A stretch of 44,096 nt of DNA from assembly GCA_944384725.1 (NCBI GenBank), contig CALWUJ010000014.1, positions 1 to 44,096 of the forward strand, given 5' to 3'. The stretch is from an uncultured Agathobaculum sp. GTDB taxonomy: Bacteria > Bacillota > Clostridia > Oscillospirales > Butyricicoccaceae. Under the pieces are notes generated by a model. That model saw only the letters and a list, made by a program, of their open reading frames with translations, was not told the DNA's origin and ran no database searches. How positions within the stretch are numbered: the first letter of the stretch is position 1; every line of letters begins with the position of its first letter. Made by a program: the position numbers and the translations under genes. Positions 1 through 44,096 of the stretch are shown one piece after another.

Positions 1-32
1 TTTTTGAAGTTCTTTACCGTTCTCGGTGACAG

Positions 33-68
33 CTTATTTATTATATCAGATCGTTTTCAGTTTGTCAA
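33..68 (-). promoter_or_regulatory. Leftward sigma-A promoter P1 of a tandem triplet
   Basis: On the minus strand a perfect TTGACA (68-63), a 17-base spacer and a perfect TATAAT (45-40) point out of the left edge; transcription would start near base 33. A-tracts in helical phase lie just upstream of the -35 (about 69-97) and look like an UP element. The gene served lies outside the window. Tandem consensus promoters with UP elements are typical of rRNA operons. Confidence 0.85.
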
Positions 69-125
69 GAACTTTTTCAAGTTTTTCAAATTTTTTCGAC
101 CCGCGCCGCTTCTTCTCAGAAGCAG

Positions 126-161
126 CTTATTTAGTATATCAAACTCAGCAGGATTTGTCAA
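126..161 (-). promoter_or_regulatory. Leftward sigma-A promoter P2 of a tandem triplet
   Basis: Minus-strand TTGACA (161-156), 17-base spacer, TATACT (138-133), followed by the same AAATAAGCT-type sequence seen at P1. Runs of A upstream (162-185) resemble an UP element. The -10 lies 93 bases upstream of that of P1, so the two are diverged copies of one module. Confidence 0.85.
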
Positions 162-216
162 GAAGTTTTTTCAACTTTTTCATTTCCGCTTTGTTTGACT
201 GTCTCATCACATGAGA

Positions 217-252
217 CTTGTTTAGTATACCCCTCTTTTTTACTTTTGTCAA
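217..252 (-). promoter_or_regulatory. Leftward sigma-A promoter P3 of a tandem triplet
   Basis: Minus-strand TTGACA (252-247), 17-base spacer, TATACT (229-224), 91 bases upstream of P2. A perfect 7-base inverted repeat with a 3-base centre (201-217) begins at the predicted start site, where an operator could sit. Confidence 0.8.
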
Positions 253-282
253 CAGTTTTTTCCGACATTTTCTTTTTTCGGC

Positions 283-311
283 TTGAGGTTTTTTTCGCTC
301 CCTGCTATAAT
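283..311 (+). promoter_or_regulatory. metA promoter
   Basis: TTGAGG (283-288), 17-base spacer, perfect TATAAT (306-311), about 33 bases before the metA ribosome binding site. It diverges from the leftward triplet, whose nearest -35 is 30 bases away. Bases 1-350 contain no gene; these promoters and the inverted repeat account for most of the stretch. Confidence 0.75.
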
Positions 312-350
312 AAAATAATATAATACTATTACATAAAAGGAGGGGTCGGC

Positions 351-1265
351 TTGCCAATCAAAATAGCCGACAGTCTGCCTGCGCGCGCTGTGCTGGAAAG
401 CGAAAACATTTTCGTTATGACCGAGCATCGCGCGACCACACAGGATATACGACCACTTCGCATCGCCTTACTCAATTTGATGCCATTAAAGATCATCACG
501 GAAACGCAGATTCTACGCTGCCTTTCCAATACCCCAATTCAAATTGAGGTTGATCTGATTCAAACCAAGAGTTATCATTCCAAAAACACGCCGGAAGATC
601 ATTTACTGACTTTTTACAAAACCTTTGATGATATCCGAGATCAAAAATACGACGGCTTTATCATCACCGGCGCGCCGGTGGAGAATATGCCGTTTGAAGA
701 TGTGGAGTATTGGGACGAGCTGGTCGAGATTATGGACTGGAGCAAATCTCATGTGCACTCCACCCTGCATATCTGCTGGGGTGCGCAGGCTGGGCTGTAT
801 CATCATTACGGCATTCCAAAGTACCAGTTACCGCGCAAGATGTCCGGTATCTTCCGCCATCACGTTCTTTTCCCCAAAGAGCCATTGCTGCGTGGATTTG
901 ACGATGTTTTCTCTGCGCCGCATTCCCGCCATACCGAAGTGCGTGCTGAGGATATACGCCGCGATGACCGTCTGCGCCTGCTGGCGGAATCCAACGAAGC
1001 CGGCGTGTATATTGTGGAAGCGATGAACGGCCGCCAGATTTTTGTGCTGGGACACGGAGAATATGATTCCGACACGCTCAAGCGCGAATACGAACGCGAT
1101 TTGGCCAAAGGTTTGAATCCCGATGTGCCCGCCCATTACTTTCGCAACGATGATCCGGATGACGAGATCCTGGTCACGTGGAAAGCACACGCGCATCTGT
1201 TCTATACCAACTGGGTCAACTACTATGTATACCAAACCACGCCCTATTTTCTGGACAGAATGTAA
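351..1265 (+). CDS. metA: Homoserine O-acetyltransferase (MetA family)
   Basis: Transfers an acyl group to the homoserine hydroxyl, the committed step from homoserine to methionine, in the cytosol. The 304-residue product is full length for the class I glutamine amidotransferase-like MetA family. Visible residues are the nucleophile Cys142 (ICWGAQAG), His235 and Glu237 (GHGEYD). Residue 111 is Glu (GAPVEN); known work on MetA links Glu here to acetyl-CoA use and Gly to succinyl-CoA use, so acetyl-CoA is inferred. The start is a TTG, chosen because AAAGGAGGGG ends seven bases before it and family homology begins there. It has its own promoter and a shared terminator facing rex. No SAM riboswitch is visible in the short leader. 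Confidence 0.95.
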
Positions 1266-1273
1266 GCTTGATA

Positions 1274-1308
1274 AAAAAAGAAACGGCCCGCAGGCCGTTT
1301 CTTTTTTT
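1274..1308. terminator. Bidirectional terminator between metA and rex
   Basis: AAACGGCC / GGCCGTTT stem with a CGCA loop, flanked by A-run and T-run, so it works in both directions. The rex stop codon lies at its T-rich edge. Confidence 0.9.
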
Positions 1309-1945
1309 ATTCTTCTGTTGCACTGACCAAATGGCACAGTGTCATCAGGCTATCGGACAGATGGACGTTTTCCACCGGTACACCCAAGCCTCCCAAATGG
1401 AGATCCTCTCCTGTGAAATTCCACAAGCCGCGGATACCTTGATCGACCAATTCCCGCGCAATATCGGGTGCATTTTTCCGCGGAATGGTAAGAACCGCCA
1501 CATCCGGCTGATGTGCCGCGATAAACGAGGGCAGATCATCGCTGCTGCGCACCGAACATCCGCCAAATGCTTTTCCTTTCAGTTCCGGGTTGGCATCAAA
1601 CGCGCATAGCAGCTTAAAGCCGCTGGCGGAGAAATCAAAGTTATTGAGCAGCGCGCGTCCTAAGTTACCCGCACCAATCAAAATAGCAGTGCGTCCCGCG
1701 CGCAAGCCGAGAATAGCGCCCAATTCCTCCATCAGCTTATCGATATTATAGCCATAACCCTGCTGTCCGAAGCCACCGAAACAATTAAAATCCTGCCGGA
1801 TTTGTGAAGCCGTTAATCCCATGCGCTCTGCCAGCGCACGCGAAGAGATGCGCTGCACACCTTCAGCCTTCAGTTCGCAGATATTCCGGTAATAACGCGG
1901 CAACCGCTGAATGACCGCTTTGGAAACCTCTTGCTTTCGTTCCAC
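1307..1945 (-). CDS. rex: Redox-sensing transcriptional repressor Rex
   Basis: Rex senses the NADH/NAD+ ratio and releases DNA when NADH is high, de-repressing fermentation genes. The 212-residue product has an N-terminal winged helix (about 1-80, with SSRALAERMGLTASQIRQDF) and a Rossmann domain with the nucleotide-binding GAGNLGRAL (about 92-100), followed by a C-terminal helix. The start is GTG, with AGGAGA seven bases upstream. It lies 39 bases behind icd with no terminator between, so icd-rex co-transcription is likely. A Rex-like operator over the icd promoter suggests autoregulation through that promoter. Confidence 0.96.
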   Translation of the reverse strand: MERKQEVSKAVIQRLPRYYRNICELKAEGVQRISSRALAERMGLTASQIRQDFNCFGGFGQQGYGYNIDKLMEELGAILGLRAGRTAILIGAGNLGRALLNNFDFSASGFKLLCAFDANPELKGKAFGGCSVRSSDDLPSFIAAHQPDVAVLTIPRKNAPDIARELVDQGIRGLWNFTGEDLHLGGLGVPVENVHLSDSLMTLCHLVSATEE

Positions 1946-1984
1946 AGGCTCTCTCCTTCTTCCTTAAATTGCGATATGTAACGA

Positions 1985-3142
1985 TTACAGCTTTGCGATG
2001 GTATCCAGCACGTAATCCGTAAATTCCTGTGCGGTTGCGCCGGTATCACGGCCGGTCACAACCACTTTTTTCTCCTCAAACATGCAAATGTCCAGCGCGC
2101 GGTCGAGCTTTTTCGCCAGCTCGATCTCACCGATATGCTCCAGCAGCATGACCGATGCGCGCAGCACAGATGACGGGTCAGCATACTTTGCGCGGCCTTC
2201 CTGCACCATGCGCGGCGCAGAACCGTGAATCGCCTCGAACATCGCATAGCGCTTACCAATATTCGCCGAGCCCGCCGTGCCGACGCCGCCCTGAATCTCA
2301 GCAGCTTCGTCGGTAATGATGTCACCGTACAGGTTGGGCAGCACGACCACCTTAAAATCGCGGCGGCGCTTGTCATCGAGCAGCTTCGCCGTCATGATGT
2401 CGATGTACCAGTCGTCAAACTCGACTTCCGGATATTCCTTTGCAACCTTCTGGCAGGTATCGAGGAACTTGCCGTCGGTCGTTTTGATGATGTTGGCCTT
2501 GGTGACGCAGGAAACGCGGTTCTTGCCGGTCTTGCGCGCATAATCAAATGCCAGACGGGCAATACGCTCACAGCCCTGCGAGGTGGCAACCGTGAAATCA
2601 AGGAACAGATCGTCGTCGATCTGCATGCCCTGTGAGCCGACGGCATACCCACCCTCGGTGTTTTCACGATAGAACGTCCAGTCGATGCCAAGTTCGGGCA
2701 CCTTGACCGGGCGCACGTTAGCAAACAAGTCGAGCGCCTTGCGCATCGCCACATTTGCAGATTCCACATTCGGCCACGGATCACCCTTGCGCGGGGTCGT
2801 GGTCGGCCCCTTGAGGATCACGTGGCACTGCTTGAGTTCTTCCATCACATCGGGCGGGATCGCGCAGCCGAGTTCGGCGCGGCGCTCAATGGTCAGGCCG
2901 TCGATTACGCGGAACTCCACCTTGCCCGCCTTCACCTTGTCAGCCAGCAGCGTCTCCAGCGCATGCTGCGCCATGCCGGTGATCATCGGGCCGATGCCGT
3001 CACCGCCGCACACGCCGATAACAAGCTTATCAAGCTTGGAATAATCAATAAAGTCGTCCTGTGCCTTCATATCCGCAATACGCTTGCGCTGGCTTTCGAC
3101 GACTGCTTCAAACTTTTCCAGAATGGACTGATCGATAGACAT
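1985..3142 (-). CDS. icd: Isocitrate/isopropylmalate dehydrogenase family protein, probably isocitrate dehydrogenase
   Basis: A 385-residue decarboxylating dehydrogenase of the IDH/IMDH family. Family signatures seen are GDGIGP near residue 49, the substrate-loop arginines with SANVAMRK, the NTEGG motif, and the metal/substrate aspartates in NLYGDIITDEAAE. The family also contains isopropylmalate dehydrogenase, but the position beside aconitase favours isocitrate to 2-oxoglutarate, supplying glutamate. Where E. coli Icd has the NADP-reading Lys-Tyr pair after HGTAP, this protein has Arg-Met, so cofactor choice cannot be read with confidence; NAD+ is possible. The start has AGGAGG upstream. 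It has its own promoter, separated from acn by a hairpin, and rex follows. Confidence 0.88.
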   Translation of the reverse strand: MSIDQSILEKFEAVVESQRKRIADMKAQDDFIDYSKLDKLVIGVCGGDGIGPMITGMAQHALETLLADKVKAGKVEFRVIDGLTIERRAELGCAIPPDVMEELKQCHVILKGPTTTPRKGDPWPNVESANVAMRKALDLFANVRPVKVPELGIDWTFYRENTEGGYAVGSQGMQIDDDLFLDFTVATSQGCERIARLAFDYARKTGKNRVSCVTKANIIKTTDGKFLDTCQKVAKEYPEVEFDDWYIDIMTAKLLDDKRRRDFKVVVLPNLYGDIITDEAAEIQGGVGTAGSANIGKRYAMFEAIHGSAPRMVQEGRAKYADPSSVLRASVMLLEHIGEIELAKKLDRALDICMFEEKKVVVTGRDTGATAQEFTDYVLDTIAKL

Positions 3143-3162
3143 GGGAACGTCCTCCTACTGAA

Positions 3163-3180
3163 TTGATATTATTTTAACAA
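3163..3180 (-). promoter_or_regulatory. Candidate Rex operator over the icd -10 box
   Basis: The minus strand reads TTGTTAAAATAATATCAA. The Rex consensus in Clostridia is TTGTTAA-N4-TTAACAA: the first half-site is perfect and the second matches at 5 of 7 positions. It covers the icd -10 element, where binding would block RNA polymerase, and rex is the second gene of the transcript. Confidence 0.55.
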
Positions 3181-3199
3181 AAGTTCTATGTCCTGTCAA
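3171..3199 (-). promoter_or_regulatory. icd-rex promoter
   Basis: Minus-strand TTGACA (3199-3194), 17-base spacer and TAAAAT (3176-3171), about 30 bases before the icd start codon. It lies directly downstream of the hairpin that ends acn. Confidence 0.85.
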
Positions 3200-3206
3200 G
3201 AAAAGC

Positions 3207-3240
3207 AGGTCAGAGAGAGCGCTGCGGCTCCCTCTGACAC
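3207..3240 (-). terminator. Terminator-like hairpin after acn
   Basis: A 12-pair stem (GTCAGAGGGAGC against GCTCTCTCTGAC, one G-U pair) at 3209-3238, followed on the minus strand by CTGCTTTTCTTG. The T-run is imperfect, so partial read-through into icd is possible. Confidence 0.7.
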
Positions 3241-3247
3241 AGGCAAT

Positions 3248-5170
3248 TTATTTCACGTTCTGACGGGCATAATTGAGCGTGCCGCCGGCAAGCAGTGCGC
3301 CGCGCTGGCGGTCGGATACATCGCAGTCCGCCTTGAAGGTTTTGCCGCCGCACGCAATAGTGACCTGCTGGCCATTTTTCACTTCTTCCAGCACATTCGG
3401 CAGGGAAATCTCGTCGAGCAGGCTGATTTCGTCATAATCTGCCGGGTTTGCAAAGGTCAGCGGCAGAATGCCGGAGTTGACCAGATTAGCCTTGTGGATG
3501 CGTGCAAACGACTTGCACAGCACCGCCTTAACCCCCAGATACAACGGAACGAGTGCCGCGTGCTCACGCGACGAACCCTGACCGTAGTTTGCACCGCCGA
3601 CGATGATGCCGCCGCCCTGCTCCTTGCAGCGTGCCGGGAACTCCGGGTCAACATTGATGAAGCAGTAGTTAGAGTAGTACGGCACATTCGAGCGGTACGG
3701 CAGCAGCTTTGCGCCTGCCGGCAGGATGTGGTCAGTCGTGATGTTGTCCTCGGTCTTGAGCACGACCTTGCCTGTATAGCTTGCTTCCAGTGCTTTGCCC
3801 AGCGGGAACGGCTTGATGTTGGGGCCACGCACGACCTCGACCTCGTCCGGGTTCTCCGCAGGCTTGACGATCAAATTGTCATTGATGGCAAAGTGTTCGG
3901 GCATCTGAATTTCCGGCATCTCGCCCAGCGTGCGCGGATCGGTCAGCACACCGGCCAGCGCGCTCGCCGCCGCGACTTCAGGGGACACCAGATAGATCTG
4001 CGCGTCCTGTGTGCCGGAGCGGCCCTCAAAATTGCGGTTGAACGTGCGCAGGGATACGCCCGCGGACTCCGGCGACTGCCCCATGCCGATGCAGGGGCCG
4101 CAGGCACATTCGAGAATACGCGCACCCGCCGAAATGATATCCGCCAGCGCGCCGTTCTGCGCAAGCATGTTGAACACCTGCTTAGAGCCGGGGCTGATGG
4201 TCAGCGAAACATCCGGATGAACGGTCTTACCCTTGAGGATAGCCGCGACCTTCATCATGTCGTGATAGGAAGAATTGGTGCACGAACCGATGCAGCACTG
4301 GTTGACCTTAATTGCACCGATCTCGGACACTTTTTTGACGTTGTCCGGCATGTGCGGCATTGCGGCCAGCGGCTCAAGTGCCGACAGATCGACCGTGTAT
4401 TCCTCATCGTAAACCGCATCCGGGTCGGAGGACAGCTCTACCCACACGTCGCCGCGGCCCTGTGCTTCGAGGAACTTCTTTGTTTCCTCGTCGGACGGGA
4501 AAATGGAAGTCGTCGCGCCCAGCTCTGCACCCATGTTTGTGATGGTCGCGCGCTCCGGCACAGACAGCGTCTTGACTCCCTCGCCCGCATACTCGACGAT
4601 CTTGCCGACGCCGCCCTTGACGGTCATCTGGCGCAGTACGTCCAGAATGACGTCCTTGGCCGACACCCACGGCGATAACTTGCCCGTCAGATTCACGCGC
4701 ACCATCTTAGGCATCGGGATGTAATATGCGCCGCCGCCCATTGCGACCGCAACATCCAGACCGCCTGCACCAAACGCCAGCATGCCGATGCCGCCGCCGG
4801 TCGGAGTGTGGCTGTCCGAACCGATCAAAGTCTTGCCCGGTGCGCCGAAGCGCTCGAGGTGCACCTGATGGCAGATGCCGTTGCCCGCCTTGGAATAGTA
4901 GATCCCGTGCTTTTTCGCGACCGAGCCGATATATTTGTGGTCGTCCGCGTTTTCGAAGCCGGACTGCAGGGTGTTGTGGTCAATGTAGGCAACCGACCGC
5001 TCGGTCTTGACCTGATCGACGCCCATTGCCTCGAATTGCAGATAGGCCATCGTGCCGGTCGCGTCCTGCGTCAGCGTCTGGTCGATCTTGAGGCCGATTT
5101 CCTGCCCCTGTACCATCTCGCCGTCCACCAGATGCGCTTTCAGAATTTTCTGCGCAATTGTCATACCCAT
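3248..5170 (-). CDS. acnA: Aconitate hydratase
   Basis: A [4Fe-4S] hydro-lyase interconverting citrate and isocitrate. The 640-residue product shows the cluster-ligand motifs GSCTNSS and CGPCIGMGQSPES and the C-terminal swivel domain with ANYGQGSSREHAAL. Length and motifs fit the roughly 640-residue bacterial aconitase type. The start at MGMTIAQK has AAGGA eight bases upstream; a longer in-frame extension to 5308 is low-complexity Arg/Ala-rich sequence and was not used. With icd downstream it forms the citrate-to-2-oxoglutarate arm; no citrate synthase gene is in the window. The cluster is oxygen sensitive, consistent with anaerobic life. Confidence 0.95.
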   Translation of the reverse strand: MGMTIAQKILKAHLVDGEMVQGQEIGLKIDQTLTQDATGTMAYLQFEAMGVDQVKTERSVAYIDHNTLQSGFENADDHKYIGSVAKKHGIYYSKAGNGICHQVHLERFGAPGKTLIGSDSHTPTGGGIGMLAFGAGGLDVAVAMGGGAYYIPMPKMVRVNLTGKLSPWVSAKDVILDVLRQMTVKGGVGKIVEYAGEGVKTLSVPERATITNMGAELGATTSIFPSDEETKKFLEAQGRGDVWVELSSDPDAVYDEEYTVDLSALEPLAAMPHMPDNVKKVSEIGAIKVNQCCIGSCTNSSYHDMMKVAAILKGKTVHPDVSLTISPGSKQVFNMLAQNGALADIISAGARILECACGPCIGMGQSPESAGVSLRTFNRNFEGRSGTQDAQIYLVSPEVAAASALAGVLTDPRTLGEMPEIQMPEHFAINDNLIVKPAENPDEVEVVRGPNIKPFPLGKALEASYTGKVVLKTEDNITTDHILPAGAKLLPYRSNVPYYSNYCFINVDPEFPARCKEQGGGIIVGGANYGQGSSREHAALVPLYLGVKAVLCKSFARIHKANLVNSGILPLTFANPADYDEISLLDEISLPNVLEEVKNGQQVTIACGGKTFKADCDVSDRQRGALLAGGTLNYARQNVK

Positions 5171-5311
5171 TTGTGTTTCCTTCGCTCCTTTATGTCCCAC
5201 ACGCGCGGCGTTTTTTGCGCCCCGCGCCCCATCCCGATGCAGGGACGGGCGGTTGCGGCTTCCACAGCCTTCTCCACGGCACGCAAAACGCGCCGTGCCC
5301 AAAAACAAAAC

Positions 5312-5344
5312 AGAAGTGGCCTTTGCAGCGCAAAAACCACTTCT
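5312..5344 (-). terminator. Terminator after tsaD
   Basis: AGAAGTGG (5312-5319) pairs with CCACTTCT (5337-5344); on the minus strand the stem is followed by GTTTTGTTTTT. It ends the polA-tsaD transcript before acn. No clear promoter was seen in the remaining 130 bases before acn. Confidence 0.75.
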
Positions 5345-5384
5345 ATTTTACAACGATATGCCTGTTTTGAAAAGCCCTTTTCCC

Positions 5385-6410
5385 CTATCGCTTTTCACAA
5401 ATATTCTCGCCGATCTCCGCAGTGGCGAAAGCATTTTGCAAGGTCGTACCCGTGTTGCCTGCAAGATACTCGAAATACGCCTGGCTGCCGATCATTGCGG
5501 CATTGTCACCGCACAGGTTCAGCGGCGGCAGATACAGTTGGGTATGCGTGCGCTTTGCCATCTTGCTGAGTGCTGCACGCAAGAAAGAGTTTGCCGCCAC
5601 ACCGCCGGCGCATACCACGCGCCGCGCGTGCGTCTCGCGCACCGCCTGCTCCAGCCGCGGCACGAGCGTGCGCACCACTGCCGCACAGAACGAAGCCGCC
5701 AGATCGTTTTTGTCGATCTCCTCGCCCTTCTGCTCGGCATTGTGTGCGAGGTTGATGACCGCTGTTTTCAGGCCGGAGAACGAAAAATCAAGCGGCGCGT
5801 CCTTGATGTGCGAATCCGGCAGCTTATAGCGCATCGGATCGCCCTCCTGCGCGAGCTTGTCGATTTTCGGCCCGCCCGGATAGCCCACGCCGAGCACCCG
5901 CGCAACCTTGTCGAACGCCTCACCTGCCGCATCGTCCCGCGTGCCGCCGAGAATGTCAAAATCCGTATAATCGCGCACCATAACGATCTCACTGTGCCCG
6001 CCCGACGCAATCAGCGTCAAAAACGGCGGCTTGAGATCGGGATATGCCAGATAAGTCGCCGCGATGTGCCCACGAATGTGGTGCACCGGGATAAACGGCT
6101 TGTCCAGCGCAAAGGCGAGCGACTTGCCGAAGTTCGCCCCAACCAGCAGCGCGCCGATCAGCCCCGGCGCACAGGTTGCCGCGACTGCGTCCACCTCGTG
6201 CTTGTTCATCTTTGCATCCGACAGCGCCTGTTCGGTCACGCGCACAACCGCTTCCATGTGGCGGCGCGACGCGATCTCAGGCACCACGCCACCATACAGC
6301 GCGTGCGTCTCGATCTGCGTGTCCACCACACTGGAAAGAATGTTCCGTCCATCCTCGATGACGGCTGCCGCCGTTTCATCACAGGAAGACTCGATAGCCA
6401 ATATTCTCAT
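5385..6410 (-). CDS. tsaD: tRNA N6-threonylcarbamoyladenosine transferase TsaD
   Basis: Transfers threonylcarbamoyl to A37 of ANN-decoding tRNAs, working with TsaB and TsaE. The 341-residue product starts with MRILAIESSCDETAAAV and carries the metal-binding His111 and His115 (HIRGH), the glycine-rich ASGGHSEIV and the C-terminal CGDNAAMIG motif. The start at 6410 has weak GGGTGAAG upstream; longer in-frame sequence runs into the preceding gene and is not homologous. It is the last gene of the polA operon. TsaB and TsaE, often neighbours of rimI and tsaD, are not encoded in this window. Confidence 0.96.
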   Translation of the reverse strand: MRILAIESSCDETAAAVIEDGRNILSSVVDTQIETHALYGGVVPEIASRRHMEAVVRVTEQALSDAKMNKHEVDAVAATCAPGLIGALLVGANFGKSLAFALDKPFIPVHHIRGHIAATYLAYPDLKPPFLTLIASGGHSEIVMVRDYTDFDILGGTRDDAAGEAFDKVARVLGVGYPGGPKIDKLAQEGDPMRYKLPDSHIKDAPLDFSFSGLKTAVINLAHNAEQKGEEIDKNDLAASFCAAVVRTLVPRLEQAVRETHARRVVCAGGVAANSFLRAALSKMAKRTHTQLYLPPLNLCGDNAAMIGSQAYFEYLAGNTGTTLQNAFATAEIGENICEKR

Positions 6411-6435
6411 TGCTTCACCCAAATCCAAAATATCG

Positions 6436-6882
6436 TTATAACGCTTTTTCAAAACACCGGCAATTTTCCGCACCCGCCGGACTGCCGTAATACGCAATCT
6501 CTTGGTAACCCAGTTTGTGATACAGAGCCGCCGAATCGTCAGTTGTGCGGGCGGTTTCCAAAATCGCGCGCGTGTAGCCGTGCGCGGCAGCATCCTGCTC
6601 TAATGCGCCGATCAGCGCACTGGCAACGCCCTGCCGCCGAAAATCCTTTGAGACAAAAATACGCTTGATTTCCGCGGTCTGGTCGTCCTTTTTCTTCCAT
6701 GCGCCGCAGCCCGCCGCTTTACCGTCCTGATAGGCCACCATGCGGGCATCCAGCAGGTGCGGATCGTTGTATTTCGCATAGCGGCGGTGCACCTCACCGA
6801 CGACCTCAAAATAATATTCGTCGAGCTGCTGCACAAGCGTCAGAAAATCCGCGTTTTCTGCATGGACCAACCGAATCTTCAT
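6436..6882 (-). CDS. GNAT-family N-acetyltransferase
   Basis: A 148-residue GCN5-related acetyltransferase with the acetyl-CoA pyrophosphate loop RRQGVASAL and the core strand EIKRIFVS before it. The C-terminal half (ILETARTTDDSAALYHKLGY) is typical of the family. The substrate cannot be told. The ATG at 6882 is preferred because AAGGAG lies eight bases upstream; a GTG nine bases earlier overlaps the rimI stop. It follows rimI within a few bases, so two different GNAT genes stand in tandem ahead of tsaD. It has many charged residues near the start (KIRLVHAEN) and no signal peptide. Confidence 0.85.
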   Translation of the reverse strand: MKIRLVHAENADFLTLVQQLDEYYFEVVGEVHRRYAKYNDPHLLDARMVAYQDGKAAGCGAWKKKDDQTAEIKRIFVSKDFRRQGVASALIGALEQDAAAHGYTRAILETARTTDDSAALYHKLGYQEIAYYGSPAGAENCRCFEKAL

Positions 6883-6887
6883 GCGTA

Positions 6888-7322
6888 TCACTCCTTCAGA
6901 AACAGCGTCATCAGCACCGCATCCTCGCTCGGTGCGGTGTAAAAATTCTTGCGCACACCAACGCGAACAAAGCCCGCGCCCTCATACAGCGCAATCGCGG
7001 GCGCATTGGATGCACGCGCTTCGAGCGTGACAAACGCCAGCCCGTGCTCTCTCGCCTGCGCAGTCAACGTGTCAATCAGCATACGGGCGATTCCCTGTCT
7101 GCGGCAGTCGGGCGACACCGCGACATTGGTGATGTACCCCTCGTCCAGCACGGTCTGGCAACCGACATAGCCTACCGTCTGCCCGTCCCGCTCGGCCACA
7201 AGGAAAATCCCGTTACCAAGCTCTTCCCGCAGCATTTTTTCGCTCCACGGCGCATGGAAACAGGCTTTTTCGATTGCCTCCAGCACCGTCAGATGGCGCT
7301 CCGCCATCGGTACGACCGTCAT
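6888..7322 (-). CDS. rimI: Ribosomal protein S18-alanine N-acetyltransferase RimI
   Basis: A 144-residue GNAT protein. The acetyl-CoA loop RRQGIARML follows the YITNVAVSPD strand, and LEARASNAPAIALYEGAGF is the characteristic RimI C-terminal pattern. It acetylates the N-terminal alanine of S18 in E. coli; in Firmicutes the role is inferred from similarity. Its ATG overlaps the stop of the phosphatase gene by four bases (ATGA), giving translational coupling. RimI next to tsaD is a widely conserved linkage, although here a second GNAT lies between. Confidence 0.9.
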   Translation of the reverse strand: MTVVPMAERHLTVLEAIEKACFHAPWSEKMLREELGNGIFLVAERDGQTVGYVGCQTVLDEGYITNVAVSPDCRRQGIARMLIDTLTAQAREHGLAFVTLEARASNAPAIALYEGAGFVRVGVRKNFYTAPSEDAVLMTLFLKE

Positions 7323-7750
7323 GCGCCGAGTCTCCCGATGATGCTGCGCACCCCCGCGTCGATCTCGGCCGCCGCACGGCGGTACGTGTCAAGATCGCCG
7401 CCAAACGGGTCGGACACGTCGCGCTGGGTCAGCGTGAACACCTTGTCCGCGCAGTCCGGAAATAATTCGCACACACGGTCATAGTGCGCGCCCGTCATAC
7501 ACACCAGATAGCGCGCATTTTGCGCCATCTCGTGCGTCAGCATGCGCGAGCGATGCGCGGAAATATCCGCACCCAGCTCCTTTGCCGCTGTCACTGCATT
7601 TTCTGAAGCAGGAATCCCGTCCTGCGTAAACAGTCCGGCTGACGCGGCGGCAAGTCCGGTCTGCTCCTCGCCGCCACGCGCACGGAATAACCCCTCTGCC
7701 ATTGGAGAACGGCAGGTGTTGCCCGTGCAAATGAAAATAATATGATCCAT
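7319..7750 (-). CDS. Low-molecular-weight protein-tyrosine/arginine phosphatase
   Basis: A 143-residue low-molecular-weight phosphatase. The P-loop CTGNTCRS begins at Cys8 (nucleophile) with Arg14, and the general-acid loop is SDPFGGD near the C-terminus. Related Firmicute proteins (YwlE) dephosphorylate protein arginine, others tyrosine; the Thr after Asn in the P-loop is the feature linked to the arginine-phosphatase type, so a YwlE-like role is possible. The start at 7750 was chosen because the P-loop must lie near residue 8-15. It lies 29 bases behind polA and overlaps rimI by four bases. Confidence 0.9.
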   Translation of the reverse strand: MDHIIFICTGNTCRSPMAEGLFRARGGEEQTGLAAASAGLFTQDGIPASENAVTAAKELGADISAHRSRMLTHEMAQNARYLVCMTGAHYDRVCELFPDCADKVFTLTQRDVSDPFGGDLDTYRRAAAEIDAGVRSIIGRLGA

Positions 7751-7779
7751 AGCAATGCTCCCAATCGGTTCCAACCAAT

Positions 7780-10413
7780 TTATTTTGTATCGTACCAGCT
7801 GTGCCCCGCCTTGGCTTCCGCAACCAACGGCGCGTCCATGGTAAACGCCGCTTCCATTTCCTCACGTAGCAGCTGCATAGCAGCCTCCTGCTCGGATTTC
7901 GGCGCTTCCAGAATCAGTTCGTCGTGCACCTGCAAAATCAGGCGGCTTTCCAACCCCTCGCGCAGCAGACGGTCGCGCACGCGAATCATCGCAATTTTGA
8001 TGATATCCGCTGCCGTGCCCTGAATCGGCGTGTTCATCGCCACACGCTCGCCAAACGAGCGGATGTTGAAGTTGCGGCTTTGCAGCTCGGGCAGCGCACG
8101 ACGGCGGCCGAACAGCGTGGTCACATAGCCGTTTTCCTTGGCGCTCGCCTTGATGTCGTCCATATATTTGGCAACACCCGGATAGGTAGCCAAATAGGTG
8201 CGGATAAACTCGCCCGCCTCTTTTCGCGTCACGCCGATATCCTGCGCGAGCGAAAAATCCGAAATGCCGTATACGATACCGAAGTTGACCGCCTTGCACG
8301 AGGAGCGCATCTGCGGCGTGACCTCCTCAAGCGGCACATGATACACCTTGGCTGCGGTCGCAGCGTGAATGTCCTGCCCCGAGCGGAACGCTTCGATCAT
8401 ATGCGCATCCTGCGAGATATGCGCGAGCACACGCAGCTCGATCTGCGAATAGTCCGCGTCGATCAGAACATGGTCGTCATCCGGCGCGACGAACATGCGG
8501 CGCAGCTCACGCCCCAATTCGGTACGTACCGGAATATTCTGCAAATTGGGGTCGGTCGAGGACAAACGTCCGGTTGCCGTGACGGTCTGCTGGAAATGCG
8601 TGTGGATGCGGCCGTCCTTGGGGCTGATGACCTTGAGAAGCCCCTCGACATAGGTGCTCTTGAGCTTGCTCAACTGCCGGTACTCCAGAATGCGCGGCAC
8701 GATCGGGTGATCGTCCGCGATGCGCTCCAGCACCTCGACATTGGTCGAATATCCGGTTTTTGTCTTTTTCGGTGCAGGCAAGTGCAGCTTTTCAAACAGC
8801 ACCTCACCGAGCTGTTTGGGGCTGTTGATATTGAACTCGCCGTCCGCATCGTGATAGATCTGCTGGGTCAATTCTCGGATACGCGCATCCAGCATGTCCC
8901 CGAAAGCGCGCAGGGCATCCGGCTCAACCGCGCAGCCGAGCACCTCCATCTCCGCCAGCACACGCAGCAGCGGCAGCTCGACTTCATAATACAGCTTTCT
9001 CATGCCGAGTTGCTCGATCTGCTCCGCTGCCTCTGCATAAATCGCACGGATGGCCACCGCATGCTGCGCACAGGCCGCAGCGGTCGCGTCCTGCCCGCCG
9101 AGCGGCGAAACCGCCGACGGATCATCCAGATCGAGCGCCGGCAGTTCGGTATTGCAGTAAGCCAGCGCCACGCGCGGCAAATCATATCCCGATTGCGTCG
9201 GATCGAGCACATAGGCCGCGATGCAGGTGTCGAACCGAATGCCGTCCGGCGCAATACCGCGCGTCAGCAGCGCAGCCGCGATCGGCTTAGCATCATGCAG
9301 CACCAACTCGATCGAACCGTCGAACAGACGGCGCAGCAGATCATCCCACTCGTTTTCTGTGAAATCATCCGCAAACAGCACGGACGCTGTTTCTCCATCC
9401 AACAGGCAAGCCGCGCGCAGCGTCTCTCCCAGCACAGCAAACACGCGGTCGGTTGCGGTCAGCGCGTCAAGCAAGGCAAACGCTTCCGCTGCCTGCGTTA
9501 CACGCTGCACCTGCACTTCAGGCAGACGCGGTGCGGCTTGCTCGCCGCTCAAATTCAGCCGCTTGATAAAATTCTTAAATTCCAGCCGCGTCAGCAAATC
9601 ATATAGCGCTGCTTCGTCCGGCTTGGCTTCGGGCAGGTTTTCCACATCCAGCTCAAGCGGCGCGTTCCGGTCGATGGTCGCCAGCCAATAGCTGTCCCGT
9701 GCGGACTGCTCGCCCGCCTCCAGCTTGGTCCGTGCGCCTTTTTTGATGCGCGCATCGTCGAGATGCGCATATACGCCATCGAGCGAACCAAAGTCGTGCA
9801 GCAGCTGCATCGCGGTCTTTTCCCCAATGCCCGGCACACCCGGAATGTTATCCGACGAATCCCCCATCAGCGCTTTGAGGTCAATCAGATAAACAGGGTC
9901 AAAGCCGTATTTTTCGCGGAACTTCTCGGTATCATAGCTGTCATAGGTGGTCTGTCCCATCTTAGTCGTCACAAGCCGCACGGTCGTGCCGCCGCCGACC
10001 AGCTGCAAACTGTCGCGGTCGCCGGTCACAACGACGCACTGATCACCGTGTTCGTCCGCGCGGCGGCTGATCGTGCCGATCAGATCGTCCGCCTCGTAGC
10101 CGGGCAGCTCGCAGCGCGTCAGCCCCATCGCATCCAGCACGTCTTTCACCACAGGCAGCTGCGCCGCCAGTTCATCCGGCATGCCCTTGCGCGTAGCTTT
10201 ATAGGAATCAAACTTCAGGTGCCGGAAGGTTTTTTCCCGCACATCAAAGCAAACGACCGTGCGGTCGGGCTTTTCATCGTCCTGCAATTTGAACAGCGTG
10301 GCAAGGAAGCCATAAACCGCATTGGTCGGCAGTCCCTCGTGGTTGGAGAGCTGGCGCACGCCGTAAAATGCGCGGTTCAAAATGCTGTTGCCGTCGATCA
10401 CCATGATTTTCAT
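7780..10413 (-). CDS. polA: DNA polymerase I
   Basis: An 877-residue family A polymerase for Okazaki fragment maturation and gap filling. The N-terminal 5'-3' exonuclease domain (about 1-290) shows DGNSILNRAFYG, YEADDLIGT and GVPGIGEKTA. The polymerase domain has motif A DADYSQIELRVLAHIS, motif B with RSSCKAVNFGIVYG and motif C QVHDELILE. In the central 3'-5' exonuclease-like domain (about 300-470) the catalytic Asp-x-Glu is not present (FAVLGETL), so proofreading is probably lost, as in many Gram-positive enzymes. The ATG at 10413 has GGAGAA upstream; an earlier ATG has no such site. A TATAAT at 10460-10455 upstream lacks a good -35. Confidence 0.97.
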   Translation of the reverse strand: MKIMVIDGNSILNRAFYGVRQLSNHEGLPTNAVYGFLATLFKLQDDEKPDRTVVCFDVREKTFRHLKFDSYKATRKGMPDELAAQLPVVKDVLDAMGLTRCELPGYEADDLIGTISRRADEHGDQCVVVTGDRDSLQLVGGGTTVRLVTTKMGQTTYDSYDTEKFREKYGFDPVYLIDLKALMGDSSDNIPGVPGIGEKTAMQLLHDFGSLDGVYAHLDDARIKKGARTKLEAGEQSARDSYWLATIDRNAPLELDVENLPEAKPDEAALYDLLTRLEFKNFIKRLNLSGEQAAPRLPEVQVQRVTQAAEAFALLDALTATDRVFAVLGETLRAACLLDGETASVLFADDFTENEWDDLLRRLFDGSIELVLHDAKPIAAALLTRGIAPDGIRFDTCIAAYVLDPTQSGYDLPRVALAYCNTELPALDLDDPSAVSPLGGQDATAAACAQHAVAIRAIYAEAAEQIEQLGMRKLYYEVELPLLRVLAEMEVLGCAVEPDALRAFGDMLDARIRELTQQIYHDADGEFNINSPKQLGEVLFEKLHLPAPKKTKTGYSTNVEVLERIADDHPIVPRILEYRQLSKLKSTYVEGLLKVISPKDGRIHTHFQQTVTATGRLSSTDPNLQNIPVRTELGRELRRMFVAPDDDHVLIDADYSQIELRVLAHISQDAHMIEAFRSGQDIHAATAAKVYHVPLEEVTPQMRSSCKAVNFGIVYGISDFSLAQDIGVTRKEAGEFIRTYLATYPGVAKYMDDIKASAKENGYVTTLFGRRRALPELQSRNFNIRSFGERVAMNTPIQGTAADIIKIAMIRVRDRLLREGLESRLILQVHDELILEAPKSEQEAAMQLLREEMEAAFTMDAPLVAEAKAGHSWYDTK

Positions 10414-10493
10414 GCAATCATTCTCCATTTTTCTGCAAATTTCTGCTTAGATTTATTATATCCTATAACTGCGCATATTTCCAGACAAAATAA

Positions 10494-10518
10494 GGGACAG
10501 GGCTTTTCGCCCCGTCCC
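10494..10518 (-). terminator. Terminator after spo0A
   Basis: GGGACAGGGC and GCCCCGTCCC form a 10-pair stem with one mismatch; on the minus strand TTATTTTG follows. It separates spo0A from polA. Confidence 0.8.
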
Positions 10519-10533
10519 CTGTTCCTTGGTTGT

Positions 10534-11295
10534 TTACGCGCCGAACCGCATTTGCAGCCGCAGCCGGTCGGCAATCATCGAAATGAATTCGGAATTGGTT
10601 GGTTTTCCCTTGACGCCCGAGACCGTATAACCGAAATAGCTTTGCAGCGTTTCGATATCGCCGCGGTCCCACGCCACTTCAATGGCATGTCGGATGGCTC
10701 GTTCCACACGCGAAGAAGTGGTTTTGAATTTTTTAGCGATCGAGGGATACAGTACCTTGGTGATTGCGCTCACTGCTTCCATATCATTGACCGCCATCAT
10801 GATCGCTTCCCGCAGATACTGGTAGCCCTTGATATGCGCCGGCACGCCAACCTGATGGATCACCTCAGTCACGCGCACCTCGAGCGCTTTCCCTTCCCCC
10901 GACGGGGCTTCCTCCTGTTTTCCCGCTCGCCACAGGCGAATGCGTTCACACACCCGCTCGGCTTCCATCGGCTTACGCAGAAACATATCCACGCCCAGTG
11001 CGGTGCATTCTGCGCCAGCCTGCGGGCTGGCAAAGGCGGAAAGCACCACCACCGCCGTTTTGTTCTGTTCCTGGCTGCGCATCTGGCTGATGACCGAAAT
11101 GCCGTCCATCACCGGCAGCACCAAATCGATGATGAGCAGATCCGGCCGCAGTTCCTGCATTGCTGCCAGAGCCTTTCCGCCATCCTCTGCCATTCCAACC
11201 AATTCCATGTCGTCGGCTTTTTCCAGCGCCGCTGCCATGCGTGCGCAAAATTCGCTGTCGTCGTCCGCGAGCAATACCCGGATTTTCTGTTCCAT
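10534..11295 (-). CDS. spo0A: Sporulation master response regulator Spo0A
   Basis: A 253-residue response regulator that commits the cell to sporulation when phosphorylated. The receiver domain (1-120) has Asp11/Asp12 and phospho-acceptor Asp57 (LLIIDLVLP). The C-terminal sigma-A-type DNA-binding domain contains [13 protein letters not shown], the recognition helix region [17 protein letters not shown] and KPTNSEFI, all near-invariant in Spo0A. A linker with Gln, Glu, Ser and Gly separates the domains. spoIVB precedes it, the usual order. A sigma-A-like promoter and three phased 0A boxes upstream indicate autoregulation. The ribosome binding site is weak (GGAAAG, rather distant). Confidence 0.98.
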
Positions 11296-11346
11296 GATGT
11301 CTATACCAGCTTTCCGAAAAATTAGTCGTCTCTCTTTCTTGTCACT

Positions 11347-11375
11347 AATTTACCATATAATGCCAAATAGTGCAA
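11347..11375 (-). promoter_or_regulatory. spo0A promoter
   Basis: Minus-strand TTGCAC (11375-11370), 17-base spacer and TAAATT (11352-11347), 52 bases before the start codon. A sigma-H type element was looked for and none was convincing. Confidence 0.6.
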
Positions 11376-11405
11376 GGAAAATATCGAAATCCGGAACATA
11401 TTTTG

Positions 11406-11434
11406 TTCGACAGCATTCGACAAAATTCGACAAA
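11406..11434 (-). promoter_or_regulatory. Three phased 0A boxes upstream of spo0A
   Basis: On the minus strand TTTGTCGAA (11434-11426), TTTGTCGAA (11424-11416) and GCTGTCGAA (11414-11406) repeat with an exact 10-base period, so all face the same side of the helix. TTTGTCRAA is the known Spo0A-binding consensus. They end about 31 bases upstream of the -35. Confidence 0.88.
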
Positions 11435-11450
11435 TTCCCTTTTTTTCTGA

Positions 11451-12464
11451 TTAGTTTTCCATTTCCTCAATCATGCGTTCAATGCCGATCGCATAGCCGC
11501 AGGTCGGGTCATTGACCAGTACATGCGTCACCGCACCGATCAGTTTGCCGTTTTGCAGAACAGGCGAACCGGACATGCCCTGCACGATACCACCCGTCTT
11601 TTCAATCAGTTCCGGATCGGTCACGCGCAGCATCATACCGCGCCCATACTCATCGTCCTCCGGATAAATCTTTTCCACCTGCACAGAATACTTTTCGACC
11701 GTGTCGCCTTCCACATTGGTCAGGATTTCCGCTTCTCCCACCTCGATTTCATCCGCCGAAGCGACCGGAACGGATTCCAGCGACGAATAGATCGAGCTGT
11801 CGGTCAGTGTGCCGAAAATACCGCTTTCTGTGTTTTCGTCTACGGTACCAATTGCATTGTCCGAGTCAAACTCACCCTGCAATGCACCCGGTTCACCAAC
11901 CTCGCCGCGCTGCACCGAACCGACCGACGATTCGATCAGACTGCCGTCCCGCAGCGGGATCAGCACACCGGTTTCGTTGTCACAGATACCATGTCCGAGC
12001 GAACCGTATGCGCCGGTTTCGGGATCGACATAGGTCAGCGTACCGATACCGGCCATGCCATCACGCGCGAGCACACCGATGCGGTATACACCGTCCTCAT
12101 CCGCGCGCGGCGTCACGGTCACGGTACGGCTGCTACCGTCACTTTCGAGCTTCAGCTCCACCGGTTGCCCACCGGAAAGCGCGATCTGTTTTTGCAGATC
12201 ATCGTTGGCGCTGATTTGCGCTCCGTTGGCCCCTACGATCAGATCTCCCTCCTGCACACCTGCCTCCCGCGCAGGGCAGACCGCGCCGTCCGCTGTCTGC
12301 ACATCATCCAGCCGCACGACCAGCACGCCTTCGGCGCTCATCTGAATGCCGACCGTGTGGCCGATTGGGATAAGGGAGGAAATCTCGGCCGCCTGCGCGG
12401 AAACCAGCATCGCAAGGGTCAAAATCAGGGAAACTGCGATTTTTCTTGCATTTTTTTGCTGCAT
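11451..12464 (-). CDS. spoIVB: SpoIVB-type serine peptidase
   Basis: In Bacillus this peptidase is secreted from the forespore and triggers sigma-K activation by cleaving SpoIVFA. The 337-residue product has a signal/anchor helix (about 8-26, ending AQAA), a PDZ domain (about 35-120) and an S55 peptidase domain. Candidate triad residues are His158 (SLGHGI), Ser298 in GMSGSP and Asp320 (VLVNDPT). The length is shorter than the Bacillus protein, mainly at the N-terminus. AGGTGA precedes the ATG. It lies directly upstream of spo0A, a gene order common in spore formers. Confidence 0.95.
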   Translation of the reverse strand: MQQKNARKIAVSLILTLAMLVSAQAAEISSLIPIGHTVGIQMSAEGVLVVRLDDVQTADGAVCPAREAGVQEGDLIVGANGAQISANDDLQKQIALSGGQPVELKLESDGSSRTVTVTPRADEDGVYRIGVLARDGMAGIGTLTYVDPETGAYGSLGHGICDNETGVLIPLRDGSLIESSVGSVQRGEVGEPGALQGEFDSDNAIGTVDENTESGIFGTLTDSSIYSSLESVPVASADEIEVGEAEILTNVEGDTVEKYSVQVEKIYPEDDEYGRGMMLRVTDPELIEKTGGIVQGMSGSPVLQNGKLIGAVTHVLVNDPTCGYAIGIERMIEEMEN

Positions 12465-12595
12465 TTTTTCACCTCCGCGTTTACTATGCCACGGATGCAG
12501 CGCAAAAACGCCTGTGAACCTTTGCTATTCCCACACGTTTTTTGGCTGCGCGAAAAGACTTTGGTGGTGGAAAGTTTTTCTCCTGTGCAAAAACA

Positions 12596-12628
12596 GCGGT
12601 TTCCCCGCACTTCTGTGGTCGAAACCGC
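12596..12628 (-). terminator. Hairpin downstream of the P1 peptidase gene (second of two)
   Basis: GCGGTTTC (12596-12603) pairs with GAAACCGC (12621-12628) across a 17-base loop; the minus strand continues TGTTTTTGC. It lies 48 bases beyond the first terminator and could act as a back-up. The rest of 12465-12728 shows no gene. Confidence 0.5.
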
Positions 12629-12675
12629 CGTTTAATGAAAAAATTACCAAAGAATTGACTTGCAGATAACGAAAA

Positions 12676-12713
12676 ACAGCGGCTTGTCCCAGTCAAACCG
12701 GACAAACCGCTGT
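12676..12713 (-). terminator. Terminator after the P1 peptidase gene
   Basis: ACAGCGG (12676-12682) pairs with CCGCTGT (12707-12713) and an inner TTGTCC pairs with GGACAA; the minus strand follows with TTTTTCG. Confidence 0.85.
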
Positions 12714-12728
12714 CTTTTTATCTTTTGC

Positions 12729-13715
12729 TCAAACCGTGCCGAGCGTCTGCGCGCAAGGCAGACCAAATCCGTCGCGCGCCGCGCGTACGCCGCAGCCGAT
12801 CGCCTTAGCCATGACATAAGACGCAAGCGTGCCGACCGCATTGAGGTCAGCCTGCTCGTGACCGACCGAGCACGCGTAAATCGAGTCGCCGTCCGCCGTG
12901 GTATGCACCGGACGGATCGCGCGCGCGAAGCCGTTGTGCGCCATCGAAGCCACGCGCGTCAATTCCGCTTTGCTGAACGCCGCATTGGTCACAATCGCAC
13001 CGATTGTCGTATTGGTCGCGGTCTTTTTGTTGGCGGAAAACGGATTGCGCGCCGTTTCGATGCCCGCATACATCTGCTCCTCGGTCAAACGCAAGCCGCG
13101 CCCATCCTCGGTGCGCAGACCCGCGATCTGGCGGCCGGTGTCCACATCAAAAATATCGCCCAGTGCGTTGACCACCACAATCGCCCCTACGCGAATCGCG
13201 CCCGCCTGCACGGCGTACGCGCCAATGCCGCTTTTCATTGCATACGGCGCGCCGCAGAACTTTCCGACCGTTGCGCCCATGCCGCCGCCCACGCAGCCGA
13301 GCTGCAACTCCGTGCGCGAAGCCTGCTCGCATGCACGGTACGCCATCGCACCGTCCGGCCGCACGCTTTTATCGCCAACCGCAAGGTCGAAAATGCAAGA
13401 CTGCGCCACCAGCGGCACAGGCGTGATGCCCGTATCAAAGCCGATGCCCCGCTCTTCCAGAAAACGCATCACACCGCCCGCAGCATCCAGCCCGAAAGCC
13501 GATCCGCCCGAAAGCACCAGCGCGTGCAGTCCTGCCGCATCCGCTACCGGCGCGAGCAGCGGCGTTTCGCGGCTGGCAGGGCCGCCGCCGCGAATATCCA
13601 CACCTGTCGGCGCACACTCATCAAACAGCAGTACGGTCACGCCCGTTCCGGCGGCTTCATCCTGTGCCTGACCGACCTGAAACCCGCCGACCTGCATAAA
13701 ATCTATCTGTTGCAT
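12729..13715 (-). CDS. P1 family peptidase (DmpA/L-aminopeptidase type)
   Basis: A 328-residue member of the DmpA-type N-terminal nucleophile aminopeptidases, which self-cleave to expose a Ser or Thr. The probable cleavage region is TNTTIGAIVTNA (about 234-245), with Thr in place of Ser as in many bacterial homologues. Glycine-rich GGSAFGLDAAGGVM and the C-terminal GDSIYACSVG also match the family. The substrate is unknown; known members release D- or beta-amino acids or L-amino acids from small peptides. The start at 13715 has AGGAGG six bases upstream. A strong terminator lies immediately before that site. Confidence 0.9.
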   Translation of the reverse strand: MQQIDFMQVGGFQVGQAQDEAAGTGVTVLLFDECAPTGVDIRGGGPASRETPLLAPVADAAGLHALVLSGGSAFGLDAAGGVMRFLEERGIGFDTGITPVPLVAQSCIFDLAVGDKSVRPDGAMAYRACEQASRTELQLGCVGGGMGATVGKFCGAPYAMKSGIGAYAVQAGAIRVGAIVVVNALGDIFDVDTGRQIAGLRTEDGRGLRLTEEQMYAGIETARNPFSANKKTATNTTIGAIVTNAAFSKAELTRVASMAHNGFARAIRPVHTTADGDSIYACSVGHEQADLNAVGTLASYVMAKAIGCGVRAARDGFGLPCAQTLGTV

Positions 13716-13730
13716 ATCGTTCCTCCTGTG

Positions 13731-13760
13731 AAAAAAAGCTGCAAAAATGCAGCTTTTTTC
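13731..13760 (-). terminator. Terminator between the ECF gene and the P1 peptidase
   Basis: AAAAAAGCTGC and GCAGCTTTTTT pair with a short AAAAAT loop; on the minus strand a run of seven T leads directly into the AGGAGG of the peptidase gene. Confidence 0.9.
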
Positions 13761-13776
13761 TATATTTGATCTTTCG

Positions 13777-14436
13777 TCAGGCTGCACCCTGCTGCGCACT
13801 TTTCGCACCACGGCGGCCAAAAATACCAATCAGCACCTTGCCGACCGCCAGCGTCAGCACCGCAGCGATCAGTGCTTCGGGCACACCGTTGATGCACACA
13901 ACGCCCATAATGACTTTGAGCAGCAGGTCAAAGCTCTGTCCGCCCGCCGCCGCATACTGCTCGCCAAACAGCAGGTAAATCAGACCCATTACGCCGATGG
14001 TGTTGACCATCGAGCCAATGAAACCTGCCACCGGCAGCGCGACCGCCTGCCTTCCATGCGAAACGCGCATAATGAACTGGAATGCCAGTCCTGCGATCAC
14101 GCCGATCAGCACGCGCGGCACGATCGCCACAATCAGGCTGGTCCAGTTGCCGGAAAACTCCGGACTGAAACTATAAAACGGGGTGAACACAAACGAGGTC
14201 AGGTTTGGTGTAACCGTCGCACGGATGACGCTCGTCACGCCGAACACCGCGCCCAGAACGCCGCCCATCTTCGGACCCAGCAGGCACGCGCCCAGAATGA
14301 CCGGGATGTGCATGGTGGTCGCGTTCATAAAGCCGAGCGGTATGTAGCCCAGCGGCGTAAACGCCAGCACCAGTTCGAGCGCTACCAACAGCGCCATTTG
14401 CGCCAGCAGCCTTACGTCTGTCTTTTTTTGATTCAT
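13777..14436 (-). CDS. ECF transporter S component, probably for pantothenate
   Basis: A 219-residue hydrophobic protein with about six membrane segments. The N-terminal pattern LLVALELVLAFTPLGYIPLGF followed by MHIPVILGACLLGPKMGG is typical of ECF substrate-binding S components, which work with a shared EcfT/EcfA1/EcfA2 energizing module encoded elsewhere. The assignment to pantothenate rests on its position directly behind a CoaX-like gene and is inference; other vitamins are possible. AGGAGG lies ten bases before the ATG. A GC-rich hairpin without a T-run precedes it in the 66-base gap. A terminator follows. Confidence 0.8.
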   Translation of the reverse strand: MNQKKTDVRLLAQMALLVALELVLAFTPLGYIPLGFMNATTMHIPVILGACLLGPKMGGVLGAVFGVTSVIRATVTPNLTSFVFTPFYSFSPEFSGNWTSLIVAIVPRVLIGVIAGLAFQFIMRVSHGRQAVALPVAGFIGSMVNTIGVMGLIYLLFGEQYAAAGGQSFDLLLKVIMGVVCINGVPEALIAAVLTLAVGKVLIGIFGRRGAKSAQQGAA

Positions 14437-14503
14437 ATTCTGTTTTCCTCCTGCTCCCGTCCCGCCCTTCTCGTCGGGTACAGGGCTTATTCGGTCAATA
14501 CGC

Positions 14504-15274
14504 TCAGGAACGGTTGCGTTTCCAGATCAGATGCAGTCCATCCAGCAATAGGTTTTTGTCATACTCGCACGGCACATGCAAATAGGGCAGCACCAACGGC
14601 GCACAATCACCCGTGACGACCACATGCGGGGTCTGTCCGAGCGCATCCGCAAACCGCGTAACCATGCCGTCCACCATAGTAGCCGCACCGAAAACTGCGC
14701 CCACACGCATCGCGTCGACTGTGTTGCGTGCCAAAACGCTCTCGTTTTTGGCTTCTAGCGCCACCGATGGCAGCTGTGCCGCCTGCTCACGCAAAGCCTC
14801 CACACTCAGCCGCACGCCCGCGGTGATTGCCGAACCGACCAGCGCACCCGCTGCATCGAGCACGGTAAAGGTCGTTGCCGTACCCAGACACACTACCACA
14901 CAGGGCAGCTTTCCCTTCGCACGCGCAGCCACCGCACCCGCCACACGATCCGAACCAACCTGCCGCGGCTGTTCCGAACGGATGTTGAGGCCGGTTTTCA
15001 CCCCGCTGGATACCTCGATCACATCGGTGACACCCAGCAGACGCAACGCATCCTCCAGCACGGACACCATACCCGGCACAACGGAGCTGAGCACCGCGCC
15101 GCGAATGCATCCGGTCGGCACGCCATACAGGTCAAAGACCTGCCGCAGTTTGCAGGCGTAATCATCCCCGGTCTGCTTGGGCTCAGTCGCGATGGAAGCG
15201 GCAAAAATCTGCGCGTCTTCCTCATAACCGCCCAGCAAAACGTGGCTGTTTCCTGCGTTCACTGCGATCAGCAT
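14504..15274 (-). CDS. Divergent CoaX-like protein (type III pantothenate kinase fold, altered active site)
   Basis: A 256-residue member of the ASKHA-fold CoaX family. Compared with the intact CoaX at 21729-22571, with which it keeps register for the first 130 residues, Asp6 of the DVGNT phosphate motif is Asn (NAGNSH), the Asp of DIGTATTF is Cys129 (CLGTATTF), the PG of the IFPG loop is AG, and the ATGG motif is TGDC. Only Asp109 (GSDR) of the three conserved aspartates remains. Catalysis is therefore doubtful; it may bind pantothenate or a nucleotide as a sensor or act on another substrate. AGGAAG precedes the ATG. It has its own promoter and is co-transcribed with the ECF S component. Confidence 0.85.
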   Translation of the reverse strand: MLIAVNAGNSHVLLGGYEEDAQIFAASIATEPKQTGDDYACKLRQVFDLYGVPTGCIRGAVLSSVVPGMVSVLEDALRLLGVTDVIEVSSGVKTGLNIRSEQPRQVGSDRVAGAVAARAKGKLPCVVVCLGTATTFTVLDAAGALVGSAITAGVRLSVEALREQAAQLPSVALEAKNESVLARNTVDAMRVGAVFGAATMVDGMVTRFADALGQTPHVVVTGDCAPLVLPYLHVPCEYDKNLLLDGLHLIWKRNRS

Positions 15275-15308
15275 GGCGTTTCTTCCTTTCCGGCGTATTG
15301 CCACCGCT

Positions 15309-15337
15309 ATTATACGCCCCTGACGCCCGCTTGGCAA
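15309..15337 (-). promoter_or_regulatory. Promoter of the CoaX-like/ECF unit
   Basis: Minus-strand TTGCCA (15337-15332), 17-base spacer and perfect TATAAT (15314-15309), 35 bases before the CoaX-like start codon. Confidence 0.8.
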
Positions 15338-15341
15338 GCAT

Positions 15342-15695
15342 TTATTTAGGCAGCATGACCGGTGCGGCAAGCAACGTCCAGAGCGCCGCGTACTTGGGAC
15401 AGATCTGCCCCTGAATATTGCCTTTTTCCTGTGAATAGTCCCATACATCCATATGATAGACACGGTTGACCGTGCAGCCGACCACAAATTCCGCCGCCGT
15501 GATGCATGCCGCGCCGCACAGACAGCGCGCAAGCGGCTTTTCCTCACGCACATGGCCGCGCAGCCGGTGCAGCCCGACGAGCACCGCGCCGCCGGTCAGC
15601 GCCATCGTCCAGTGGGTATAGCCGCGCCAAAGGATCTCGATGAGCGAATATCCGCCCGCTCCCAACAAAAAAAGTCCCGCTGTTTGTCCTTTCAT
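15342..15695 (-). CDS. Small CmpB-like membrane protein (putative ABC-transporter type IV family)
   Basis: A 117-residue membrane protein with about three hydrophobic segments. The pattern ending in WDYSQEKGNIQGQICPKYAALW resembles the family annotated as putative ABC transporter permease (CmpB/DUF1113), whose real role is unsettled. It is shorter than the relative at 16213-16761. The ATG at 15695 has weak GGTGAT upstream; a GTG just before it is an alternative. It lies 40 bases behind the deoxyribosyltransferase gene. Function unknown. Confidence 0.65.
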   Translation of the reverse strand: MKGQTAGLFLLGAGGYSLIEILWRGYTHWTMALTGGAVLVGLHRLRGHVREEKPLARCLCGAACITAAEFVVGCTVNRVYHMDVWDYSQEKGNIQGQICPKYAALWTLLAAPVMLPK

Positions 15696-15735
15696 CACAA
15701 ATCACCGGAACTTATTTTGCCTGTTTTGTCTTTTT

Positions 15736-16188
15736 TTATCCCTGCTCTGCGCGGCAAACCGCGAGCGCTGCAGCAAAATCACCCTCTACAATGCGCGCGC
15801 TGCAAGACAGCATCAAATTGAGCGGCAGACCGAAATTCTCAACCGAAAAGCCGTTTTCATCCTGCTCACCCTGTTTTTCGCGCAGGCTGCGCGCATCCGA
15901 CACATATCCGTACACCGTTTTGCCCTTGGCAATGGCGTAGCCGACCTCAAAGCAGGTGCCGCTGTCCGGCTCCGCACCACGGAAAGGGTTGAGGTTGGCG
16001 ATCACAATATCCGCGCTGTCGATCAATCCACAGTTTCCTGCAAAAATCTCCTGCGCAGTATCCGCCTCGTTGTCAAACGGATACAGGCCGACAAATCCCT
16101 TTTCCGCGCACATCATTTTCATTTTTGCGCCGCGCTGTACCGCATCCGGCGCAAATACATCAAAGCCCGCAAGATAAATTTTTTTCAT
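15736..16188 (-). CDS. Nucleoside 2-deoxyribosyltransferase
   Basis: A 150-residue enzyme that swaps bases on 2'-deoxyribonucleosides for purine/pyrimidine salvage. Family motifs are the N-terminal KKIYLAGFDVFAPDA, the NLNPFRGAEPDSGTCFEVGYA block that includes the catalytic glutamate region and substrate-binding Asp, and LNLML near the C-terminus. AAAGGAGAG lies before the ATG. It stands between two CmpB-like membrane protein genes on the same strand, with gaps of 24 and 40 bases, suggesting one transcript starting at 16.8 kb. Confidence 0.93.
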   Translation of the reverse strand: MKKIYLAGFDVFAPDAVQRGAKMKMMCAEKGFVGLYPFDNEADTAQEIFAGNCGLIDSADIVIANLNPFRGAEPDSGTCFEVGYAIAKGKTVYGYVSDARSLREKQGEQDENGFSVENFGLPLNLMLSCSARIVEGDFAAALAVCRAEQG

Positions 16189-16212
16189 CGTTCTCTCCTT
16201 TTCTGCTTCGCA

Positions 16213-16761
16213 TCACAGCACGCGGCAAATGCAATCCACAGCAAACAATACAAACAGCACTGTAAACAAAATCCGCCGCCATTTTTTACCCAACCGTTCC
16301 ATGCCTTTTTCCAGCAGCGGCTGCAAGCCGTACAGAATCACCATACCGCCCACACCAAAGCGAAGGCTGGCCGACAGGCAGATGCGTCCCTGCCACTGGA
16401 TGGTGTAGCGGGTGTAATCCCACAGCCAGCCGCCGGTCGTCCACTCAAGCAGATAACTGGCAATCAGCTCCACAACGGTCGTCAGCACGACGACTGCAAC
16501 AAACACCACAACCGGCATCACATTGACCCTGCCAACCCGCAGCGGCTTGCGCGACAGCCCGCGCAGGCAAGCCAGAATCAGCAGCGCGCCGATACCGTAT
16601 ACCGGTAGGTACGGCCCGAACAAAAAGCCGCGGTTGGAAAAGCCCCAGCGATATACCACGACCTCCAGAAACACCTCATAAATCCAACCGAGCGCCGCAT
16701 ACACCCAGAAATACAGAAACCCCGTCTGGAAGTGCTCAAACTTCGTCTTGTTCTCTGCCAT
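16213..16761 (-). CDS. CmpB-like membrane protein (putative ABC-transporter type IV family)
   Basis: A 182-residue integral membrane protein. The N-terminal FWVYAALGWIYEVFLE and RGFLFGPYLPVYGIGAL and the central WDYTRYTIQWQGRICLSASLRFG are the conserved blocks of the CmpB/DUF1113 family, often annotated as a putative ABC-transporter permease but lacking an ATPase partner here. It has about five hydrophobic segments and a basic C-terminal loop (RLGKKWRR). The ATG at 16761 is chosen because AGGGGG lies seven bases before it; another ATG lies six bases earlier. First gene of a three-gene set. Confidence 0.75.
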   Translation of the reverse strand: MAENKTKFEHFQTGFLYFWVYAALGWIYEVFLEVVVYRWGFSNRGFLFGPYLPVYGIGALLILACLRGLSRKPLRVGRVNVMPVVVFVAVVVLTTVVELIASYLLEWTTGGWLWDYTRYTIQWQGRICLSASLRFGVGGMVILYGLQPLLEKGMERLGKKWRRILFTVLFVLFAVDCICRVL

Positions 16762-16804
16762 TGCCATGCCCCCTATCCATAATATCTCTATCCATCGTAC
16801 CAGC

Positions 16805-16813
16805 AGTATATCA
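16805..16813 (-). promoter_or_regulatory. Extended -10 promoter for the CmpB-deoxyribosyltransferase set
   Basis: The minus strand reads TGATATACT, an extended -10; the -35 is poor because the preceding terminator lies there. It is about 45 bases before the start codon. Confidence 0.5.
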
Positions 16814-16846
16814 TACTTTTGTGTTCGGGAAAAGCGGGCAAAACAA

Positions 16847-16871
16847 AAGCGGTCACATCAAGTGACCGCTT
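16847..16871 (-). terminator. Terminator after the acyltransferase gene
   Basis: AAGCGGTCAC pairs with GTGACCGCTT across a five-base loop; the minus strand continues TTGTTTTG. Confidence 0.9.
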
Positions 16872-16882
16872 GTTTCAACCTA

Positions 16883-18010
16883 TTATGTTTTGGCTGGGCT
16901 GCGCATACGCCGTATCGCGCGGCGTACTATCGCCACCAGACTATCCACCGCCCATGCGATCAGCACCGCGCCCACAATCGTGCACACGGTCAGCACCGCA
17001 TAAAACACATAGCGGTTCATTTCCGGCCAGTGCTCAAGCAAAAAGCGAGAGCAGCGGGTCAGCACCAGCACATGCGCTAAGTACGCCTCATAGGAATGCC
17101 GCCCCACAAAGCCGCACACCCGCTGAACCACACGCCAGCGCGCCATCCATTCTGCTGCCCCGTATAAAAACAAGATGGTCACCATGGTCAGCACCGCATA
17201 GCCGGGCGAAAAATAGCTGACGCAGTTGAAATTGACCGCGCCCTCCTGATACACCGTGCGCACACTCAGCCACATCGCATAGCCCACCGCGCCGACGCTT
17301 ATTACTCCCGCCGGCACGATCAGCCGACGCGCCCATGCAGCAAAGGCTTCCGGGAGCAAACCGCACAGTGCGCCCAGTGCAAAATAGCCCGTCCACAGCA
17401 AAAAGCCGCGCGTGCGCCAAGTGACCAAAATCTGATGCGCCAAGCCGTCGCTTGGGCGGCAGGCGAGCAGCAACAGCCATGCGCCCAGCAGCACCACGGA
17501 TGCGCCAATCATCCGTCTTTGTGTCGTACAGCATCGCCGCAACCCGTTCCGCACCGCAAAAAACAGCGGCACCAGCACGACGAACTGCAAAATCATCGTC
17601 ACATACCACAGATGATAACTCGCATCGCCATACACCATGCCCCGCGCTACGCCGCGCAGCGTCACCGGCTTTTCCGCATACCACAGATACACCGCCGTCC
17701 ATATCCCATAGGGAATTACCAGCTGCCGCACCCGCTTCGCCAGATACGGCACATAACGCGGCGGTTCACGGTAAACATAAAACAGCGCCGCGCCGAACAG
17801 CATCACAAACAGCGGTACGGCAAAACGAAGCGGCTCAAACGAAGCGGCGATGATCACCTTTTCGCTCGAGCCTATGTCGTATCGACGTGCATATGCACCT
17901 AATATATGCTGCACCGCGACCGCCGCAAATGCGGCGGTACGCAGTACATCCCATGACAGCACATGCGGCCTGCGTGCAGCAACAGCCGCGCTGTCTTTTT
18001 TCTGTGTCAT
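16883..18010 (-). CDS. Acyltransferase family 3 membrane protein
   Basis: A 375-residue polytopic protein with about ten membrane segments. The N-terminal SWDVLRTAAFAAVAVQHI, with the aspartate, arginine and a histidine in helices 1-2, and the HLWYVTMILQFVVLVPLF block match the acyltransferase-3 family, which O-acetylates sugars or envelope polymers. The final basic stretch (RRAIRRMR) is cytoplasmic by the positive-inside rule. The substrate is unknown. It follows pgi after 27 bases with no terminator, so it is probably read from the pgi promoter; no functional link is evident. The ribosome binding site is weak (CAGG). Confidence 0.85.
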   Translation of the reverse strand: MTQKKDSAAVAARRPHVLSWDVLRTAAFAAVAVQHILGAYARRYDIGSSEKVIIAASFEPLRFAVPLFVMLFGAALFYVYREPPRYVPYLAKRVRQLVIPYGIWTAVYLWYAEKPVTLRGVARGMVYGDASYHLWYVTMILQFVVLVPLFFAVRNGLRRCCTTQRRMIGASVVLLGAWLLLLACRPSDGLAHQILVTWRTRGFLLWTGYFALGALCGLLPEAFAAWARRLIVPAGVISVGAVGYAMWLSVRTVYQEGAVNFNCVSYFSPGYAVLTMVTILFLYGAAEWMARWRVVQRVCGFVGRHSYEAYLAHVLVLTRCSRFLLEHWPEMNRYVFYAVLTVCTIVGAVLIAWAVDSLVAIVRRAIRRMRSPAKT

Positions 18011-18037
18011 TCGAGCAAACCTGAATGTTTTGCTTGC

Positions 18038-19369
18038 TTACAGACGTGCTTCCAGTTCGCGACGGCGCTCCTCAAAGCCCGGCTTGCCGAGCAGCGCGAA
18101 CATATTCTTCTTATATGCCTCTACACCCGGCTGGTTGAACGGGTTAACGCCGAGCAAATAGCCCGAAATGCCGCAGGCCTTCTCAAAGAAGTAAACCAGA
18201 TAGCCGAAGTGCCATGCGTCCGCCTTGTCGATCTCCACGATGATGTTGGGCGTGCCGCCGTCCATGTGCGCCATCAGCGTGCCCTGATATGCCTTGGAGT
18301 TGACAAACTGCACGCTCTTGCCCGCCAGATAGTTCAGGCCGTCGATATCCTCAGCCGTTTCCTCGATATAGCTCTCCGAACGCGGCTCCTTGACCCAAAC
18401 GACCGTCTCAAACATGTTGCGGGTGCCATCCTGAATGAACTGGCCGATCGAGTGCAGGTCGGTCGAGAAGTTGGCAGAGGTTGCAAACAGACCCTTGTGA
18501 TCCTTGCCCTCGGACTCGTCAAACAGCTGCTTGAACCACTCTCCAAGCATGACCAGAGACGGCTCGTAGTTGACGAGAATCTCCATTGCCTTGCCCTTCT
18601 GGTGCAGGATGTTGCGCAGCGCCGCATACTTCGCGCAATCATGATCCGTGCCCTCTGCAAACGTCTTGCGCGCTTCGGCTGCGCCAGCCATCGCCGCGTC
18701 GATATCCAAGCCGGCTGCTGCCATCGGCAGCAGGCCAACCGCCGTCAGCACAGAGAAACGGCCGCCAACGTCGTCCGGCACGACAAAAGTCTCATATCCC
18801 TCGTCATCCGCGAGCTTCTTGAGCGCGCCGCGCGCCTTGTCAGTCGTGGCAAAGATGCGATCCTTGGCGCCTTCCTTGCCGTACTTCTCTTCGATCAGCT
18901 TTTTGAAAATGCGGAACGCAATTGCAGGCTCGGTCGTCGTGCCCGACTTAGAAATTACATTGATGCAGAAATCGCGTTCACCGATAATTTTGATAACGTC
19001 ATTGAGATAGGAGGACGAGATGTTGCTGCCAACAAAGTAAACCTCCGGGATGCCCTCCGGACGGATACCGTTGTACATCTGGCCGTTGACGAACTCGATC
19101 GCGGCACGCGCGCCCAGATAAGAGCCGCCGATGCCGATTACAACCAGCACATCGCAGGTCTGCTGAATCTTCTTGGCTGCCTGCTTGATGCGCGCAAACT
19201 CTTCCTTGTCATATGCTTCCGGCAGGTCTACCCAGCCCAGAAAATCATTGCCCGCACCGCTTTTGCTGTGCAGCGTATCCTGTGCCGCCTTCACCAGCGG
19301 CGCCATGCAGGCCAGCTCTTCCTCGCCCACAAAACCCTGTAATCCTGTCAGTTTCAATTCCATCGACAT
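18038..19369 (-). CDS. pgi: Glucose-6-phosphate isomerase
   Basis: Interconverts glucose 6-phosphate and fructose 6-phosphate. The 443-residue length is that of the short Gram-positive PGI type. Motifs seen are [14 protein letters not shown], the phosphate-binding [49 protein letters not shown] and the C-terminal [20 protein letters not shown] signature. GGGGA lies nine bases before the ATG. It has its own extended -10 promoter and is followed by an acyltransferase gene. Confidence 0.97.
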
Positions 19370-19435
19370 AACTGCATTTCCCCTTCGTTCATATTCTCCA
19401 AAGTCACTTGATTGACTTGCAGTAACGCTTTTATT

Positions 19436-19463
19436 AGTATACCATATCTTTGCAAAAGCGCAA
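19436..19463 (-). promoter_or_regulatory. pgi promoter
   Basis: Minus-strand TTGCGC (19463-19458), 16-base spacer ending in TGG, and TATACT (19441-19436), giving an extended -10. It is 66 bases before the pgi start. Confidence 0.7.
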
Positions 19464-19549
19464 GGTGGTTGTTGACCTTCTACAAAACCGTTCCTTTACC
19501 GACACGCAAATACGGTATTGTTGCCCACTTTGCTGCTATGAAATGGGAA

Positions 19550-19578
19550 AAAGCCGCTCCCGACGTGGGAGCGGCTTT
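19550..19578. terminator. Terminator after glyA
   Basis: AAAGCCGCTCCC pairs with GGGAGCGGCTTT around a GACGT loop. The minus strand continues into TTTTT-CCC; the plus strand also has a T-rich flank, so it can act both ways. Confidence 0.9.
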
Positions 19579-19582
19579 GCTT

Positions 19583-20827
19583 TTAACGGTAAATCGGGAA
19601 GTTCGCGCAAATATCGCAAACATTGTGACGGATCTCCTCCGCCTTGTTGTCAAAATCGGTCGCTGCCTGCCAGATAAATTCCGCAATATGCAGCATTTCC
19701 GGCTCACCAAAGCCGCGCGAGGTAACCGCCGGCGTGCCGACGCGCTGACCGGACGTGACAAACGGGCTTTCCGGATCGTTCGGGATTGCGTTCTTGTTGG
19801 CGGTGATATACACCTCGTCCAAACGGTGCTGCAATTCCTTGCCGGTGATACCGGTCTTGCGCAGGTCGATCAGCATGAGGTGGTTATCCGTGCCGCCGGA
19901 AACCAGATCGAAGCCCTGATCGAGCAGCGCCTTTGCCAGCACACGCGCATTGGTAACGACCTGCTGCTGGTATGCCTTGAACTCGGGCTTGAGTGCCTCA
20001 CCAAAGCAGACCGCCTTCGCAGCGATCACATGCTCAAGCGGGCCACCCTGCGTGCCCGGGAAAATCGCCTTGTTGAACTTCTTGCCCAGTTCCTCATTGT
20101 TGGACAGGATCACGCCGCCGCGCGGACCACGCAGCGTCTTGTGGGTGGTGGTGGTGACCACGTCCGCATAGGGCAGCGGGCTCATGTGAAGACCAGCTGC
20201 AACCAGACCCGCGATGTGCGCCATATCGACAAACAGATATGCGCCGACCTCGTGCGCGATCTCTGCAAACTTGGCAAAGTCGATGGCACGCGGATACGCA
20301 GATGCACCTGCAATAATCATCTTGGGCTTTTCCTTCTTGGCCAGATCACGCAGCGCATCATAGTCGATGCGGCCGTCCGCATCCACACCGTAAGGGATGA
20401 TATTATACAGCAAGCCGGACTGGTTAACCGGGGAGCCATGCGTCAGATGGCCGCCGTTGTCCAGACTCATACCCAGCACGGTATCGCCCGGCTGGCACAG
20501 CGCCTGATACACCGCCATATTGGCCTGTGCGCCCGAATGCGGCTGCACATTGGCGTACTTTGCGCCGAACACTTCACACACACGTTTGATGGCCAGATTT
20601 TCGACCTCGTCCACACACTCGCAGCCGCCATAGTAGCGCTTGCCCGGATAGCCTTCCGCATACTTATTGGTCAGCACCGAACCCATCGCAGCCATAACCG
20701 CTTCGCTGACGATATTCTCCGATGCGATCAACTCGATGTTGCGAGCCTGACGATCGTATTCTGCCTGCATCATACGACCCAACTCAGGATCATACGCCTT
20801 TACAAATTCCATTGCCTCGCGTACCAT
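19583..20827 (-). CDS. glyA: Serine hydroxymethyltransferase
   Basis: A PLP enzyme converting serine and tetrahydrofolate to glycine and methylene-THF. The 414-residue product carries the PLP-lysine motif [16 protein letters not shown], the N-terminal [27 protein letters not shown] and [10 protein letters not shown] typical of bacterial GlyA. GGAGG lies seven to eight bases before the ATG at 20827. It is transcribed alone, ending at a strong terminator. The 201-base region shared with nth contains no riboswitch that I can recognise; TAAAAT around 20880 is a possible -10 without a good -35. Confidence 0.97.
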
Positions 20828-20968
20828 TTTTCAACCTCCAAAACGTGCGATTTCATTCTGCTATTTAATTAAACCATATTTTAACCTTTGATGCTATTGG
20901 CAAACAGATAGATTTTACTCCTGCTTCTCCGCGCATTATGTTGAAAATGTTAAATTGGAGAACTTGTC

Positions 20969-20996
20969 TTGCATTCTCCACCAGATATGGTATGAT
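20969..20996 (+). promoter_or_regulatory. nth promoter
   Basis: TTGCAT (20969-20974), 16-base spacer ending in TGG, and TATGAT (20991-20996), an extended -10 element 33 bases before the nth start. Confidence 0.65.
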
Positions 20997-21028
20997 AGTA
21001 TCATCTACGCCGTCAGGAGAGGATTTCC

Positions 21029-21667
21029 ATGACCAAAAAAGAACGCGCCCGCGCGGTGACCGAACTGCTGCGCGAGGTCTATCCCGAAGCGATCTGCGCG
21101 CTGCACTATACCCATGATTACGAGCTGCTGTTCGCGACCCGGCTTTCCGCCCAGTGTACGGACGCACGCGTTAATATCGTCACCGAAACACTGTTCAAGC
21201 AGTTCCCCACGCTGGAAAGCTATGCCGAGGCACCGGAAGAGGAAATCGCGGAAGCGATCAAAACCTGCGGCCTGTTCCGCACCAAAGCACGCGACCTCAA
21301 GGCCTGCGCGATCATGCTGCTGAGCGAATACGACGGCAAAGTGCCCGACAATATGGAGGATTTGCTCAAGCTTCCCGGTGTTGGCCGCAAAACGGCGAAC
21401 CTGATTCTCGGCGATATTTTCGGCAAGCCCGCAATCGTCACCGACACGCACTGCATCCGTCTTTCCAACCGGCTGGGCTTTGTCAAAAACGAGAAAGACC
21501 CCGTCAAGGTGGAAAATGCGCTGCGCAAACTGATCGACCCGGCCGAATCCTCGGACTTCTGCCACCGTCTGGTTCTGTTTGGCCGCGAGCATTGCACCGC
21601 GCGCAATCCCAAATGCGAAAACTGCCCGCTCGGTGCGGTCTGCCCTTCTTATCCTGTCACAAAATAA
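21029..21667 (+). CDS. nth: Endonuclease III
   Basis: A DNA glycosylase/AP lyase removing oxidised pyrimidines. The 212-residue product has the helix-hairpin-helix LPGVGRKTA with catalytic Lys121, the catalytic Asp139 (VTDTH), and a C-terminal [4Fe-4S] loop Cys189-x6-Cys196-x2-Cys199-x5-Cys205. RLSAQCTDARVN in the N-terminal half is also characteristic. AGGAGAGG precedes the ATG. It is a single gene with its own promoter and terminator, one of the few plus-strand genes in the window. Confidence 0.96.
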   Translation: MTKKERARAVTELLREVYPEAICALHYTHDYELLFATRLSAQCTDARVNIVTETLFKQFPTLESYAEAPEEEIAEAIKTCGLFRTKARDLKACAIMLLSEYDGKVPDNMEDLLKLPGVGRKTANLILGDIFGKPAIVTDTHCIRLSNRLGFVKNEKDPVKVENALRKLIDPAESSDFCHRLVLFGREHCTARNPKCENCPLGAVCPSYPVTK

Positions 21668-21680
21668 TGCATTTCAACCA

Positions 21681-21715
21681 AAAAAACGACGCAGGCATGC
21701 CTGCGTCGTTTTTTT
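21681..21715. terminator. Bidirectional terminator between nth and coaX
   Basis: A perfect palindrome with arms ACGACGCAGGC and GCCTGCGTCGT, flanked by A6 and T7, serving both converging genes. Confidence 0.95.
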
Positions 21716-21728
21716 ATCTTGTCGAGCA

Positions 21729-22571
21729 TTACTTGGTATCCCAGCCGTTTTCTTCGGTCGCTTCGATCAAACAGGTTTCGCTGTTCAGTCTGCGTCCTTC
21801 GAATACCGGGCGGTTGTTTTCATAAATCAGCCGCAGCCCTTCCAGCGTCAGGTTGGGGTCGACCTCGTCAATCAGATCGCAGTATTCCGCCATCATGCGG
21901 CCCATACCGCCCGTGGCAATCACGCGTGCATTGCTGCCCAATTCCTCACGAATATCCGTGATGATGCCGCTCAGCGCGCCGACATAGCCGCGCACCGCGC
22001 CCGACTGCATGGACTGCACCGTGGTTTTGCCGATGGCGTTTTCCGGTCGCTCGATATCCACGCGCGGCAGTTTGGATGCCTTGAGAAACAGCGCCTCCAT
22101 TGCAACCTTGATGCCCGGAAAGATCGCGCCGCCCTGATATGTGCCGTTTTCGTCGATCGCATCGAAGGTGGTTGCCGTGCCGATGTCCACGATCACCAGC
22201 GGCTTACCATACTTGCGTACTGCGGAGACCGCATTCACCAACCGGTCTGCGCCGACTTCGCGCGGGTTCGCATAGCAGTTTTCAATGCCGATATCCACGT
22301 CGCGCCCTGCAATGACCGGGCGCACCCGCAGATACTTGCGGATCGCGTTGATGAGTGTGTACATCACCGGCGGCACGACCGACGCGATGATGACCGCCCG
22401 CGTCTCGTTACGGTCAATGCCGTGAAAATGATAATACTGCGAGATCTGCATGCCAAGCTCGTCCGAAGTGCGCTCGGCATTGGTCGAAATGCGGAATGTA
22501 CCGCGCAGCCGCTCCCCTTCATATAATCCAAACACCATATTGGTGTTGCCTACGTCAATTGCCAAAAGCAT
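21729..22571 (-). CDS. coaX: Type III pantothenate kinase
   Basis: Catalyses ATP-dependent phosphorylation of pantothenate, the first step of CoA synthesis. The 280-residue product keeps all three conserved aspartates: Asp6 (DVGNTN), Asp109 (VGADR) and Asp129 (VDIGTATTFDAI), plus the GGAIFPG loop, TVQSMQSG and VIATGG motifs. It is thus the functional CoaX, in contrast to the altered paralogue at 14504-15274. AAGGGG lies seven bases before the ATG at 22571. It follows the phosphodiesterase gene by 19 bases and is read from the same promoter. Confidence 0.96.
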   Translation of the reverse strand: MLLAIDVGNTNMVFGLYEGERLRGTFRISTNAERTSDELGMQISQYYHFHGIDRNETRAVIIASVVPPVMYTLINAIRKYLRVRPVIAGRDVDIGIENCYANPREVGADRLVNAVSAVRKYGKPLVIVDIGTATTFDAIDENGTYQGGAIFPGIKVAMEALFLKASKLPRVDIERPENAIGKTTVQSMQSGAVRGYVGALSGIITDIREELGSNARVIATGGMGRMMAEYCDLIDEVDPNLTLEGLRLIYENNRPVFEGRRLNSETCLIEATEENGWDTK

Positions 22572-22590
22572 ATCTTTTCCCCTTAGCTTT

Positions 22591-23106
22591 TTAATGTCCG
22601 ATTCTCTCACACCGCAGCAATGCTCCATCCTCATCCAGGAGTTCGATGCTCTGCGGCTGTCCGTTTTCCACCGTCAGCCGTGCATAACCTGCCGGACCAC
22701 CGCGCGGCAGGCTGATACTGCCCGGATTGCAGACCAGAACGCCGTGTACGCGCTCCAGATACATGCGATGCGTATGTCCGAAGAAGGCAAGACCGCAGTT
22801 TTCTTCCCGTGCGCGCTGCGCTACCAGCTTGCCTTCGCGCATATAAACCTGTTCCCGATGCCCATGTGTGAGAAAAATGCGCACGCCGCCGGACGTGACC
22901 ACCGCGTACTCCGGCATATCCCGGTCAAAATAATCGTTATTGCCGCGCACCCCGCACACGGTCAGCTGCGGAAACACCTGCTGGATCTCACGCGCATCAT
23001 CCGTGTGATCGCCCAGGTGCAGCACCATATCCGGTGCTTCCCGTTCGACCGCACAGGCCATGCTCACATTATAGCCATGTGAATCCGAAAAAATCAGTAT
23101 CTTCAA
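22591..23106 (-). CDS. YfcE/MJ0936-type metallophosphoesterase
   Basis: A 171-residue calcineurin-like phosphodiesterase. Metal ligands are visible in FSDSHG (residues 7-12), LGDHTDD, RGNNDYFD, LTHGHREQV and FGHTHRM, followed by NPGS. Members hydrolyse phosphodiesters in vitro; the natural substrate is unknown. The start is TTG at 23106, fixed by AAAGGAGG seven bases before it and by the family start KILIFSDSHG. An upstream in-frame extension is Arg/Cys-rich and unsupported. Confidence 0.9.
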   Translation of the reverse strand: MKILIFSDSHGYNVSMACAVEREAPDMVLHLGDHTDDAREIQQVFPQLTVCGVRGNNDYFDRDMPEYAVVTSGGVRIFLTHGHREQVYMREGKLVAQRAREENCGLAFFGHTHRMYLERVHGVLVCNPGSISLPRGGPAGYARLTVENGQPQSIELLDEDGALLRCERIGH

Positions 23107-23137
23107 GGCTCTGCCTCCTTTCCGGCGACACAGCAGT

Positions 23138-23166
23138 ATTTTACAACGGGATCGCACGCTTGTAAA
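23138..23166 (-). promoter_or_regulatory. Promoter of the phosphodiesterase-coaX unit
   Basis: Minus-strand TTTACA (23166-23161), 17-base spacer and TAAAAT (23143-23138), 32 bases before the TTG start. It diverges from the sporulation-type promoter at 23176-23204. Confidence 0.8.
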
Positions 23167-23175
23167 CCCTCTCGC

Positions 23176-23204
23176 TCACATTTTTCCATCCCGCCGCATA
23201 TACT
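23176..23204 (+). promoter_or_regulatory. Sigma-E/sigma-K-like promoter of the three-gene cassette
   Basis: TCACATT (23176-23182), 14-base spacer, CATATACT (23197-23204). Known sigma-E promoters read roughly TCATATT - 14 - CATACAAT, so six of seven and six of eight bases match; sigma-K -10 elements (CATANNNTA) also fit in part. No sigma-A promoter was found in front of these genes. This points to mother-cell expression during sporulation. Confidence 0.5.
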
Positions 23205-23238
23205 GGCAACAAACGATGCATGGAAAGGGATGGGAACA

Positions 23239-23508
23239 ATGCCCAATCAAGAGGAAATTCTCCGCCGTATTGCAGAGCAAACCGGAAAAACCGACGCCCT
23301 TGCGCAGCTGCAAGCCGCTCTGCGCACACCGGACGGGCAAAAAGCCGCCCGGATCATTTCAGACCGCCACGCAGCCGATCTGGAGCGCGCCGCGCAGGCC
23401 GCTCAGCGCGGCGATATGGGTGAAGCCGCCCGTCTGGCGCGGCAGCTGATGCAGACCCAAGAAGGCGCAAGCCTTGCCGCACAGCTGAAAAAAATCTTCG
23501 GCAAATAA
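23239..23508 (+). CDS. Small helical protein of unknown function (cassette gene 1)
   Basis: An 89-residue soluble protein, not recognised. It is rich in Ala, Gln, Arg and Glu and predicted almost entirely alpha-helical; no Cys, no membrane segment, and a basic end (LKKIFGK). The ATG at 23239 is preferred since AAGGGA lies nine bases before it; an in-frame ATG nine bases earlier is possible. It is the first of three plus-strand genes with close spacing (15 and 22 bases), good ribosome binding sites and a shared terminator, preceded by a sigma-E/K-like promoter. The codon usage resembles neighbouring genes, so recent transfer is not indicated. A sporulation role is inference. Confidence 0.75.
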   Translation: MPNQEEILRRIAEQTGKTDALAQLQAALRTPDGQKAARIISDRHAADLERAAQAAQRGDMGEAARLARQLMQTQEGASLAAQLKKIFGK

Positions 23509-23523
23509 GAAGGAGGCCCCGCT

Positions 23524-23910
23524 ATGGATAACGATATGCTGTCCTCCCTGCTGAGCGACCCGGAAGCGCTGCAAAATGCGATGAAAACCGTCTCCGGTAT
23601 GCTGGGCGGTGCAGAGCAGTCCGCGCCGTCCTCCGCCAATGACTATGATCCCACCGCCGAGTGGATGGAGCGGGCGCTTCCCGTGTTCGGTGCGATCGTC
23701 CAGAGCGGGCAAGGCGCGGTGAAACAGGAAAAGCGCGCCCTTTTGGGCGCGCTCAAGCCGTTCGTCACCGATGAAGTTGCAGGCCAGTTCGATCACGCCA
23801 TGCGTCTGGTCAGCATGGCGCGCATGGCGCGCGCGGCACTCGGCCAGTTCGGCCAGCTGCGGCGCTCGGACGGTGCTGCGCCGCCCGACGACAACACGCG
23901 CGCGCTTTGA
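23524..23910 (+). CDS. Small helical protein of unknown function (cassette gene 2)
   Basis: A 128-residue protein, not recognised. The N-terminus MLSSLLSDPEALQNAMKTVSGMLGG resembles short amphipathic segments found in uncharacterised clostridial proteins. It continues with an acidic stretch, a helix-rich middle (EKRALLGALKPFVTDEV) and a Met/Ala/Arg repeat (ARMARAALGQFGQLRR). There is no signal peptide and no Cys. AAGAAGGAGG precedes the ATG. A structural spore or coat-associated role is possible but unproven. Confidence 0.75.
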   Translation: MDNDMLSSLLSDPEALQNAMKTVSGMLGGAEQSAPSSANDYDPTAEWMERALPVFGAIVQSGQGAVKQEKRALLGALKPFVTDEVAGQFDHAMRLVSMARMARAALGQFGQLRRSDGAAPPDDNTRAL

Positions 23911-23932
23911 TGCGAAAGGAGGGCAACCGTTT

Positions 23933-24199
23933 TTGTATAACCGCTATCTGACCGAAACCGCGCACAGCGCGCCGCTACATACCGAACCGCCACCGCAGCA
24001 CCCGCCGCAAAGCGGGCAAACCGCCTCCGTGCTGGCAGAACTGTCACGCGGACTTTCCGGCCGTCTGCAAAACATCCGTCTGGACGCGGACACGATCATT
24101 GCGCTGGTCATCGTCTGGTTTCTGCTTTCCGACGATGGCGGCGAGGTGGACTGGGAGCAGCTCATCCTGATCGGTGTGCTGCTCGTTCTGGGGATCTGA
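23933..24199 (+). CDS. Small membrane protein of unknown function (cassette gene 3)
   Basis: An 88-residue protein starting at TTG, set by AAAGGAGGG nine bases upstream. The N-terminal half is Pro/His/Gln-rich and likely unstructured. The C-terminal third has two hydrophobic segments (IIALVIVWFLLS and LILIGVLLVLGI) joined by an acidic loop (DDGGEVDWEQ), a hairpin-type membrane anchor. The stop codon lies inside the left arm of the terminator stem. A longer in-frame reading from 23771 overlaps gene 2 and has no ribosome binding site. Confidence 0.7.
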   Translation: MYNRYLTETAHSAPLHTEPPPQHPPQSGQTASVLAELSRGLSGRLQNIRLDADTIIALVIVWFLLSDDGGEVDWEQLILIGVLLVLGI

Positions 24200-24219
24200 C
24201 CCGCGTCAGATCCCTTTTT
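24191..24219 (+). terminator. Terminator of the three-gene cassette
   Basis: A perfect 10-pair stem, GGGATCTGAC and GTCAGATCCC, with loop CCGC, then TTTTT. It includes the TGA stop of gene 3. Confidence 0.92.
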
Positions 24220-24233
24220 GCGCGCCCGCTGTC

Positions 24234-25103
24234 TTATTGCGCCTGCAAGCGTTCAGCCGCCGCATCCGCCAGCTTCGCAAACTCCGCAAGGCTGAGCCGC
24301 TCACCGCGCACGCGCACATCCAATCCGACTGACTCAATCAGCGCCGTGATGCCGTCCTTGCCCAGCGTACCGCCGAGCACCGGGCCGAGCGCATTGACCA
24401 GCGTCTTGCGGCGCATGTTGAACGCTGCGCGCACGAGCGCAAAGAACAGCTTTTCGTCGCGTGTTTCGACTGCGGGCTGCGCAAGTGGGGTCAGCCGCAG
24501 CACCGCAGAATCCACCTTGGGCCGCGGCACGAAGCTCTCTGCCGGCACATCGAACAGGATTTCCGCCGCCGCATGATACTGTACGTAGATGGAAAAGGCG
24601 GAATATGCCGCTGTGCCGGGCGCGGCGCAGATGCGCTGCGCGACCTCTTTCTGCACCATGACCGTGATCTTGTCAAACACGCGGCTTTCGAGCAGCGCAG
24701 TAATTGCGGGCGTGGTGATATAATACGGCAGGTTGGCACAGGCAACCGCGTGTGCGTCTCCGAATTTCTCCGCGCACAGCGCGGCAAGGTCGAGCGCGAG
24801 CACATCGCCCTGCACGACCTCGAAATTGTCAAACTCCGCCATGGTTTCATCCAGCACAGGCAGCAGCGCGCGATCCAACTCGACCGCAACCACCCGCTCT
24901 GCCGTCCGGCAGAGTTCCGCGGTCAAACAGCCCATGCCCGGACCGACCTCGACCACGTTACCGGCTTCCGCCGCACCGCTCTGGGCTGCAATACGCTGCG
25001 GCACGGAAATATCGGTCAGAAAATTCTGGCCAAGCGATTTGGAAAAGTGGAATCCGTGCTTTGCCAGCACCGCACGGATCACGTCAATATCACAAAGGTT
25101 CAT
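24234..25103 (-). CDS. rsmA: 16S rRNA dimethyltransferase RsmA (KsgA)
   Basis: Dimethylates two adjacent adenines near the 3' end of 16S rRNA during 30S maturation. The 289-residue product shows SLGQNFL, the SAM-binding VVEVGPGMGCLTAEL, the acidic AVELDRAL, QGDVL, the catalytic NLPYYITTP, and the C-terminal helical domain with AAFNMRRKTLVNAL. AAAGGAAAC precedes the ATG. The start codon is only 18 bases beyond the T-run of the hpf terminator, so expression depends on read-through or an unseen promoter. Confidence 0.97.
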   Translation of the reverse strand: MNLCDIDVIRAVLAKHGFHFSKSLGQNFLTDISVPQRIAAQSGAAEAGNVVEVGPGMGCLTAELCRTAERVVAVELDRALLPVLDETMAEFDNFEVVQGDVLALDLAALCAEKFGDAHAVACANLPYYITTPAITALLESRVFDKITVMVQKEVAQRICAAPGTAAYSAFSIYVQYHAAAEILFDVPAESFVPRPKVDSAVLRLTPLAQPAVETRDEKLFFALVRAAFNMRRKTLVNALGPVLGGTLGKDGITALIESVGLDVRVRGERLSLAEFAKLADAAAERLQAQ

Positions 25104-25121
25104 TTGTTTCCTTTCCTCAGA

Positions 25122-25153
25122 AAAGGCCGGCGGCAGAAGTGCCGCCGGCCTTT
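25122..25153 (-). terminator. Terminator between hpf and rsmA
   Basis: AAAGGCCGGCGGCA pairs with TGCCGCCGGCCTTT around a four-base loop; TTTTCTG follows on the minus strand, and the rsmA ribosome binding site comes directly after. Confidence 0.92.
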
Positions 25154-25204
25154 GTTTTGTTGTTTCAATGGAGCCTGTCCACGATCAGCTGCCCCAATGG
25201 GTAT

Positions 25205-25732
25205 TTATTCCTCGCCTTCGATCAGGCCATAGCCGCCTGCCGCACGCTTGTAAACAACCGCATGAATATTGTTGTCGTCCGCGTTGCGGAAGAAGTAGAA
25301 CTGATGATCGAGCAAATTCATCTGCAAGATCGCCTCGTCCACGCTCATGGGCTTGACATCGAACTTCTTGCGGCGCACGATATCGAAATCCTCTTCCGAC
25401 AGGGCAGCCTGCTGCTCCGCGATCTTATCAAACGCGCCCTCACGCAGACGCTTTTCCAAACGGGTCTTATGCTTGCGGATCTGGCGCTCGATGCTGCTGA
25501 TGGCACCGTCCACAGATGCAAACATATCGGTCGTGGTTTCCTCCGCACGCACGACCAACCCGGCCTGACGCACTGTAATTTCCACGGTTTGCTTGCCGCG
25601 CAGCTCGCTGAAGGTCAGTGTCGTGTCGGAATCCTGATGAAAATACCGATCCAGTTTTTCGACCTTGCGCAGCGCGTATTGCCGCAGATCGTCGTCAATT
25701 TTCATTTTTCTCTCGACGATGGTAAACTTCAT
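25205..25732 (-). CDS. hpf: Long-form ribosome hibernation promoting factor
   Basis: Dimerises 70S ribosomes into inactive 100S particles in stationary phase. The 175-residue product has the N-terminal ribosome-binding domain (1-95, KFTIVERKMKIDDDLRQY, LDRYF) and a C-terminal dimerisation domain (about 115-175, KKFDVKPMSVDEAILQMNLLDHQFYFFRNAD), so it is the long form. AGGAGAT lies before the ATG. It has an own extended -10 promoter and an approximately 85-base leader with a small hairpin just ahead of the ribosome binding site. A strong terminator separates it from rsmA. Confidence 0.96.
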   Translation of the reverse strand: MKFTIVERKMKIDDDLRQYALRKVEKLDRYFHQDSDTTLTFSELRGKQTVEITVRQAGLVVRAEETTTDMFASVDGAISSIERQIRKHKTRLEKRLREGAFDKIAEQQAALSEEDFDIVRRKKFDVKPMSVDEAILQMNLLDHQFYFFRNADDNNIHAVVYKRAAGGYGLIEGEE

Positions 25733-25748
25733 AACATCATCTCCTATC

Positions 25749-25761
25749 GGGCAGAATGCCC
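25749..25761 (-). promoter_or_regulatory. Hairpin just upstream of the hpf ribosome binding site
   Basis: GGGCA and TGCCC arms with a three-base loop, three bases ahead of the AGGAGAT of hpf. It could affect translation start; no known regulator is indicated. Confidence 0.35.
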
Positions 25762-25824
25762 AAGATACTTTGGCGTTGCCGCCCGCCGATGGCTGCGGCC
25801 GCCATATGGGGTTTTGCTATATTC

Positions 25825-25854
25825 AGTATACCACGCCTTATGGCAAAATGTCCA
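25825..25854 (-). promoter_or_regulatory. hpf promoter
   Basis: Minus-strand TGGACA (25854-25849), 18-base spacer ending TGG, and TATACT (25830-25825), an extended -10. Confidence 0.7.
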
Positions 25855-25905
25855 ATCTATTTTACGCAAGTTCACAAATTGTTCAGCAGTTTCTCTAACA
25901 GTTCC

Positions 25906-26748
25906 TCAAATCTCGCCCTCTGCATGGCGCGTGACATGGCAGGAGATATTCACCACGCACGGCAGACCTGCAATATGCGTGCCGAACGGCTCAATCGCGC
26001 AGGAGAGCGCGGTCACTGTGCCGCCAAGTCCCTGCGGGCCGACACCCGAGGCGTTGACCTTGTCCAAAATCGCCTGCTCCATCTCGGCGTACAGCGGGTC
26101 AGCATTATGTTCACCGACCGGACGCAGCAGTGCGCGTTTGGCAAGAAAGGCCGCTTTATCGCTCGTACCGCCCAAGCCTACGCCAATGACGATCGGCGGA
26201 CAGGGATTCGAGCCTGCATTGATGCAGGCATCCGCGATGAAGTCCACGATCTGCTCTTTGGTTGCTGCGGGCGTGAACATCTTCATGGCGCTCATATTCT
26301 CCGAGCCAAACCCCTTGGGCGCAACCGTAATGCGCACCTTATCCCCCGGCACGATCGAGGTATACAGCACGCAAGGCGTGTTGTCGTTCGTATTCTCGCG
26401 GCGCAGCGGGTCGCCCACCACAGAAAGGCGCAGATAGCCGTCGATATAGCCGCGGCGCACGCCCTCGGTCACCGCGTCCTCAAATGCGCCGCCCGTCAGG
26501 TGCACATCCTGCCCGACCTCCGCGAATACAATCGCCATACCGGTATCCTGGCAGACCGGCACGTCGTTTTCCCGTGCCAGATCGCAGTTTGCGATCATCT
26601 CTCCAAAAATCTCCTTGCCGAGCGGTGACTGCTCGGCCTGCTGACCGTCCACAAACGCCTGCCGCAGATCGGCGGGCAGATAATAGTTTGCGTCGATGCA
26701 CAGCTGCCGCACCAGCTTGGTCACTTCCGAAACGTCAATCGTTCTCAT
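25906..26748 (-). CDS. Class I fumarate hydratase / tartrate dehydratase alpha subunit
   Basis: A 280-residue N-terminal-type subunit of two-subunit [4Fe-4S] hydro-lyases of the fumarase/tartrate dehydratase group. Cluster ligands are likely Cys in VCQDTG, GSNPCPP and ISCHVTRH. Motifs ENTNDNTPCV and GVGLGGTSDKAAFLAKRALLRP also match. The start at 26748 has AGGAGGAC upstream and overlaps the amidohydrolase stop by four bases (ATGA). The matching beta subunit is not adjacent; the next gene downstream is hpf. Fumarate is the most likely substrate by family frequency; tartrate is possible. Confidence 0.9.
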   Translation of the reverse strand: MRTIDVSEVTKLVRQLCIDANYYLPADLRQAFVDGQQAEQSPLGKEIFGEMIANCDLARENDVPVCQDTGMAIVFAEVGQDVHLTGGAFEDAVTEGVRRGYIDGYLRLSVVGDPLRRENTNDNTPCVLYTSIVPGDKVRITVAPKGFGSENMSAMKMFTPAATKEQIVDFIADACINAGSNPCPPIVIGVGLGGTSDKAAFLAKRALLRPVGEHNADPLYAEMEQAILDKVNASGVGPQGLGGTVTALSCAIEPFGTHIAGLPCVVNISCHVTRHAEGEI

Positions 26749-27917
26749 GTTGTCCTCCTGTATTCCAGTGCGCCGTTTACCCAAACGGCCTGCACCTGAG
26801 TTGCAAAATCCAGCGGGTCACCGCTCCACAGCACGCAGTCCGCATCCAGCCCAGCCTGCAAGCTGCCAATGCGATCCGCCATGCCCGCAATCTGCGCCGG
26901 CACCGAAGTGACCGCGCGCAGCGCATCGGTTTGATCCATTCCTGCGCGCACGGCAAGCATGAGCGCCATCGGCAGCAACCGCAGCGGGATCTCCGGATGG
27001 TCGACCGTGATCGCAGTCGGAATGCCTGCATGAGCAAGGATTCCCGGTGCTGCATCGGTCAGGTTGCGCAATTCCGGTTTGGACCGGTCGGTCATATATG
27101 GTCCGCTCACGACCGGCACGCCTTCCTCTGCCAGCAGATCCGCCACCAGATGCGCTTCCGTGCCGTGCACGATCACCGGCTTGATGGCAAACTCTTTGGC
27201 GATGCGCAGCGCAGTGAAGATATCGTCCGCGCGGTGGGCGTGGAAATGCGCCTCGATCTTTCCCCAAAGCAGCGGCAGAAGCGCCTCCAGCTTCGCGTCG
27301 TAGTCCGGCCCGTCATCCTCCGGGTCGCTCTCGGCACGTTCTTTCCGCGCCAGATACTCTTTCGCCTTATATAACTGTTCCCGCATCAGCGCAGCAGTCG
27401 CCATCCGGGTGACCGGACTTTCATCCTTATCGTGATAAACCGACTTCGGGTTTTCACCCAGCGCAAATTTGATCGCCAGCGGCGCTTTGAGCACCATATC
27501 GTCCACCCGACGTCCCGCCGTCTTAAGCAGCGCAATCTGCCCGCCGATCGGGTTGGCGCTACCCGGGCTGACCGCGGTCGCGGTCACACCGGCCTCGATT
27601 GCTTCGCGGAATGCTCGGTCCATCGGATTGATGCCATCAATCGCGCGCAAATGCGGCGTGACCGGATCGGTGTCCTCGTTGCCGTCTGCGCCCTCGAAGC
27701 CCAGCCCGTCCTCATACAAGCCGAGGTGGGAATGGATGTCGATCAAACCGGGCGTGAGTACGCCGCCCGCGCCATCGAACACCTTCTCACAGTCCGGCGG
27801 TGCCTGCGTCCCTGTGGCGACGATTTTCCCGTCCTCCATCAGCAGCCAGCCGGAAAAGCGCGTGTCCGCCTCGTCCATCGTCCAAACGGTTACATTTTTG
27901 ATCAGCAGTTGTTTCAT
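26745..27917 (-). CDS. Metal-dependent amidohydrolase
   Basis: A 390-residue TIM-barrel hydrolase of the amidohydrolase superfamily, similar in layout to imidazolonepropionase-type proteins. Metal-ligand motifs are DIHSHLG, EAHFHAHR, IVHGTEAH and the catalytic Asp of TVDHPE. The small beta domain is made of N- and C-terminal parts (ending VQAVWVNGALEY). The substrate is unknown. The ATG at 27917 has AAAGAGG upstream; an earlier in-frame extension covers the opposite-strand RNA promoter and was rejected. Coupled by ATGA to the fumarase alpha gene, which suggests a joint pathway, although no such pathway is known to me. Confidence 0.88.
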   Translation of the reverse strand: MKQLLIKNVTVWTMDEADTRFSGWLLMEDGKIVATGTQAPPDCEKVFDGAGGVLTPGLIDIHSHLGLYEDGLGFEGADGNEDTDPVTPHLRAIDGINPMDRAFREAIEAGVTATAVSPGSANPIGGQIALLKTAGRRVDDMVLKAPLAIKFALGENPKSVYHDKDESPVTRMATAALMREQLYKAKEYLARKERAESDPEDDGPDYDAKLEALLPLLWGKIEAHFHAHRADDIFTALRIAKEFAIKPVIVHGTEAHLVADLLAEEGVPVVSGPYMTDRSKPELRNLTDAAPGILAHAGIPTAITVDHPEIPLRLLPMALMLAVRAGMDQTDALRAVTSVPAQIAGMADRIGSLQAGLDADCVLWSGDPLDFATQVQAVWVNGALEYRRTT

Positions 27918-27939
27918 GAAAACCTCTTTGAAAAAAGCA

Positions 27940-27968
27940 TTGACATAACTGGTAAAATATGGTATATT
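27940..27968 (+). promoter_or_regulatory. Strong sigma-A promoter of the probable small RNA
   Basis: Perfect TTGACA (27940-27945), 17-base spacer ending TGG, and TATATT (27963-27968). It points to the right, away from the amidohydrolase gene, into a region with no credible coding sequence before the terminator. Confidence 0.85.
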
Positions 27969-27974
27969 AATCAT

Positions 27975-28130
27975 GGCAGTTGAAAAACTGCCATGCACCG
28001 TTCATATCTTTATCCCCACAATCCTACTTTTGGCGCTCTTCCGCAAGGAAGGGCGCATTTTTTGCGTGTTTCCGCAAAAGCTGTCGGATGCTGCGGGATA
28101 AAAACAAAACCGAGGTCACCCTCGGTTTTT
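27975..28130 (+). ncRNA. Probable structured small RNA, about 155 nt
   Basis: Transcription from the promoter at 27940-27968 would give about 155 nt ending at a terminator. Three further hairpins are visible: CATGGCAGTT/AACTGCCATG capped by GAAA (27972-27995), GCGCTCTTCC/GGAAGGGCGC capped by GCAA (28033-28056) and TTTTGCG/CGCAAAA (28060-28079). Both first loops are GNRA tetraloops, a sign of selected RNA structure. Unpaired stretches between them (about 27996-28032, C/U-rich) could bind targets. No ribosome binding site-led ORF fits inside. It does not resemble 6S RNA (ends do not pair) or SRP RNA (no core motif). Identity unknown. Confidence 0.65.
28106..28130. terminator. Bidirectional terminator between the small RNA and yabR
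   Basis: CCGAGG and CCTCGG with loop TCAC, flanked by A4 and T5 on each strand; on the minus strand TTTTGTTTTT follows. It ends the small RNA and the yabR transcript. Confidence 0.92.
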
Positions 28131-28134
28131 CTGT

Positions 28135-28590
28135 TTATCTGCGGCGGCGCGAACCGTTTTTACGGTCGGTCGCATGACGGACATCCGCCTGACGGCTTTC
28201 GCTGTCCGACATAAACGCCTTCAATTTATCCTCGAAGCTCATCGTCGCAGGGTCCTTCGGCTGCTGTGCCGCACGCCCGCGCGGTGCAGCGGGACGCTGC
28301 TGAAAACGCGGTTGACGGGCCGCAAAACCGCCTGACCGCTCCGGCCGCTGCTCCTGTGGCTGCGCTTTCTTGATCGACAGGTTGATGCGTCCGGCCTGAT
28401 CGATATTGATAATCTTGACCTTGACCGTCTGCCCTTCCTGCAGAAAATCCTTGATGTCGTTGACAAAGCTGGACGCAACCTCAGAGATATGCACCATGCC
28501 CGACTTGCCCTCCGGCAACGCAACGAACGCGCCGAATTTGGTAATGCCCGTTACCTTACCTTCTACAATCGTTCCCACTGCCAAATCCAT
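28135..28590 (-). CDS. yabR: S1 RNA-binding domain protein (YabR-like)
   Basis: A 151-residue protein with one S1 domain (about 1-75: GTIVEGKVTGITKFGAFVALPEGKSGMVHISEV) and a Gln/Arg/Pro-rich, probably disordered and RNA-binding tail ending RKNGSRRRR. Related YabR/CvfD proteins of Firmicutes affect translation or mRNA stability. The start at 28590 is set by the S1 domain start; GGAGG lies a long 13 bases upstream. Last gene of the divIC-linked block, the same order as in Bacillus. Confidence 0.9.
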   Translation of the reverse strand: MDLAVGTIVEGKVTGITKFGAFVALPEGKSGMVHISEVASSFVNDIKDFLQEGQTVKVKIINIDQAGRINLSIKKAQPQEQRPERSGGFAARQPRFQQRPAAPRGRAAQQPKDPATMSFEDKLKAFMSDSESRQADVRHATDRKNGSRRRR

Positions 28591-28624
28591 ATAAGTTTTT
28601 TTGCCTCCGTTAATCTTTTCCCTT

Positions 28625-28906
28625 TTACCGGCTGGAGGTGTCCACAAAAACACGTTCCCCGGGTTCCGCATAGCTCAGTTCCGAACGGGCCAGTTCGCCG
28701 ATATCCTCTTCAGTAATGCCGTTTTGCATTTCCTGCCGCAGCTGCTCGTTGGCTTCCTCATATTCCAGCACCTGCTGGCTTAAGGAGTCGAGCTCTGCCC
28801 GCTTATCCGCGATCTGCGATTGCAACCGAACGATTGTGACCACCGCATAAAGCAAAAACGCCAGCATCGCTATTTTTACTACAACCGGCATCTTCCGCTT
28901 TGACAA
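28625..28906 (-). CDS. divIC: Septum formation initiator DivIC/FtsB family
   Basis: A 93-residue single-pass membrane protein of the divisome. A short basic N-terminus (SKRKMP) is followed by a membrane helix (about 8-26) and an extracellular coiled coil (about 28-62), then ARSELSYAEPGERVF, the family signature. Interacts with FtsL and DivIB in Bacillus. The start is TTG, placed seven bases after AGGTGAG. It sits between yabQ and yabR, the order found in Bacillus. Confidence 0.93.
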   Translation of the reverse strand: MSKRKMPVVVKIAMLAFLLYAVVTIVRLQSQIADKRAELDSLSQQVLEYEEANEQLRQEMQNGITEEDIGELARSELSYAEPGERVFVDTSSR

Positions 28907-28953
28907 TGTTCTCTCACCTCGTACTGTCTGTCCGCGTCAAACTGATCTGAATT

Positions 28954-29412
28954 TTATTTTATACCTTTCCCACGAAAAATGGAAGAGGGTTTTGCAAACT
29001 TTTTCGCAAAAAATCGAATTTTCCCCACCAGCGGACTTTGCCGCCAGCGCTGCCGGATGGTACGGCCCAGCCAGCAGAGACCGGCGATCAACCGTACAAT
29101 TCCCCGCAGCACCCCCTCGAGCACAGCAAGCACCACGGCGCTGATGAGCTGGAAGTATAGAGCGGCCCCGCCTGCCACGCCGGCCAGCACAAAATAGCGG
29201 CTCTGCCCCACTGCAAACAGCAGGTTGAATTCAAAGAGCGCCGCCAGCAACACCAGCCAGAACAGCGCATCGCACACCGCGGTCGCTGCCCAGCCAAACC
29301 CGAACACCCGCCTCGGCGCACGCAGCAGGTCATACACCACGCCAATACCTACGCCCAGCAGAATGCTTTGCAGAAACAGCCGCAGCTGCTCCTGATTGGA
29401 AAACACCTCCAT
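28954..29412 (-). CDS. yabQ: Spore cortex biosynthesis protein YabQ
   Basis: A 152-residue membrane protein required for spore cortex formation in Bacillus. It has about four hydrophobic segments, the N-terminal QLRLFLQSILLGVGIGVVYDLLR and a basic tail. It begins seven bases after the yabP stop. The mother-cell compartment is the expected site (outer forespore membrane). Confidence 0.9.
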   Translation of the reverse strand: MEVFSNQEQLRLFLQSILLGVGIGVVYDLLRAPRRVFGFGWAATAVCDALFWLVLLAALFEFNLLFAVGQSRYFVLAGVAGGAALYFQLISAVVLAVLEGVLRGIVRLIAGLCWLGRTIRQRWRQSPLVGKIRFFAKKFAKPSSIFRGKGIK

Positions 29413-29418
29413 GCTGTC

Positions 29419-29703
29419 TCACCCGCCGAACAGCCGCTTGAACCAGCTGCCACGCGGCTGCACACTATCGTCATATTCGATCAGCCCGATTTCGCCTTCC
29501 ACGATCAGCTCCCCGGCCTCCAATTGCAGCCGCTCGACATGCAGCCCCTGCCCCCGCACCACTACCATCCCGCGCACGGTCTCCAGCAGCACCTGTTCCT
29601 CGTCAAAACTCTGCACATCCAAAACACCGGAAATGGACAGTTTTTCCCGCCCTTCCAGAATGATATTGTGCGGCATTTCCCTGTTGCGATCTTCGGATGC
29701 CAT
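29419..29703 (-). CDS. yabP: Sporulation protein YabP
   Basis: A 94-residue YabP/YqfC-family protein with an all-beta pattern: HNIILEGREKLSISGVLDVQSFDEEQVLLET then VVVRGQGLHVERLQLEAGELIVEGEI. The YabP family acts in mother-cell sporulation and is linked with YabQ. The start at 29703 has GGAGGG upstream. A terminator lies directly before it. A CATAGGAT in the loop of that terminator resembles a sigma-E -10, but no -35 fits, so this is only a hint. Confidence 0.92.
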   Translation of the reverse strand: MASEDRNREMPHNIILEGREKLSISGVLDVQSFDEEQVLLETVRGMVVVRGQGLHVERLQLEAGELIVEGEIGLIEYDDSVQPRGSWFKRLFGG

Positions 29704-29726
29704 CAGCCATTCCCTCCCTGCAAAAA

Positions 29727-29766
29727 AACATCCCGCTCCCTTCATCCTATGAAGAGGCGGGATGTT
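29727..29766 (-). terminator. Terminator between rqcP and yabP
   Basis: AACATCCCGC (29727-29736) pairs with GCGGGATGTT (29757-29766), with an inner CTTCAT/ATGAAG pairing; a run of seven T follows on the minus strand, then the yabP ribosome binding site. It separates housekeeping from sporulation genes. Confidence 0.9.
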
Positions 29767-29777
29767 TTAGCACCAAA

Positions 29778-30020
29778 TCAGGAGATTTCCCGATACATGG
29801 CGGCTGCGTCTGCTTTGAGGGCATGCTCTGCGATGGCGAGCACCTCCACCTTCATGGTGCGCTGGCCGAACGCAATTTCAATGATGTCACCCATTTTGAC
29901 CTGATACGAAGCCTTGGCAGGCTTGCCGTTGACCGTGATGCGCGCGGCATCACACGCATCGTTTGCCACGGTACGGCGCTTAATCAGGCGGGAAACCTTG
30001 AGGTATTTATCCAGTCTCAC
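29778..30020 (-). CDS. rqcP: S4-domain RNA-binding protein RqcP (YabO)
   Basis: An 80-residue single S4-domain protein. VRLDKYLKVSRLIKRRTVANDACDAARITVNG is the classic S4 fold. In Bacillus RqcP stabilises tRNA during poly-alanine tailing in ribosome-associated quality control with RqcH. The start is GTG at 30020, immediately after the HU stop codon (one base between), with AGGTGG upstream. Longer in-frame sequence lies within the HU gene and is not homologous. Order mazG-hup-rqcP-yabP matches the Bacillus yabN-yabO-yabP order plus HU. Confidence 0.93.
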   Translation of the reverse strand: MRLDKYLKVSRLIKRRTVANDACDAARITVNGKPAKASYQVKMGDIIEIAFGQRTMKVEVLAIAEHALKADAAAMYREIS

Positions 30021-30021
30021 G

Positions 30022-30300
30022 TTACTTGTTATCCACCTTATCCTTGAGAGTCTTGCTGGGCTTAAAGACCGGTGTGATCGCGGCAGCGATCTCGATCTCT
30101 TCGCCCGTGCGCGGGTTATGCCCCGTGCGTGCCGCGCGCTGCTTGGTTTCAAACGAACCAAAGCCGCCGATCTGCACCTTGTCGCCGGCAGCGAGCGCAT
30201 CGCCAATGGCGGCAAACAGCGCGTCCATTGTTTTTTCCGTATCTTTTTTCGACAATCCGGTTTTGTCCGCAATCAGCGTGACAAAATCACCTTTCTTCAT
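30022..30300 (-). CDS. hup: DNA-binding protein HU
   Basis: A 92-residue histone-like protein. KKGDFVTLIADKTGLSKKD starts the helical dimerisation part, and the signature IGGFGSFETKQRAARTGHNPRTGEEIEI forms the DNA-grasping arms. It binds and bends DNA without strong sequence preference. GGGGGAAT precedes the ATG. It is inserted between mazG and rqcP. Confidence 0.97.
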   Translation of the reverse strand: MKKGDFVTLIADKTGLSKKDTEKTMDALFAAIGDALAAGDKVQIGGFGSFETKQRAARTGHNPRTGEEIEIAAAITPVFKPSKTLKDKVDNK

Positions 30301-30318
30301 GCCGTATTCCCCCGTTCT

Positions 30319-31110
30319 TTATTCCGCCGCTTTCGCTTTGTTCCAAAGCGCGTCCAATTCCTCCAGCGACAAATCGGACAGCGTCTTGTCCGCCGCGTGC
30401 GCCTTCCGCTCCATCGACGCGAAACGGCTGATGAATTTGTCACACGTTTTTTCCAGCGCGCGCTCCGGGTCGACCTTCAAGTGCCGCGCGACATTGACCA
30501 TCGCAAACAGCAGATCACCCAATTCCTCTTCCACATCGCCGCTGCCATCCATCGCCTGCTGCAATTCCGCGGTTTCCTCCGCGACCTTGTCCAGTGCACC
30601 CTGCACATTTTCCCAGTCAAAGCCGACCTTTGCCGCCTTCTTTTGCAGTTTTTCCGCACGGATCAGGCCGGGCAGGCTGCGCGCCACACTGTCGAGCGCA
30701 GAGGTATCGGTCTCCTGATGCTTCTCCACGCGCTTGAGCGCATCCCAATTGCGCAAAATCTCCTCGGACGAGCCTACCTCGACCGAGCCGAAGATGTGCG
30801 GATGCCGGAAGATCAGCTTTTTGCACACGCCGTCCGCCACGTCTCCGATGTCGAATACGCCTTTTTCCTTTTCCATCTGCGTATGGAACACGACTTGCAG
30901 CAGCACATCGCCCAGTTCTTCCTTCAGGTGCTCGGCATCCTGCTCGTCAATCGCTTCGCAGACCTCGTATGTTTCCTCGATAAAGTTGCGGCGGATGGAC
31001 TGGTGATCCTGCTCCCGATCCCACATGCAGCCGTCCGGTGCACGCAGGATTTCCATGATCCGTAGCAGATCCTCAAACTCATATTTATCTTTTTGCTGAA
31101 AATCAACCAT
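30319..31110 (-). CDS. mazG: Nucleoside triphosphate pyrophosphohydrolase MazG (YabN-type)
   Basis: A 263-residue protein with two MazG domains. Each shows the metal-binding EExxE pattern: EETYEVCEAIDE...EELGDVLLQ in the first half and EETAELQQAMDG...EELGDLLFAM in the second. MazG hydrolyses NTPs, including non-canonical ones, to NMP and pyrophosphate. Bacillus YabN also carries an N-terminal methylase-like domain, absent here. The ATG at 31110 has AGGA nine bases upstream; a GTG slightly earlier has too short a spacing. It follows spoVB by 16 bases. Confidence 0.95.
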   Translation of the reverse strand: MVDFQQKDKYEFEDLLRIMEILRAPDGCMWDREQDHQSIRRNFIEETYEVCEAIDEQDAEHLKEELGDVLLQVVFHTQMEKEKGVFDIGDVADGVCKKLIFRHPHIFGSVEVGSSEEILRNWDALKRVEKHQETDTSALDSVARSLPGLIRAEKLQKKAAKVGFDWENVQGALDKVAEETAELQQAMDGSGDVEEELGDLLFAMVNVARHLKVDPERALEKTCDKFISRFASMERKAHAADKTLSDLSLEELDALWNKAKAAE

Positions 31111-31126
31111 TTTTTGCACTTCCTGC

Positions 31127-32752
31127 TCACTTCAAATGTAATAGATTGGCAATTTTTTCACCCTTCGGCAACAGCAGCACATCCTCGCGCTCCACCGCGC
31201 GCAACAGCAGCAACAGAACAACATATACCACTCCCGCGACGGCGATTGCAATCAATGTTGCCAGCTTATCGAGCAGCGTACCCGGCGCCGTATCCAGCAC
31301 CCGCAGCAGCACCGTATGGCTGAGATAGGTTGCCGCGCCCATGCCGATCGTTGCCGCGAGCGGCCGTCCGGCTGTTTTGCCGAGTGGCGGCAGCGCATGC
31401 GACAGCCGCCCGATATGAAACAGATTGAGCAGCGCAATCAGCCAATAGCACACCGCCGTGCTGATCGGTGCGCCCAAAATGCCAAACTCGGGATTGCCGA
31501 TCAGATAATAATCGCCCAACATCTTGACCACCGCGCCCAAAAACATGGAAATCAGCGGCAAATCAATGCGTCCAAACGCCTGCAAGGTGGCATTCGTGAC
31601 CGCAACCAGCGCCACCGCCGGCACAGCAAAGCCCAGCATCGCCATGAGCGGACCGCCCTGCTCGGAAACACCCACCGAATAGAACATCCGCAGAATCGGG
31701 CCGGACAACAGCAGGAAACCTGCGCCCGCCGGCAGCGTGATAATCATGGTCAAGCGCAGCGTCGTTCCCATTGTTTTGGACACCTTGGTGAAATTCTGTG
31801 ACGCCCGCGCGCTGGCAATGGTGGGCAGCACGCTGACCGCCAGCGCTGTAATCAGCGTCTGCGGCAGGTTGAAGAAGTTTACCGTACCTGTATAGATGCC
31901 GTAGGCAGTCGTTGCCGCCTCGGCCGTCATGCCGACCGCCGGGCTTTGCAGCCGTGCGGCGATCAGCGCCACGTCGATCAGGTCGGTCAGGCTCATGACC
32001 GCCGAACTGATCGTGATCGGAATGGAAAGCGAAAGCAGCGTTTTGGCAAGCTCGCGTGTCGGCCGCACCGCATCGCTCAGCAGCTGCACCCGCTCGCTGC
32101 GGCGACGGCTGATGCCCGCCTGAACGAGCATATAGCCGGCTGCCACCACTTCGCCCAATGTAACGCCCAGCACGGTCAGCGCGGCGACGACCGCATCGTC
32201 CATACCATGCTGTTTGGCATAGTACGCAAGGCCCAGTCCGGCAAACAGCTTGCCCATCGCCTCGATCACCTGAGAAACCGCGGTGGGCACCATGTTGGCG
32301 CGTCCCTGATAATATCCACGGAACACGGACAGGATAGCGACCATTGCAACGCTCGGGGCGATCGCCATGACCGCCAGCTGCGCGTCCGGGTTCTTGATCC
32401 AGCTTGCAAATGTGCCCGCGCCGAAGAATAGCACCACGGTCGCCAGCACACCGACCGGCACAAAAATGCCCGCCGCCACGCGCACAATGCGGCGCACCTC
32501 ACGCTCACGCCCGCAAGCGGTCGCCTCCGCCACCATTTTGGACAGCGCGGCGGGCAGGCCGACTGTCGAGATAATGAGCATTGCGGTATAAATACGGTAT
32601 GCCGCGCTGAACAGGCCGAATGCCGGAGATTCCTCTCCGCCGATCATGTTCTGCAGCGGAATCTGGAAAAACGCGCCGATTACCTTTACAATCAGACTCG
32701 CAACCATCAAAATGACCGCGCCTTGGATAAAATTCTGTTTTTTTCGCTGCAA
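31127..32752 (-). CDS. spoVB: SpoVB-type polysaccharide/lipid flippase
   Basis: A protein of about 541 residues with 13-14 membrane segments, of the MOP superfamily (SpoVB/MurJ/YtgP group). It flips lipid-linked precursors, in Bacillus SpoVB for spore cortex peptidoglycan. N-terminal FIQGAVILMVASLIVKVIGAFFQIPLQN and the LPAALSKMVAE pattern are typical. The start is uncertain: a GTG at 32761 has AAAGGG only one base away, while a TTG at 32752 has it nine bases away and is preferred. A sigma-E-like promoter lies upstream and mazG follows. Members YtgP or MurJ are alternatives, but the linkage to yabN supports spoVB. Confidence 0.88.
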   Translation of the reverse strand: MQRKKQNFIQGAVILMVASLIVKVIGAFFQIPLQNMIGGEESPAFGLFSAAYRIYTAMLIISTVGLPAALSKMVAEATACGREREVRRIVRVAAGIFVPVGVLATVVLFFGAGTFASWIKNPDAQLAVMAIAPSVAMVAILSVFRGYYQGRANMVPTAVSQVIEAMGKLFAGLGLAYYAKQHGMDDAVVAALTVLGVTLGEVVAAGYMLVQAGISRRRSERVQLLSDAVRPTRELAKTLLSLSIPITISSAVMSLTDLIDVALIAARLQSPAVGMTAEAATTAYGIYTGTVNFFNLPQTLITALAVSVLPTIASARASQNFTKVSKTMGTTLRLTMIITLPAGAGFLLLSGPILRMFYSVGVSEQGGPLMAMLGFAVPAVALVAVTNATLQAFGRIDLPLISMFLGAVVKMLGDYYLIGNPEFGILGAPISTAVCYWLIALLNLFHIGRLSHALPPLGKTAGRPLAATIGMGAATYLSHTVLLRVLDTAPGTLLDKLATLIAIAVAGVVYVVLLLLLRAVEREDVLLLPKGEKIANLLHLK

Positions 32753-32783
32753 ACGATACACGCCCTTTGCTTTTTCTTATATT

Positions 32784-32812
32784 ACGGTATGGCAGGGCGC
32801 TTCGAAATATGT
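32784..32812 (-). promoter_or_regulatory. Sigma-E-like promoter upstream of spoVB
   Basis: Minus-strand ACATATT (32812-32806), 14-base spacer and CATACCGT (32791-32784). This fits the sigma-E consensus (KMATATT - 14 - CATACAAT) at 6 of 7 and 6 of 8 positions. spoVB of Bacillus is under sigma-E. An overlapping TAATAT with a poor -35 could support vegetative transcription of mazG-hup-rqcP. Confidence 0.5.
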
Positions 32813-32814
32813 GT

Positions 32815-33207
32815 TCACAGCGCGCCGCCGCAGCCCGAGCAGTACGCATCCTCCCGGCTGCATGTTTTGCCGCAGTGCGGGCAGACCACGATCGTTCGCA
32901 TCCCCGCCAGTTCCTCACGCAAAGCCGCGATTTTCTCCTGCTTTGCGTCTACCGCGGCAATTTTTTCATCCATTTCGTCGTTTGAAACCTCGCTGCCGCG
33001 GTGCAGCTCATAAACCATCTTTCCGATCTCCTTGTAGAGCACCTCACACTCGGTATTGAGATCGAAAATCTGCAAATTGATGCGGGTCGCACCGGCCAGT
33101 TCAGTCGCCTTTTTGCCCGCGACATCCGCCGCCCGGCCGGCAGCCTTGCCGGTTTTTTCCGCCATCACCTTGATTTTGTCCAGAAACGATTGTACCTTTG
33201 CATCCAT
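32815..33207 (-). CDS. Coiled-coil protein with C-terminal zinc ribbon, unknown function
   Basis: A 130-residue protein. The N-terminal two thirds is helical and charged (about 30-105, including a coiled-coil EMDEKIAAVDAKQEKIAALREELA); the C-terminus is a zinc ribbon with CPHCGKTC and CSGCG. No membrane segment or signal peptide. Similar proteins are widespread in Clostridia but uncharacterised. The ATG at 33207 has AAGGAG nine bases before. It is transcribed from its own promoter and may continue into spoVB. Confidence 0.8.
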   Translation of the reverse strand: MDAKVQSFLDKIKVMAEKTGKAAGRAADVAGKKATELAGATRINLQIFDLNTECEVLYKEIGKMVYELHRGSEVSNDEMDEKIAAVDAKQEKIAALREELAGMRTIVVCPHCGKTCSREDAYCSGCGGAL

Positions 33208-33253
33208 CGCCCATCGCTCCTTCCGCGCGGCCAAAGACCGCCATATTTGGTTT

Positions 33254-33282
33254 ATTATACTTCACACCCTGCCAAAAAGCAA
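33254..33282 (-). promoter_or_regulatory. Promoter of the zinc-ribbon gene
   Basis: Minus-strand TTGCTT (33282-33277), 17-base spacer and perfect TATAAT (33259-33254), 47 bases before the start codon. Confidence 0.75.
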
Positions 33283-33297
33283 GGTTTTGTGCCTGTT

Positions 33298-34221
33298 TCA
33301 GCCGATAAACTCATGCAGCACCGAATCCTCCGGCAGAAAATCCATATAGTCGATCGGTGCCACCTGCCTGAGCACGGCGCCGATCGGCGCAAGATCCGCG
33401 CCGGGCAGTTCCGCTGCATACTGCTGCAGCCGCAGCGTCAATTGCTGCATCAGGATGCAAAGTTCATACGGCAAAAACGTATCCACCGTCAAGTTAGCCT
33501 GCCCGCGATACGGCGCGATATACAGCCGCTCGCCCCGGCGCACCGAATTCCACTGATGCAGGGTTTCCTCGACCGGAGAATTGCGGAACAGGCTGTCGCG
33601 CATAGCGCGGCGCAAAAAGCGCAGCATATACGGCTCCAGCCGCGCACCCTCCTCGGATACGACCGCGCTGGCCACCGATAAATACACGCCGGTCGACGCA
33701 TGCGCCAAGTCGCCCATGATAACAGGATTAAACGAATGGATGCCCTCGATGAGCACCACTTCGTCCGGGTCAAGCCGCAGCGTATGCGCATCCGGAATCG
33801 AAGTGCGTGTTTCAAAATCAAACCGCGGCAGACTGATCTCCTCCCCTTCCACCAGCTGCGCCAGATGCTGGCTAAGCAGCGGCAGGTTCATGCAGTCCGG
33901 GCTTTCCAGGTCGGGTACATTGTTTTCCGGGTCGAGCGGAATCTCATAGGTGCCGACCGTGCGATAATAATCGTCCATTGAGATCATTTCGGCATGGATG
34001 CCATGCGTTTTCAGCGCACGCGCGATTCGGTCATTGGTCGTGGTCTTGCCCGAAGAGGACGGCCCGTTGATGAGCACGATCGGCTTGTGCGCGCTGTTGC
34101 GCGCGATCTCCTCCGCCACGCAAAGCACTTGCTCATGATATTGCTGTTCACAATCCCGGATAAACTCCGCCGCATCATACCGTGCGCGGTGATTGATATA
34201 TTTGAGCGTGTATTCCGCCAT
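33298..34221 (-). CDS. Uridine kinase-like nucleoside kinase
   Basis: A 307-residue P-loop kinase of the phosphoribulokinase/uridine kinase family. The Walker A motif GPSSSGKTT begins at residue 53; the family's substrate region follows (EMISMDDYYR) and the Walker B-like VVLIEGIHSFNP. Many clostridial relatives carry an extra N-terminal TGS-like half; here only the first 45 residues precede the P-loop. The substrate is not certain (uridine/cytidine suspected). It lies 14 bases behind hemZ and ends the dtd-hemZ operon. Confidence 0.88.
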   Translation of the reverse strand: MAEYTLKYINHRARYDAAEFIRDCEQQYHEQVLCVAEEIARNSAHKPIVLINGPSSSGKTTTNDRIARALKTHGIHAEMISMDDYYRTVGTYEIPLDPENNVPDLESPDCMNLPLLSQHLAQLVEGEEISLPRFDFETRTSIPDAHTLRLDPDEVVLIEGIHSFNPVIMGDLAHASTGVYLSVASAVVSEEGARLEPYMLRFLRRAMRDSLFRNSPVEETLHQWNSVRRGERLYIAPYRGQANLTVDTFLPYELCILMQQLTLRLQQYAAELPGADLAPIGAVLRQVAPIDYMDFLPEDSVLHEFIG

Positions 34222-34235
34222 AACCCGTTCCCTCC

Positions 34236-35699
34236 TTATTGCTTGGGAAATAGTAGCTTACGTTTGCCCTCTACCAGCCGGTCGGCTGCGCGGATGTACT
34301 CGAGCGGATATTTGGGATTGTTCGTCCGCTCGATCCAGCCAGTCGCACGCTCAACGCGTTTGGACACGCCGCCCGCGCCCAGTGACAGAATGGTCTGCAA
34401 TTCCTCCATCATGGTCACATTGTAAAAGCATTCGGTATCCGGCTTGCACCAGCCCACGTTTTCAAATCCGCCCGCGGTGAACTTCTGCCGGTACAGATAG
34501 TATGGTCCGTATCCCGCTGTTTGCAGCGCCTGCGCCGCGCCGTCCAGCATGCGCGAAACCGTATCGCGCTGTGCGGCTGCCGCCGCCTTATCCGTCAAAT
34601 CCGCGCCGCGCTTGATCGCCAGCGTATGCACCGTGATATTTTCGGGCGCAAGGCCGATGAGCGTGTCGATTGTGCGGGCGAAGCTGTCCGCCGTGTCTCC
34701 GGTCAGACCCGCGATCACATCCATATTGATTGCATCAAAACCTGCCCGCCGTGCTTCTTCATAGGCGCGCAGCACGTCTCCGGCGCTGTGCCGCCGTCCG
34801 ATGGCGGCGAGCACCGCGTCCTCCATCGACTGCGGATTAATGCTCACTCGGCCGACGCCTGCTGCCCGCAGCGCCGCCAGCTTTTCCGGCGTAATGGTAT
34901 CCGGCCGCCCCGCTTCCACAGTATATTCACGGAGCGCAGAAAAATCAAAGCTTTTTTCCAGCGCCGCCAGCAGGCGCGAGAGCTGTTTTTCATCCAGCGT
35001 GGTCGGCGTGCCGCCACCGATATATACACTCTGCACCCGCTTGCCAGCCTCGCGCACCAGTGCGGCAGTCTCCTCGATCTCGCGGCACAGCGTATCCAGA
35101 TACGGCTCGATCAGATGGCCGGACTGCGCAGTGGTGGAGGACACGAACGAGCAGTAGTAGCACCGCGACGGGCAAAACGGAATGCCGACATAGAGCGAAA
35201 TATCGTCCGGACCGATGGCACGGTCGAGTTCCATCGCAGTTGCCGCCGCGCGGATGGTCAGCGCGGTTCGGGCAGGCGAAACATGGAAATGTTCCCGCAG
35301 ATACTCTGCCGCCTCGCCGCGCCTCATGCCGCGCTCGATCAGTCCGCGCGCGAGCTTTGCCGGACGCACACCGGTCAGACTGCCCCACACCGGCGGCTGC
35401 GGCAGCGCAGGCACGACCGCGTCATATACGGTCGTTTTGACCAGTTCGGTGATCGTGCGCTTGTAATCGAGCGGCTGAAGGCCCTCAATCGACGCGCTGC
35501 GCACGCTTTCCCGCACCATACCGTCCAGACAGACGATTGCTTTTGCGTGCGCCTGTCCGTCCGTTTCGGTGAGAATGCTGCGGCACCAATCGCCGTCCTC
35601 TACCGCATCCACGCGCGTCAGCGTAATGGTCGGCAGCAGATGGAACAGCATTTCCTCCACGGCATGCTTGAGCGCATGCCCTTCCATGGTATAAACCAT
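34236..35699 (-). CDS. hemZ: Coproporphyrinogen III oxidase-like radical SAM protein HemZ
   Basis: A 487-residue oxygen-independent enzyme of the HemN family. The radical SAM cluster motif is Cys176-x3-Cys180-x2-Cys183 (GIPFCPSRCYYC). IGGGTPTTL, EAGRPDTIT and INMDVIAGLTGD follow, as in HemZ, with an additional 160-residue N-terminal part typical of HemZ. The Tyr after the third Cys-spacing pattern is kept. The ATG at 35699 shares one base with the preceding stop codon, giving coupling. HemZ function in anaerobes is not settled because many have no complete heme pathway. Confidence 0.93.
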   Translation of the reverse strand: MVYTMEGHALKHAVEEMLFHLLPTITLTRVDAVEDGDWCRSILTETDGQAHAKAIVCLDGMVRESVRSASIEGLQPLDYKRTITELVKTTVYDAVVPALPQPPVWGSLTGVRPAKLARGLIERGMRRGEAAEYLREHFHVSPARTALTIRAAATAMELDRAIGPDDISLYVGIPFCPSRCYYCSFVSSTTAQSGHLIEPYLDTLCREIEETAALVREAGKRVQSVYIGGGTPTTLDEKQLSRLLAALEKSFDFSALREYTVEAGRPDTITPEKLAALRAAGVGRVSINPQSMEDAVLAAIGRRHSAGDVLRAYEEARRAGFDAINMDVIAGLTGDTADSFARTIDTLIGLAPENITVHTLAIKRGADLTDKAAAAAQRDTVSRMLDGAAQALQTAGYGPYYLYRQKFTAGGFENVGWCKPDTECFYNVTMMEELQTILSLGAGGVSKRVERATGWIERTNNPKYPLEYIRAADRLVEGKRKLLFPKQ

Positions 35700-36331
35700 C
35701 ACTTGCCGACCGCCTGTAACATATAGGAGTTGGCAACGCGCTCCTCGGACAAGGTCGAAAGTCCCTCATGTCCGGGCAGCACCTTATAATCGCCCTCCAG
35801 ATCGTGCAGACGCTTGAGCGAATGCAGCATCTGGCTGAAATCGCCGCCCTCAAGGTCGCAGCGGCCGCACTCGTGACGGAACAGCGTGTCACCCGTGAAC
35901 AAGCAGTCCTCGATCTGGATGACCGATGAGCCGGGGGTGTGCCCCGGTGTGTTCATATAGGTCGCGGTCAGATTGCCGAACGTGACCTGCGTGCCCTCGG
36001 TCGCCACGATATCCGGTGTGTCCTCGATATAGCCGCGTGCGAGTGCGCGGAACGGGCGCATATTCTCATGCTTGAGCAGCCACAGATCGCCCTCCGGGAC
36101 GACATATTTTGCGCCAGTCTTTTCCAGCACCTCGTGCGCGGCGAGAATGTGGTCGAAATGCGCGTGCGTCAGCAGCACATACTTAACCGTCAGCTTTTCC
36201 TCCTCAGCCGCGTGCAGGATCGAGGGCGCGTTGTCGCCCGGGTCGATGACTGCGGCCTCACGGCTGTTTTCGTCATAAACAATATAGCAATTGGTTGCAA
36301 CTGCACCAACGCAAAGCTGCATGATTTTCAT
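35699..36331 (-). CDS. Metallo-beta-lactamase fold hydrolase (glyoxalase II-like)
   Basis: A 210-residue metallohydrolase. The metal motif THAHFDHI (His56, His58, Asp60, His61), NTPGHTPGS, the bridging aspartate in FTGDTLFRHECGR and LPGHEG are in order. Such proteins hydrolyse thioesters such as S-lactoylglutathione analogues, but the actual substrate is unknown. The start at 36331 has AAAGGAG nine bases before. It lies between dtd and hemZ, an arrangement common in Clostridia. Confidence 0.93.
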   Translation of the reverse strand: MKIMQLCVGAVATNCYIVYDENSREAAVIDPGDNAPSILHAAEEEKLTVKYVLLTHAHFDHILAAHEVLEKTGAKYVVPEGDLWLLKHENMRPFRALARGYIEDTPDIVATEGTQVTFGNLTATYMNTPGHTPGSSVIQIEDCLFTGDTLFRHECGRCDLEGGDFSQMLHSLKRLHDLEGDYKVLPGHEGLSTLSEERVANSYMLQAVGK

Positions 36332-36350
36332 AAGCAAGATCTCCTTTCTG

Positions 36351-36800
36351 TCACCGCATCTGCGCGGTGTCCATCCACAGTGTAACCGGTCCGTCGTTGA
36401 GTAAATCAACCTTCATGTCCGCGCCGAACTCGCCGGTCTCGACTGGCAGGCCACTCTCACGGCAGCGTGCAATGAACGCTTCGTAGAGCGGGATCGCGGT
36501 CTCCGGCCGCGCCGCCGCAGTAAAGCTCGGGCGGTTGCCCTTTTTGCAGTCGCCGTACAGCGTAAACTGCGACACGACCAGAATGCCGCCGCCGACATCC
36601 GCCAGCGACCGGTTCATTTTATCGTTTTCATCGGTGAATACACGGAGTTTTACCGTCTTATCCGCCAGATAGACCGCGTCGTCCACCGTATCTCCATCTG
36701 TGATGCCGAGCAGGACTAGAAAGCCCTGCCCGATCTGTCCGTGCACCGCGCCGTCGATCGTGACCGACGCATGCGACACACGCTGAATCAGTGCCCGCAT
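36351..36800 (-). CDS. dtd: D-aminoacyl-tRNA deacylase
   Basis: A 149-residue editing enzyme that releases D-amino acids from tRNA. The catalytic signature [17 protein letters not shown] and the cross-subunit Gly-Pro motif in [10 protein letters not shown] are present. GGGGA precedes the ATG. It is followed 19 bases later by the hydrolase gene. Confidence 0.97.
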
Positions 36801-36833
36801 AAGTATTCCCCATTTCCGGCGCAGACGCGCCCG

Positions 36834-37163
36834 TTATCGTTTGTATTTTTTGTAGATACGGCCGTAGATGAAGATGAGCACCGGCAAGCCGCCGACCGCA
36901 ATGGCCATCGTCAGCACGCCCGCGGAGCCCGCGTAAAACAGCGCGCACACGGCGGTCAGCACCCACGCCGCGCCGTAGCCCCACCACATCCGCGCGCAGG
37001 CGCGGTTGTAGGCCGGGATATCGCGGATGGCCTCGGGCGGCACGGTAGTGCCTGCCCAAAAGTGCATCGGGTCGCGCCGCATGGCCGACCAGCAGCCGAT
37101 CAGGATAAACACCATCGCGCAAAAGCCCAGGATAAACGCAATCGGGATGTTTTCAGATTGCAT
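36834..37163 (-). CDS. Small membrane protein of unknown function
   Basis: A 109-residue protein with three membrane segments (about 8-25, 64-80 and 83-100) and a short conserved-looking loop IPAYNRACARMWWGYGAAW. The C-terminus is strongly basic (GRIYKKYKR). It resembles uncharacterised DUF-type proteins of Clostridia but I cannot name the family. AAGGGGGGC lies before the ATG. It lies directly behind the metG terminator and 33 bases ahead of dtd. Confidence 0.75.
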   Translation of the reverse strand: MQSENIPIAFILGFCAMVFILIGCWSAMRRDPMHFWAGTTVPPEAIRDIPAYNRACARMWWGYGAAWVLTAVCALFYAGSAGVLTMAIAVGGLPVLIFIYGRIYKKYKR

Positions 37164-37190
37164 CTCATTACGCCCCCCTTGTTGAGAAAA

Positions 37191-37214
37191 GGGCTGCGGC
37201 GGTCGCCGCAGCCC
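37191..37214 (-). terminator. Terminator after metG
   Basis: GGGCTGCGGC pairs with GCCGCAGCCC around GGTC; the minus strand continues with TTTTCTC and, about 10 bases later, the ribosome binding site of the small membrane protein gene. Confidence 0.88.
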
Positions 37215-37228
37215 CTCGCGTCTTTATT

Positions 37229-39163
37229 TTAGCACAGCTTTGCGCCCGCTTCAATCGCATCATCCAGCATGAGCAGATTGAGCTTGCCATCCTTCTCGGC
37301 GGACAACAGCATGCCGTTGGACTCCTGCCCCATCATCTTGCGCGGCGGCAGGTTGGTGACGGCAACGACCGTCTTGCCAACGAGCTCCTCCGCCTTGTAA
37401 TACTTGGCGATGCCGGACAGGATCTGGCGCGGCGTACCCGAGCCATCGTCCAGCTGGAACTTCAAGAGTTTCTCACTCTTCTTGACGTTCTCGCACGCGA
37501 GCACCTTGCACACGGTCATATCGACCTTGCAAAAATCGTCAAACGGGATATCCGGCAGGAAGGTGACAGCCGGCTTTTCCGGCTCCATCTGCGCCTTCTT
37601 TTCCCCCTCGATCTCGGCCAGCTTTTTCGGGATGTCGATGCGCTCGAACAGGATGGACGCTTCGCCCACCGATGCACCCGCGGTCATACCGCCAAACGCC
37701 GCAAGGCTCTCGATGCCCTTATCCTCGACACCCAGCTGCGCAAAAATCTTGTCCGCCGTCTCCGGCAAGTACGGGCGCAGCATAGTCGCCGCAAAGCGGA
37801 TGGACTCCAAAAGGTTGTACAGTACCGTGCCCAGACGCCCCTTCTTGGCCTCGTCCTTCGCCAGCGCCCACGGCATGGTCTCGTCGATATACTTGTTCGA
37901 GCGGCGCAGCAGCGTGAATACCTCGTCGATCGCATCCGCAACATGCAGATCAGCCATGCGCTTTTCGACCGCCGCCGGCAGGCCGAGTGCGACCGCCTTG
38001 AGCTCGTCACCCACCGGCTCGGCATCTGCCGGGGCAGGCACGATGCCGCCGAAATACTTTTTGGTCATGGCAATCGTGCGGTTGACCAGATTGCCGAGTA
38101 CGTTTGCAAGCTCGGAATTGATGCGCTCACAGATCAGCTCATAGGAGATCACGCCGTCATTGGCAAACGGCATCTCATGCAGCACATAGTAGCGCACCGC
38201 ATCCACACCGAACAGGCGCACCAGATCGTCCGCGTAAATCACGTTGCCGAGGGATTTGGACATCTTGCCCTCGCCCACGAGCAGCCACGGATGGCCAAAT
38301 ACCTGTTTAGGCAGCGGCTCGCCCAGCGCCATCAGGAAGATCGGCCAGTAAATCGTGTGGAAACGAATGATATCCTTGCCAATCAGGTGCACATCGGCCG
38401 GCCAGAACTTCTTATAATGCTCGTCATGGTTGCCGTCCGGGTCATAACCGCAGAAGGTGATATAGTTGGTCAGTGCGTCCAGCCAGACATAAACAACGTG
38501 GCCGGGATCGAAGTCCACCGGAATGCCCCACGAGAACGAGGTACGCGATACGCACAGATCCTGCAGGCCGGGCTTCAAGAAGTTGTTGACCATCTCATTC
38601 TTGCGGCTCTCGGGCTGGATGAACTCGGGGTGCTCCTCGATGTGCTTCATCAAGCGGTCAGCATACTTGCTCATGCGGAAGAAGTAGGCTTCCTCTTCTG
38701 CATCCACAACCGGACGACCACAGTCCGGGCAGCAGCCATCCTTGAGCTGGCTGTCGGTCCAGAAGGACTCACAGGGCTTGCAATACTTGCCCTTATAGCT
38801 GCCCTTGTAGATATCGCCCTGATCGTACAGCTTTTTGAAAATCTTCTGCACTTTCTTTTCGTGCATCGGGTCGGTCGTGCGGACAAACTTATCATAGGTC
38901 GTATTCATCAGATCCCAGATGTCTTTGACCTGCGCCGCGACGTTGTCGACGTGCTGCTGCGGCGTGATGCCCGCGGCCTCAGCCTTTTCCTGAATCTTCT
39001 GACCATGCTCATCGGTGCCGGTCTGGAAATAAACATCATAGCCGGTCAGGCGCTTGTAGCGCGCAATCGCGTCGGCCAGCACGATCTCATAGGTGTTGCC
39101 GATATGCGGCTTTGCCGAAGTATAGGCAATCGCCGTCGAAATATAATAGGGTTTCTTGTCCAT
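37229..39163 (-). CDS. metG: Methionyl-tRNA synthetase
   Basis: A 644-residue class I synthetase. The HIGH-type motif is KPHIGNTYE, zinc ligands are in CKPCESF and CCPDCGRP, the KMSKS loop is GKMSKSLGN, and the C-terminal about 100 residues form a tRNA-binding (EMAP/OB) domain, VDMTVCKVLACENVKKSEKLLKFQLDDG. The two-Cys pairs indicate a zinc-binding knob. AAAGGAGAAGG precedes the ATG at 39163. It is controlled by a Met T-box leader and followed by a terminator. Confidence 0.98.
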   Translation of the reverse strand: MDKKPYYISTAIAYTSAKPHIGNTYEIVLADAIARYKRLTGYDVYFQTGTDEHGQKIQEKAEAAGITPQQHVDNVAAQVKDIWDLMNTTYDKFVRTTDPMHEKKVQKIFKKLYDQGDIYKGSYKGKYCKPCESFWTDSQLKDGCCPDCGRPVVDAEEEAYFFRMSKYADRLMKHIEEHPEFIQPESRKNEMVNNFLKPGLQDLCVSRTSFSWGIPVDFDPGHVVYVWLDALTNYITFCGYDPDGNHDEHYKKFWPADVHLIGKDIIRFHTIYWPIFLMALGEPLPKQVFGHPWLLVGEGKMSKSLGNVIYADDLVRLFGVDAVRYYVLHEMPFANDGVISYELICERINSELANVLGNLVNRTIAMTKKYFGGIVPAPADAEPVGDELKAVALGLPAAVEKRMADLHVADAIDEVFTLLRRSNKYIDETMPWALAKDEAKKGRLGTVLYNLLESIRFAATMLRPYLPETADKIFAQLGVEDKGIESLAAFGGMTAGASVGEASILFERIDIPKKLAEIEGEKKAQMEPEKPAVTFLPDIPFDDFCKVDMTVCKVLACENVKKSEKLLKFQLDDGSGTPRQILSGIAKYYKAEELVGKTVVAVTNLPPRKMMGQESNGMLLSAEKDGKLNLLMLDDAIEAGAKLC

Positions 39164-39238
39164 CTTTTCCTTCTCCTTTATCCTTAGGTTTGCGAAATTT
39201 TATCCGTTTTCATACGCGGTTTGGCAAAGAAACAAAAA

Positions 39239-39527
39239 GCCCTCCTCCCCGAATGAATATCATCCAAGGACGAGAGCGAACCGCTTCCGTGTTACCACCT
39301 TGCTTCACGCGCCCCTCACGGCGGCGCGCCTTAGCGGGTACTGCCATACCCCGATCCGATAACGGGAATCCCCCGCCGCAGCCTATGGCGTACTTTGCCG
39401 CCGGTCGGTGCGGTGCTCCGAGGCCATTTTCCGCCGCGCCCTTCGCATCCCGCTTACACCGTCCGGGACTCGCTTTGCCGTACTGCGCTGCGTACTTTCC
39501 TCTTCATCGCCGTGTTTCCGATATAAT
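39239..39527 (-). promoter_or_regulatory. T-box riboswitch leader of metG (Met-specific)
   Basis: The minus-strand leader begins near 39527 with GATGAAGAGGAAAGTA (39508-39493), the usual stem I start with AG bulge. The probable specifier is ATG at 39427-39425 within AAAATGGCC, matching methionine. The T-box sequence AAGGTGGTAACACGG lies at 39302-39287, followed by a terminator stem GCTCTC/GAGGGC (39277-39239) and TTTTTG. Uncharged tRNA-Met would favour the antiterminator. This accounts for the 445-base gap between DUF975 and metG. Confidence 0.9.
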
Positions 39528-39533
39528 GGTTTC

Positions 39534-39562
39534 ATTATAGCATTGCCTGTAAGCGCTGTCAA
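39534..39562 (-). promoter_or_regulatory. metG T-box promoter
   Basis: Minus-strand perfect TTGACA (39562-39557), 17-base spacer and perfect TATAAT (39539-39534). Confidence 0.93.
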
Positions 39563-39568
39563 GCGCGC

Positions 39569-39594
39569 GAAACGGCGGGAAAACCCGCCGTTTC
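39569..39594 (-). terminator. Hairpin after the DUF975 gene
   Basis: GAAACGGCGGG pairs with CCCGCCGTTTC around AAAA, 15 bases after the stop codon. There is no T-run on the minus strand, so termination is unproven; the metG -35 follows within seven bases. Confidence 0.55.
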
Positions 39595-39609
39595 GATCTG
39601 TATTTTGGT

Positions 39610-40605
39610 TTATTGCGGTGTGCCATCTCCGCCCTGTCCCGGCCAGGAGTCGGTAAAAGAGGTGTCCTGCGGTCCCATGACCGGCGTTATCGGCGTGGAA
39701 AGATACTCGTACATGCCGAAGAAGGAAGTCATCTCATAAGCGTTCAGGAATGCACCCAGCAGAATCCCAAGGCAAAGCGCCGCGATCAGTGCCGTCACCA
39801 AAATCGCAATGCCGGTGCCGCCCTTTACCAGCGCCACCCCGGCAATGCCGAGGCCGCTGCACAGATAGACAGCGCCCATCAGCAGAATATACCAGCCGAT
39901 AAAGCTGAGCACAAACACAAACAGCTTGCCATACTGTCCCTTAAAGGCCCCAGCAGCTTCGCGCGTTGCATCCCAGACGCTGTGCGTCTCATCGTCGCAC
40001 AGAATGACCCAACCCGCGCTGTAAGTCATCACCTTGATCTCAATCGGAATGAGCGCAATGATGTACAGAACATTGAGGACCGTCAATACCACAGAAGCGC
40101 TGTTCGCGTTGCCACTCATCGCCGCACTGATGGCCAGCGAAAACGCCAGCAACATATACACAATGGTCGGCCCGATCATCCACAGGAGCGAGCGGAACGC
40201 CAAGCAAAATTCCATCTTAACACCTGTCCAGACCGAACGGAGCGAGGTGAAGGGTTTGAACAAAGTGCTGACACCCGGCTCCTCCCCACGCTGCAAGCCC
40301 AGATAAAACCGCATCATGCCCAAGGTCAGCGGGCCGCTGATGACGATCATCAGGAACACTACGATCCAGACGGTATTCATACTCTGCGTCAGTGCCATGC
40401 TGAGCATATATTCATCGGTGTATCCCGCCATCACCATGGCAAACACCCGTCCGAACATTGCCAGATACATCATCACAAGCAACAGCACAAACGGCAATGC
40501 ATACAAAAAGTTGACGCCGATGCAGCGACCCAGATTGCTCATCACGCGCCCTTTACAGGCTCGTTTAATCTCCTTGCGCGTCTGCGCGGTAAACTCTTGT
40601 CTCAT
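39610..40605 (-). CDS. DUF975 family membrane protein
   Basis: A 331-residue integral membrane protein with about six membrane segments. The N-terminal RKEIKRACKGRVMSNLGRCIG, GPLTLGMMRFYLGLQRGEEPGVSTLFKPF and the long helices after it match the DUF975 group of clostridial proteins of unknown function. The C-terminus is hydrophilic and Pro/Gly-rich. AGGAGGATACC precedes the ATG. It follows the VanW gene by 33 bases, so both are probably co-transcribed. Confidence 0.82.
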   Translation of the reverse strand: MRQEFTAQTRKEIKRACKGRVMSNLGRCIGVNFLYALPFVLLLVMMYLAMFGRVFAMVMAGYTDEYMLSMALTQSMNTVWIVVFLMIVISGPLTLGMMRFYLGLQRGEEPGVSTLFKPFTSLRSVWTGVKMEFCLAFRSLLWMIGPTIVYMLLAFSLAISAAMSGNANSASVVLTVLNVLYIIALIPIEIKVMTYSAGWVILCDDETHSVWDATREAAGAFKGQYGKLFVFVLSFIGWYILLMGAVYLCSGLGIAGVALVKGGTGIAILVTALIAALCLGILLGAFLNAYEMTSFFGMYEYLSTPITPVMGPQDTSFTDSWPGQGGDGTPQ

Positions 40606-40638
40606 CCGGTATCCTCCTACCCTTAATCATGTTGAATT

Positions 40639-42375
40639 TTATGAATCAGACTGTGTCTGTTCGCCTGTCGATTCGGTTGTGCTGTCCCCGGCAGAGCCGG
40701 ATGCGGCGTCTCCGCTGCTGGTTTCATTTCCTCCGGTCGATGGGGTTTGCGGCGTCGCTGGAGCCGCCTGCTTGGTTCCAACATATACCACCTTATCCCG
40801 CTTGACATAGTTGGACGTATTGGCAAGCACCTCGGTCGTTTTTCCGTTTTCCGTAATCACCTTATAGGTGCGCGTGGAATAGCCGGTGATCGGGGTCGTG
40901 TCAACGCGCGTCTGTCCCACCATCATCGAGCTGTCCTTTTTCTCGATCGTTTTCGGGGAATAGGTTTCCAGCACCTCGGTGCGGGTATCCACCGTTTTAT
41001 CACTGGTCTTGGTGCCAACGATGGTCATAATCATCTTGCCGTCTGTCTGTTCGGCCAAAATCTTGATCGGATAATCCGTATTGTTCTTGAACCGGAAATC
41101 CAAATTGCCATAATCCACGGTTGCGTCCTCTCCCAGCGGCGTGTAGGCCACCGTAAAGGAATGATTATGCCGCTCGGTGACTTCCAGATCCGCACGCAGG
41201 ACTGCCATATACAATGTTGACGAAGGCTGGCATACGCCGCCGCCAAATTCATCGACAACCTGCCCGTTGACATAAGCGCCCGCCGGCTTGTAGCCGCGCG
41301 CTTCGGTGCGCTCACCGACGACCGTGTTATACGAGAACTCATCGCCCGGATTGAGGATCGTGCCATTGATGGATGCCGCCGCCAGCCGGACATTGTTGGT
41401 GCGGGGCGTGTTGCTCTCATCCAGATAGGTTGAAGTCTGTGCAAGCGTATCCTTGAACAGCTTGGTCTTGAGATCCTCCGCCGTCACCTTTGCAGCCGTT
41501 GTTTTGGCCGGAATGGTATAGCTCTCCGCCGAGCCGTCCCCGATGATGCTTCTCGCCTCTTCCACATCAAACTGCACGCCGTCCTTTTCCGGAATGATGG
41601 TTTTGCCATCCTCCTTGCTGACCGTCGCGCTGACCGGATCGCCAATCGCCTCTTCCGCGATCTTGTCAATATCAATTTCCGGCGCGTCGGTCAGTTCGGT
41701 CGAAACCTCATAGGGCTCAAAATCCATCAGCCGGATTTTTTCCTCCAGCAGCGACCGCACGGCATCCGTATCAAAATTCACGCCCGGCTTGCCTGCATGG
41801 ATCGTCAGCGTATCCTTGCCGACCTCCCATGTCGGCTCGACCGGCTCGGTCAGCGCCTTGGAAACGATCTCTTCCAACGCTTCTGTTAGCCCGTCCTCGT
41901 CAACCTGCGCGGCAATCTGCGCCTCATTCATGCCAACTGCCGCTTTTACCACATCCCACATGCGGGCAAACGGGTTACCCGTTCGACCCACCGCGTAAGC
42001 ATTTTTTACCGACTGCGTTTCATCCACGCTTTCCAGCACATCACTTACCGGGATGTCATACGTCGTGTCATAAATGGTCAGCGACAGTTTCGCGTCTTTA
42101 TAAAGTGATTCGCTTTTACCGGCGACCTGCTTTTCCGCCTCACCCTTCGCCATCGAGCCGACCGGAATAGAGCCGACCGTGACGCCGGGGAAAATATTCG
42201 GATATAAATAGGTGAAGCCACACAATGCAACCAACAGCAAGGCAACAAGACCGCCCGCGATTTTCGCAGCCAGCGGCACCCGCTTTCGCTTTTTTTCTTT
42301 TTGGGGAGCAGCCGTCTGCGCTATGTGCTTGGCCACATGCGTTCCTTCTTTCTGTTTATTTTTCAGGATGCTCAA
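40639..42375 (-). CDS. VanW family protein with peptidoglycan-binding-like and G5 domains
   Basis: A 578-residue surface protein. A membrane anchor (about 36-58) follows a basic Lys-rich N-terminus. Residues about 60-310 form two YoaR-like peptidoglycan-binding-4 regions (GKPGVNFDTDAV and KDGVQFDVEEA). A VanW domain follows (about 320-450, with SYNTVVGERTEARGYKPAGAYVNGQ, FGGGVCQPSSTLY and HNHSFTVAYTP), then a G5 domain (about 460-535) and a Ser/Thr/Gly-rich tail. The role in vancomycin-resistance clusters is unknown and vanW-like genes are common in Clostridia without resistance. The start is TTG, nine bases after AAGGAG. Confidence 0.92.
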   Translation of the reverse strand: MSILKNKQKEGTHVAKHIAQTAAPQKEKKRKRVPLAAKIAGGLVALLLVALCGFTYLYPNIFPGVTVGSIPVGSMAKGEAEKQVAGKSESLYKDAKLSLTIYDTTYDIPVSDVLESVDETQSVKNAYAVGRTGNPFARMWDVVKAAVGMNEAQIAAQVDEDGLTEALEEIVSKALTEPVEPTWEVGKDTLTIHAGKPGVNFDTDAVRSLLEEKIRLMDFEPYEVSTELTDAPEIDIDKIAEEAIGDPVSATVSKEDGKTIIPEKDGVQFDVEEARSIIGDGSAESYTIPAKTTAAKVTAEDLKTKLFKDTLAQTSTYLDESNTPRTNNVRLAAASINGTILNPGDEFSYNTVVGERTEARGYKPAGAYVNGQVVDEFGGGVCQPSSTLYMAVLRADLEVTERHNHSFTVAYTPLGEDATVDYGNLDFRFKNNTDYPIKILAEQTDGKMIMTIVGTKTSDKTVDTRTEVLETYSPKTIEKKDSSMMVGQTRVDTTPITGYSTRTYKVITENGKTTEVLANTSNYVKRDKVVYVGTKQAAPATPQTPSTGGNETSSGDAASGSAGDSTTESTGEQTQSDS

Positions 42376-42470
42376 CTTGTTCTTCTCCTTTTCCGCTACT
42401 TATATATGCAGATATGCGAAACATCATACAATTTACCGAAAAAAAACAAAAATCAGCATATCCACAGTCA

Positions 42471-42477
42471 TTCGACA
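42471..42477 (-). promoter_or_regulatory. Candidate single 0A box in the vanW leader
   Basis: TGTCGAA on the minus strand, 16 bases downstream of the -10 element. It matches the 7-base core of the 0A box, but a single 7-mer is weak evidence. Confidence 0.25.
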
Positions 42478-42492
42478 TGATTCGCCGCTCTT

Positions 42493-42521
42493 ATTATATA
42501 CTGCAATAGTGGGGGAAGCAA
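42493..42521 (-). promoter_or_regulatory. vanW-DUF975 promoter
   Basis: Minus-strand TTGCTT (42521-42516), 17-base spacer and perfect TATAAT (42498-42493). It leaves a leader of about 110 bases before the TTG start. Confidence 0.75.
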
Positions 42522-42569
42522 TAACAATTCGGTAAAATAAAAGCATGCCCGTTTTTATCCCATAAACAG

Positions 42570-42600
42570 CAGGAAGCACCGTCAAAGACGGTGCTTCCTG
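42570..42600 (-). terminator. Terminator-like hairpin after ychF
   Basis: A perfect 14-pair stem CAGGAAGCACCGTC/GACGGTGCTTCCTG with a three-base loop, 15 bases after the stop codon. T-run is weak (CTGTTTATG). Confidence 0.8.
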
Positions 42601-42615
42601 TCAGCTGCACTAACT

Positions 42616-43719
42616 TTATACATTAAAACGGAAGAGAACCACATCTCCATCCTGCATCACATATTCCTTGCCCTCCGAACGAACCAGACCCTTTTCTCTT
42701 GCCGCTGCAAGCGAACCCAGCTCGATCAGATCCTTGTACTGGATCACTTCCGCGCGGATAAAGCCGCGTTCAAAGTCCGAATGGATCTTACCGGCTGCCT
42801 GCGGCGCCTTGGTGCCCTTTTCGATCGTCCACGCGCGCACTTCCTGCTCGCCCGCGGTCAGATAGCTCATCAGACCGAGCAGGTCATAGCAGACCTTAAT
42901 CAGACGGTCGAGGCCGGATTCATGCAGACCCAGCTCGGACAGGAACATGTCCTTTTCCTCTGCGTCCATTCCAGCGATGTCCTCTTCCAGCTTTGCGCAA
43001 ATCGGCAACACCATCGCGCCCTCAGCTTCCGCAATTTTCTGCACGGCCGCCAGACGCTCGTTTTCAGTCTTGTCACCCGTGAAGCCTGCTTCGTCCATAT
43101 TGGCCGCGTAGATCACCTTTTTCGCAGACAGCAGATCGCTTTCCCCGATCACGCGCTGTACGTCATCATCGTCAGCAAAGCCCTCAAAGGTGCGGGCGGT
43201 CTTGCCTTCCTCCAGATGTGCCTTGAGCTTTTCGAGAATCTCCACATCCGCCAGCAGTTTTTTATCTGCCTTTGCCGCCTTGCGCGTGCGTTCCAGACGG
43301 CGTTCCAGATGCTCGATATCCGCAAGGATCAGCTCCAGATTGATGGTTTCAATATCGCGCGCTGGATCGACCGAGCCTTCCACATGCACGATATTCTCAT
43401 TTTCGAAGCAGCGCACCACATGCACAATCGCATCCACTTCGCGAATGTGTGACAGAAACTTGTTGCCCAAGCCCTCGCCCTTGCTTGCGCCGCGCACCAA
43501 GCCCGCGATATCCACAAACTCCACCACCGCAGGCGTGGTCTTTTTCGCATGATACAGATCCGTCAGCGGCTGCAAACGCTCATCCGGTACAGCAACCATA
43601 CCCACATTCGGGTCAATGGTGCAGAATGGATAGTTTGCACTTTCCGCGCCCGCCTGTGTAATCGCATTAAACAATGTGGACTTTCCCACGTTCGGCAGTC
43701 CGACGATTCCTAATTTCAT
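42616..43719 (-). CDS. ychF: Redox-regulated ATPase YchF
   Basis: A 367-residue OBG-family P-loop protein that prefers ATP. Walker [10 protein letters not shown], the switch II region [19 protein letters not shown], a long coiled-coil arm (about 130-185) and a C-terminal TGS domain ([12 protein letters not shown] ... [10 protein letters not shown]) are seen. It binds ribosomes and is linked to stress responses. AAGGAGAT precedes the ATG. The integrase gene lies 113 bases upstream on the same strand; no convincing promoter is visible in the gap. Confidence 0.97.
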
Positions 43720-43785
43720 ATATCTCTACATCTCCTTAAAAAATGCTGTATTTACAAGGTTTTTCGCACTTTGGCGTTTTGACGG

Positions 43786-43807
43786 TTACGCCATTTTTAC
43801 GCCATTT
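43786..43807. repeat. Tandem 11-base repeats beside the integrase
   Basis: TTACGCCATTT occurs twice head to tail (43786-43796 and 43797-43807), and GGCGT at 43773-43777 gives an inverted half-copy. Short repeats at element ends often bind the arm-type domain of a tyrosine recombinase; here that is inference. Confidence 0.5.
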
Positions 43808-43832
43808 GCGCATCGACTTGTATTAAGTTATA

Positions 43833-44096
43833 TCAACATACGCTGCTGAGTTGAAATTGCTTGACTGCCTGATCCAGCGTTTCATCGGTTACATGGACAT
43901 ACCGATCCATTGTGGTTTTGATGCTGGCGTGTCCCAGCAGCTTTTGCAGCACTTTCGGCTGCATTCCGCTTTCAATCGCACGGGTTGCGTAGGTATGGCG
44001 CAGCGCGTGCATACAAAAACGGTTGATCCCCGCTTCATCGCAAAGCTTATAGAGGTGGGTATCATAGGAACTGTTTTTCGCCGGTTCCCCTGTGCG
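43833..44096 (-). CDS. Tyrosine recombinase/integrase, C-terminal part (runs off the right edge)
   Basis: The minus strand is open from the right edge to a TGA at 43835-43833, giving 87 residues. The tyrosine-recombinase catalytic box [10 protein letters not shown] (His30, Arg33), [14 protein letters not shown] (His56, nucleophile Tyr66) is complete. The N-terminal half lies outside. Its C-terminus faces ychF and the tandem repeats, as expected for an integrase at the end of an integrative element or prophage. It is the only clear mobile-element gene in the window. Confidence 0.93.

Follow-up and report, generated by a model that had tools for sequence, protein, structure and literature searches.

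A very likely small RNA family with a near-invariant C/U-rich linker in Agathobaculum and related Oscillospirales

An intergenic feature on the plus strand of the window, by which we mean the whole 44,096-nucleotide stretch of Agathobaculum DNA that was analyzed, is almost certainly a functional RNA. Judged from its sequence and from that of its relatives, it very likely represents a widespread family of small RNAs (sRNAs) of a known kind, one that is absent from Rfam 15. By analogy with characterized sRNAs we think it probable that the molecule pairs with mRNA in trans, perhaps with the help of Hfq; this reading is drawn from its architecture and from that analogy rather than from a target. 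Transcription, base-pairing in trans and the use of Hfq are each things that we infer.

Agathobaculum is a member of the Butyricicoccaceae within the Clostridia, and the assembly from which the window derives comprises 1.94 Mb and is 78% complete. The genes surrounding the feature lie on the minus strand and, read from right to left, specify DivIC, a YabR-like S1 protein, an amidohydrolase, fumarase, and an S30AE ribosome-associated protein. The candidate sRNA runs on the opposite strand with the amidohydrolase gene on one side and, on the other, the convergent S1-domain gene (28135..28590, minus strand; Pfam S1, PF00575, E=1.2e-20), which we take to be yabR.

The proposed pairing segment is an unpaired, C/U-rich linker at 27995..28025 (plus strand) with the core UUCAUAUCUUUAUCCCCACAAUCC at 28001-28024. 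A BLAST search with a 201-base query found matches in all 25 of the 25 genus genomes (E <= 6.3e-22) and in 11 of 12 other genera of the family (E <= 2e-7), the exception being G031, which is 76% complete (E 0.085). At these loci the 30-base linker is identical at 30/30 positions in 24 of the 25 genus genomes and at 29/30 in the remaining one; across the 12 other genera it is identical in five, carries one or two differences in six, and is missing in G031. The C/U-rich linker reported by the first-pass annotation is not only present but near-invariant, and this statement rests on loci found by BLAST, not on those picked by the core pattern. An exact search with that pattern yielded 98 stretches in the named GTDB collection, for which, as for the 33-sequence alignment and the 23-sequence set chosen in the same manner, identity of the core is partly built in; locus L022, whose linker has a single change, falls outside the 98. 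The linker consensus across copies is UUCAUAUCUUUAUCCC(C)ACAAyCC. At 24-30 nt, the conserved stretch exceeds the length of most sRNA seeds, which counts against the pairing reading.

Upstream of the linker is a promoter (27940..27968, plus strand) consisting of a -35 hexamer (TTGACA, 27940-27945), an extended -10 TG (27960-27961), and a -10 hexamer (TATATT, 27963-27968). With a spacer of 17 it matches the consensus at 11 of 12 positions, which bears out the consensus extended -10 promoter previously proposed for this strand; shuffles of 1301 bases contained 0.8 promoter-like sites. Among 23 other family sequences the -35 is 99.3%, the -10 95.7%, and the spacer 65.5% identical. An upstream site with at least 9 of 12 matches was found for 85 of 96 copies; the corresponding counts were 16 of 96 when the upstream stretches were letter-shuffled and 24 of 225 for other parts of the same loci (two of the 98 copies lie too close to a contig end and were left out). 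Requiring the extended -10 TG as well left 77/96 copies, 1/96 shuffled stretches, and 2/225 other stretches. Such a strong sigma-70-type promoter would drive a stand-alone sRNA, the transcription start of which we infer to be at approximately 27974. The spacer (27946-27959 in the window) carries a recurrent TGGNA in 38 of the 76 copies with a regular promoter, counted without a control; it is perhaps the site of a regulator.

The linker is flanked by two predicted hairpins. The 5′ hairpin, CATGGCAGTT-GAAA-AACTGCCATG, has 10 bp, occupies 27972..27995 (plus strand), and covaries among relatives. Downstream, a U-rich single strand (28026..28031, plus strand; 93% identical over 23 sequences) directly precedes an intrinsic terminator with its U tail, GCGCTCTTCC-GCAA-GGAAGGGCGC, at 28033..28063 on the same strand, in which the stem-loop spans 28033-28056 and is followed by the U run. 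Folding of 27974-28064 gave -32 kcal/mol (z -4.7 relative to 200 shuffled sequences). Since the terminator is complete in itself, it marks the predicted 3′ end, and the sRNA most likely ends near 28063 with a length of about 90 nt, not the approximately 155 bases originally assigned to it. Across copies, the predicted transcripts of the 81 of 98 that pass the promoter and U run rule have a median length of 91 nt (82-162), the 17 that fail either part of the rule being left out of this and the accessibility count.

All three of the hairpins recognized in the first-pass annotation exist; the third, however, probably forms no part of the RNA. It lies at 28106..28129, is predicted on both strands, and is best described as the two-way terminator of the convergent yabR. 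In some relatives within the genus the alignment covers positions 2-134 of the query (to 28063) and then, separately, approximately 169-201, with unaligned sequence between; because the hairpin aligns apart from the sRNA in these relatives, we assign it to yabR and surmise that it would serve the sRNA as a back-up terminator at most. A three-hairpin RNA of 155 nt was considered and dropped, the downstream GGGATAA being kept in just 6 of 22 genus loci. When 161 nt were folded (z -7.3), the linker paired over a long range with the downstream GGGATAAA. This segment, found within 28064-28105 of the window, might base-pair with the linker if transcription read through the terminator.

Covariation was assessed on 33 sequences (32 distinct), namely the window and core-pattern copies, and compensatory changes of the kind that the first-pass annotation had proposed to look for were found. 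Within the 5′ helix 95.5% of cells are paired and five of the ten pairs show changes on both sides across the 32 distinct sequences; the corresponding values for the terminator helix, where the alignment is less certain, are 82.5% and six of ten. Changes on both sides occupy 73 cells compared with 23.3 in shuffles, none of 500 of which reached 73, and 9-26 in slid controls. Two further measures are weak: the 11 pairs with a both-sided change compare with 8.8 in shuffles and were reached by 27 of 500, and the number of pair types was equaled by 16 of 500; the shuffles leave the relatedness of the sequences in place. The GAAA and GCAA tetraloops are present in the window as first described, but they are no hallmark of the family: GNRA loops occur in 12/32 copies of the first hairpin and 8/32 of the terminator, and the terminator loop is 34% identical among 23 other family sequences. 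GNRA loops are incidental and not the conserved property.

Across the 81 predicted transcripts the linker has a mean unpaired probability of 0.87, versus 0.44 for the remainder of the molecule, and the value for the linker is at least 0.6 in 80 of the 81 and at least 0.8 in 61. Since the promoter and the linker are both conserved while the promoter spacer and the terminator loop vary, the sequences point to selection on a promoter together with a single-stranded RNA segment. The 5′ hairpin would cap the 5′ end and keep the linker open, and the terminator with its U tail would form the 3′ end.

Conservation of the linker might also be ascribed to a small protein, MHRSYLYPHNP..., specified by the plus-strand frame MHRSYLYPHNPTF..., for which an ATG situated 5′ of the linker in 44 of 98 copies could be cited. 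That ATG is absent from this place in the other 54 and sits within a hairpin arm, 19 of the 98 copies have one C fewer, and the identity seen across the genus extends to third codon positions. The probability of this coding explanation is close to nil, which agrees with the earlier description of the gap as lacking a coding gene.

Of 295 genomes of the order, 40 contain the exact core pattern, its backward control giving zero among the matches listed. Wider core-pattern matches include Butyricicoccus and Intestinibacillus as well as metagenome-assembled genomes labeled Oscillospiraceae or Clostridia, and the linker is present in Agathobaculum butyriciproducens DSM 100391 and Butyricicoccus pullicaecorum DSM 23266. 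With a covariance model, 245 order genomes yielded 56 that matched at E <= 0.1; 42 of these were accepted by motif (exact or by reading) and fall in families f1, f3, f7, f13 and f15 (family labels f1 to f26 are our own numbering). The 14 weak matches that were dropped comprise nine read by eye (G043, G072, G088, G106, G108, G141, G168, G185, G200) and five dropped unread (G079, G159, G177, G199, G254). In a sample of 245 genomes from the class, searched with strict filters by which weak copies may be missed, only the window's own genome and one member of its family scored well, the next match having an E of 0.009. The suggestion that the RNA is lineage specific thus holds at the level of the order, where it spans at least five families, and nothing convincing appeared beyond it in the class sample. 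A phage or mobile origin was discarded, as the phages and viral contigs searched contained no match.

The RNA is encoded once per genome: a pattern for the linker complement finds it a single time in each of 25 genus genomes, except that one of these has two matches, at contig ends. Two subtypes can be distinguished among the 98 distinct copies, CCCC (79) and CCC (19). A second UUAUCC motif (CACAGCUUAUCCAAUGGC, CAGCUUAUCC-type) occurs upstream of the linker, close to the 5′ end, in 17 of 19 CCC copies (e.g., L049, L056, L095) versus none of 79 CCCC copies; of the other two CCC copies, one carries UUAACC and the other is truncated at the end of its contig. This association would be expected if UUAUCC were a pairing seed, and shared descent could explain it too. 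Two f13 genomes possess a diverged linker in the same place beside yabR; in L254 it reads GTTCATTCCATTCTCCCGCACAATCCCC, and L275 has a related stretch. At approximately 1501-1578 of L254, UUCAUUCCAUUCUCCCGCACAAUCC, the elements UUCAU, UCCC and ACAAUCC are retained, the intervening sequence having changed. A linker-like CUCACAUCUUUCUCCCCAUAAUG followed by a terminator-like hairpin was seen at approximately 1501-1588 of L252 (G200, family f26); to judge from the sequence it may be a true diverged copy, and it was not counted as a member.

The surroundings of the gene were compared across the same 98 copies. A convergent yabR lies within 1.7 kb in 78 and within 300 bases in 75, and the amidohydrolase gene is upstream in 62. 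Several copies adjoin other genes and yet retain linker and terminator, among them loci with no yabR in the stretch examined (e.g., L033, L036, L045, L103, L105, L113, L121, L129). By eye, two groups of such copies, L033, L036, L045, L103 and L105, and L067, L101, L112, L126 and L131, adjoin either a gene for an S30AE hibernation factor-like protein or an apparent gyrase/topoisomerase IV B subunit gene. At three other loci (L274, L277 and L283, from families f14 and f9) a different short candidate RNA was noticed by eye beside yabR, in which a promoter-like sequence is followed by GCAACTCCCTTCA and a terminator-like hairpin (three matches); it could represent a positional analogue having a C-rich segment of its own.

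The position between convergent genes, next to the yabR terminator, invites the suggestion that the feature is a mere arrangement of promoter and terminator, or the leader or attenuator of a neighboring gene, with no function as an RNA. We consider this very unlikely: the next gene to the right, yabR, is transcribed in the opposite direction, the neighbors vary between copies, and neither a long conserved unpaired segment nor a covarying 5′ hairpin is needed for termination.

When the whole window was compared with the 4227 families of Rfam 15, none matched at the gathering level, and 20 diverse related loci were likewise without such a match except for one tRNA in L105. The known-family match that would have counted against novelty was therefore sought in Rfam 15 and not found at the cut-off, and the original impression that the RNA resembles no named family stands. 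Below threshold, NmsRb (RF02877) scored 29.5 bits (E 0.0024; gathering score 52) in an alignment that covers the two hairpins and skips the linker, and mmgR/suhB (RF00519) scored 15.9 bits (E 0.24; gathering score 41) with gaps through the linker. These scores might be taken to indicate a diverged member of one family or the other, which we regard as highly improbable: both fall short of their gathering scores, the linker is left out of or broken up in the alignments, none of the 20 related loci reached either gathering score, and outside the order the class sample begins at E 0.009 even with the model made here. The Rfam model of mmgR/suhB, an alphaproteobacterial sRNA, likewise has a C/U-rich stretch followed by a terminator. 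With compensatory changes, a promoter that stands out from its controls, a near-invariant linker, and no Rfam family, the first-pass proposal of a regulatory RNA is well supported.

The preferred reading, an sRNA acting in trans, draws on the presence of an own promoter, an intrinsic terminator and a stand-alone gene, all of which are observed as sequence features, and of a conserved pairing segment, whose accessibility is predicted. The sRNA looks as if it works like the C-rich sRNAs that cover ribosome binding sites, namely NmsR, RoxS and SpoY. NmsR_A and NmsR_B of Neisseria are described as having a hairpin, a UC-rich single strand, and a terminator with U tail (PMC5362039). The present RNA shares this order of elements with NmsRb as architecture alone, the linker being unaligned, and is similar in length to the 91 positions of the NmsRb model. 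The NmsR sRNAs are described as having three predicted stem-loops and two sibling copies, whereas two hairpins and one copy are found here; their UC-rich strands have been proposed to pair with Shine-Dalgarno regions (PMC5362039). From Gram-positive bacteria, RoxS/RsaE and FsrA are likewise reported to bind G-rich ribosome binding sites through C-rich regions that are single-stranded (PMC10433868), although RoxS has three such regions in that account and the RNA described here one long linker; neither the RoxS/RsaE nor the FsrA family was among the Rfam matches listed. SpoY and SpoX of Clostridioides difficile, known from Hfq RIL-seq, belong to the same class, Clostridia, and are likened here by description; SpoY is reported to prefer a G-rich, RBS-like motif in mRNA 5′ UTRs, and added Hfq improved pairing (PMC10267692). 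Titles and opening parts of abstracts on small RNA in Butyricicoccus, Ruminococcaceae, Oscillospirales and Agathobaculum revealed no regulatory RNA of this group. The main text of a 2021 catalogue of candidate structured RNAs from human microbiomes (PMC8040213) does not name these genera; the sRNA may stand as an unnamed entry in its supplements.

By analogy, the unpaired linker would be the working part of the molecule. By pairing in trans with G/A-rich stretches of mRNA, the likeliest of which lie close to ribosome binding sites, it would alter the translation or stability of the mRNA, perhaps with Hfq. Targets were searched for in several ways. The 20-base complement, allowing up to three mismatches in 40 genomes, found only the sRNA itself and a few scattered sites with three mismatches. 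With 170 translation starts, drawn from the window plus 240 kb of genome, the linker gave -9.6 kcal/mol versus -7.3 for coding stretches; since an equally large preference for starts was shown by 91 of 100 composition shuffles, run on 150 of the 170 starts, it can be put down to composition. The complement of the linker reads as a ribosome binding site and then AUG, GGGGAUAAAGAUAUGAA, and patterns close to it had 147 matches in 25 genus genomes (26 being the sRNA itself) versus 50 for a backward control. A second version of the pattern had 113 (again 26 the sRNA itself) versus 24 in the same genomes, its backward control containing TAG, which coding sequence avoids in frame. The idea of a generic anti-start design was dropped because shuffled linkers do as well and because of this TAG. 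The gene dxs was picked post hoc, matches at its start site having recurred in the complement searches. Its start region, present in 29 of 30 loci, gave approximately -20 to -24 kcal/mol with the linker in the nearest relatives and -11.0 in the genus members L321 and L329; dxs was rejected as a target, the complementarity being confined to one part of the genus. Recurrent GGAGGATAAAGAGATGA sites were rejected also, since they lie, by eye, inside a GntR-like reading frame and not at its start.

That these searches yielded no target, together with the length and near-invariance of the linker, could be taken to mean that it serves to bind a protein (Hfq, the S1-domain neighbor, or a cold-shock protein), which the RNA would sequester or guide; the convergent neighbor is, after all, an S1 RNA-binding protein in most copies. 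Nevertheless, both linker and terminator persist in copies that do not lie beside yabR, the linker tolerates deletion of a C and other changes in other families, and the second UUAUCC of the CCC variant fits pairing as well. On balance a protein site seems quite unlikely. A more speculative elaboration, which we offer tentatively and rate as unlikely, is that of an order-wide, Hfq-linked core sRNA in which the 24-nt linker has been nearly frozen by one fixed, conserved partner, RNA or protein, rather than by changing mRNAs; CCCC on the one hand, and CCC with a 5′ UUAUCC on the other, would then be two solutions of the same contact.

The trans-pairing reading raises the question of Hfq (PF17209), which was detected in 120 of 245 order genomes. 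It is present in 39 of the 42 order genomes with the sRNA versus 81 of the 203 without (Fisher p = 5e-11, genomes being treated as independent). At the level of families the sRNA is found in 5 of 13 with Hfq and in none of the 13 others (p = 0.02). The three sRNA-bearing genomes without an Hfq hit are G000 (78% complete), G062 (90%, in 290 contigs) and G266 (100% complete); G200 is also without a hit, and counting it would give 39/43. Within the genus 19 of 25 genomes have an Hfq hit, the six others, including the window's own (78%), being 78-90% complete. This co-occurrence is confounded by shared ancestry, and, as most families with Hfq have no detected sRNA, Hfq would be a condition of the sRNA and not its cause. 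The U-rich strand at 28026-28031 and the 3′ U tail are a possible Hfq module: 70 of 98 copies have a TTT no more than 19 nt from the core, the first U run is of at least 6 in 86 of 95 copies counted, and strand and run fit the two-signature description of Hfq binding quoted in PMC5362039. The role of Hfq in Gram-positive bacteria has been called poorly defined (PMC13350326), the Gram-positive sRNAs characterized so far are described as not generally requiring it (PMC10433868), and titles and opening parts of abstracts concerning Hfq in Ruminococcaceae held nothing on point. With its single copy and its occurrence in five or more families, for the most part in genomes possessing an hfq gene, this RNA offers a way to ask whether Hfq functions in these anaerobes and, if so, how.
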